From: an uncultured Prevotellaceae bacterium
Lineage (GTDB): Bacteria > Bacteroidota > Bacteroidia > Bacteroidales > Muribaculaceae
DNA length: 38,969 nucleotides
Direction of reading: 5' to 3'
Assembly (NCBI GenBank): GCA_900318335.1
Contig: ONKF01000023.1
Location: 1-38,969, forward strand
The notes beneath the pieces are model-generated. The model saw nothing but the letters and a program-made list of their open reading frames with translations, was not told the DNA's origin and ran no database searches. How positions within the stretch are numbered: the first letter of the stretch is position 1; every line of letters starts with the position of its first letter. Both the position numbers and the translations under genes were made by a program. Of the stretch, positions 1-38,969 are shown piece by piece.

Positions 1-119
1 TAAATGGGCTTAATGTCGATCAGCTCGGCATTCTTCCACACCTCGCCCTTGGGAAGGGGATTGTGCTTTACATTAAAAGCATCATTAGCAATATCTATAT
101 TCTTAAAATTCGGTCTCAT
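1..119 (-). CDS. mutB: Methylmalonyl-CoA mutase large subunit, N-terminal start only (partial)
   Basis: The first 39 codons of a minus-strand gene that leaves the window at base 1. It begins MRPNFKNIDI, which is how Bacteroidetes large mutase subunits begin. It starts only 10 nt after the mutA stop, so the two subunits are in one operon. The large subunit carries the adenosylcobalamin site and interconverts succinyl-CoA and (R)-methylmalonyl-CoA, the step towards propionate. The catalytic barrel and B12-binding domain lie outside the window, so the call rests on the short N-terminus and on adjacency to mutA. Confidence 0.82.
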   Translation of the reverse strand, partial: MRPNFKNIDIANDAFNVKHNPLPKGEVWKNAELIDIKPI

Positions 120-129
120 AGTCGTCTCG

Positions 130-846
130 TCATTTTAAAAGTTTAGCGTTGAAGGCTTTTAACGTAGCAAGCACGTTGGTGCGCACATTGATGAAATTGG
201 TAATGCCCATAGCCTTGAATTCGTCGGTCTCGGGACCTGCGAGCACGAGCTCGGCACGGCCGTCGAGTTCCTTCACAGCCTCGGGAATGAGGGCGGCATA
301 CTCGTCGTCACTGGAGCAGAGCACGACAACGTCGGCCTTCTTCTCCATCGCGGCATCCATACCCTCCTTGACGGTCTTGAAACCGTTGTTGTCAATCAGC
401 TCATAGCCAGCGCAAGCGAAGAAGTTATCGCTGAACTGGGCACGGGCAAGACGCATAGCCAGGTTGCCGATGGTGAGCATGAACACCTTGGGCGTGTTAG
501 CGGCATGTTCGGTTGCGAGGCGAACCTCCTCGAACTGCTCGGCCAGACGCTTGGTGTTGAGCGTTACGGCACCCTCAGCCTCCTCGTGGTTGCAACCGCA
601 GTGGCAGCAGCAAGCCTCACGGGCGTCAGCCTTGTCGGCAGCCTTCTCGGTGAAGTTGGGGAACTGGTTGGTACCCAGCAACTGCTCACGGCGCTTAGCC
701 ACCTTGTCAAAGCGCTCCTTGGCGGTAGCGTTGACGGCATTGATGATATCACCGCTCTCAAGCGCAGCCTTGAAGCCACCCTTGTCCTCCACATCGAGGA
801 AGAGTTTCCAGGCCTGCTCGGCGAGGTTCTTGGTCAGCATCTCCAC
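130..846 (-). CDS. mutA: Methylmalonyl-CoA mutase small subunit, C-terminal part (frameshifted from upstream part)
   Basis: C-terminal part of MutA. The correct frame is open upstream of the ATG at 846, back to the frameshift at about 927/928, and encodes DARNQQILLKEESHLDKV and then DPAGGSYYVE, a well-conserved mutase stretch. The true product therefore does not start at 846. The end is a Rossmann-like domain (VFMLTIGNLAMRLARAQF) that lacks the DxHxxG cobalamin-binding motif, as expected for the non-catalytic small subunit. A cysteine/histidine cluster, CCCHCGCNH at 586-612, sits in the linker before that domain. With one base restored, the two parts give about 606 residues, the normal family size. 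The stop is 10 nt before mutB. Confidence 0.85.
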   Translation of the reverse strand: MEMLTKNLAEQAWKLFLDVEDKGGFKAALESGDIINAVNATAKERFDKVAKRREQLLGTNQFPNFTEKAADKADAREACCCHCGCNHEEAEGAVTLNTKRLAEQFEEVRLATEHAANTPKVFMLTIGNLAMRLARAQFSDNFFACAGYELIDNNGFKTVKEGMDAAMEKKADVVVLCSSDDEYAALIPEAVKELDGRAELVLAGPETDEFKAMGITNFINVRTNVLATLKAFNAKLLK

Positions 847-1949
847 ATAGTAGGAACCGCCAGCGGGGTCAACGACCTTGTCGAGGTGGCTCTCTTCCTT
901 GAGCAGGATCTGCTGGTTGCGGGCGTCTTATAAGGAGCGTCGAACGGAGTGACAACGATTGAATCAACACAAGCCAGAGCGGCACTCATGGCCTCGGTCT
1001 GGCTACGTAACAGGTTCACGTAGCTGTCATAAATCGTCTGGTTGAAGCGGCTGGTCTCGGCATTGACATTCATCATGCACGAGTAGTCGTTTGCGGGATT
1101 GAACTGCTTCACGATGAGAGCCCAAAGCTCGCGAGCGGCGCGGAACTTGGCGATCTCCATGAAGTAAACAGTCGAAACGCCCATATTGAACTTGATGCGG
1201 TTGGCCACCTCATCGGCGGTGAAACCGGCATCGGTCAGCATGGCCATCCACTCGGCACCCCATGCCAGAGCATAACCCAACTCCTGGTAGATGTAGGCAC
1301 CGGCGTTGTTCAATGCCAGCGAATCAACGCTGAGCACGCGCAGATGGGCAACGGGCTTTACAGTGTTCATCAGCTCAGTGGCCATGGCAACGATGTCGCC
1401 AGGGAACGGCTCACCATGCTTGAAGGTGCGCTTGAACGGGTTGAAAGAGATGCTGCCGACGAAGGTATCCACGCAGCCGTTCTCCTTGCAGATTTCAACA
1501 AGTTCCTTTGCATACTTGACCGCACACTTGGGGCAGCACATCAGGTTGATTTCACAGGCGGGAAGGGAAATGCCCTTGAGGAGCTCCCTCAAGTCCACAT
1601 CACTATTGTGCATGTGGAAGCCAATCGAATTGATGCCCTTGTTGAGCACCTCGATGGCCTTAGCATTGGCAGCCTTCACATCATCAACATTGATGTTCTG
1701 GCGAACCTTCCAGTCGTTGTTGTGGCGGGTACCGCGTACATAGGGGAACTCACCAGGGAGTGATTTGGTTTGCTTCAGGTCGGCAATGTCCACACTGCGA
1801 TACAGCGGCTGGGCATTGAAACCCTCGTTTGTCCGCCAAACCATTTTCTTTTCAAAGTCGGCCCCTTTGAGGTCAACCTCGGCCTTGGCACGCCACTCCT
1901 CGGGAGTGACAGGCGCGAATTGGTCGAACAATTTCTTTGTTTCTGCCAT
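834..1949 (-). CDS. mutA: Methylmalonyl-CoA mutase small subunit, N-terminal part (frameshifted)
   Basis: N-terminal part of MutA, beginning MAETKKLFDQFAPVTPEEW. It holds the degenerate TIM-barrel of the small subunit, including YPYVRGT-like FPYVRGTRHNN near residue 70 and the region ending SIVVTPFDAPYK. After that point the frame slips: the last 30 or so residues (TPATSRSCSRKR onwards) are serine/arginine-rich nonsense, while the genuine sequence continues in another frame. One missing base, a C on the plus strand between 927 and 928, restores a continuous protein. A -7-like box at 2047-2054 and a palindrome at 2019-2036 lie upstream. The break could be a real mutation or a sequencing/assembly error; every other conserved part of both pieces looks intact, which favours an error or a very recent event. 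Confidence 0.88.
   Translation of the reverse strand: MAETKKLFDQFAPVTPEEWRAKAEVDLKGADFEKKMVWRTNEGFNAQPLYRSVDIADLKQTKSLPGEFPYVRGTRHNNDWKVRQNINVDDVKAANAKAIEVLNKGINSIGFHMHNSDVDLRELLKGISLPACEINLMCCPKCAVKYAKELVEICKENGCVDTFVGSISFNPFKRTFKHGEPFPGDIVAMATELMNTVKPVAHLRVLSVDSLALNNAGAYIYQELGYALAWGAEWMAMLTDAGFTADEVANRIKFNMGVSTVYFMEIAKFRAARELWALIVKQFNPANDYSCMMNVNAETSRFNQTIYDSYVNLLRSQTEAMSAALACVDSIVVTPFDAPYKTPATSRSCSRKRATSTRSLTPLAVPTMWRC
925..930. other. Frameshift site in mutA
   Basis: Plus strand reads gggcgtcttataagg here. The minus-strand codons need ...TAT AAG GAC GCC CGC..., so ctt is expected where only tt is present. A one-base deletion between 927 and 928 explains the break between the two mutA parts. 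Confidence 0.8.
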
Positions 1950-2018
1950 AAAAAAAATAATTTATATAGTAACCTTAAAATTTATTTTTCGGTATTGTAT
2001 AGCTATGTTGATCAATCG

Positions 2019-2054
2019 TGTCCTCTAAAGAGGACATTTCAATCTGCAAAAGTA
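2019..2054 (-). promoter_or_regulatory. Probable mutAB promoter -7 box with an adjacent 18-bp palindrome
   Basis: On the minus strand TACTTTTG (2054 to 2047) matches the Bacteroidetes TAnnTTTG -7 box; no good -33 box is visible. Just downstream, around the expected start of the transcript, lies the palindrome TGTCCTCT-aa-AGAGGACA (2019-2036). It could be an operator or a short 5' RNA hairpin. The leader from here to the mutA ATG is about 90 nt, too short for a cobalamin riboswitch. Confidence 0.45.
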
Positions 2055-2170
2055 CTACAATTTCTTGAACTAACAGCCATTTTCCTCGATATTCACTTAA
2101 AAAATCCATATTTGGAGGGAAATACCATAATTTGAAGACGTGAACAACGGTTTACTTGACAAAAAATCAT

Positions 2171-2178
2171 TATCTTTG
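2171..2178 (+). promoter_or_regulatory. Putative -7 box for the GH18 gene
   Basis: TATCTTTG fits TAnnTTTG and lies 23 nt before the ATG at 2202. There is no TTG at the usual spacing; a TTGAC at 2156 is closer than normal. Confidence 0.4.
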
Positions 2179-2201
2179 ACATGGATTAATAAACTGATGG
2201 G

Positions 2202-3218
<1,017 letters not shown>

Positions 3219-3234
3219 TATTTTTGATGGCATG

Positions 3235-3265
3235 TTGCAAATTAAAAGAAATTGTTATACCTTTG
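3235..3265 (+). promoter_or_regulatory. Promoter of the S-component gene
   Basis: TTG at 3235-3237 and TACCTTTG at 3258-3265 with a 20-nt spacer, a good Bacteroidetes housekeeping promoter. It makes the downstream membrane gene independently transcribed. No riboswitch fold is evident in the 40-nt leader. Confidence 0.6.
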
Positions 3266-3304
3266 CCAATCAATTGATATAGATACATAAATTAAAGAAT
3301 CAAA

Positions 3305-3823
3305 ATGGAAAGTAACGCTACATCAATCAGACTGTATTCGTTGGGCTGGCGCGAGATGCGCACCTACATGTTCGCCCTGTTGTTCATTGCAGGCAATATC
3401 ATATTACCACAGTTATGCCACTTGTTCCCGCAAGGTGGCCTTATCCTGTTGCCCATCTACTTTTTCACGCTGATTGCGGCCTATAAGTTTGGGTTCCGCG
3501 TGGGTCTGTTGACGGCGGTACTGTCCCCACTCATCAACTCGGCCCTGTTCACGATGCCACCTGTAGCCGCATTGCCCATCATCATGATCAAGGGTGTGTT
3601 GCTCGCTGGTGCAGCCGCATGGATGGCTAACCGCAGCAAGGGTGCCTCGTTGCTGGCATTGATTGGCGTGGTGCTTGCATACCAATTTGTGGGAGGCCTC
3701 ATCGAGTGGGCCATGACCGGAAGCCTGGCCAGCGCATTACAGGATTGGAAACTGGGTTATCCTGGCATGATTCTTCAAGCCCTGGGTGGATGGCTGGTCA
3801 TTAACCACCTGTTGAGGCGTTGA
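3305..3823 (+). CDS. ECF-type transporter substrate-binding (S) component-like membrane protein
   Basis: A 172-residue very hydrophobic protein with about five or six membrane segments (roughly 20-38, 44-60, 64-82, 87-106, 115-137, 148-169) and short loops. Size, hydrophobic pattern and a basic C-terminus match S components of energy-coupling-factor importers, which bind a vitamin or metal and dock on a shared EcfAAT module. No ATPase or EcfT gene is nearby, so it would be a solitary S component using a module elsewhere. The substrate cannot be assigned. It ends 22 nt before the converging DUF3667 gene. An unrelated small membrane protein remains possible. Confidence 0.6.
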   Translation: MESNATSIRLYSLGWREMRTYMFALLFIAGNIILPQLCHLFPQGGLILLPIYFFTLIAAYKFGFRVGLLTAVLSPLINSALFTMPPVAALPIIMIKGVLLAGAAAWMANRSKGASLLALIGVVLAYQFVGGLIEWAMTGSLASALQDWKLGYPGMILQALGGWLVINHLLRR

Positions 3824-3845
3824 TGACGCATCAGGACTGATCTAT

Positions 3846-5276
3846 TCAAACCACCAATACCACTAATAGCAGGATTGCCGATAGCGACAGCAAGGCAAGC
3901 CATGTTTTGTGGTACTTCTTATAAACGACAACCGGCAACAGACTCAACCCCACCGATACTATCGCATAAATCAGAATCAAGAGAATATTCGCCAAAAACA
4001 GGATGAAGGAGCCCTCATCCTCTATTTTCACTTTGTCCATCAAAAAGATGGACAGCATCGCTACCTTGCAACTGTTGATTACTGAACGGGGCACAAGTTC
4101 CTTGTTCTTCTTCAAGTATTGATTAGCAAAATAGAAGCCATGCGCTATCAGCAAGATGCCAATGACGATACTCACCCAATTTTCAAATCCGCTGAAATCG
4201 TTATACACTAATGCAGAGGCAAGTATAGTTACCCCCACAACTATCAATATACCGACAACGAAAGTGAGCAGTTGGTGAAGCAGGGTGGATTTCCATGACA
4301 AACCAAAGAATTGCTTGAAATCAAGGAGTAACAGAAAACATACCGCACACACATATACTTTGATCAGGAAACTGGTGACCACCATGAGACCTGAATACAC
4401 TCCCTGCATCAGGGCAGATGCTGTTCCTGTTTTTGCGAGAGCCTGAAAACCATCATAGGCCCATGATAACAGGTCGCCTGGTATCATGCACATTAGTACT
4501 TGAGCTAATACGTAGGTCAGAAAAATATATGTTTCGACAAAGTTGTGCCGATTGACCCGGAGATGGGCGATCCAGACGCAAAAGAAAAATACCGTTCCAA
4601 TGAACAAGCACTCATAAAGTAGATTTCGGGACAAGAACCAAACAAACCACATGAGTCCAGAGGCTACCGAAAGTAACGTGCTGGAGAGATTGAAGCGGGC
4701 TAAATACTTCTCGGCAAACGCCTTCACGCCTTCCCAGTCTTGAGCCTCATTCAGGCCGATTTCTTCGGCAAACATTCCTAAGAGAGAATGATTCTGATTT
4801 CCTATCAACATCTCCACAAAGATCATCAGCAGAACGGTTACCGCAACCAGTTTGAAAGGCGGAAAATAGAATTGGCGATGACCGTCCAAGTAGTCGCGAA
4901 TCATGTATCCCGGACGCCAGAACAATTCCCCTATCGTACGGAAAATCGGCCGGTTGCCCAGCCCCCATATATCCAAGAAATTAAGAATTGCCTGCCGCCA
5001 CGTGTAGCGTTGCCACGTCCCGGCCTGCCCGCACTGCGGGCAGATGCGTCCCGTGTAATGCTCGCCACAGTTCGGGCAAGTTCTGTGGGTGGCATCCACC
5101 TCGATTGAGGAAGAGGTGGATTGCTGCAGACGGCGGTTCAAGCGCAGTTGCCTGGCCCTGACCGTGCGGTACCGTTTGTTGATATAGGACATCGGTTCCG
5201 CAGATTTCACGGCCTGGAAAACCTTGTTCTGCTTAATTCTTTTAATCGAGGTTTTGAGTCTCGTGGTTGATTTCAT
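3846..5276 (-). CDS. DUF3667 family membrane protein with N-terminal zinc ribbon
   Basis: A 476-residue protein. The N-terminal 60 residues are very basic. A zinc ribbon follows, with C67-P-N-C70 and C79-P-Q-C82, then the DUF3667 signature region (YTWRQAILNFLDIWGLGNR, GYMIRDYLDGHRQFYFPPFK, about 88-140). The remainder has about eight to ten hydrophobic segments. DUF3667 is common in Bacteroidetes, and its function is not established. The long basic N-terminal extension before the ribbon is longer than I expect for the family. A -7-like TAACTTTG box sits immediately upstream and a strong hairpin separates it from the gene above, so it is probably transcribed alone. Confidence 0.8.
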   Translation of the reverse strand: MKSTTRLKTSIKRIKQNKVFQAVKSAEPMSYINKRYRTVRARQLRLNRRLQQSTSSSIEVDATHRTCPNCGEHYTGRICPQCGQAGTWQRYTWRQAILNFLDIWGLGNRPIFRTIGELFWRPGYMIRDYLDGHRQFYFPPFKLVAVTVLLMIFVEMLIGNQNHSLLGMFAEEIGLNEAQDWEGVKAFAEKYLARFNLSSTLLSVASGLMWFVWFLSRNLLYECLFIGTVFFFCVWIAHLRVNRHNFVETYIFLTYVLAQVLMCMIPGDLLSWAYDGFQALAKTGTASALMQGVYSGLMVVTSFLIKVYVCAVCFLLLLDFKQFFGLSWKSTLLHQLLTFVVGILIVVGVTILASALVYNDFSGFENWVSIVIGILLIAHGFYFANQYLKKNKELVPRSVINSCKVAMLSIFLMDKVKIEDEGSFILFLANILLILIYAIVSVGLSLLPVVVYKKYHKTWLALLSLSAILLLVVLVV

Positions 5277-5280
5277 GGCG

Positions 5281-5288
5281 CAAAGTTA
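5281..5288 (-). promoter_or_regulatory. Putative -7 box of the DUF3667 gene
   Basis: Minus strand TAACTTTG, only 4 nt before the ATG at 5276. If used, the mRNA would be almost leaderless. No clear -33 element. The same TAACTTTG word sits upstream of the genes starting at 33375 and 35244. Confidence 0.35.
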
Positions 5289-5290
5289 GA

Positions 5291-5328
5291 AAAAATCCCA
5301 CACAGATAATTATCCATGTGGGATTTTT
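5291..5328. terminator. Rho-independent terminator (hairpin, usable on both strands)
   Basis: Perfect 12-bp arms AAAAATCCCACA (5291-5302) and TGTGGGATTTTT (5317-5328) with a 14-nt loop that holds its own GATAATTATC palindrome. A/T runs flank both sides. It lies downstream of the lipoprotein stop at 5382 on the minus strand and should end that transcript. Confidence 0.75.
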
Positions 5329-5381
5329 CTCTGAATAGAGCACCTCAGTACTGTATTCAGTAGTCTATCAGCGTGAAACGA

Positions 5382-5906
5382 TTATTTATTGAGTTTGATT
5401 TCAACGTTGGCACGGATTTCATAGGATCTGCGCATGGCATCCCAGAAAATCTTGTCAGTCAGTCCGCGATTATACCAATCGTCCTCATATCGCACACCAT
5501 CAAGACCCCTGTTGGTGGAAGGAATGCAAACGTAGGCAGTGCCAAAAGAGATTGCATTGTAGCCCAACACACTCACCTGATTGAGTTCGTAAGTCCTCTT
5601 ATTACCATCTTTCTCGTTAAGGGTGAGGATCTTGCCTGAAAGACTCCATGATGTGAAGTACCATTCGGCGTTGACACTCAGAACGTCTGTTCCCACAACT
5701 GTGATAGTGCCTTTTACAGCCTCGGCATCACTGAAGGCCCAGATCTTCTTGGTGCTCTTGTCCAGCGTGTTATCAAAGGCCAAGAACAACGGTGAAGTCA
5801 GGTCAGACTTCTCAACTTGGTTTACGTCCAGAATAGGATTATCGCCACACGACACCGTGAAAAGGCAGAGAATAACTGCTACCAGTGGAAATAAATAATG
5901 TTTCAT
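5382..5906 (-). CDS. Small lipoprotein of unknown function
   Basis: A 174-residue exported lipoprotein. The signal peptide ends in the lipobox FTVS-C20, followed by GDNPILD. The rest alternates hydrophobic and polar residues in short strands (KGTITVVGTDVLSV, WYFTSWSLSGKILTL), which suggests a small beta-rich, possibly lipocalin-like fold; that is a guess from pattern only. I recognise no catalytic motif. It starts 32 nt downstream of the end of the nucleotidyltransferase gene at 5939, so it may be read through from the gal cluster, and it ends at a strong terminator. Confidence 0.7.
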   Translation of the reverse strand: MKHYLFPLVAVILCLFTVSCGDNPILDVNQVEKSDLTSPLFLAFDNTLDKSTKKIWAFSDAEAVKGTITVVGTDVLSVNAEWYFTSWSLSGKILTLNEKDGNKRTYELNQVSVLGYNAISFGTAYVCIPSTNRGLDGVRYEDDWYNRGLTDKIFWDAMRRSYEIRANVEIKLNK

Positions 5907-5938
5907 CGATAATAAAGATTATGTGGTTATTAATGAAT

Positions 5939-6844
5939 TTAGAACATCTTGTCGGGATAAATGCCGGTAGCGTGCAGTTCGGCAAACTTGTCCACCACAC
6001 CCTGACGGTCGGCAGCATAGGTCACACCAAACCACTTACTCTCGGTTGTGAGCACCTTGACCTGGGCCGTTCCGCTATTCACCAGTTCATTGACCAGCGT
6101 GGGGATGAAGAACTCAGCCTTGGGCTTATCGATGTTTTCCTTGAGGAACTCAACAAAATACTTCTCGCTGTGCTCAAAATAGTCAGGTGTGAAGCCCCAG
6201 AAGTTCATCGAGACGGGTGTCTCAAATGCCAAGTGCTGCACGTCACCGTTCTCGTCGGTGAAAGCGATGTTGTGGTCGGCATCGTAACCGATGCTTGTGC
6301 GCTCCACAACGCCGGTGAGCAGGCCGTCACGGGTCTCGCAGACGCCACGTGCTACGGTACCGCTCTCGCTCATGGTGTTACCCACCTTGAAGCCCACCAT
6401 GCTGTAATGACCCTTGCTGCCCTCGGGCAGTGACGACAATTCAGCAGCCATTACCTCAAAGCTGTTGCGGCCATAATAGTCATCGGCATTGATGATGGCA
6501 AACGGCTCATTGATCACGTTCTTGCCCATGAGCAAGGCATGGTTGGTACCCCATGGTTTCACGCGCTCAGCAGGACAGGCGAAGCCCTCGGGCAGGTCGT
6601 TCAAGCCCTGGAATACCAGTTCAACGGGAATATGCCCTTCATATTTTGATAAAATCTTCTCGCGGAAATCGGCCTCAAAGTCCTTGCGAATCACAAAGAC
6701 CACCTTGCCAAATCCGCTGTGAATAGCGTCATAAATCGAATAGTCCATGATGGTCTCTCCATGAGGTCCCAGACCATCGAGCTGCTTGAGACCACCGTAA
6801 CGGCTTCCCATGCCAGCAGCAAGCACAAATAATGTCGGTTTCAT
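5939..6844 (-). CDS. Sugar-1-phosphate nucleotidyltransferase (GT-A fold NTP transferase)
   Basis: A 301-residue nucleotidyltransferase. The N-terminal nucleotide-binding loop is LAAGMGSRYGGLKQ (8-21), a variant of the usual LAAGxGTRxxPxTxxxPK. The metal-binding aspartate is D121 in INADDYYG, and KPWGTNHALL (96-105) fits the sugar-phosphate/nucleotide region. Such enzymes join an NTP and a sugar 1-phosphate to give an NDP-sugar and pyrophosphate. It is the third gene after galK and galM on the same strand, 78 nt from galM, so a role in converting galactose 1-phosphate (or glucose 1-phosphate) to a UDP-sugar is attractive but unproven. No left-handed beta-helix acyltransferase domain is present. 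Confidence 0.8.
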   Translation of the reverse strand: MKPTLFVLAAGMGSRYGGLKQLDGLGPHGETIMDYSIYDAIHSGFGKVVFVIRKDFEADFREKILSKYEGHIPVELVFQGLNDLPEGFACPAERVKPWGTNHALLMGKNVINEPFAIINADDYYGRNSFEVMAAELSSLPEGSKGHYSMVGFKVGNTMSESGTVARGVCETRDGLLTGVVERTSIGYDADHNIAFTDENGDVQHLAFETPVSMNFWGFTPDYFEHSEKYFVEFLKENIDKPKAEFFIPTLVNELVNSGTAQVKVLTTESKWFGVTYAADRQGVVDKFAELHATGIYPDKMF

Positions 6845-6850
6845 TTTATA

Positions 6851-6924
6851 TTTTAGTTGTAAGTTGTCTGTTTTTAGTTGTAAGTGGCAAAACTGCGTAT
6901 GCCAATTCCTAATTCCTAATTTCT
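6851..6924. repeat. Short direct repeats between galM and the nucleotidyltransferase gene
   Basis: TTTTAGTTGTAAGT occurs twice (6851-6864, 6872-6885). A 7-nt tandem, AATTCCT twice then AATTTCT (6904-6924), runs up to the galM stop. Similar low-complexity tracts are common spacers in Bacteroidetes. No promoter was recognised in them. Confidence 0.6.
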
Positions 6925-7972
6925 AATCGATATCGAAGTCAAAGAGGATAATGCGGCGGTATTCCTCGTCGGGGCGGAGCACCTGAGACGGGAAATTAGG
7001 GTGATTGGGTGCATCGGGCATGCCCTGGCACTCAATGGCCACGCCATCGTAATCGTGGTAATTCTTGCCACTCTTGCTCAGGGGACATCCACCAAGCCAA
7101 TTACCGGTATAAACCTGAGCAGCAGGCTGGTCGGTGCTGATTTCCACCTTGCGACCCGACTCCGGGTCACTCAGCACGCCTACCAGGTGCACGTCACCGT
7201 CCTCATAACCGTCGATGACCCAGCAGTTATCATAACCCTTGCCATAGTTCAAGGCGGGGAAATCCTGCTTGACGTCCTTTCCTACCACCTTGGGCTGGGT
7301 GAAATCCATCGGCGTGCCCTCGACAGGAGCCATTTCGCCACTGGGGATAAGGGTATCGTCGGTGGGCAGGTAGCGCGAGCAGTTGAGTTGAAGCACCTGA
7401 TTGAGAGCGGTTCCTTCCCTATCCTCGCCTGCCATATTAAAATAGGTGTGGTTGGTGAGGTTGACTACCGTGGGAGCGTCGGTCACGGCGCCCATGACAA
7501 TCTTGAGCACGTTGTCATCGCTCCAAGTGTAGGCGATGCGCGCTGTCAGGTTACCGGGGTAATTCTCGTCGCCATCGGGGCTCTCGAGCGAGAACACGAC
7601 AGTGTCGCCATCCATCTCACAGTCCCAGATCTTGTTAGAGAAGTTCTCAGGACCGCCATGCAGGTGGTTGGGACCATTGTTGATGTTCAGCTGATAGACC
7701 TTGCCATCGATATCGAGGTGTCCCTTGCAGATGCGGTTGGCATAGCGTCCAGGCACCTTGCCGGCGCATGGTCCATCATAGAAGTAGTCGGCCACGTTCT
7801 TGTAGCCCAGCACCACGTCGGCGAGGTTGCCCTCACGGTCGGGCACCTTGATTTCCAGGATACCAGCACCCAGCGACGAGAGTTTCACACTCGCCCCACT
7901 GGCGTTGATGAGTTCATAGGTGGTGATTTCACCACGCTCAGTCTCATGTGTATCAATTCGGATGCTCTTCAT
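6923..7972 (-). CDS. galM: Aldose 1-epimerase (galactose mutarotase)
   Basis: A 349-residue GalM. It interconverts the alpha and beta anomers of galactose so that galactokinase gets its alpha substrate. The family active-site segment NLTNHTYFNMAG carries the catalytic histidine H175. GPNHLHGG (about 100-107) supplies the second histidine, PTDDTLIPSGE follows, and the catalytic glutamate lies in the late segment AIECQGMPDAPNHP. There is no signal peptide, so it is cytoplasmic. The start codon lies 1 nt after the galK stop, so the two genes are translationally close and almost certainly co-transcribed. Confidence 0.93.
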   Translation of the reverse strand: MKSIRIDTHETERGEITTYELINASGASVKLSSLGAGILEIKVPDREGNLADVVLGYKNVADYFYDGPCAGKVPGRYANRICKGHLDIDGKVYQLNINNGPNHLHGGPENFSNKIWDCEMDGDTVVFSLESPDGDENYPGNLTARIAYTWSDDNVLKIVMGAVTDAPTVVNLTNHTYFNMAGEDREGTALNQVLQLNCSRYLPTDDTLIPSGEMAPVEGTPMDFTQPKVVGKDVKQDFPALNYGKGYDNCWVIDGYEDGDVHLVGVLSDPESGRKVEISTDQPAAQVYTGNWLGGCPLSKSGKNYHDYDGVAIECQGMPDAPNHPNFPSQVLRPDEEYRRIILFDFDID

Positions 7973-7973
7973 G

Positions 7974-9110
7974 TCAATCCTCCACCTTGTGAGCGCCGTC
8001 GCTGATAATGACGTTGATCACCTCGGGCTCATGTCCATATTTAGCATTGAATTTCTCCTTGGCAAAGGCAATGAAGTGGTCATAACGGTCTTCCTTGACC
8101 AGGTTGATGGTACAGCCGCCAAAGCCGCCGCCCATGATGCGCGAACCCGTCACACCACACTCGCGGGCCACGTCGTTGAGGTAATCCAGCTCCTCGCAGC
8201 TCACCTCATAGTCGCGTGACAAGCCATCGTGGGTCTCAAACATGCAACGGCCCACGGTCTCGTAATCGCCACGCTCCAGAGCGTCGCACACGTCGAGCAC
8301 GCGCTGCTTCTCACCGATGACGAAGCGGGCACGGCGATAGTCCTCATCACTGATCTTGTCACGGACATCGGCCAGCATCGTGTAGGTGGCATCACGCAGA
8401 GTCTCAACACCCAGTGCGGCAGCCACGCGCTCGCAAGACTCGCGGCGCTTGTTGTAAGGCGAGTCAACGAGCTCGTGTTTAACCTTGCTGTTGAGCAGCA
8501 CCAGCTTGTAGCCCTCGGGGTGGAAGGGGAAATACTCATGCTCCAGCGAGCGGCAGTCGAGGCGCATCAGGCAATCCTTCTTGCCAAACACGCTGGCAAA
8601 CTGGTCCATGATACCGCAGTTCACGCCACAGTAGTTGTGCTCGGTGCTCTGACCGATCTTTGCCAACTCAAACTTGTCGATTTTATTATCGTTGAACATA
8701 TCGTTCAAGGCAAAAGCAAAACAGGACTCAAGCGCTGCCGATGACGACAGACCGGCGCCCAGAGGCACATTGCCTGCAAATACCGTGTCAAAGCCCTTGA
8801 CCACGCCACCGCGCTTGATGGTCTCGCGGCACACGCCGAAGATATAGCGCGCCCACTGCTCCTGAGGTGCGTCTTCCTCGTTGAGCCCAAACTCGCAATA
8901 GGCGTCCATGTCCATGCTATAGACGCGCACTTTGTCGGTACCATTAATGTTGATGGCCGCCATGATATACTTGTCGATGGCGCCAGGGAATACAAAACCT
9001 CCATTATAATCGGTGTGTTCACCAATCAGGTTAATACGGCCAGCCGAAGCGTAGACAACGCAGTCGGTGCCAAAACGATTCTTAAATTGTTCCTGAATTT
9101 GCTCTTTCAT
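7974..9110 (-). CDS. galK: Galactokinase
   Basis: A 378-residue GHMP-family kinase that phosphorylates alpha-D-galactose to galactose 1-phosphate with ATP. The galactokinase signature GRINLIGEHTDYNGG is at about 25-39, the ATP-binding loop PLGAGLSSSAALE at about 115-127, and the third GHMP motif GSRIMGGGFGGCT at about 318-330. Length and motif order are standard. It is the first gene of galK-galM-nucleotidyltransferase. No galT (uridylyltransferase), galE or sugar transporter is within the window, so the fate of galactose 1-phosphate must involve the third gene or genes elsewhere. The 148-nt region upstream holds no clear -7 box. Confidence 0.95.
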   Translation of the reverse strand: MKEQIQEQFKNRFGTDCVVYASAGRINLIGEHTDYNGGFVFPGAIDKYIMAAININGTDKVRVYSMDMDAYCEFGLNEEDAPQEQWARYIFGVCRETIKRGGVVKGFDTVFAGNVPLGAGLSSSAALESCFAFALNDMFNDNKIDKFELAKIGQSTEHNYCGVNCGIMDQFASVFGKKDCLMRLDCRSLEHEYFPFHPEGYKLVLLNSKVKHELVDSPYNKRRESCERVAAALGVETLRDATYTMLADVRDKISDEDYRRARFVIGEKQRVLDVCDALERGDYETVGRCMFETHDGLSRDYEVSCEELDYLNDVARECGVTGSRIMGGGFGGCTINLVKEDRYDHFIAFAKEKFNAKYGHEPEVINVIISDGAHKVED

Positions 9111-9258
9111 TGTTATTAAATATATGAGATGTTAATAATTATAAGTCTGTATAATCCGTCAAATTGACTGGGCACAACTATGGATGCAGATATCCACAGC
9201 ATCTATGGGAACATGCCATACTGGCAATTCCCGACCCACTTGGACTCCGAATCAAAAG

Positions 9259-9753
9259 TTACCTATTAAAGTAGTTCTTCTGGTCGTTGATAATCCGCTC
9301 CAAGTAGTCAACATTGATGTGACCGTTAATGACAAGCATCGCATCGGTCGTCGCACTGGCATTGGCAATGACAATCTCGTTGACATACTGGCCATTGCGG
9401 CGCACGAGCACCGTCTGCTGCTCACCATACCCTTGCTGGGAGGTCATAATTTCTTCATAGGTCCGGGCCTTGTAGAGATTCTGGAGGCGTTTGCGGAACT
9501 TGTCACGGTCGCTGCCATTACACTTGCTCAAATCGAGCAATTGAATCGATGTGATGCCGATGTTCGCATCCGACAAGGTAGGCAATATCAGGCGTCCAAG
9601 ACCGAGAAGTCCACTGCCCACGTTGAAATACTGCGCATGCCTGGCATCACGCATGTCGTTAATGATATCATCGGCATTGCGATTCAACATGCTGCATGAT
9701 ATCGTCAACAGGGATATCAGCAACATGATCACCATTCTCATTGGTTTGTTCAT
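9259..9753 (-). CDS. DUF4252-like lipoprotein
   Basis: A 164-residue lipoprotein with signal peptide and lipobox LTIS-C20. The body has an N-terminal helix region (NADDIINDMRDARHAQYFNV), a central SIQLLDLSKC strand and a C-terminal NGQYVNEIVIANAS-INGHINVDYLERII pattern. This resembles the Bacteroidetes DUF4252 lipoproteins, which have no firmly assigned function. A TAnnTTTG box lies 32 nt upstream. The 148 nt between its stop and galK hold nothing recognisable. Confidence 0.6.
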   Translation of the reverse strand: MNKPMRMVIMLLISLLTISCSMLNRNADDIINDMRDARHAQYFNVGSGLLGLGRLILPTLSDANIGITSIQLLDLSKCNGSDRDKFRKRLQNLYKARTYEEIMTSQQGYGEQQTVLVRRNGQYVNEIVIANASATTDAMLVINGHINVDYLERIINDQKNYFNR

Positions 9754-9784
9754 TGCAATTCCTTTATTAAATTATAGCAGATGA

Positions 9785-9792
9785 CAAAAGTA
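9785..9792 (-). promoter_or_regulatory. Putative -7 box of the DUF4252-like gene
   Basis: Minus strand TACTTTTG matches TAnnTTTG, 31 nt before the ATG. No good -33 element at 19-21 nt. The rest of the 306-nt divergent gap to pgk is AT-rich with no other feature recognised. Confidence 0.4.
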
Positions 9793-9993
9793 AGAAAAAT
9801 TGTGCGATATAGCCCGTTATCTTTTCTTAAAATTCCCAAAAATGGTGATATTCTTTATACTTTTTCAACAAAATTCCATAAAAACAGTGGATTTGACCTA
9901 CTAATTGACGCGCAGAAAAACACTTTGACAACTACTTTGTCATCCAAGCGTCGATTTTTGTGGCAAATTATCGTCCATGTATAAATAATTTAG

Positions 9994-10001
9994 TACCTTT
10001 G
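9994..10001 (+). promoter_or_regulatory. Putative -7 box of pgk
   Basis: TACCTTTG, 58 nt before the pgk ATG. This exact word also precedes pta, pheS, the S-component gene and tRNA-Ala in this window, which supports it being the dominant local promoter element. The -33 position is weak. Confidence 0.5.
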
Positions 10002-10059
10002 CAGCCAAGTTTTTAAGAAACTACCCGAAATCACAAATAATTCATATCTATATTTAGAA

Positions 10060-11313
10060 ATGGCTAAAATCAATGACTTTAATTTTGCCGGTAAGAAGGC
10101 AATCGTGCGCGTTGACTTCAACGTGCCCCTGAATGAGAAAGGTGAAATCACCGACGACACCCGTATCCGCGGTGCGGTACCCACCCTGAAGAAAATCCTT
10201 GCTGATGGTGGTGCACTCATTATCATGTCCCACATGGGTAAACCTAAGGGAAAAATCAACCATAAGCTCTCCTTGAACCAGATCACCAGCGCTGTAGCTG
10301 CTGCTCTGGAAAGGCCCGTGCAATTCGCCCAGGACAGCGCCGATGCCAAGAACCAGGCCGACGCCCTCAAGCCCGGCGAAGTGCTGTTGCTCGAGAACCT
10401 GCGTTTCCACCCCGAGGAGGAAGGCAAGCCCGTTGGCATCGAGAAGGATGACCCCAACTACGACGCTGCCAAGAAGGAAATGAAGGCCCGTCAGACCGAG
10501 TTTGCCAAGACGCTGGCCAGCTATGCCGACGTGTATGTGAACGACGCTTTCGGCACTGCTCACCGCCGTCACGCCTCTACCGCAGTGATTGCTGATTTCT
10601 TTGACAACGACCACAAGATGCTCGGCATGCTCATGGAGAAGGAAGTCACCGCTATCGATAATGTGATGAAGAATGCCCAGCACCCCTTCACCGCTATCAT
10701 CGGCGGCAGCAAGGTATCTTCCAAGCTGTCTGTCATCAAGAACCTGCTCGACAAGGTGGACAACCTCATCATCGGCGGTGGTATGGGCTATACCTTCATC
10801 AAAGCCCAGGGTGGCCACATCGGCGACTCGCTGCATGAGGACGACCTGATGCCCGAGGCACTGAACGTCATCGCAGCTGCCAAGGAGAAAGGCGTGAACC
10901 TGAGCCTGTCAGTAGCTACAGTTGCCGGCGATAGTTTCTCCAACGACGCCAATCGTCAGACGGTTGACATCTACAACATCCCCGATGGTTGGGAGGGCAT
11001 GGATGCCAGCGAAGCCTCATTGGACAACTGGAAGAAGATCATCCTCGATTCCAAGACCATCCTGTGGAACGGTCCTGTAGGCGTGTTTGAGTTTGAGAAC
11101 TTTGCTCACGGCACTGGCGAAATCGCCAAGTATGTGGCCGAGGCAACCCAGAATGGTGCTTACTCCCTCGTGGGCGGTGGTGACTCGGTAGCAGCCGTCA
11201 ACAAGTTCGGCCTTGCCGACCAGGTATCCTACGTATCGACCGGCGGTGGTGCCATGCTCGAGGCCATCGAGGGCAAGACTCTCCCCGGCGTAGCAGCCAT
11301 CCTCGGCGAGTAA
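10060..11313 (+). CDS. pgk: Phosphoglycerate kinase
   Basis: A 417-residue monomeric glycolytic enzyme, cytoplasmic. It transfers the acyl phosphate of 1,3-bisphosphoglycerate to ADP, giving ATP and 3-phosphoglycerate. Family landmarks are [17 protein letters not shown] (about 20-36), the SHMGKPKG substrate loop (about 57-64), [24 protein letters not shown], the [10 protein letters not shown] nucleotide region and the C-terminal [13 protein letters not shown] and [18 protein letters not shown] loops. Codon use is strongly biased to the preferred set, as in highly expressed genes. It has its own -7 box and a strong terminator directly downstream, so it is monocistronic. Confidence 0.97.
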
Positions 11314-11339
11314 ACCATACCCCAATCTTATCTACTATT

Positions 11340-11365
11340 AACCGCTTTTCGGAGCGGTTTTTTTG
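11340..11365 (+). terminator. Rho-independent terminator of pgk
   Basis: AACCGCT (11340-11346), a 6-nt loop TTTCGG and AGCGGTT (11353-11359), followed by a run of Ts. The T run also supplies the TTTG -33 box of the next promoter. Confidence 0.85.
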
Positions 11366-11391
11366 TTTTTTACTAATTATCACTATATTTG
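11362..11391 (+). promoter_or_regulatory. Promoter of the leucine-rich-repeat surface protein
   Basis: TTTG at 11362-11365 and TATATTTG at 11384-11391 with an 18-nt spacer. The ATG follows 38 nt later. The -33 box is embedded in the pgk terminator T-tract. Confidence 0.6.
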
Positions 11392-11429
11392 CGACGAATA
11401 AACACTCACCTTTTATCTATAACATTGTT

Positions 11430-14285
11430 ATGACTATGAAACGACTGCTGTTTTTGATTATCTTGATTCTGATGTGCGCCATACAGTCAGGAGCTACTTA
11501 TTACGTTGTAGGCAACTCACCAATGGGTGACGGATTCTCCCCGGATAAGGGCAAAGCCATGACAGAGCACCCCGACGGCACATACACCCTCAAGTGTGAT
11601 GGCTTTTCTGGCTATATACGGTTTGTGTTCGCCGACAGCCTTGCCGAAGCAGGTGATTGGGACAGTTTCAGCGAGTCGATGAGAATCGGTCCAGTGGAGG
11701 GGTTAGAAAGCATCGGGAGCGGGACTTGGATACCGACCCAAAAGGCCAGTGGAGACGCTAACAGCGCATATCGATTCCAGGGGAGGAGTGGAGACAAATA
11801 TCTCATCACCCTTGACATCATCAACTGGCGTTTCAGGATTGATGTTGATAATTCAGACAATTGCGACTTCATCAAAGACGGCATCTGCTACAATATCCTT
11901 AATGACCATGAGGTGGAAGTTACTTACTACAGGAAAGGATACAATAATCTCGGGTATTATCAGGGCCATATCAATATTCCCGAAACCGTTACCCTATATG
12001 ATGACACTTATACGGTAACAGCCATTGGCGACAGTGCTTTCTTTTATGCCCACCTTACAGGAGTAGATTTGCCAGAAACAATCACATCAATTGGTGTCGA
12101 AGGTTTTGTTAATTCTGGTATCCAAAGGATTGAACTCCCGAATTCGGTCACTCACATAGGAGAGTCTGCGTTTGCAGGTAATCAATCACTGACCGAGATC
12201 AAACTATCGTGCAATCTTGATACTATTCCAAATGGAGCATTCGTAGGAACCGCCTTGACAAATGTTGATATTCCTAATTCTGTTCGTTTCATCGGAGAAA
12301 AGGCATTCTATGACTGTTCGTACCTCAAAAGCATCACTATTCCCGAATCTGTAAACAGCATTTTAGGTTTCACTTTTGCTTATTGCCATTCATTGGAAGA
12401 TGTGTCATTGCCTAACCAACTCATTAGGATCAATTACTGCGCTTTTGCAGGATGTAAGAGCCTTCGTGAGATTGAATTTCCCGCTTCGCTTGAATATGTT
12501 GAAACCGGTGCTTTTTATGGCTGTGATTTGCTGGAGACCGTTCGCACACCGAGCCTTGAAGCTTGGTGCAAAATCGTTTTTGAGGATTTTGATTTATATG
12601 CTTCCAATCCGCTGTATTATGCCAAACATTTCATTGTTGACGGTAAAGAGATGTCGTCCCAACTGGTGATACCCGAAGGAGTGACTGCAATCAACATGTG
12701 CTCCTTCATTGGCTTTGAAAGTGTAAACAGTATCATTATTCCCAATTCTGTGAAAACGATCGGTCAAAGTGCATTCGCTTTCTGTCTCAACCTACAAGAG
12801 GTCACTTTGGGGGACGGTGTTGAGTCTATAGGCAATTACACATTTGAATGCTGCCATGCCCTCCAAACGATCAATTGGTCGAAAGGACTGAAAAACATCG
12901 GGCACTTTGCCTTCTATCACTGTACAGGACTTGTCGATTTGACGATACCTGATGAGGTTACCAATATTGGCACCGCTGCCTTTTCTGAATGTGAAACCCT
13001 AAACAGTGTCATACTGGGAAACGCTTTGACCACTTTGCCTCGCGCTATCTTTTGCTACGACGATAGGCTGACAAATGTGAGATATAACGAGGCTCTTACC
13101 TCTATAGGGGATTTCGCTTTTTATCAATGTGAGAGACTGCAATCACTTGACCTACCGCCACATATCGAATATATCGGCGAAAGCGCTTTTGAGGAGTGCC
13201 GAAACCTGACTGGAGAATTATCTGGTTTGCCATTGAAAACTATTGGAAATAGTGCTTTCAAGCAGTCCAACCTGACATCAGTGGTTACCAATGTCGGTTT
13301 GGAAACGATCGGGAACAGTGCCTTCCAGGATTGCAACAACCTGTCAAGTGTCGTCATCCCCAGTGTGACAAAATCCATGGGTCAGCATATTTTTTACAAT
13401 TGTGCCAATCTGACTGACGTCACTCTTGGTGACGGTGTATTGAATATCGAGAAATACGATTTCATGAATTGCACATCACTTGCCAATATGGATTTGGGCC
13501 ATGGCCTCAAGAGCATTGGTGACAGCGCGTTCATGGATTGTTCTGCACTTATCAAGATAAAGATACCCGGTTCGGTAAGCACAATCTACAAAGGCGCATT
13601 CCAGAATTGTGCCAGACTGGCTGAACTGGATATTGCAGAAGGTGTTCAAGCCATCAGGGGCCACGCTTTCTACAACTGCATGGGTCTCACAAGACTGGTT
13701 CTTCCAAATTCCTTAGAGACCATTGGTGACTATACCTTTGCCGACTGTCAGGCATTAGAAAATGTTACTTTTGGCAAATCTCTGGAAAAGATTGGCCAGT
13801 ATGCCTTCACCAATGATTATTCATTAACCGAAGTCATGCTTCCTAATACAGTCAAGTCAATTCAGACTCATGCTTTTTCCTACTGTAAGAATTTAACAAC
13901 CGTCTCGTTGGGCAACTCTTTGGAATCCATTGGAGCAAACGCTTTCTATCAAGATAATGCCTTAATACAGATGACCTGCATGGCCAAAACACCCCCTTCC
14001 ATGCCCAGCATCACTATTCAGATGCAAAATGTGACAGTCCTGAATGTTCCGATTAAGTCTCTTGAGCTCTATCGAAATACACTTCCCTGGAAATGGATGA
14101 ATCACATCGTTGGTGTGATTGATCCCGACGTGAACGGCGATGGCGAAATCAGCATCTCAGACGTGAACGTGGTCATCAACGCCATCATCAACAATGATTA
14201 CAGCGATTTGCAGGATGTGAACGGTGACGGTGAAATCGGTATTGCAGACATCAACGCCATCATCGACGCCATCCTGGGCGAGTAA
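11430..14285 (+). CDS. BspA-type leucine-rich-repeat surface protein with C-terminal dockerin-like repeats
   Basis: A 951-residue secreted protein. Signal peptide at 1-22 (MTMKRLLFLIILILMCAIQSG); an ATG at 11436 is an alternative start. Residues 25-135 form a beta-rich N-terminal domain (YYVVGNSPMGDGFSPDKG). Residues 140-880 hold over twenty BspA/LRR_5 repeats of about 22-24 residues with the pattern IPxSVxxIGxxAFxxCxxL. The end carries two calcium-binding dockerin-like half repeats, DVNGDGEISISDVNVVI from D900 and DVNGDGEIGIADINAII from D929, finishing exactly at the stop. BspA-type repeats act in adhesion in oral Bacteroidetes. The base composition is more AT-rich than in pgk and pta beside it, suggesting a different evolutionary history. 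No T9SS C-terminal domain is seen. Confidence 0.9.
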   Translation: MTMKRLLFLIILILMCAIQSGATYYVVGNSPMGDGFSPDKGKAMTEHPDGTYTLKCDGFSGYIRFVFADSLAEAGDWDSFSESMRIGPVEGLESIGSGTWIPTQKASGDANSAYRFQGRSGDKYLITLDIINWRFRIDVDNSDNCDFIKDGICYNILNDHEVEVTYYRKGYNNLGYYQGHINIPETVTLYDDTYTVTAIGDSAFFYAHLTGVDLPETITSIGVEGFVNSGIQRIELPNSVTHIGESAFAGNQSLTEIKLSCNLDTIPNGAFVGTALTNVDIPNSVRFIGEKAFYDCSYLKSITIPESVNSILGFTFAYCHSLEDVSLPNQLIRINYCAFAGCKSLREIEFPASLEYVETGAFYGCDLLETVRTPSLEAWCKIVFEDFDLYASNPLYYAKHFIVDGKEMSSQLVIPEGVTAINMCSFIGFESVNSIIIPNSVKTIGQSAFAFCLNLQEVTLGDGVESIGNYTFECCHALQTINWSKGLKNIGHFAFYHCTGLVDLTIPDEVTNIGTAAFSECETLNSVILGNALTTLPRAIFCYDDRLTNVRYNEALTSIGDFAFYQCERLQSLDLPPHIEYIGESAFEECRNLTGELSGLPLKTIGNSAFKQSNLTSVVTNVGLETIGNSAFQDCNNLSSVVIPSVTKSMGQHIFYNCANLTDVTLGDGVLNIEKYDFMNCTSLANMDLGHGLKSIGDSAFMDCSALIKIKIPGSVSTIYKGAFQNCARLAELDIAEGVQAIRGHAFYNCMGLTRLVLPNSLETIGDYTFADCQALENVTFGKSLEKIGQYAFTNDYSLTEVMLPNTVKSIQTHAFSYCKNLTTVSLGNSLESIGANAFYQDNALIQMTCMAKTPPSMPSITIQMQNVTVLNVPIKSLELYRNTLPWKWMNHIVGVIDPDVNGDGEISISDVNVVINAIINNDYSDLQDVNGDGEIGIADINAIIDAILGE

Positions 14286-14307
14286 CCTTGCCTACCCTTT
14301 TGGCTCA

Positions 14308-14330
14308 CGCTAAGCCGCTAAGGCGCTAAG
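14308..14330. repeat. Three 8-nt tandem copies of CGCTAAG plus one base
   Basis: CGCTAAG occurs at 14308-14314, 14316-14322 and 14324-14330. The same word forms the loop side of the hairpin after pheS (18811-18817). This is a short simple repeat of a kind seen in Bacteroidetes spacers; no function is known to me. Confidence 0.6.
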
Positions 14331-14342
14331 ATTTATTATTTC

Positions 14343-14429
14343 AAACAACTTTAACAACACAACTGACAACGCCTTCAACACTATAGTTGTACTGGTTGTC
14401 AAAATGTTGTTAAAGTTGTTTGTTTTTTT
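14343..14429 (+). terminator. Long composite hairpin followed by a T-tract
   Basis: Perfect 17-bp arms AAACAACTTTAACAACA (14343-14359) and TGTTGTTAAAGTTGTTT (14405-14421). A second 7-bp stem lies inside, TGACAAC (14364-14370) with GTTGTCA (14395-14401). Seven Ts follow at 14423-14429. It should end the leucine-rich-repeat transcript before pta. Confidence 0.75.
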
Positions 14430-14464
14430 ATCCTCATTGTAGCATCATATTTGCAAAAAAGCAG

Positions 14465-14472
14465 TACCTTTG
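14465..14472 (+). promoter_or_regulatory. Putative -7 box of pta-ackA
   Basis: TACCTTTG, 58 nt before the pta ATG, the same distance as in pgk. No TTG at the expected spacing. Confidence 0.5.
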
Positions 14473-14530
14473 GGGCTATCAAAAGAATTACTAAATCAGT
14501 TTTCCTAAAATACTATCTAACAAGAGAACA

Positions 14531-15541
14531 ATGGAACCTTTATTTGAGAAACTTAAAAGCAACGCGATTGCCAAGAGGCAGCGCATCGTTCTTCCCGAAA
14601 GTACCGAACCCCGCACCATGACGGCTGCCGACCGCATCATCGCCGACGGCATTGCCGATGTGGTATTCATCGGTGACAAGGCCGAAATCATGGCCAAAGC
14701 CGCTGAACTGGGGCTTAACAACATCGACAAGGCCACGGTTATCAACCCCAATGATGCCGAGGGTGTCGAGAAATATGCCCAACTGTTCTATGAACTGCGC
14801 AAGGCCAAGGGCGTGACCATCGAGGATGCCCGCAAGAAGGTGCTTGACCCGCTGTATCTGGGTTGTCTGCTCATCAAGGCCGGTGATGCCGACGGACAGG
14901 TTGCAGGTGCCATGAACACCACGGGTAACGTGCTGCGTGCCGCCTTCCAGGTATTGAAGACCGCTCCCGGCATCAGCACCGTGAGTGGCGCTTTCCTGAT
15001 GTTGCTGCCCGAGGGATCACCCTACGGCCACAATGGCGTGATGGTGTTTGCCGACTGCGCCGTGGTTCCCGATCCCGACGCCCAGCAGCTGGCACAGATT
15101 GCCGTGAGCGCCGACCGTACCGCACGCGCCCTTGCCGAAATCGACGACCCCAAGATCGCCATGCTCAGTTTCTCGACCAAGGGCAGTGCCAAGCATGAGC
15201 GCGTCGATAAGGTGGTAGAGGCCACCCGTCTTGCCAAAGAGATGAATCCCAACCTGAAGATTGACGGCGAATTGCAGGCCGATGCAGCCATCGTGCCCAG
15301 CGTGGGTGCCAGCAAGGCTCCCGGCAGCGACATCGCCGGCCAGGCCAACGTGCTCGTGTTCCCCGACCTGGGTGTTGGCAACATCGCTTATAAGCTGGTT
15401 CAGCGCATAGCAGGCGCCAAGGCCGTGGGTCCCGTGCTGCAAGGTCTTGCCGCTCCCGTCAACGACTTGTCGCGCGGCTGCAACGAGGACGACATCTACC
15501 GCACCGTAATCCTCACCTGCAACCAGGCCATCAACAGGTAA
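14531..15541 (+). CDS. pta: Phosphate acetyltransferase
   Basis: A 336-residue short-form Pta consisting of the PTA_PTB domain only, without the DRTGG or BioD-like N-terminal regulatory domains of long enterobacterial forms. It converts acetyl-CoA and phosphate to acetyl phosphate. Landmarks are RIVLPESTEPRT (about 18-29), MNTTGNVLRAAFQV with TAPGISTVSGAFLM (about 127-157), FADCAVVPDPDAQQLA and the C-terminal FPDLGVGNIAYKLVQR. It is followed after 40 nt by ackA, so the two form the classic ATP-yielding acetate pathway. Codon use is strongly biased, as for an abundant central enzyme. Confidence 0.96.
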   Translation: MEPLFEKLKSNAIAKRQRIVLPESTEPRTMTAADRIIADGIADVVFIGDKAEIMAKAAELGLNNIDKATVINPNDAEGVEKYAQLFYELRKAKGVTIEDARKKVLDPLYLGCLLIKAGDADGQVAGAMNTTGNVLRAAFQVLKTAPGISTVSGAFLMLLPEGSPYGHNGVMVFADCAVVPDPDAQQLAQIAVSADRTARALAEIDDPKIAMLSFSTKGSAKHERVDKVVEATRLAKEMNPNLKIDGELQADAAIVPSVGASKAPGSDIAGQANVLVFPDLGVGNIAYKLVQRIAGAKAVGPVLQGLAAPVNDLSRGCNEDDIYRTVILTCNQAINR

Positions 15542-15581
15542 ATCATAATAAACTAAGGACTAAAAACTAAAAACTAACAAT

Positions 15582-16796
15582 ATGAATATCTTAGTGTTGA
15601 ATTGCGGCAGCAGCTCTGCCAAGTACAAACTCATCGAGACCAAAGAGAACAAGACCCTTGCTGAGGGTGGTGTAGAAAAAATCGGTTTGCCCGACGGATT
15701 CATCAAGCTGAAATTTGATGATGGCAGCAAGAAGAATATCGACTTGGGTCTCACCGACCACAAGGGTGCCATCAAGGCCATCCTCGACGCGCTGGTAAAT
15801 CCCGAGTATGGTTGCATCAAGGACCTCAAGGAAATCGACGCCGTGGGTCACCGCGTGGTACATGGTGGCGAGAAGTTCAGCCGCAGCGTCCTCATCACCG
15901 ACGAGGTGAAAGACATGATCCGCGAGTGTTACGGCATTGCTCCGCTGCACAACCCCGTGAACATGGCTGGTATCGAGGCCATCGAGGCCGTGCTGCCTGG
16001 TGTTCCCCAAGTGGCTGTGTTTGACACCGCATTCCACCAGACCATGCCCAAGAAGGCTTACATGTATGCCCTTCCCATGGAGTATTACACCCAGGACCAC
16101 GTTCGCCGTTACGGCTTCCACGGCACGAGCCACCGCTTTATCGCAAAGCGCGTGTGTGACATGCTCGGCACTACCCCCGAGGGCAAGCGCATCATCTGCT
16201 GCCACATCGGCAACGGCGCCAGCATCTGTGCCATCAAGGACGGCAAGAGCATCGACACTACCATGGGTCTGACTCCTACCGAGGGTCTGATGATGGGTAC
16301 CCGCTCGGGTGACGTCGATCCCGGTGCGCTCCTCTTCCTCATGGAGAAATACAACCTCAGCCCGAAGGAAATGCTCAACATCATCAACAAGAAGAGCGGT
16401 GTGCTGGGTATCACTGGCGTGAGCAGCGACATGCGCGACGTGGTTGATGCTGCCGAGAAGGACAACGACGAGCGCGCACAGCTCGCCCTCGACATGTATG
16501 AGCTACGCATCCTGAAGACCATCGGTGCCTATGCAGCCGAGCTGAACGGTGTGGACATCATCGCCTTTACTGGCGGTGTGGGTGAGAACCAGTACCAGAC
16601 CCGCAAGCGCGTTTGTCGCCAGCTGTCCTACCTGGGCGTCAAGATTGACGAGGAATTGAACGACACCCTGTGGCGCGGCAAGGAAGGCGAAATCAGCACC
16701 CCCGACAGCAAGGTCAAGGTGGTGGTTGTCATGACCGACGAGGAATACATGATCGCCCACGACACCGAGGCTATCGTAGAGGGCCGCGAGCCCTAA
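15582..16796 (+). CDS. ackA: Acetate kinase
   Basis: A 404-residue member of the ASKHA family that makes acetate and ATP from acetyl phosphate and ADP. The signature LNCGSSSAKYKLIE lies at 5-18, GHRVVHGGEKF at about 89-99, FDTAFHQTMP with the catalytic aspartate at about 147-156, FHGTSHRF at about 178-185, and the C-terminal FTGGVGENQ at about 328-336. Length is standard. Together with pta it supports acetate as a main fermentation product. Beyond the stop lies a very strong inverted repeat that probably marks the end of the operon. Confidence 0.97.
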   Translation: MNILVLNCGSSSAKYKLIETKENKTLAEGGVEKIGLPDGFIKLKFDDGSKKNIDLGLTDHKGAIKAILDALVNPEYGCIKDLKEIDAVGHRVVHGGEKFSRSVLITDEVKDMIRECYGIAPLHNPVNMAGIEAIEAVLPGVPQVAVFDTAFHQTMPKKAYMYALPMEYYTQDHVRRYGFHGTSHRFIAKRVCDMLGTTPEGKRIICCHIGNGASICAIKDGKSIDTTMGLTPTEGLMMGTRSGDVDPGALLFLMEKYNLSPKEMLNIINKKSGVLGITGVSSDMRDVVDAAEKDNDERAQLALDMYELRILKTIGAYAAELNGVDIIAFTGGVGENQYQTRKRVCRQLSYLGVKIDEELNDTLWRGKEGEISTPDSKVKVVVVMTDEEYMIAHDTEAIVEGREP

Positions 16797-16835
16797 TCAC
16801 GCTCTTGCAGCAAAGCGCTCACACGGAGCTTAAAT

Positions 16836-16887
16836 CATGATAAACCCTGTACTTGACCACGATGGTGCAAGTACAGGGTTTATCATG
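16836..16887. terminator. 20-bp perfect inverted repeat between converging genes
   Basis: Arms 16836-16855 and 16868-16887 are perfect complements (core AAACCCTGTACTTG). The 12-nt loop can add ACCA/TGGT pairs, leaving a 3-nt tip with one bulged G. It sits between the stops of ackA (+) and the dockerin-like gene (-), as a bidirectional terminator would. There is no T-run on either side, so it may instead act as an mRNA 3'-end stabiliser. Confidence 0.55.
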
Positions 16888-16910
16888 TGGCGTCAATTAA
16901 TAGAATGGAC

Positions 16911-17492
16911 TTATTTTATTACGCCGACGGCACGCGAAACCGACTTGGTTGCTGCGGGGCTAACGCTGTGGCGCGATTCCTTGCTTGCACCAAATGGATT
17001 GCCGTCGGTAACAGGGCGGTAGGCTGTGTATTGAGTCATCTGGGAATTTAACGACAGCAATAGATAGCCGTCCTCATTAAACCCATAGTACAATTCTTCA
17101 TGGTCACCGTCATCGAACCAGAGATATAAACGCTTTACCTGCTGCTCCCATTTCAAGCCAACATAATCTATTATACCGTGATTGTAATCAGTATAACAGC
17201 CCCATCGGCCTGATTGATTCCCATAAAAGTCAAAACTTACCTTGATAGGATCAGGAATGTCAAAACGCTCACCATTATCATCCAGGGCATACTCTGATAC
17301 CCAACAGCCGACAATGCTCTTATTGTGATATTGGTCACCCATGATGACACCAATAACGGCATTGACGTCCGAGATATCCACCTCGCCGTCACCATTCACA
17401 TCGCCATATAAAAAGTTCTGGCCTAAAACACTGCAGGGCATAAATAACATCAGCCCAACAAGGAAAATTTGAATCTTTTTCATCATAAACAT
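16911..17492 (-). CDS. Small secreted protein with a single dockerin-like half repeat near its N-terminus
   Basis: A 193-residue exported protein. The signal peptide is MFMMKKIQIFLVGLMLFMPCSVLG (1-24); an internal MMKK start is also possible. A single calcium-loop half repeat, GDVNGDGEVDISDVNAVIG (30-48), follows immediately. It is the same motif that ends the 951-residue protein at 11430, but here at the N-terminus. The remainder is strand-rich (SIVGCWVSEYALDD, GRWGCYTDYN, KRLYLWFDDGDHEELYYGF), probably one small beta domain of lipocalin-like type, ending in a flexible serine-rich tail. Function unknown. It converges with ackA. Confidence 0.72.
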   Translation of the reverse strand: MFMMKKIQIFLVGLMLFMPCSVLGQNFLYGDVNGDGEVDISDVNAVIGVIMGDQYHNKSIVGCWVSEYALDDNGERFDIPDPIKVSFDFYGNQSGRWGCYTDYNHGIIDYVGLKWEQQVKRLYLWFDDGDHEELYYGFNEDGYLLLSLNSQMTQYTAYRPVTDGNPFGASKESRHSVSPAATKSVSRAVGVIK

Positions 17493-17734
17493 ACTTGTTA
17501 ACGCTCAAGTCTGCGGGATCTTGTAAGTTAATAAATTTAGGTTAATTGAAGTATATATCCTTGATTACTAATGACCTTGCCGAGATAAACGCCAAATTTG
17601 AATCCTGGCAAGCCCAACCATTTGACAAATTACGTCATAATTCTTGATGTATGCAAGATAAATCCAATAATCCTGCCAATGAACATTGCTGAAAAAAACT
17701 ATTCTCTATTAACCGCTAACTGAAAACTATTTAC

Positions 17735-17742
17735 TACCTTTG
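17735..17742 (+). promoter_or_regulatory. Putative -7 box of pheS
   Basis: TACCTTTG, 23 nt before the pheS ATG; no recognisable TTG upstream. The 273-nt gap back to 17492 shows no other recognised element and no attenuator-type leader peptide. Confidence 0.5.
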
Positions 17743-17765
17743 CACGTTAAATTAAGCGATAGACT

Positions 17766-18803
17766 ATGTTAAAGGATAAAATAGAGGCGCTGAAGGCGCA
17801 AATTGCAGAGCTCAAGGCCGATAACGAAGAGGCACTTGAGGCGTTGCGTATCAAATACCTGAGCAAGAAAGGCGAGGTTACCGCTTTGTTCAATGAGTTC
17901 CGTGAGGTGGCTCCCGAGGAGAAGCGCGAATTGGGCCAGAAGCTCAATGAGCTGAAGAATCTTGCAACCGAGAAGATTAATGCCCTGCGCGAGGCTACCA
18001 AGCAGCAGGCCAAGGAGCAGAACAAGATTGACATCACCCGTCCCGCATTCCCCGCTGAACTGGGTACAAGGCACCCCATCTCGGTGGTTCGTAAGCAGAT
18101 CATCGACATCTTCTCGCGTCTGGGCTTCACCATCGCCGATGGTCCCGAGGTAGAGGACGACTGGCACGTGTTCAGTGCTCTGAACTTTGCCGCCGACCAT
18201 CCCGCCCGCGATATGCAGGACACCTTCTTCATTGAGAAGAACGACCAGGATGTGACCCGCAATATCGTGCTGCGCAGCCACACCAGCTCGGTTCAAGTAC
18301 GCACGATGGAGCGCAATCAGCCGCCCATCCGCATCATCTGCCCGGGGCGCGTTTACCGCAACGAGGCAATCACCGCCCGTGCCCACTGCTTCTTCCACCA
18401 GATCGAGGGCCTGTACATCGACAAGAACGTGACCTTTGCCGACCTGAAGCAGGTGCTGCTGCACTTCGCTAAGGAACTGTTTGGCACCGATACCCAGATC
18501 CGCCTGCGTCCCAGCTACTTCCCATTTACCGAACCCAGTGCCGAGATGGACGTCTCGTGTATGCTGTGCGGTGGCGAGGGCTGCGGTTTCTGCAAGCACA
18601 CGGGTTGGGTCGAGATCCTGGGCTGCGGCATGGTGGATCCTGCCGTACTCGAGGCCAGCGGTATCGACAGCTCCGTTTATAGCGGATATGCATTCGGCCT
18701 TGGTGTGGAGCGCATCACCAACTTGAAGTATATGGTTAAGGACCTGCGCATGTTCAGTGAGAACGACGTTCGCTTCCTTGACGAGTTCAAGAGTGCTCAT
18801 TAA
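17766..18803 (+). CDS. pheS: Phenylalanyl-tRNA synthetase alpha subunit
   Basis: A 345-residue class II synthetase subunit, which with PheT charges tRNA-Phe. An N-terminal coiled-coil arm (about 1-90, rich in K, E, A) contacts tRNA. The catalytic core follows: RHPISVVRKQIIDIF (about 100-115), motif 2 with FHQIEGLYIDKN (about 210-221), the GGEGCGFCKHTGW region and motif 3 YSGYAFGLGVERI (about 305-317). All are intact. pheT is not adjacent, so the two subunit genes are unlinked, as I understand is usual in Bacteroidetes. A GC-rich hairpin begins directly at the stop codon, so pheS is probably transcribed alone. Confidence 0.95.
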   Translation: MLKDKIEALKAQIAELKADNEEALEALRIKYLSKKGEVTALFNEFREVAPEEKRELGQKLNELKNLATEKINALREATKQQAKEQNKIDITRPAFPAELGTRHPISVVRKQIIDIFSRLGFTIADGPEVEDDWHVFSALNFAADHPARDMQDTFFIEKNDQDVTRNIVLRSHTSSVQVRTMERNQPPIRIICPGRVYRNEAITARAHCFFHQIEGLYIDKNVTFADLKQVLLHFAKELFGTDTQIRLRPSYFPFTEPSAEMDVSCMLCGGEGCGFCKHTGWVEILGCGMVDPAVLEASGIDSSVYSGYAFGLGVERITNLKYMVKDLRMFSENDVRFLDEFKSAH

Positions 18804-18870
18804 TTTTAGCCGCTAAGCGGCTAAAAGTTTAGAGTTTAAAGAAATAGAGACGCAAGAATTTGCGTCTCTA
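18804..18870 (+). terminator. Two consecutive hairpins after pheS
   Basis: The first has arms TTTTAGCCG (18804-18812) and CGGCTAAAA (18818-18826). The second has perfect 11-bp arms TAGAGACGCAA (18845-18855) and TTGCGTCTCTA (18860-18870) with loop GAAT. The GAGACGCAA palindrome resembles a short dispersed repeat that I recall from Bacteroidetes spacers, an unverified recollection. Either could end pheS transcription before nth. Confidence 0.55.
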
Positions 18871-18886
18871 CATTTATATAAATAAT

Positions 18887-19516
18887 ATGACGATTAAAGA
18901 AAGATACCTGGGCATCATGGAGTACTTCCAGCAGGAACAGCCCAATCCCGAGACCGAGCTCAAGCACCGTGACCCATTTGAGTTGCTGGTGGCTGTGATG
19001 CTGAGCGCCCAGTGCACCGACAAGCGAATCAATATGGTGACGCCAGCCTTATTTGATGCCTACCCCACTCCACAAGCCATGGCGGCAGCCAGTGTCGAGG
19101 ACATCCTTGAATATGTCAAGAGCGTCTCCTATCCCAACAGCAAGGCGGCTCACCTGCAGGCCATGGCCCGAAAACTGGTGGACGAGTTTGACGGCCATGT
19201 ACCCGACAACATGAAGGAGTTGACCTCGTTGCCCGGAGTGGGTCGCAAGACGGCCAACGTGGTGATGGGCGCGGCTTTTGGCAAGGCTACTATTCCTGTC
19301 GATACTCATGTCTATAGGGTCTCTCACCGCTTGGGCCTGTCCCAAGGCAAGACACCCGATGATGTGGAACGCGACCTCATGCGCCACATTCCCGAGGAAC
19401 TGCGCTTCAAAGCCCACCACTGGATATTGCTGCACGGGCGGTACGTCTGCAAGGCCCAGCGCCCAGACTGCCTGAATTGCGGAATCCAGCAGTACTGCAA
19501 GCAATATAATCGATAG
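18887..19516 (+). CDS. nth: Endonuclease III (DNA glycosylase/AP lyase)
   Basis: A 209-residue base-excision-repair enzyme that removes oxidised pyrimidines and nicks abasic sites. The helix-hairpin-helix is LPGVGRKTANVVM, with the Schiff-base lysine in GRKTA. The catalytic aspartate is in VDTHVYRVSHRLGL. A [4Fe-4S] cluster is bound by the C-terminal C-x6-C-x2-C-x5-C set (CKAQRPDCLNCGIQQYC). I chose ATG 18887 (MTIKERYLGIMEY), which matches family N-termini. An upstream in-frame ATG at 18860 would add nine residues and lies inside the hairpin at 18845-18870, so it is unlikely. Confidence 0.94.
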   Translation: MTIKERYLGIMEYFQQEQPNPETELKHRDPFELLVAVMLSAQCTDKRINMVTPALFDAYPTPQAMAAASVEDILEYVKSVSYPNSKAAHLQAMARKLVDEFDGHVPDNMKELTSLPGVGRKTANVVMGAAFGKATIPVDTHVYRVSHRLGLSQGKTPDDVERDLMRHIPEELRFKAHHWILLHGRYVCKAQRPDCLNCGIQQYCKQYNR

Positions 19517-19704
19517 GAGCCTGAAGTGTTCTTTTGGGATGGCAAAGTGGTTTATTTTGCCGAAATCGGATATTTTTTCACCTTGCCATTAAACTTCAAG
19601 GATTTCTTTGCGTCAAAGAATCGTTTTGCTCAAAAAGCAAATAAACCGCAAAACAAAAAAAGATTATAATACTTAATTACGTTTTATTAAAACAGAAAAA
19701 GATT

Positions 19705-20325
19705 ATGAAGAAAGTGTTTATTCTGATTGCTGCTGCAATCGTATCCATGAGCGCTATGGCTCAAGTTCAATTTGGTGGAAAGGTTGGTTTTGACATGACT
19801 AACTTCTGGGGACCGGATGTAGACCATGGTATGAAGCCTGGTTATCAGTTTGGTCTCATGATGGAATACAAGTTCAATCCTCATTTCGCCATCGCTCCCG
19901 AAGTTGTGTTTGCTTCACAGGGTGGCAAGTCCAAGGCTCTGGCATTTAAAGTCGATGACGACTTCGATTTTGATGGCGTTACCATAGCTGACGTTAAGTA
20001 CACTGCCAACTACATCAATGTCCCCTTGATGCTTAAGTTCTATGCTACGCCCGAATTCAGCATCGACTTTGGTCCGCAGGTAGGTTTTAACGTGTTCAAC
20101 AAGGCTAAAGTCAAAGGTGCTAAAAAATCTGTCGACGTTAAAGACATGACACAAACCGTTGATTTCGGCCTGGGCCTGGGTGCCACCTACAACCTCACCG
20201 AGAATGCCTTTGTTCAGGCTCGCTACACATTGGGCCTTACCAAGGTGTTTAAAGATGAGGAAGTCCTTGGCGAGAACAAAGCTAAGAACGGCAACATCCA
20301 GGTTGCCTTCGGTATGAAATTCTGA
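19705..20325 (+). CDS. Outer-membrane beta-barrel protein (porin-like, PorT/OmpW style)
   Basis: A 206-residue protein. The signal peptide MKKVFILIAAAIVSMSAMA is cleaved before QVQFGGKVGFD. The rest is typical of small eight-stranded outer-membrane barrels: alternating strands (YQFGLMMEYKFNPHFAIAPEVVF, FSIDFGPQVGFNVF, DFGLGLGATYNL, FVQARYTLGL) and a terminal strand ending in phenylalanine (QVAFGMKF), the usual signal for BAM-mediated insertion. A specific role is not readable. The 188-nt leader contains small hairpins (TTCTTTG-CGT-CAAAGAA near 19606) but no recognised regulator site. Confidence 0.82.
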   Translation: MKKVFILIAAAIVSMSAMAQVQFGGKVGFDMTNFWGPDVDHGMKPGYQFGLMMEYKFNPHFAIAPEVVFASQGGKSKALAFKVDDDFDFDGVTIADVKYTANYINVPLMLKFYATPEFSIDFGPQVGFNVFNKAKVKGAKKSVDVKDMTQTVDFGLGLGATYNLTENAFVQARYTLGLTKVFKDEEVLGENKAKNGNIQVAFGMKF

Positions 20326-20358
20326 TAGCCTATATTACTGTAAATAGAGTTATTTAGT

Positions 20359-20395
20359 GGATGTGGCTGCCCTCGCATTGAGAGCAGCCACATTC
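20359..20395 (+). terminator. Hairpin downstream of the beta-barrel gene
   Basis: 16-nt arms GGATGTGGCTGCCCTC (20359-20374) and GAGAGCAGCCACATTC (20380-20395) pair with one mismatch and one G-T, around a 5-nt loop. No T-run follows, so termination may need Rho or the hairpin may protect the 3' end. It lies 34 nt after the stop. Confidence 0.55.
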
Positions 20396-20559
20396 TCATT
20401 CAGCATTATGTCAATAAAGGGGTCACATCTATCCGGGCATCCCACTCACTATAAGCGGCGATAACGCCGGTCACATCGATGTGATCAATATCCCTTATAT
20501 ATCTGCCAGGTCAATAATTTCTAAATTTTTATATAAAAATATAAAAATATCTTAAAATA

Positions 20560-20592
20560 TTTGTATAATTCCAAAAAAGGTTTGTACTTTTG
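20560..20592 (+). promoter_or_regulatory. Promoter of a predicted small RNA
   Basis: TTTG at 20560-20563 and TACTTTTG at 20585-20592, spacer 21 nt. No plus-strand gene follows; the next coding gene (def) is on the other strand. Confidence 0.6.
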
Positions 20593-20598
20593 TACGTG

Positions 20599-20661
20599 TG
20601 TTTTTCATGGTATTAGATTTAAGGTTTGTGGAGGCTGTCGTGAGACATCTTCCACTTTTTT
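20599..20661 (+). ncRNA. Predicted small RNA ending in a strong intrinsic terminator
   Basis: Starting about 7 nt after the -7 box, a transcript of about 60 nt would run through TTTTTCATGGTATTAGATTT into a hairpin. Its arms are GTGGAGGCTGTC (20628-20639) and GACATCTTCCAC (20644-20655), with one mismatch, one G-T and a GTGA tetraloop, followed by six Ts (20656-20661). The T-tract overlaps the def stop codon on the opposite strand. The unstructured 5' part resembles a segment I recall in other Bacteroidales spacers, but I cannot verify that. No open reading frame of convincing quality lies in it. Confidence 0.6.
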
Positions 20662-21232
20662 ATTTCTTGCGGTTGTGAGGTGCGAATTTGCAACGGTAAT
20701 TACACGAAATTTTCCCTTTAACCATATTGCTCAGTTTGCTTCTGATAAGCTGCTTGCGGATGGGAGAAATCCTGTCGATAAAGAGCGTCTTGTCCAGGTG
20801 GTCACACTCATGTTGAATCACGCGTGACAGATAACCCTCGACATCCTGCTCGTGCTCCTGGAACTGTTCGTCCTGCCAGCGGATGTGGATCTTCTCATGG
20901 CGATGAACGTTCTCGTGGATATTGGGCACGCTCAGGCAACCCTCCTCACGGGAAATCAACGGGGCGCTCTCATCAACAGTGATCTCGGGATTGATGAGCA
21001 CCATGCGCACATCCTTCAGTTCGGGAAAATCCTCGGCCAGCACATCCACATCAATATAGACGATGCGGGCGTTAACGCCCACCTGAGGTGCGGCGATGCC
21101 AATGCCCTGGGTGTGATACATGGTTTCCTTCATGTTCTCAATCAGCTCTTGCAGATTGGGAAAATCTGGCGTTACGGTAGCATTCTCGGCCCGCAACACA
21201 GGATGACCATAAATATAAATGGGTAAAACCAT
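20660..21232 (-). CDS. def: Peptide deformylase
   Basis: A 190-residue metalloenzyme that removes the formyl group from nascent N-terminal methionines at the ribosome. All three active-site motifs are present: GIGIAAPQVG (about 43-52), EEGCLSVP with the metal cysteine (about 95-102), and QHECDHLDK with the two metal histidines and catalytic glutamate (about 138-146). It lies 16 nt downstream of ruvX, with the same strand and probably the same transcript. Its 3' end converges with the predicted small RNA, whose terminator overlaps its stop codon. Confidence 0.95.
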   Translation of the reverse strand: MVLPIYIYGHPVLRAENATVTPDFPNLQELIENMKETMYHTQGIGIAAPQVGVNARIVYIDVDVLAEDFPELKDVRMVLINPEITVDESAPLISREEGCLSVPNIHENVHRHEKIHIRWQDEQFQEHEQDVEGYLSRVIQHECDHLDKTLFIDRISPIRKQLIRSKLSNMVKGKISCNYRCKFAPHNRKK

Positions 21233-21248
21233 AACAATGATATTGTAA

Positions 21249-21689
21249 TTAAAGGTTAATCTTATTTAATCTACTTTGCAGATAATCGTTGAGGATGATG
21301 GTTGCTGCGATGGCGTCAACTCGGGACTTGTCACGGCGGTCGCTCTTCTTCATGCCCCCATCAATCATGGCCTGATGAGCTATGGTGCTCGTGAAACGCT
21401 CGTCATACATCACGATAGGCATGTCGGGCAGCTCCTTGCGCAGGCGGTTGACAAACGGCGTGATGTACTTCATGCTCTCACTCGGTTCTCCATTGAGCTG
21501 GGTGGGCTGGCCAACGACAATGCGCTCCACCGTTTCACGTGCCATGTAGTCCTTAATAAACTGCATGAGTGTGTGGGTGGGGACTGTTGCCAGGTTACCT
21601 GCTATAATCTGCAACGGATCGGTAACAGCGACACCAGTGCGCTTGCGGCCATAGTCGATGCCCAAGATGCGTCCCATCGTCCTCAACAA
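21249..21689 (-). CDS. ruvX: RuvX/YqgF family putative Holliday junction resolvase (pre-16S rRNA nuclease)
   Basis: A 146-residue RNase H-fold protein. The first active-site aspartate is in GRILGIDYGRKRTGVAV (about 6-22). IVVGQPTQLNG (about 57-67) and the conserved YDERFTS (about 99-105) follow, and the third acidic residue is in KSRVDAIAATIIL. Family members act in pre-16S rRNA 5'-end maturation and have been proposed as Holliday junction resolvases. It lies 12 nt after rho and upstream of def, giving the order rho-ruvX-def. Its cytoplasmic location follows from the absence of a signal peptide. Confidence 0.9.
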   Translation of the reverse strand: MLRTMGRILGIDYGRKRTGVAVTDPLQIIAGNLATVPTHTLMQFIKDYMARETVERIVVGQPTQLNGEPSESMKYITPFVNRLRKELPDMPIVMYDERFTSTIAHQAMIDGGMKKSDRRDKSRVDAIAATIILNDYLQSRLNKINL

Positions 21690-21701
21690 CCAGTAAAAAA
21701 A

Positions 21702-23780
21702 TTATTCTTGCTGCATGTTAAGCAGGAACTCCTCGTTATCACGGGTACGCTCCATGCGCTCCTTGACAAACTCCATCGCCTCGACCGAAGTGCGGTCGCT
21801 CAGGAAGCGGCGGATAATCCACATCTTGTTCAGCGTGTCCTGAGGCAACAGCAAGTCGTCACGACGCGTACTCGATGCCATAACATCGACAGCAGGGAAG
21901 ATTCGCTTATTGGAAAGCTTGCGGTCGAGCTGCAACTCCATGTTACCGGTACCCTTGAATTCCTCAAAGATTACCTCATCCATCTTGGAACCGGTCTCGG
22001 TCAGTGCGGTGGCAATGATAGTCAAGCTTCCTCCACCCTCGATATTGCGGGCGGCACCAAAGAAACGTTTGGGTCGCTGCAGGGCGTTGGCATCCACACC
22101 GCCAGTCAGGATCTTGCCCGATGCAGGTGCGATTGTATTATAGGCACGTGCCAGGCGGGTAATCGAGTCGAGCAGGATGACCACGTCATGGCCACACTCG
22201 ACGAGACGTTTTGCCTTACTCAGTACCAGGTCGGCAATCTTGACGTGGCGGTCGGCCGGCTCGTCAAATGTTGATGCAATCACCTCGGCATTGACGCTGC
22301 GGGCCATATCGGTTACCTCCTCGGGGCGCTCGTCGATGAGCAGGATAATCATGTAGGTCTCAGGGTGGTTCTCTGAAATGGCATTGGCTATTTCCTTCAG
22401 CAGCATAGTCTTACCAGTCTTGGGTTGAGCGACGATAAGACCACGCTGACCTTTGCCGATGGGCGAGAACATGTCAACCACGCGCTGGGAAACAGTAGGA
22501 TGGGTTCGGCTCACCAAGTTGAATTTCTCATCGGGGAACAGGGGCACCAGATGCTCAAACGGCACTCGGTCGCGCACATAGGCGGGAGTGCGGCCATTGA
22601 TAAGACGGATCTCACTCAGCGGGAAGTACTTCTCACCCTCCATGGGCGGACGGATAGTACCCTCGATAACGTCTCCGGTCTTGAGGCCGTAAGCTTTAAT
22701 CTGGGACTGCTGCACATAGATATCATCAGGGGAAGTCAAGTAGTTATAGTCACTCGAGCGCAGGAAACCATAACCCTCGGGAGCGATGTCGAGCACACCC
22801 TGGGCCTCGAGAATGCCATCAAAGTTATAGGGCTGGTCCAGATAGGGATTGACCTCGGCAATCTGCTGCTGTTGCTGCTGTTTCATCTTGCGCTTCTTAT
22901 TCTTGCTCTCCTTGGCCACCTTGGGCTCTTGAATAACGATGGGAGCTGCAGCGGCTTGCTCGGCTGCGCGCTTGCGCTCTTCCTCGGCACGGCGCTGGGC
23001 CTCCTCACGCTCTTCCTGGGTGCGGGGCTTGAATGTGAAACTACTGCCAGTGTTGAAGAATGAGTTCAGTGACACGTCTTCGCGCTCACGGGGTTCAGCT
23101 GGCTGTTGGGTTTGATTCTGCTGCTGTTGTTCCTCAAATATTTGCTCTTCTACTTCAGGTTGGGCTTCAATAACTGGTTCGGGCTGAGGTTCGGCCTCTT
23201 GTTCCATATTATCAAACGGCAAGACGGGCTCGGGTTGCACCTGCTTGGACTTGCGGCCACGGCGGCGGGGTGCCTGTTCCTTGACCTCATCAACCGGTTG
23301 TTCCTCAACAACGGGTTGTTCTTCCATGGCGGGGGCTTCCTGTGCCGGGTTTTGTTCGCTTATGAGAGCGGCATCGCGTGCGGCTTTCTCGGCTGCCGAC
23401 GGGCGGCCACGCTTACGCTTGGGAGTCTCGACAACAGGAGCTGCCTGTTCTTCGGCTTGGGGTTGTTCCTGAGGTTCGGCCTCTACCTTGGCTTCGTCTG
23501 AAACTTTCTTTTTTTCTTTTTTATTTTTGCTCTTTGTGGCTACAGCATCATCCTTGGTCACATCTGTTCCGTTAGCCTTAGCAGCCGGTTGGCGTATGCG
23601 TTCACGGCGGCGTTTCACCGGTTCAGGGGTGTTAGCGGCATCTGTCTCGGCCTGATGGTCCAGGATTTCATAAACGAGAGCTTCACGTTCAAGCGAATCG
23701 ACTTTTTTAAGTCCCATAGACTTTGCCAACTCGTGTAGTTGAGCCTCGGTCATTTCATTCAATTGTTCGAGTATATACAT
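21702..23780 (-). CDS. rho: Transcription termination factor Rho with a large low-complexity insertion
   Basis: A 692-residue hexameric RNA-dependent ATPase that ends transcripts. Residues 1-45 form the N-terminal helix-bundle ([20 protein letters not shown]). About 45-315 is a charged, Q/E/P-rich insertion full of EEQPVVEEQ-like and [10 protein letters not shown]-like runs, almost certainly disordered. The cold-shock RNA-binding domain begins near 320 ([20 protein letters not shown]). The ATPase follows, with Walker A AQPKTGKT near 450, [13 protein letters not shown], and Q/R-loop regions to the end. Enteric Rho is about 419 residues. Disordered insertions are known in gut Bacteroides, where they have been linked to condensate formation and gut fitness. 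A leader of about 270 nt precedes it. Confidence 0.95.
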
Positions 23781-23816
23781 AAAGATATAATAAGTTCATT
23801 ACGTGATGTGACTGAA

Positions 23817-23865
23817 CGGTACACGTCCTATAAATCCACAACACGCCGTGCACACCGGTACACGT
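23817..23865 (-). repeat. Direct repeats in the rho leader
   Basis: CGGTACACGT occurs at 23817-23826 and 23856-23865 within the 5' untranslated region of rho, 37-85 nt from its ATG. It could contribute to autogenous control, which is known for rho in other bacteria. That is inference. Confidence 0.4.
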
Positions 23866-24060
23866 TGTTTCTTTCTAAAAAATTAGTTTCTATTGTATTT
23901 GTTTTTCAACTCCTTTCTTCTCCTCTGTGGTTCTTAACCGATACCTTAGAACTCTGATTCAATATCGATATGTCCAATAAAAATTAGGGGAAAAGAGTGA
24001 GAAGTGGAATTGAGTGATTTATCAAGCATAAAATGAGTTTCCAAACCCTCATTTACACTG

Positions 24061-24108
24061 CAAAATTAGACATTTTTTTCAACGTGACCAAAAAAAGACG
24101 TAATTTTG
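24061..24108. promoter_or_regulatory. Divergent promoters of rho (-) and the CCA-Ogt gene (+)
   Basis: Minus strand: TTTG at 24092-24089 and TAATTTTG at 24068-24061 with a 20-nt spacer, giving rho a leader of about 270 nt. Plus strand: TAATTTTG at 24101-24108, 20 nt before the CCA-Ogt ATG, with a weak -33. The rest of the 348-nt gap (23781-24128) is the rho leader; no other gene was seen. Confidence 0.55.
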
Positions 24109-24128
24109 CAACCTAAAAAGCAAAAATC

Positions 24129-26054
24129 ATGGAAATCGACCGACATAAAATTGCCGAACATGTTAATCTGCCTGTCATGAAACTGGTAGGTGAAGTTGCC
24201 GACGAAATGGGCCGCGAGTGCTACGTCGTGGGTGGATACGTTAGGGACATCTTTCTGATGCGCCCCAGCAATGACATGGATTTTGTGACGGTCGGCAGTG
24301 GCATTGAGGTGGCTCGGGCTGTGGCTCACCGTTTGGGCAAGCGTGCCCATCTGGCGGTATTCCGCACCTATGGCACAGCTCAGGTAAAGACTCGCCAGTG
24401 GGAATTGGAATTTGTTGGCGCTCGCCGTGAATCCTACCGACGCGAGAGCCGCAACCCCATTGTGGAAGACGGCACCCTGGACGATGATCAGCGCCGCCGT
24501 GACTTCACCATCAATGCGATGGCGATCTGCTTGAATAAGGACCGATACGGCGAGTTGCTGGATCCGTTTGACGGCATCGGTGACATGGAACGCCGCATCA
24601 TCCGCACCCCTCTCGACCCTGACATCACCTTCAGCGACGACCCGCTACGGATGATGCGTGCCGTGAGATTTGCCACACAATTGGATTTTGACATCTATCC
24701 CGAGACGTTCGACGCCATCAGGCGTAACTCAGGACGCATCCGCATCATCACCCGCGAGCGCATTGCCGAGGAGTTGATGAAAATCATGCGCAGCAACCAG
24801 CCCTCACGAGGCTGGATGTTGCTCGACCAGTGCGGCCTGCTGCCGCTCATTTTCCCCGAACTGGCAGCCCTCAAGGGCATCGAGACGGTTAACGGTCGTG
24901 GCCACAAGGATAATTTCATGCACACCCTGCAGGTGCTCGACAATGTGGCCCAGGCCAGCGATGACGTGTGGCTGAGATGGGCAGCGTTGCTCCACGATGT
25001 GGGCAAGGCTCGCACCAAGCGCTGGGACCCGCAGCTGGGATGGACCTTCCATAACCACAACTTCATCGGCGAGAAGATGGTGCCCAAGATTTTTGCCAAA
25101 ATGCGACTGCCGCTCAACGACCACATGAAGTATGTGAAAAAGCTCGTCAGGCTGCACATGCGCCCCATCGCACTTGTCGAGGATGAAGTCACCGACAGCG
25201 CCGTTAGGCGCCTACTGTTTGACGCTGGCGATGACATCGATGACCTGATGACCCTGTGCAAGGCAGACATCACCAGCAAGAACCAGAACAAGGTGCAACG
25301 GTTCCGCGAGAATTTTGACCTGGTGAAGCAGAAACTGGTGGACATCGAGGAGAAAGACCGCGTGCGCAATTTCCAACCACCGGTCGACGGCCAGGAAATC
25401 ATGACCACTTTTGGGCTGGAGCCCTCACGTCCCGTGGGCTATATTAAGGATGCCATTAAGGATGCCATCCTCGACGGCGTCATTACCAACGATTATGCCT
25501 CGGCCTACCGCCTCATGCTCGACAAGGCGGCCGAACTTGACATCACTCCTAATCATGAGGGACAACTGTGCCACACCACGATGCAGACCCCTGTGGGCAC
25601 GCTGCAGATAGCTGCCAGCACACGCGGAGTAGCCCTTATCGGCTGGAATGCCGCCGACGTCGCCAAGATTGCCAAGAAACTGAAGTTAGAGCCTATAGAA
25701 GCAGCGACTCCCCTACTCGACCAGTGCATCAGGCAGCTTGATGAATACTTTGCCGGTACCCGTCGCGAGTTCTCGCTCCCAATCCATGTCACGGGAACCG
25801 ATAACCAGATGAACACATGGGCTGAATTGCAGAAGATCCCTTATGGCGAGACCATTTCCTATGGAGAACAGGCCAAACGCATGGGTAACCCTAAAGCGTG
25901 CCGCGCTGTTGCCCAGGCCAACCATAACAATCCCGTGGCCATAGTCATCCCTTGCCACCGCGTCATTAATGCCGATGGCACCTTGGGCGGTTACGCCCCC
26001 GGAGTAGAAATCAAACAATTCCTACTCAATTTAGAAAAAGAAAATAAGCAGTAA
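24129..26054 (+). CDS. Fusion of CCA tRNA nucleotidyltransferase (HD type) and O6-methylguanine-DNA methyltransferase
   Basis: One uninterrupted 641-residue frame with two complete enzymes. Residues 1-471 form a CCA-adding enzyme: GGYVRD (35-40), metal aspartates D49 and D51 in NDMDFV, RRRDFTINAMAI (about 120-131), the neck/body, and an HD phosphohydrolase domain with H265 and H289-D290. Residues 484-641 form an Ogt/MGMT suicide repair protein: TPVGTLQIAAS start, WAELQKIPYGETISYGEQA helix-turn-helix, RAVAQANHNNP, then IPCHRV with the alkyl-acceptor C609. A short linker (472-483) joins them. The two activities, repair of tRNA 3' ends and of alkylated guanine in DNA, are not known to me as partners. 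An in-frame ATG at codon 485 could make free Ogt. It ends 3 nt from converging gtrA. Confidence 0.92.
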   Translation: MEIDRHKIAEHVNLPVMKLVGEVADEMGRECYVVGGYVRDIFLMRPSNDMDFVTVGSGIEVARAVAHRLGKRAHLAVFRTYGTAQVKTRQWELEFVGARRESYRRESRNPIVEDGTLDDDQRRRDFTINAMAICLNKDRYGELLDPFDGIGDMERRIIRTPLDPDITFSDDPLRMMRAVRFATQLDFDIYPETFDAIRRNSGRIRIITRERIAEELMKIMRSNQPSRGWMLLDQCGLLPLIFPELAALKGIETVNGRGHKDNFMHTLQVLDNVAQASDDVWLRWAALLHDVGKARTKRWDPQLGWTFHNHNFIGEKMVPKIFAKMRLPLNDHMKYVKKLVRLHMRPIALVEDEVTDSAVRRLLFDAGDDIDDLMTLCKADITSKNQNKVQRFRENFDLVKQKLVDIEEKDRVRNFQPPVDGQEIMTTFGLEPSRPVGYIKDAIKDAILDGVITNDYASAYRLMLDKAAELDITPNHEGQLCHTTMQTPVGTLQIAASTRGVALIGWNAADVAKIAKKLKLEPIEAATPLLDQCIRQLDEYFAGTRREFSLPIHVTGTDNQMNTWAELQKIPYGETISYGEQAKRMGNPKACRAVAQANHNNPVAIVIPCHRVINADGTLGGYAPGVEIKQFLLNLEKENKQ

Positions 26055-26057
26055 AGT

Positions 26058-26531
26058 TTACTTGGGCGCAGAGCCCTTGGGGTTAACACGGAATGTGACT
26101 GTGCGGTTGTAGATGTAGTTTGCCAGGGTATAGGCCACCATGGCAAGAAGCATGACGATGTTCTGGCCAGCCTTCTCCATCGGGAAGAAGGGGATAATGT
26201 CATCAGGCAGATCTTTCCAGTGGAGACCTTCGAGCAAGATCCAGCTGACGCACAGCTGCAAAGCGAGGCAGATGAGAAAACCGCACACAAAGAGGAAGAG
26301 CTCACGCTTGACGTTGTCCTTGCTCTTAAATACCCAATTGCGGTTCCAGATAAAACTGTTGATGACACCAAGCACATAGCCGGTAACGTTAGAGATTCCG
26401 TAAGAAAGGCCTAACTTGGTATTGAGCAAATAGAAAGCCACAAGCGTGATCAGCGTGTTAGACACACCTATCACTGCATATTTGAGAAGTTGTATACCCG
26501 TCTCGCGGGCTTCGGCTTTATCTATCTTCAT
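26058..26531 (-). CDS. GtrA family membrane protein
   Basis: A 157-residue protein with four membrane segments (about 16-37, 42-60, 76-99, 122-142), typical of GtrA. These proteins are thought to help move lipid-linked sugars across the inner membrane for cell-surface glycan modification. The segments LLKYAVIGVSNTLITLVAFYLL and the basic NRNWVFKSK and YNRTVTFR turns are characteristic. No glycosyltransferase partner is adjacent, so the substrate is unknown. The stop codons of this gene and the CCA-Ogt gene face each other 3 nt apart. Confidence 0.85.
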   Translation of the reverse strand: MKIDKAEARETGIQLLKYAVIGVSNTLITLVAFYLLNTKLGLSYGISNVTGYVLGVINSFIWNRNWVFKSKDNVKRELFLFVCGFLICLALQLCVSWILLEGLHWKDLPDDIIPFFPMEKAGQNIVMLLAMVAYTLANYIYNRTVTFRVNPKGSAPK

Positions 26532-26638
26532 GATAACAGTTTTTCAACTCGGCAAAATTAGGTATTTTTAACGAATTGACAAAATAATTTTCAACTTCAT
26601 ATCAATATTCTCGCACAATAACCCTCCTATCGCCTGAA

Positions 26639-27169
26639 TTACAACGGCTTGACGATAATTCCCACATCAGCCAGTCCCTTGAGCGTGTCACAATCCTGCA
26701 TGGTCTGCCACACGATGATCGAACGGGCGTCGTCGGGCTTTACATGGTCCTTGAGAGTGTATTGGACCTGATATAATGTCCCGAATCCACCACCTGACCA
26801 GTTGCCATGCTCGTCAGCCAGCATGAAGTTCAACGGCATGCGGTTGACCGTCGAGTCGGCAGCAATGATATCGACCACCAGCGAGAGATTGCTGTAGTCA
26901 TAATCGTTGTGATGACGAATGGCGAGCGAGAGCTCATAGGTCATCGTGGAGTCATCATAGACAGGATTGAAGGTCAGGGGCAACGTCTGCTGCCATCCGG
27001 CCTTAGGTAGATGGACAAACCCGGAATGGGCCATGACGGGCTTGCGCTGGCAACCGGTCATGATGATTGCAACTGTGGCAATGAACACTGTCATTGCCAC
27101 AGTTATGCATTGGCTTACCGACAACAAGCGGTTAGTCCTTATTTCCGTTGTTTGGCTGGCTTTGGGCAT
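26639..27169 (-). CDS. gldH: GldH-like gliding-motility lipoprotein
   Basis: A lipoprotein of about 176 residues whose signal ends TVAIIMTG-C40-QRK. The mature part is beta-rich (YELSLAIRHHNDYDYSNLSLVVDI, GGGFGTLYQVQYTL) and ends IIVKPL, consistent with GldH, which in gliding Bacteroidetes is needed for motility but is kept in non-gliding gut species. I chose the ATG at 27169, overlapping the end of ricT by 38 nt. A later ATG at 27094 gives a shorter, equally export-competent start (MTVFIATVAIIMTGC). The frame stays open further upstream, but only as the shadow of ricT. Following ricT is an arrangement I recall from other Bacteroidales. Confidence 0.75.
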   Translation of the reverse strand: MPKASQTTEIRTNRLLSVSQCITVAMTVFIATVAIIMTGCQRKPVMAHSGFVHLPKAGWQQTLPLTFNPVYDDSTMTYELSLAIRHHNDYDYSNLSLVVDIIAADSTVNRMPLNFMLADEHGNWSGGGFGTLYQVQYTLKDHVKPDDARSIIVWQTMQDCDTLKGLADVGIIVKPL

Positions 27170-28499
27170 TTCCGTTCTGCGCAGGGTTGGCATCCTTGGG
27201 CTGACGCGGCCTGAAAGTCTTGACGGGACGCGGCTGACCATTGCTATCCTGCTGTTGGCGTTTGGGCTTTCCCTGACGCTGCCGGCGCTCTGGTTTACCG
27301 GGTTTTTCGTCTCCGCCCCCTTCAGGTTGCGGCTTCTCGGCCTTTGGAGGTTTGGGGCCTTTATTCTGCTGGTTTGCCGCAGGCTTCTCGCCCGAACCCG
27401 ATTTTTTCTTCTTTTTCTTCTTCTTTTTGTCAAAACGGCTGATGCTGTCCTGAGTCAAGAGGTCACCGAAGGGTGATGCGGGCTTGTTGCCGTCATCCTC
27501 GGGCTTGAGTGTATCGGGCTTGACGCCATTCTTGTTCAATGCGATGACCTCAAAGGCCTCGGCAGCAGTCAGCGTAACGGTTTTGACAGGCGCGTTGCGC
27601 TCGGTGGAATAGATGATTTCACGCTTGAGGGCATCGGCCTTGAAGTAGTAATAGGTTGCATCCTTGGTCTCGAGATGCACATCCTTGGGCGGTAATTGAC
27701 GTATCGCCTCGACATAGGTATTCACCTCGAAGTTGATGCAGCACTTGAGCTTGGCACACTGTCCCGCCAGGTTCTGAGGATTGAGTGAGATATCCTGGAA
27801 TCGTGCGGCACTCGTGGCAACCGATACAAAGCCCGACATCCAAGTGGCGCAGCAGAGTGGCCTGCCGCAGGGGCCGATACCGCCGATGCGGCCAGCCTCT
27901 TGACGGGCACCAATCTGTTTCATCTCGACTCGGATCTTAAACACGTCGGCCAGCACCTTGATGAGCTGACGGAAATCCACACGTTCATCAGCAATATAGT
28001 AGAAGATCGCCTTATTGCCGTCGCCTTGATACTCAACGTCGCCAATCTTCATCTTCAGGCCCAGGTCCACCGCAATCTTGCGGGAACGTATCATAGTGTC
28101 CTCCTCGCGCGCCTTTGCCAGCTCGTAGCGTTCCATGTCGGCGGGTTTGGCCTTACGGAATACGCGCAGTATCTCGGCATCCTTGCGCAGGTTGACACGC
28201 TTCATCTGGTTCTTGACCAGACGGCCCGTGAGCCCCACTCGACCGATGTCATGCCCGGGATTGGCCTCGACCGCCACCCAATCACCCCGCTTGAGCGGGA
28301 TATTGGTGCTGTTGCGGTAGAAACCACGGCGAGTGTTCTTGAAGAGCACCTCGACAATATCGAAATCGTTGTCGGGAATGTCATCAAGCCAATTGGTGCT
28401 CACCAGGTTACACCTGCCAATGTCGGTGCCGCAATTGCAGTTCACGCAGGTGTCGGCACCTTCAGGCAGATTGACTTGTTTGTTCTTGTTCTCGTCCAT
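27132..28499 (-). CDS. ricT: PSP1/RicT-family protein with a basic disordered tail
   Basis: A 455-residue protein. An N-terminal cysteine cluster (CVNCNCGTDIGRC, about 17-29) precedes the PSP1/RicT core, which has FKNTRRGFYRN, DIGRVGLTG, DERVDFRQLIKVLAD and the cysteine-rich GGIGPCGRPLCCATW and CAKLKCCINFE (about 200-255). In Bacillus, RicT belongs to the RicAFT complex, which carries Fe-S clusters and works with RNase Y; the rny gene lies directly upstream here, 15 nt away. The last 90 or so residues are lysine/proline/glutamine-rich (a run of ten lysines near 360) and almost certainly disordered, perhaps nucleic-acid binding. RicA and RicF homologues are not seen in this window. Confidence 0.85.
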   Translation of the reverse strand: MDENKNKQVNLPEGADTCVNCNCGTDIGRCNLVSTNWLDDIPDNDFDIVEVLFKNTRRGFYRNSTNIPLKRGDWVAVEANPGHDIGRVGLTGRLVKNQMKRVNLRKDAEILRVFRKAKPADMERYELAKAREEDTMIRSRKIAVDLGLKMKIGDVEYQGDGNKAIFYYIADERVDFRQLIKVLADVFKIRVEMKQIGARQEAGRIGGIGPCGRPLCCATWMSGFVSVATSAARFQDISLNPQNLAGQCAKLKCCINFEVNTYVEAIRQLPPKDVHLETKDATYYYFKADALKREIIYSTERNAPVKTVTLTAAEAFEVIALNKNGVKPDTLKPEDDGNKPASPFGDLLTQDSISRFDKKKKKKKKKSGSGEKPAANQQNKGPKPPKAEKPQPEGGGDEKPGKPERRQRQGKPKRQQQDSNGQPRPVKTFRPRQPKDANPAQNGNAQSQPNNGNKD

Positions 28500-28514
28500 C
28501 GTGGTACGCTCCCT

Positions 28515-30056
28515 TTATTTAGCGTAGCTCACGGCGCGCGTCTCGCGGATGACGGTGATGCGCACCTGTCCGGGATAAGTCATCTCGTCCTGGATCTTCT
28601 GAGCGATCTCGTTGGACAGTTTCTCGGTCTCCTCGTCGCTGATCTTGTCTGCGCCAACGATAACGCGCAGCTCGCGGCCGGCCTGGATGGCATAGGTCTT
28701 TACTACACCAGGATAGGACAAAGCCAAGTGCTCGAGGTCATTGAGTCGCTTGATGTAAGCCTCGACAATCTCGCGGCGGGCACCGGGACGGGCACCACTG
28801 ATGGCGTCACACACTTGTACGATGGGAGCATACAGGCTGGTTGCCTCTTCCTCGTCATGGTGCGCTCCGATTGCGTTGCAGATGTCGGCCTTCTCTTTAT
28901 ATTTCTCGGCCAACTTCATACCCAACTGTGCGTGCGGCAGCTCGGGCTCGTCATCGGGCACCTTGCCGATATCATGCAACAGGCCAGCGCGGCGGGCCTT
29001 CTTGGGATTCAGGCCCAACTCACTTGCCATGATGGCACACAAGTTAGCAGTCTCACGTGAGTGCTGCAACAGGTTCTGACCATAGCTGGAGCGGTATTTC
29101 ATCTTGCCAATCAAGCGGATGAGCTCGGGATGCAGGCCATGGATACCCATATCAATAGCCGTGCGCTTACCGGTCTCAATCACCTCTTCCTCGACCTGGC
29201 GGCGCACCTTAGCCACCACCTCCTCGATGCGGGCGGGATGGATGCGGCCGTCGCTGACCAGCTGGTGCAGTGCCAAGCGGGCAATCTCGCGGCGAACAGG
29301 GTCGAAGCCCGACAGCACGATAGCCTCGGGGGTATCGTCAACCACGATCTCGACACCGGTGGCAGCCTCGAGGGCGCGGATGTTGCGGCCTTCACGACCG
29401 ATGATGCGTCCCTTGATCTCGTCATTGTCGATGTGGAACACAGTCACAGCGTTCTCGACCGCGGTCTCGGTGGCCACACGCTGGATGGTCTCGATGATGA
29501 TGCGCTTGGCCTCCTTGTTGGCGGTCATCTTAGCGTCATCCATAATGTCATTGATATAGCTGGCAGCGTTGGTCTTGGCCTCATCCTTGAGAGACTCGAT
29601 CAGTTTCTCCTTGGCTTCCTCGGCCGACAGTCCGCTCACGTGCTCAAGGGTATCGCGCACGCTCTTTTCCATCTTGTCAACTTCCTTCTTGCGCTCATCA
29701 AGCACAGCCATCTGATTCTCGACATTCACCTTGAGATTCTCCACCTCGTTGCGGCGACGCTGCAATTCACCCTGCTGCTGGTTGAGCGTCATCTCACGCT
29801 GCTTGAGCTTAGCCTCGTTGGTCTGGACCTTGGTCAAGCGGGCGTTGGCCTCCTTCTCGGCATCACTCTTGATTGACATACCGATTTCCTTGCCTTTCAG
29901 GACCTCGTTGTTCTTGAGCACCTCGGCTTCAAGACGGGCTTTCTCAATAATCTCGTTGGCCTGTGACTTGGCGTTCTTGCGTGACATGTACAACGCAACC
30001 GCACAGCCAATTGCCATCGCCAGGATGGCTACGATAACAGTAATTATTATATTCAT
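28515..30056 (-). CDS. rny: Ribonuclease Y
   Basis: A 513-residue membrane-anchored endoribonuclease that starts mRNA decay. An N-terminal membrane helix ([21 protein letters not shown], 3-23) is followed by a long coiled coil (about 25-195). The KH RNA-binding domain is at about 205-270 ([18 protein letters not shown]), and the HD domain has [13 protein letters not shown] and AGLLHDIGK with the metal-binding HD pair (about 330-400). Length and domain order are standard. It heads rny-ricT-gldH, with spacing of 15 nt to ricT. A structured non-coding RNA candidate and zapA lie upstream. Confidence 0.95.
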
Positions 30057-30069
30057 TTTAATTTAAATA

Positions 30070-30163
30070 TATTAAACAAAACGCGCCACTTTCAGCCGAA
30101 GGCAATGCGCTGATAAACAATGCATTCTCCTTCTAAACTTAAAGTGGTGCAGGAACCTAATTC
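30070..30163 (-). ncRNA. ssrS: Probable 6S-like RNA between zapA and rny
   Basis: The 165-nt zapA-rny gap contains, on the minus strand, a TAnnTTTG -7 box (TACATTTG, 30176-30169) and then a sequence that folds on itself. CCACTTT pairs with AAAGTGG, GAAGG with CCTTC, AATGC with GCATT, and the expected 5' end ATTA pairs with TAAT near 30072. This rod of helices broken by internal loops, with paired ends, is the shape of 6S RNA, the RNA-polymerase-binding regulator. In many bacteria ssrS is next to zapA. Ends are estimated; the family match was not tested. Confidence 0.5.
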
Positions 30164-30221
30164 AATAACAAATGTATCAAATCATGCCACATCGGCTTGC
30201 GCCATCATGCAGTCACAATTA

Positions 30222-30515
30222 TCATTTCCCTTCGTCCAACAGGGCGTCGAGTTGTTGATCTAAATCAGTCAGGAATTCATTGACCTGGCGGTTCTCGCCA
30301 TATGCCTCAAGATAGAGGCGGGCAAACTGGAATGCAACCCTTGCCAACACATCATTGGACGTATCATTAAAGCGCTTAGTCCACTTGTTCCACAGCGTGT
30401 TAACAAGCTCCTCCGCCTTGCGATACGTTTCCTCCTCACCGGGATTGATGCTCAGGGCGCTGGGGTTAGCGTCGGCAAGTTGAATCCATATTTTTACTTT
30501 ATTATTGTCGGCCAT
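30222..30515 (-). CDS. zapA: Cell division protein ZapA
   Basis: A 97-residue FtsZ-ring-associated protein. It follows the ZapA pattern: an N-terminal beta strand (KVKIWIQLADANPSALSINPGEEE), a helix with YRKAEELVNTLWNKWTKRF and a long C-terminal helix (DVLARVAFQFARLYLEAYGENR) for tetramer formation. In other bacteria it cross-links FtsZ filaments at midcell. It starts 16 nt after the coiled-coil gene, so the pair is co-transcribed. The downstream 6S-like RNA candidate repeats the zapA-ssrS neighbourhood known elsewhere. Confidence 0.82.
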   Translation of the reverse strand: MADNNKVKIWIQLADANPSALSINPGEEETYRKAEELVNTLWNKWTKRFNDTSNDVLARVAFQFARLYLEAYGENRQVNEFLTDLDQQLDALLDEGK

Positions 30516-30531
30516 AACGTCGATAGTCGTG

Positions 30532-30837
30532 TCAAGCGTTCAATTGTTTGATGCACCGGTCAATGTCCCGCACCATCTTGGCAACCTGTTTCTTCAATTG
30601 TCCAACCGCCTCAGGGTTGTCGGGGACGGTGTGCGCCACACGCAGGAACTCGTTATCGATGCGCAACTGGGCCAATTCCTTTTCCATCTTGGCGATCTCC
30701 AGCTCCTGACGTTCGATTTGACGCGCCATCTCCTTGTTTTCAGTCAACAGAGCAAGATACCGCTTGCGCAACGTCTCCACCTTGCGCAATGTCCTTTGCA
30801 GTTTATCTTTCAGCTCCATCGAAGGCATGGTTACCAA
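30532..30837 (-). CDS. Small coiled-coil protein upstream of zapA
   Basis: A 101-residue protein that is nearly all helix. A heptad-rich coiled coil runs from about 8 to 65 (KLQRTLRKVETLRKRYLALL, QELEIAKMEKELAQLRI), followed by a shorter helix (about 78-100). Its size, coiled coil and position just before zapA suggest a division-associated partner of ZapB type, but sequence alone does not prove it. An internal start at MPSMELKD or MELKD is as likely as the MVTM start. The 203 nt between it and tRNA-Ala are AT-rich and include the tRNA promoter. Confidence 0.7.
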   Translation of the reverse strand: MVTMPSMELKDKLQRTLRKVETLRKRYLALLTENKEMARQIERQELEIAKMEKELAQLRIDNEFLRVAHTVPDNPEAVGQLKKQVAKMVRDIDRCIKQLNA

Positions 30838-30997
30838 TTTTTTGCAAAAGTACTATTTTTTTTCCACAAAACATATTTCAACACAAAAATATTTCGCCAA
30901 ATCATGACAATTTGTGCTTTCTCCCGCACATTATTGATGCAAGCAAGCACATTTCACTTGCAATTTGAAAAAAGTGAAATAATTTTCCCGAAAAAAA

Positions 30998-31028
30998 TTT
31001 GTCAGTTCCAAAAATGGTATTACCTTTG
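30998..31028 (+). promoter_or_regulatory. Promoter of tRNA-Ala
   Basis: TTTG at 30998-31001, exactly 19 nt spacer, then TACCTTTG at 31021-31028, 12 nt before the mature tRNA. The clearest promoter in the window. Confidence 0.75.
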
Positions 31029-31040
31029 CAACCGCAATTC

Positions 31041-31113
31041 GGGGCATTAGCTCATCTGGTAGAGCGCAACACTGGCAGTGTTGAGGTAAGCGGTTCGAGT
31101 CCGCTATGCTCCA
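31041..31113 (+). tRNA. tRNA-Ala, anticodon GGC
   Basis: 73 nt folding as a complete cloverleaf. Acceptor GGGGCAT/ATGCTCC (one G-T pair), anticodon stem CAACA/TGTTG around loop CTGGCAG with anticodon GGC at 31074-31076, T-loop GTTCGAGTC, discriminator A. CCA is not encoded. Reads GCC and GCU alanine codons. Confidence 0.95.
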
Positions 31114-31121
31114 CAACCTAC

Positions 31122-31168
31122 AACTGCTTAATTGGCTACAAAACAGCGAATTAAGCAGTTTTTATTTT
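31122..31168 (+). terminator. Rho-independent terminator of tRNA-Ala
   Basis: Perfect 12-bp arms AACTGCTTAATT (31122-31133) and AATTAAGCAGTT (31149-31160) followed by TTTATTTT. The tRNA is therefore a single-gene transcript. Confidence 0.85.
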
Positions 31169-31169
31169 C

Positions 31170-32030
31170 ACCAAAATCCAATCCGTTGTCATACTGTTGC
31201 CATAAAAACAAAATGATGAAAAGCAATGACAACAATGTCATGATAATGGAATGACAAAGTCTTCAGAGAGCAGTTCCACGACAGATGGCGCCGAGATACC
31301 AGAAAAGAATAACAAGCTCTGACGGACAAGAATTCAACCCTCCCCTTCTCTCTCTTTACCGTATAATTAAGGTGTAATTCTCGGGCCGTTCAAACGTAGA
31401 CATTTTCAAAATTACGGGAATTACGATTTGTAAAGGATTGAAATAATCAAATATTTGATTATCAATCATTAAAGGGTTGAAAAGGGAAATTATTCCCTTT
31501 ATTTCCCTCTCAGGATCCCCCTACTGCCCTGCGGAGCGCTTCTGAAAATCACTTGGTTAAAAAGCTGTCATAATTGATTGATTTTTAGATGTTAATAATC
31601 ATTGTCTCTGTTGTCGCGTATAACCTTTTTACGTTGCTACTCAAGTAAGGGCTGCTAGTGATACGCCTGCAAGGCTTGACCGAAAAAATCTACCCGTAGG
31701 ACTGGCCAAATTTTATGCGCAGCGTCAAATTTTGTGGATTATTTCGAGGCAACTGTGCACGGCCTTGCTGTATCACGGTGCCCGCTAACTTTGCGGCGTA
31801 AAAAGTTATACACCCAGCGACGACGGGGGCAATTTTGCGAGTAAGCGAGAGCAACGGGAAACTCGTTTCCCATTGCCGAGCGGGAGCAAACTCGCCAGAG
31901 GCAATGTCACATCAGAAAATCATCATGGCGGCTTCCCATATCAATTCCTCTCCCGACATGTAGAGAGGCAAAAATCAAAGACGAATCAAGGAGGGATCGC
32001 CCATCACGGGCGTTTCCCTCCTTACCGATG
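31170..32030. other. Palindrome-rich non-coding stretch downstream of tRNA-Ala
   Basis: No open frame of 60 codons on either strand. It contains a perfect 20-nt palindrome ATAATCAAAT-ATTTGATTAT (31443-31462), an AAAGGGAA-ATTA-TTCCCTTT hairpin shortly after 31475, a GCAACGGGAAAC/GTTTCCCATTGC inverted repeat around 31851-31876 with one mismatch, and a hairpin with AAGGAGGGA (31988-31996) and TCCCTCCTT (32015-32023) arms around an inner CGCCC/GGGCG stem. Possibly the decayed end of a mobile element next to a tRNA, or a non-coding RNA locus. No integrase, tRNA-end duplication or terminal repeat pair was found. Confidence 0.5.
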
Positions 32031-32064
32031 AAAAAGCCCCGGAATGCATCTGCGTTTCCGAGGC
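32031..32064 (-). terminator. Rho-independent terminator of the MORN-like gene
   Basis: On the minus strand GCCTCGGAA pairs with TTCCGGGGC (9 bp, one G-T; 32064-32056 and 32044-32036) around an 11-nt loop, followed by TTTTT (32035-32031). It lies 19 nt after the stop at 32083. Confidence 0.8.
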
Positions 32065-32082
32065 ATTAACTGAATTTTTTAT

Positions 32083-33375
32083 TTAATTTGGAATATCTGT
32101 GATCTCGAATGTATAGACAACGCCATTGACAGGAATTGAAAGGTCAATAATGACAGGTTCATCCTTATTAAGTAGGATATATCCTGCCGCTTCTTCTTGA
32201 GGGTCAAGAGTGGTAACTTGCATGTAGTTGTCTTTAATGTTCTGTGATTCTGATTCAAGACTGGCTGCATAAGTAGAAATTTTATTGGCTGACATTTCTT
32301 TTACGATTGCAGCTTCAGCGGCATTGTATGTAGCTGAAGAAAATGATATATTAGGGGCAAAAGTATTATTAGTTTGGGTATATGAAACTGAGTATCCAGC
32401 ATTGCTCGTAGAAATACCTTGAGCAAATTCCATCAATGCTTTATCCCAATCTTGCCTCTCTTCAACTTTATTCATATAATCTTTGTAAGTCCACACACGA
32501 ATATCTTTAATTTTCTCTGTTGAAGGATCATATGTGAATTCTCCTTTCTCATTTCTTCTAGCTTTAATTGAGTGATATGGAGTCTTACCGTTCTTTTTAG
32601 TTTTCTTATAGAATTTTCCAGATGCTGTTACGAGTGTTGGATCAAAAGTAAAACTCTCATTAGAGTTATTAAATAAGAAAATACAAACTCTATAGTATTT
32701 ACCATATTGTTTAATAGCATCTACTACAGTGCTAATGTATAGACCATTCTTATTATCAAAATAGTAGTACTTTTCTCCCTTTATATACTTTGTTTTCATA
32801 TCGGCTTGGGAAACATCTTCAGACTCAAACTCAAGAGTTCTTGTGTTGTATCGTCCCATTGCGCCAAATTGGTTATAAGCTGTAAATGTTGGCTCAGGAA
32901 TGCCATTATTATATTTAAATAGTTTGATTAGATTCCCGTTAATATCAAACTCAGAATAAGCACCTTCAATATTACCCTCATCATTATATTGACAATGCTG
33001 TTTGACATTTCCGTTTTCATAGAAATCATATGAATCACCAATTCTATGTGAATTCATCCAGTTTGATTGATGTTTAATCGCACCTGATTTATAATAAGAT
33101 ATATATTCACCATCAAAAATGGACCTGCTATCATCATCTCTGTCTATTGATATATATTTAGCTTCACCTGCAATTTCACCCGTAATAAAAAAATCTCGCA
33201 TTTGTTTGCGTGGGTTATCATCTGATGGAATGGTCATAACTCGATAGTAATGAGCAAATGTTCGGCTACATCCTTTCCAGTTATTATCGTAATACACGGT
33301 ATCTAGCACTTCTTTTGGCGCAGAAAAAGAAGTGAGATTAACAATGGCAAAAAGAAATACTATTAATTTTTTCAT
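32083..33375 (-). CDS. Exported protein with MORN-like (YwqK-type) repeats
   Basis: A 430-residue protein with a signal peptide (MKKLIVFLFAIVNLTSFS, 1-18). Residues about 85-180 hold degenerate MORN_2/YwqK-type strands: FDGEYISYYKSGAIKHQSNW, GDSYDFYENGNVKQHCQYN, GAYSEFDINGNLIKLFKYN. The rest is unassigned, with a late strand region AGYILLNKDEPVIIDLSIPV (about 395-415) of the kind seen in Bacteroidetes exported beta proteins. The gene is much more AT-rich than the central-metabolism genes, hinting at horizontal origin. A -7-like TAACTTTG box is 5 nt upstream of the ATG, and a strong terminator follows, so it is monocistronic. Function unknown. Confidence 0.65.
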   Translation of the reverse strand: MKKLIVFLFAIVNLTSFSAPKEVLDTVYYDNNWKGCSRTFAHYYRVMTIPSDDNPRKQMRDFFITGEIAGEAKYISIDRDDDSRSIFDGEYISYYKSGAIKHQSNWMNSHRIGDSYDFYENGNVKQHCQYNDEGNIEGAYSEFDINGNLIKLFKYNNGIPEPTFTAYNQFGAMGRYNTRTLEFESEDVSQADMKTKYIKGEKYYYFDNKNGLYISTVVDAIKQYGKYYRVCIFLFNNSNESFTFDPTLVTASGKFYKKTKKNGKTPYHSIKARRNEKGEFTYDPSTEKIKDIRVWTYKDYMNKVEERQDWDKALMEFAQGISTSNAGYSVSYTQTNNTFAPNISFSSATYNAAEAAIVKEMSANKISTYAASLESESQNIKDNYMQVTTLDPQEEAAGYILLNKDEPVIIDLSIPVNGVVYTFEITDIPN

Positions 33376-33379
33376 ACCG

Positions 33380-33387
33380 CAAAGTTA
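33380..33387 (-). promoter_or_regulatory. Putative -7 box of the MORN-like gene
   Basis: Minus strand TAACTTTG, 4 nt before the ATG at 33375; no clear -33. As at 5281, this implies a near-leaderless transcript. Confidence 0.35.
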
Positions 33388-33422
33388 ATAATAATCTTTA
33401 ATAATGGAATTTATCATTACCT

Positions 33423-33675
33423 TTATTCTTTCAACAAGTTATCTTTGACGAAGGACGCTATGAACTTCTCCAGTTCGGGAGCATTGAGGATTTTGATGTG
33501 GTTGGCCAGGCCGATGTAGAATCGGGCCAAACCCTCGATCTGATAGACATCGGTGTCGAAGTACCAGATGTTGTTGTCGCCCTTGTGGGGCTTGATGAAC
33601 TCTTTTGCCGACGGGAACTCTTCGACGAGGAGATTCTTGGCCATCAGGTCGAGCTGGAGCGAGACACGGCAGGAA
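33423..33675 (-). pseudogene. C-terminal remnant of a WYL-domain transcriptional regulator
   Basis: About 84 codons encode CRVSLQLDLMAKNLLVEEFP, then NIWYFDTDVYQIEGLARFYI and GLANHIKILNAPELEKFIAS, ending at a stop. This matches the C-terminal extension of Bacteroidetes WYL regulators (a V-x-L strand, a LLxEEFP helix, EGxxRFxxGL, then an I-x-I-x-x-x-x-E-L helix). The winged helix and the WYL core that should precede it are absent. Upstream the same frame runs antisense-like nonsense into the 492-residue gene, whose stop is at 33766. I read it as a truncated leftover. An ATG at 33950 opens the frame formally but overlaps the neighbour by 185 nt and is unlikely. Confidence 0.55.
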
Positions 33676-33765
33676 AAACGGAGCAATATGCCAGTGTACC
33701 CCAACGCATCAAGCGTTCCCCTATTTTCCACATCGCATCCATCTATTGAGTTCAATATGCCATTA

Positions 33766-35244
33766 TCACGGATGCCATTGGTTGAAGCCCTCGACAGTCC
33801 TGAGGATTGGGAGCCATTCTGTACTACGCCATTCGTCACCGAATGTTTCATCGAGGTAATCGAAAATATGCTTGTTGTAGTTGGCAAACACCACGGGTTC
33901 ACACGGAATGATGTCTCCCCAGTCAACAATCTGCACACCATATCTCTCATAAAAACTGTCGAAGCAATATTCGCCAGTATAATACACAGGCGTGTCTCCG
34001 CTTATTACTTGGAATTGCGGTCGTCCCATAAAAATGTCCCTCTTGGCTTGGCTGACATAATCCGAGCCGTCCTCGTTGAAGGTTTGGTCCAGTTTCTTAT
34101 CCTTGTTCTTCAACGTGACCTGGAACACCCTCGCCAATGCAAAGGGGTCTTGATAGAATATGGTGTAGTTACCGGGCGGCACATCGTCAAAGCGGTACTC
34201 GCCATTCTGGTTGGTCACCGTGGTCATGAAGCCATCATCCAGTGTCACCGTCCAGCCGATGGCAGGGCTTTTCTTACCCTTACCACCCTTGACGGAGACT
34301 TGACCGCTAAGGCTATAGCGTTGCAGGATATTGGGATTTTTTGCCATCTCTCGAGATACATCTTCTATCGCCGCTCTAGCAGATTCTTCCAGAAGAGCAT
34401 CATCGATATCATCACCATTATCATGTTGAACGTTGGCTTGGATATTGTATTGTGCCGCATAATACTGCGTGAGGCACAATTCCACTTCTTCAACCGACAT
34501 TTTGCGCTCTGTCAGTTCCAGGGCGCCACGGGCACCGTCGATGATCGCATCGTAATCGAAATCCAAGCCCAACAACTGTTTCATTCTCATGTTATCAATG
34601 AAATAGAACAGTGCCGCAAATCGGCCCATGTCATAAGTTGCCTCTGAATTTGAACTTTCCAGCACATCGGCCATGCCACAAGCAAAGGCCTGTTGATCCT
34701 CGATAGAAATGGAGTCGCCCTGATCACGGTCGATTGGTGGGAGTGTGTCATAGTCCCGCAGCCCCAAGAGGATACCCATTGTCGTCTCGATGCGGCAGGA
34801 GTCACCATAGACCATCAATAGCATGGCCTCATCGTCAAGGTCTAACAATAAATGATGGGCGCCGATTGTGTCCTGTGGTAGGACAACGGTATTGTCGGCC
34901 ACTTTGCGCAGCCCTTCGATCAGGCAGTCCAAATGGGGCTGATCCTTTTCCTCAATTTGCTCAAAATTGATGCTCATCAGGAAAAATAGGCCCATCTGCT
35001 GACCATCATAATAGGAATTGGCCGCTGTCCTCTCCTGCCTATAGAGATTCAGCCCGTCACTGAAGCCTCGAATGTACTCCTCACGATCACTCTTTATCTG
35101 TTGTGTCTTCTTATCCTGGCTATCCAGAACGATACGCGTAAAGTAATCACCCATCGCATAAGAGAGTGAATCCAGCGTTTTCTGGGCGGACAAACTGCCA
35201 GCAACGCATGCAGCCATAATGAATGATACAAGAAATCGTTTCAT
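33766..35244 (-). CDS. Exported protein with a carboxypeptidase-regulatory-like domain
   Basis: A 492-residue exported protein, signal peptide MKRFLVSFIMAACVAGSLSA. Residues 21-300 are helical, and the opening KTLDSLSYAMGDYFTRIV recalls the N-terminal dimerisation segment of FKBP-type prolyl isomerases; the motif may recur (MADVLESSNSEATYDMGRFAA). No isomerase domain follows. Residues about 308-366 are a carboxypeptidase-regulatory/Cna-B-like beta sandwich (SLSGQVSVKG, NQNGEYRFDDVPPGNYTIFY). The C-terminal 120 residues (YYTGEYCFDSFYERYGVQIV, FGDEWRSTEWLPILRTVEG) are unrecognised. It has a good promoter of its own. Function unknown. Confidence 0.7.
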   Translation of the reverse strand: MKRFLVSFIMAACVAGSLSAQKTLDSLSYAMGDYFTRIVLDSQDKKTQQIKSDREEYIRGFSDGLNLYRQERTAANSYYDGQQMGLFFLMSINFEQIEEKDQPHLDCLIEGLRKVADNTVVLPQDTIGAHHLLLDLDDEAMLLMVYGDSCRIETTMGILLGLRDYDTLPPIDRDQGDSISIEDQQAFACGMADVLESSNSEATYDMGRFAALFYFIDNMRMKQLLGLDFDYDAIIDGARGALELTERKMSVEEVELCLTQYYAAQYNIQANVQHDNGDDIDDALLEESARAAIEDVSREMAKNPNILQRYSLSGQVSVKGGKGKKSPAIGWTVTLDDGFMTTVTNQNGEYRFDDVPPGNYTIFYQDPFALARVFQVTLKNKDKKLDQTFNEDGSDYVSQAKRDIFMGRPQFQVISGDTPVYYTGEYCFDSFYERYGVQIVDWGDIIPCEPVVFANYNKHIFDYLDETFGDEWRSTEWLPILRTVEGFNQWHP

Positions 35245-35272
35245 ATTTTCAACTCGTTTTTTTTGATTACGG

Positions 35273-35302
35273 CAAAGTTAGCCACTATTTCTGAGAAAAC
35301 AA
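35273..35302 (-). promoter_or_regulatory. Promoter of the regulatory-like-domain protein
   Basis: Minus strand TTG at 35302-35300 and TAACTTTG at 35280-35273 with a 19-nt spacer, 28 nt before the ATG. Confidence 0.6.
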
Positions 35303-35342
35303 TGATTAATATGATTTGGCGACACAAACTACTGAAGGGCAT

Positions 35343-35837
35343 TTAACCAATAAACAGAAGGACAATCGGAGTGATTACAAACAAAAAGCTGATTATGCCC
35401 CATTTTATTTTCCAGGATTGAGGCTGCTTCTCAAATTTCTTAAAGTATTTCAGGTACTTATCCTTTTGCCATACAAAACACCACTGTGCCAAAAACACAA
35501 GCAATACATCAGCTATCCAGATGGCAGGAACCAAAAGTCCCCTCCTGATAAGGTTCAATAAAGGTATGCTGAAATTAAGGAGCCAGAAAAAAAGTGTCAG
35601 CATCATGAATCTGTCGGCAAACCATATATTAATGCCTATAACAGGATCATTGGTTACATGATCTACAGCCGCTTCTATCTGCTCAACTGAACTACCTCTC
35701 TTGATATAGAATTTCTTAATGATTGGAATTTGTAATAACCATGTGAATGGATTGATACCATTCAAGAGCTTTGTTCCCCCTCTTAAAAATGAGTATAGCC
35801 TCCAAAGAATGATATTGTAAATTCGCTCTATCATCAA
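35343..35837 (-). CDS. Membrane protein of unknown function
   Basis: A 164-residue protein with about four hydrophobic segments (roughly 26-38 weak, 76-96, 101-118 and 145-163). A soluble stretch in between (KRGSSVEQIEAAVDHVTNDP) holds the only conserved-looking polar block. I recognise no family. It begins 8 nt after the stop of the DUF4253 gene and is the last gene of the run of minus-strand membrane genes coming from 38959. A charged loop (KDKYLKYFKKFEKQP) precedes the last helix. Confidence 0.6.
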   Translation of the reverse strand: MMIERIYNIILWRLYSFLRGGTKLLNGINPFTWLLQIPIIKKFYIKRGSSVEQIEAAVDHVTNDPVIGINIWFADRFMMLTLFFWLLNFSIPLLNLIRRGLLVPAIWIADVLLVFLAQWCFVWQKDKYLKYFKKFEKQPQSWKIKWGIISFLFVITPIVLLFIG

Positions 35838-35845
35838 TCAATCAT

Positions 35846-36916
35846 TCAATCCCACCAAAAATCCCAGACATTGGATGCCTGGTTCATTCTTGCGAGAGTT
35901 GTTAAGTTGATGTCGTTCTGAAGGAGATCAGGGCAGTAGCCCATCTGTTCTTCGGCAAGCGACATGCTATCGCCAGAAACAGGTTGTGGCACATAGTATT
36001 CTAAGGTGTCCGACGAGATGTGAGCCACCACGGCATCATATTTTTCGTGCCAGTATTTGGCTACTGCCATGTGTTCTGCATCTTCGGGGCAACTATTCCA
36101 TCCGCCGAACGGGATGTGGGCAAATATCTGCCATGGCTGTTGGACAGGAACCTCGACGAGCAGGATGTTGTCACAACTAAAATTGAAATTATGCAAGGCT
36201 TCAAATTGCAAATCAACCCCAACAACATACTTCTCCCACTCCTCCAATCCACCATCAGATACATAGCTTTCCTTCAGGTCTTCCAATTCCAGCCGCAAAA
36301 ATTCCATTGCATCTATTAAAGAATCGTTGAGAAGCATATTTTGTCGCTGTCCGAAACTATCGACATCGTTAATAACCTCAGCAAGACTATCAATAAGATT
36401 CTCATCAATCTCCAACAATACAGGGTGGAATCCCTCTAATTTACCTCTTTCATAAGCATCTAACCATGTCTGCATGATGGATTGTGGAGTGGCATCAGCG
36501 CTGATGCGACAGGTATTGTAATTCTTCAGCAGAGCCTCCGCATTGGCTATTAGCTCCTCATTGAATGCTGTGTTTTCATCGATTATTTGCAACACTTTTG
36601 CATTCTGCCTTGATAAATAGTAAAGCCTTACCAACGATATAAATCGCCAAGCTACGAAAGCCAATACCACAAGTGACGAATAACGAAACTTGTCGTCATA
36701 GAAAAAGGACCATCCCAAGACCAGAATGATTACCAGCAAAGCGGCACCCCATAAGATCAGTTGCTTCATCAATATGCGGCACACTCCTTGCCAGTCGTTC
36801 ACATCGATAAGATTCTCCAATTCATTACCCATCTGTTGCTCTTTTCGTTTCTTTTTCTGGTATAAGTAAACGAAAACGACCATCACAATAATTGCTATAG
36901 CTATACTCAGTTCCAT
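35846..36916 (-). CDS. Membrane-anchored DUF4253 protein
   Basis: A 356-residue protein. A first membrane helix (LSIAIAIIVMVVFVYLYQ, 3-20) is followed by a basic turn and two more segments (about 50-70 and 78-96). The middle (100-230) is helical and acidic. The C-terminal domain has the DUF4253 landmarks: PWQIFAHIPFGGWNSCP, AVAKYWHEKYDAVVAHISSD and EQMGYCPDLL, and ends exactly in VWDFWWD, the typical family C-terminus. The function of DUF4253 is not established to my knowledge. Membrane anchoring of the domain seems unusual. It lies 8 nt upstream of the next membrane gene; 98 nt separate it from the gene before. Confidence 0.72.
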   Translation of the reverse strand: MELSIAIAIIVMVVFVYLYQKKKRKEQQMGNELENLIDVNDWQGVCRILMKQLILWGAALLVIILVLGWSFFYDDKFRYSSLVVLAFVAWRFISLVRLYYLSRQNAKVLQIIDENTAFNEELIANAEALLKNYNTCRISADATPQSIMQTWLDAYERGKLEGFHPVLLEIDENLIDSLAEVINDVDSFGQRQNMLLNDSLIDAMEFLRLELEDLKESYVSDGGLEEWEKYVVGVDLQFEALHNFNFSCDNILLVEVPVQQPWQIFAHIPFGGWNSCPEDAEHMAVAKYWHEKYDAVVAHISSDTLEYYVPQPVSGDSMSLAEEQMGYCPDLLQNDINLTTLARMNQASNVWDFWWD

Positions 36917-37014
36917 ATTGCTTGTAATTAATTGTTCTACATTTATTTAACTCCATCATTTCAGGTTGATAAGGCACTCGAATTGTTCATCATATTCAGC
37001 GTTTTGGTTGTCTA

Positions 37015-37263
37015 TTAATCGACATTCTTCCTTGGTTTTCTCCAAAGTAGAATTTGTGATACTACTGCAATGCACAGATTAATGAACATGAAAATCTCGA
37101 GAATCGTCAAATCACGGTAAATCACCTTTATAGCTGGGTGATCCTCGGGGAGATCCACTAGATAATTCCTCTCGAGGGCAATGCCATAGCACAACAAGCA
37201 CTCGATTAAAGCCAAAACGGCAATCAAGATGATTAAACATATTCTTTTTGTTGACTTCTTCAT
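37015..37263 (-). CDS. Small two-helix membrane protein
   Basis: 82 residues with two membrane segments (about 9-27, ICLIILIAVLALIECLLCYG, and 52-70, ILEIFMFINLCIAVVSQIL) joined by a short acidic loop, and a basic end (WRKPRKNVD). The ATG overlaps the stop of the preceding gene by 4 nt, which argues for translational coupling and for it being a real gene. Family unknown. Confidence 0.6.
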   Translation of the reverse strand: MKKSTKRICLIILIAVLALIECLLCYGIALERNYLVDLPEDHPAIKVIYRDLTILEIFMFINLCIAVVSQILLWRKPRKNVD

Positions 37264-37655
37264 AATGATGGTTTTGTCTTAAAAAGTAACTTGAAGAGGC
37301 GGTAGCACAAGTAACAGCTTAACAGCACTATTACTGTGACAATAATCAAGAAACTGAAAATGAATCCGTCGAAGACATCTAAATTGGCAATAGTCTGTAA
37401 GACAGCAACACATGTGAAATACAACAGCCATAATGTTGTCAAAATGGCACAAGTCATGAGCAATAGGCTTGCCCAGATCTTGTCATAAAATAGCCTCGGC
37501 GCACAAATCAGGATCACGAAAAAAGGCACCGCAAGATCTAAGCCACTATCTTCAAATGGATTGGATAAATAAATCGGAATCAAGCAAGAACAAAGGATGC
37601 CTAACACCATGAAATATAGCCCAAATCGCAGTATGCTTTTTTCGTTCTTTGTCAT
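37260..37655 (-). CDS. Membrane protein of unknown function (four helices)
   Basis: 131 residues with four membrane segments (about 10-28, 38-55, 57-82 and 93-117) and a basic C-terminal tail (LFKLLFKTKPSL). It overlaps the stop of the TPR gene above by one base and the next gene below by four, so all three are translated from one message. No recognisable family. Confidence 0.6.
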   Translation of the reverse strand: MTKNEKSILRFGLYFMVLGILCSCLIPIYLSNPFEDSGLDLAVPFFVILICAPRLFYDKIWASLLLMTCAILTTLWLLYFTCVAVLQTIANLDVFDGFIFSFLIIVTVIVLLSCYLCYRLFKLLFKTKPSL

Positions 37656-38551
37656 TATTCGGTTAATTCACTGATGGCTCCTCGGGCAAGTTCTTCCATT
37701 TCTTCATCATCGCATTTGGACAAAAGGCGATAATACTTCAGCGCATTCTCTTTATCTCCCATCGTCTTATAGATATAGGCGATATTTGAGGTCACGATGT
37801 TGTCATCGGGGTAGTCCTTGTGGATAGAGAGGAACAGGGGTAATGCCTGGTCATTGTTGCCTGTTAAGGCGAGTAGTGATGCCTTATCGCTACGAAACAT
37901 GACTTCATCGGGATAGTATTGCAACAGCCATTCCACTAGTTGCATCGCCTTATCGTCAAGTTCTGCGTCAAATAGCCTGCTGAAATAATCTTGCATGCTC
38001 GACTTGAACATCGTTTCGCCATCCTCACCTACTGGGGTATTAAGAGTCCAAGTCCAACGGTTGCCGTTGAGGTGGGAACGCTCTATCACCTGATGGAGCA
38101 CAGGCATGGCACTGTCGTAATCCTCCAGTCTGAAGAGTACGGCGAGTTTACCGAATGGAAGATCCAACCTATCAGGATAGAGGCTGATAGCCCTGTCTAT
38201 TTTCTCATGGGCAATTGCTAAAAGTGAATCGTCAAACACCTGTACCTCATACATGTATACTGGTGCGCCCGTGCTGTCTTCAAATTCCAAAGCTTGCCTG
38301 CCATCTTCTGGAGGGATGGGCGTCATCTGCATGACCTCATCCCGGCTCATCTTGTAATAATAGTTGAACCAAGCAGCATATACATCAGCAGATTCAGGCT
38401 CTGCCTGCTCCCATTGCTCAATGACTTGCCTGGTGTATTCAAGGCTGCTGTCATTGATGCATTCGCGGTATCGCTCATACCAAGAGGCTTGGGCGGCAAG
38501 ATGGCCTGTAATGCCCGCAGTCAAGATGATAAACAATAGTAACCGTTTCAT
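37655..38551 (-). CDS. Exported TPR-like repeat protein
   Basis: 298 residues, signal peptide MKRLLLFIILTAGITGHLAA, hence periplasmic or surface. After an N-terminal helical region (YERYRECINDSSLEYTRQVI), tetratricopeptide-like helix pairs follow, clearest at ISLYPDRLDLPFGKLAVLFR and EDYDSAMPVLHQVIERS, and at the end (NIAYIYKTMGDKENALKYYR). Such repeats usually bind a protein partner. It is coupled by a one-base overlap to the membrane gene downstream, suggesting that the two act together. It has no catalytic motif. Confidence 0.7.
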   Translation of the reverse strand: MKRLLLFIILTAGITGHLAAQASWYERYRECINDSSLEYTRQVIEQWEQAEPESADVYAAWFNYYYKMSRDEVMQMTPIPPEDGRQALEFEDSTGAPVYMYEVQVFDDSLLAIAHEKIDRAISLYPDRLDLPFGKLAVLFRLEDYDSAMPVLHQVIERSHLNGNRWTWTLNTPVGEDGETMFKSSMQDYFSRLFDAELDDKAMQLVEWLLQYYPDEVMFRSDKASLLALTGNNDQALPLFLSIHKDYPDDNIVTSNIAYIYKTMGDKENALKYYRLLSKCDDEEMEELARGAISELTE

Positions 38552-38587
38552 ATCGCAGTTTTGTTTACTTCTTTGATAATTGTGATG

Positions 38588-38959
38588 CTATTTCATTTTA
38601 CAGACAATTTTCATCTGTGTCAGTTCGGTGATCCAGTCTTCTTTTTTATCCTTGAGGGATTCCAAGAAGGGGATGATGTCGTCACCGTATGCCCTGCGCG
38701 AATAGAAATTGAGCTGTACTGCTTTCTTGCCATTGACGGTTACCGGTTTGTAGTGATGGATGTCAACCTCGACACAATTCAACTTGCCGTCTGCCCCATC
38801 GCTTACCAAGAAATCAAGGACATACTCTCCATCTCTCTCATAGACGAGATAATTGCAGCATTTGTCTGATTTTTTGCGCTCTTCAAGTTCCTGGACCTTG
38901 GCTTCAACAGCATCACGAACTGTTAATACCTCAGTGAAGGCCAGCGAGACTGTCAACAT
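38588..38959 (-). CDS. Unknown protein, probably cut by the window edge
   Basis: At least 123 residues. The frame stays open upstream of the ATG at 38959 to the edge of the window (YEQ before MLTVSLAFTEV), so the true start may lie outside and this may be the C-terminal part. It has a helical start (VEAKVQELEERKKSDKC), then strands (CCNYLVYERDGEYVLDFLVS, CVEVDIHHYKPVTVNGKKAV) and a final helix (IPFLESLKDKKEDWITELTQ). I recognise no family. 36 nt separate it from the TPR gene, so it probably belongs to the same operon. Confidence 0.55.
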   Translation of the reverse strand: MLTVSLAFTEVLTVRDAVEAKVQELEERKKSDKCCNYLVYERDGEYVLDFLVSDGADGKLNCVEVDIHHYKPVTVNGKKAVQLNFYSRRAYGDDIIPFLESLKDKKEDWITELTQMKIVCKMK

Positions 38960-38969
38960 CTGCTCATAA

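Follow-up and report, generated by a model that had tools for sequence, protein, structure and literature searches.

A cca-ogt gene fusion conserved in one branch of gut and rumen Muribaculaceae

The window (the whole stretch of 38,969 nucleotides that was analyzed, contig ONKF01000023.1 of an uncultured Prevotellaceae bacterium assigned to the Muribaculaceae) contains, between rho and a GtrA/DPMS-domain gene, one open reading frame that starts with ATG and is free of internal stops (Table 1). The encoded protein matched five Pfam domains in order, all above their cut-offs, and consists of two complete enzymes, a class II tRNA nucleotidyltransferase (CCA enzyme) and, C-terminal to it, an O6-alkylguanine-DNA alkyltransferase (Ogt). 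This agrees with the sequence-only reading of the window, which had described a full HD-type CCA enzyme and a full Ogt in one frame and an intact PCHRV active site; the PCHRV motif was found, with its cysteine at position 609. The candidate promoter element upstream of the gene was likened to the Bacteroidetes -7 element, whose consensus we take to be TAnnTTTG.

Table 1. Features of the cca-ogt locus and its neighbors (positions in the window)
Feature	Position	Strand	Basis
Fused cca-ogt gene, 641 aa	24129..26054	+	ORF and Pfam; unbroken frame in 77/101 genus genomes
PolyA_pol nucleotidyltransferase head, residues 31-159, with GGYVRD, DMD and RRD motifs	24219..24605	+	Pfam; conservation in 73 distinct fused proteins
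PolyA_pol_RNAbd, RNA-binding neck/body, residues 186-247	24684..24869	+	Pfam
HD domain, residues 263-348; H265, H289 and D290 in 73/73	24915..25172	+	Pfam; conservation
Linker, residues 470-478, last CCA helix to first Ogt strand	25536..25562	+	AlphaFold2 model; dN/dS
Methyltransf_1N, Ogt N-terminal ribonuclease-like domain, residues 482-552	25572..25784	+	Pfam
In-frame ATG (M485), proposed internal start, unlikely	25581..25583	+	Sequence; model; conservation
DNA_binding_1, Ogt catalytic/DNA-binding domain, residues 560-637	25806..26039	+	Pfam
Cys609, predicted alkyl acceptor in PCHRV	25953..25955	+	Sequence; 73/73 conserved
rho, divergent upstream neighbor (context)	21702..23780	-	ORF list; neighbor comparison
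GtrA/DPMS-domain gene, convergent downstream neighbor	26058..26531	-	Context for the apparent in-place Ogt loss in relatives
TAATTTTG, candidate Bacteroidetes -7 promoter element upstream of cca-ogt	24101..24108	+	Sequence likeness

Each half was assigned to a known family. The first half has the PolyA_pol head, the RNA-binding body and the HD domain in the order of a class II tRNA nucleotidyltransferase, and with NCBIfam it came closest to CCA tRNA nucleotidyltransferases, the best equivalog being TIGR02692, at 355.7 bits versus a cut-off of 438.8. The second half has both the N-terminal and the DNA-binding domain of Ogt/MGMT and matched TIGR00589 (ogt) with 112.4 bits (cut-off, 46.4). It is not an Ada protein: no AraC-type domain was found with Pfam, and PRK15435 was matched with 106.7 bits versus a cut-off of 345. 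In sequence and fold comparisons against solved structures, the first half resembled tRNA nucleotidyltransferases and poly(A) polymerases and the second half alkyltransferases.

Profile searches of the window's genome gave a single PF01035 match and a single PF12627 match, and 21 of the 23 genomes in which the family survey found the fusion had no second PF01035 match. CCA was encoded in only 7 of 30 distinct tRNA genes (the best 30 of 39 found), a count obtained after manual removal of duplicates that came from overlapping loci (before this, 10 of 36 rows encoded CCA) and including a few acceptor stems with 6/7 pairs or an odd discriminator. Because the other 23 tRNA genes do not encode CCA and no other such enzyme was found in the genome, CCA specificity of the first half is favored, and the fused enzyme is probably essential.

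Conservation was counted in 73 distinct fused proteins, which remained when 8 partial and 9 identical sequences were removed from the 90 frames with both halves. In the nucleotidyltransferase head, whose motifs we take to be those called GG..RD, DxD, RRD and DDxxR, residues G35, G36, R39, D40, D49, R124, D125, D170, D171 and R174 were present in all 73 proteins, as were the three HD residues. D51 was present in 72 proteins (one has H), and R123 also in 72, the exception being an unread letter. In the Ogt half, R592, N601, P608, C609, H610, R611 and K629 were invariant and Y572 was variable (67/73). ATL proteins are alkyltransferase-like proteins without the PCHR cysteine. The earlier claim that both modules keep their key residues was thus borne out by 72 or all 73 of the proteins; an earlier count over 56 rows, which held one identical pair (L037 and L105), gave the same picture.

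Pairwise comparison of 32 close sequences gave median dN/dS values of 0.048 for the CCA part (496/496 pairs unsaturated), 0.15 for Ogt (422/496) and 0.20, the highest of the three, for the linker stretch 466-482 (293/496). The values are rough, with synonymous sites near saturation, and they indicate that purifying selection acts on both halves.

An AlphaFold2 model, built from an alignment of 41 sequences (28 fused and 13 unfused), had a mean pLDDT of 91.9, with both domains confidently modeled; its pTM of 0.68 does not fix their relative arrangement. In the model the last CCA helix ends at residue 469 and the first Ogt strand spans residues 479-487, so that the linker is about 9 residues long and not about 12 as first estimated. 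The in-frame ATG at codon 485, from which the sequence-only reading had suggested that free Ogt might be released, is present, but position 485 is Met in only 37 of the 73 distinct fused proteins and lies within the first Ogt strand. An internal start at M485 is therefore unlikely. Some in-frame ATG occurs within columns 468-492 in 52/73 of the proteins, which would be in favor of free Ogt from the same gene, produced either through a second start near M485 or through cleavage at the linker. However, the Ogt of a related two-gene locus begins, as aligned by eye, at the equivalent of window residue 478, before the first strand, and together with the position and variability of M485 this makes release of free Ogt quite unlikely.

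The fusion was present as one unbroken frame across both halves in 77 of the 101 genomes of the genus. In five more genomes both halves are present, but the gene is broken or altered: it lies at contig ends in G602 and G606 and at a contig edge, with unread letters, in G590; in G646 the frame breaks within the CCA part, and G611 is described below. Eleven genomes are unfused, and the remaining eight comprise one gene cut by the contig end (G654), one distant paralog only (G636) and six genomes without a match. Both halves were therefore found in one gene or its broken pieces in 82 of the 93 decidable genomes. In a second collection of 70 loci from named genome contigs, which overlaps with the genus genomes, 40 loci were fused in one frame. 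L036 and L062, from the same MAG, are probably two pieces of another fusion, and in L051 the frame is broken. Another 18 Bacteroidota loci lack an in-frame Ogt, and nine loci encode distant enzymes with 30-32% identity.

Among the matches listed in a survey of 198 genomes of the family, the fusion was found in three genera: the window's own (14 of 16 genomes), g28 (5 of 5) and g23 (4 of 9, with one of the four divided between two contig ends). Among the matches listed for 393 genomes of the order, none but the window passes query residue 518 without reading through stops; one other listed match goes past this residue and reads through stops. In the phylum (395 genomes), the longest open frame around PF01035 among the matches listed was 423 aa. 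These last two surveys cover the matches listed and may overlook rarer fusions. In G190, G162 and G173, the long frames around CCA were judged by eye to be upstream read-through and not domains.

These results show a genuine fusion that is conserved within one branch of bacteria of the gut and rumen. The chance that it is an assembly or frameshift artifact is negligible: nothing was found in favor of this, since the breaks and the unread gap in G646 and G590 break a fusion and do not make one, and an unbroken frame in so many genomes of the genus, from many separate species, is against it. Separate genes in all relatives, which the sequence-only reading had named as evidence that would count against a fusion, were not found, with 77 fused and 11 unfused genomes out of 101.

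The CCA tree draws the eleven unfused genus members among fused ones, as a group of nine and a pair, G616 and G591. The pair was placed beside the fused G617 with a support of 97, and the branches placing the group of nine had supports mostly of 81-92, below 95. When the 26 sampled fused genus rows were forced into one CCA clade, the log-likelihood decreased by 35.6 units and a common clade for the fused CCA halves of genus g1 was rejected with a p-AU of 0.037, a modest value for a group that was named after the tree was seen. The CCA tree leaves out many close fused rows and labels L171 (G654, cut by the contig end) as unfused, which inflates its seven changes. The three fused g23 rows were not rejected as one clade (p 0.75, with a likelihood 10.5 higher), and the nested loss in g23 drawn by quick trees was not borne out by this constraint test. 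All trees were built from selected fetched genomes rather than from all genomes surveyed, and near-duplicates, partial and frame-broken loci and nine distant loci (L063-L071) were left out.

In G616 and G591, cca has no Ogt and is flanked by the same rho upstream and the same GtrA-domain gene downstream. In this pair the aligned gtrA codons start 102 and 11 bases past the cca stop, compared with 6 bases in the fused G617 and 7 in the window. Because both neighbors are unchanged, the Ogt half appears, most simply, to have been lost in place. Within 2 kb behind the unfused cca genes no convincing Ogt relic was detected, the matches having E values of 0.03 to 0.7 only; the broken fused genes L169 and L170 were matched in the same search, and L154 and L171 offered fewer than 100 bases or none. 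An unlinked Ogt or Ada-like protein is encoded by seven of the eleven unfused genomes; one more has a weak match, and in three none was found. Six of these seven are ordinary Ogts and fall in another Ogt group (support 98). The seventh, in G173, has an alkyltransferase domain, and its AraC-type helix-turn-helix matches are all below cut-off.

The opposite loss was seen in G611 (L167:1803-3314, +), where the HD domain and Ogt are in one frame without the nucleotidyltransferase head, and the RNA-binding match is 21.6 bits, below the cut-off of 22. This genome carries a second, diverged nucleotidyltransferase. Compared with its nearest relatives, the G611 protein has 73% identity in the CCA body and 74% in Ogt. 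In 229 other pairs with Ogt identities of 65-70% (no 70-75% bin was made), the body identity was at least 81%, with a median of 92%, indicating that the CCA body of G611 has sped up and its Ogt has not. Losses of either half alone thus appear to have occurred among relatives, which suggests that neither half needs the other.

A second class II nucleotidyltransferase with 32-34% identity to the CCA half occurs in six genomes of the genus (L192-L197, from G611, G636, G180, G146, G629 and G588). In L196 it lies beside TROVE/Ro60, RtcB and RlaP genes, an arrangement that resembles an RNA-repair cluster, and in L193 a WYL gene is nearby.

The cca and ogt genes of G027 (L072) are separate and overlap by four bases, ATGA, so that the ogt start shares bases with the cca stop. 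The two genes have the same order and strand as the two halves of the fusion but encode two proteins, and such an overlapping pair is likely the precursor form. The fusion would then have formed when a translationally coupled cca-ogt pair became one frame. Ogt trees draw the fused Ogts as two groups. When the 56 fused Ogts of a reduced set were constrained to one clade, this was not rejected (log-likelihood +5.0, p-AU 0.61), and a single origin is therefore allowed by the Ogt sequences. Seven long-branch Ogt rows, one of them fused (L091), were dropped for this test, and ten (93 to 83 rows) for a later Ogt tree. A single fusion event in an ancestor shared by three Muribaculaceae genera is probable. 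In G010 (L120), one strand carries cca, a PTPS-family (6-pyruvoyl-tetrahydropterin-synthase) gene, a radical SAM gene and ogt; the two middle genes are presumably QueD-like and QueE-like. A QueD-like gene starts directly after cca in several other unfused relatives, as judged by eye.

The protein would have two functions. Residues 1 to 465-470 are predicted to add CCA to tRNA 3' ends, an activity that the cell would require, since CCA is missing from most of the tRNA genes examined. The last ~160 residues, with intact catalytic residues, would take alkyl groups off O6-alkylguanine in DNA and transfer them one-way to Cys609. We consider it probable, on the evidence of the gene comparisons, that the protein is bifunctional with halves that work independently, and that the gain is a constant supply of Ogt, co-expressed from a housekeeping gene. 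Co-expression was one of two ideas in the sequence-only reading, and it became the better supported one through the loss of Ogt with cca in place, the loss of the CCA head in one genome and the coupled two-gene locus. For the other idea, that one part senses or repairs alkylated nucleic acid tied to tRNA, nothing was found in support. Two observations weigh on the other side: the persistence of the fusion in 82 of 93 decidable genomes exceeds what a purely neutral join needs, and the modest supports for the group of nine unfused genomes slightly lower our confidence.

The fusion could also serve control, in that alkylation of Cys609 would open Ogt and the whole protein would be destroyed or inhibited, with less CCA addition and slower translation under alkylation stress. 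According to a review, AGT opens when alkylated, and its degradation by the proteasome has been reported for humans, mice, yeast and an archaeal AGT (PMC10779285); the same review notes that the extent of this in other organisms is yet to be established. As no other CCA-type enzyme or Ogt was found in the window's genome, such a coupling would be consequential. However, each repair event would cost one copy of a probably essential enzyme, 11 of the 101 genus genomes have cca without a fused Ogt, and G611 keeps Ogt without the nucleotidyltransferase head, so that we regard this control as very unlikely. Its switch-like form, in which Cys609 alkylation inactivates or destabilizes the cell's only CCA-adding enzyme and DNA alkylation throttles tRNA maturation and translation, is highly improbable. 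That Ogt repairs O6-alkylguanine in tRNA delivered by the CCA half would fit with the fact that about 9 linker residues tie it physically to an enzyme that binds tRNA. Yet the Ogt half retains Arg592, PCHR and the DNA-binding domain as ordinary Ogts do, seven of the eleven unfused genomes have an unlinked Ogt or Ada-like protein instead, and a search of open-access papers turned up none on the subject; this reading is highly improbable as well.

The fusion unites a probably essential RNA-maturation enzyme with a suicide DNA-repair enzyme. The genus offers a natural experiment, with the Ogt half missing in place in some species and the nucleotidyltransferase head missing in one genome, and the value of the fusion can be compared across close relatives. 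For annotation, ogt may seem absent in these genomes, being at the end of cca.

The fusion is a new arrangement of known parts, as both halves belong to known families. The sequence-only reading had called the pairing of tRNA 3'-end repair with DNA alkylation repair unfamiliar, and no paper on a CCA enzyme-Ogt pairing was found among the open-access papers searched, which leave most subscription papers and all preprints outside. A different cca fusion, in which a HAD-type phosphatase shares a 680-aa frame with the CCA enzyme N-terminus (L050:766-2805, +), occurs in one genome (G049), on the same contig as L090. Compared with class II CCA-adding enzymes (PF01743-PF12627-HD), the window protein has the same domain order and core motif residues, and the solved structures that match it best are those of tRNA nucleotidyltransferases, among them 3wfr, 1vfg and 3h37; it differs in bearing a C-terminal Ogt, and its CCA specificity is predicted. 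Free-standing Ogt/MGMT proteins (TIGR00589, PF02870-PF01035) have in common with the Ogt half both domains, the PCHRV cysteine and Arg592, and M. tuberculosis Ogt (4wxd) matches window residues 484-638, but the Ogt half has no gene start of its own and follows about 9 residues after the CCA enzyme. Ada, an AraC-type regulator fused to an alkyltransferase, likewise combines an alkyltransferase with a second module, but its partner is a regulator and here it is a tRNA maturation enzyme. Two further natural AGT fusions of this kind, named in the review cited above, have other partners: a repair endonuclease in AGTendoV of Ferroplasma and a histone-like domain in C. elegans AGT-2 (PMC10779285).
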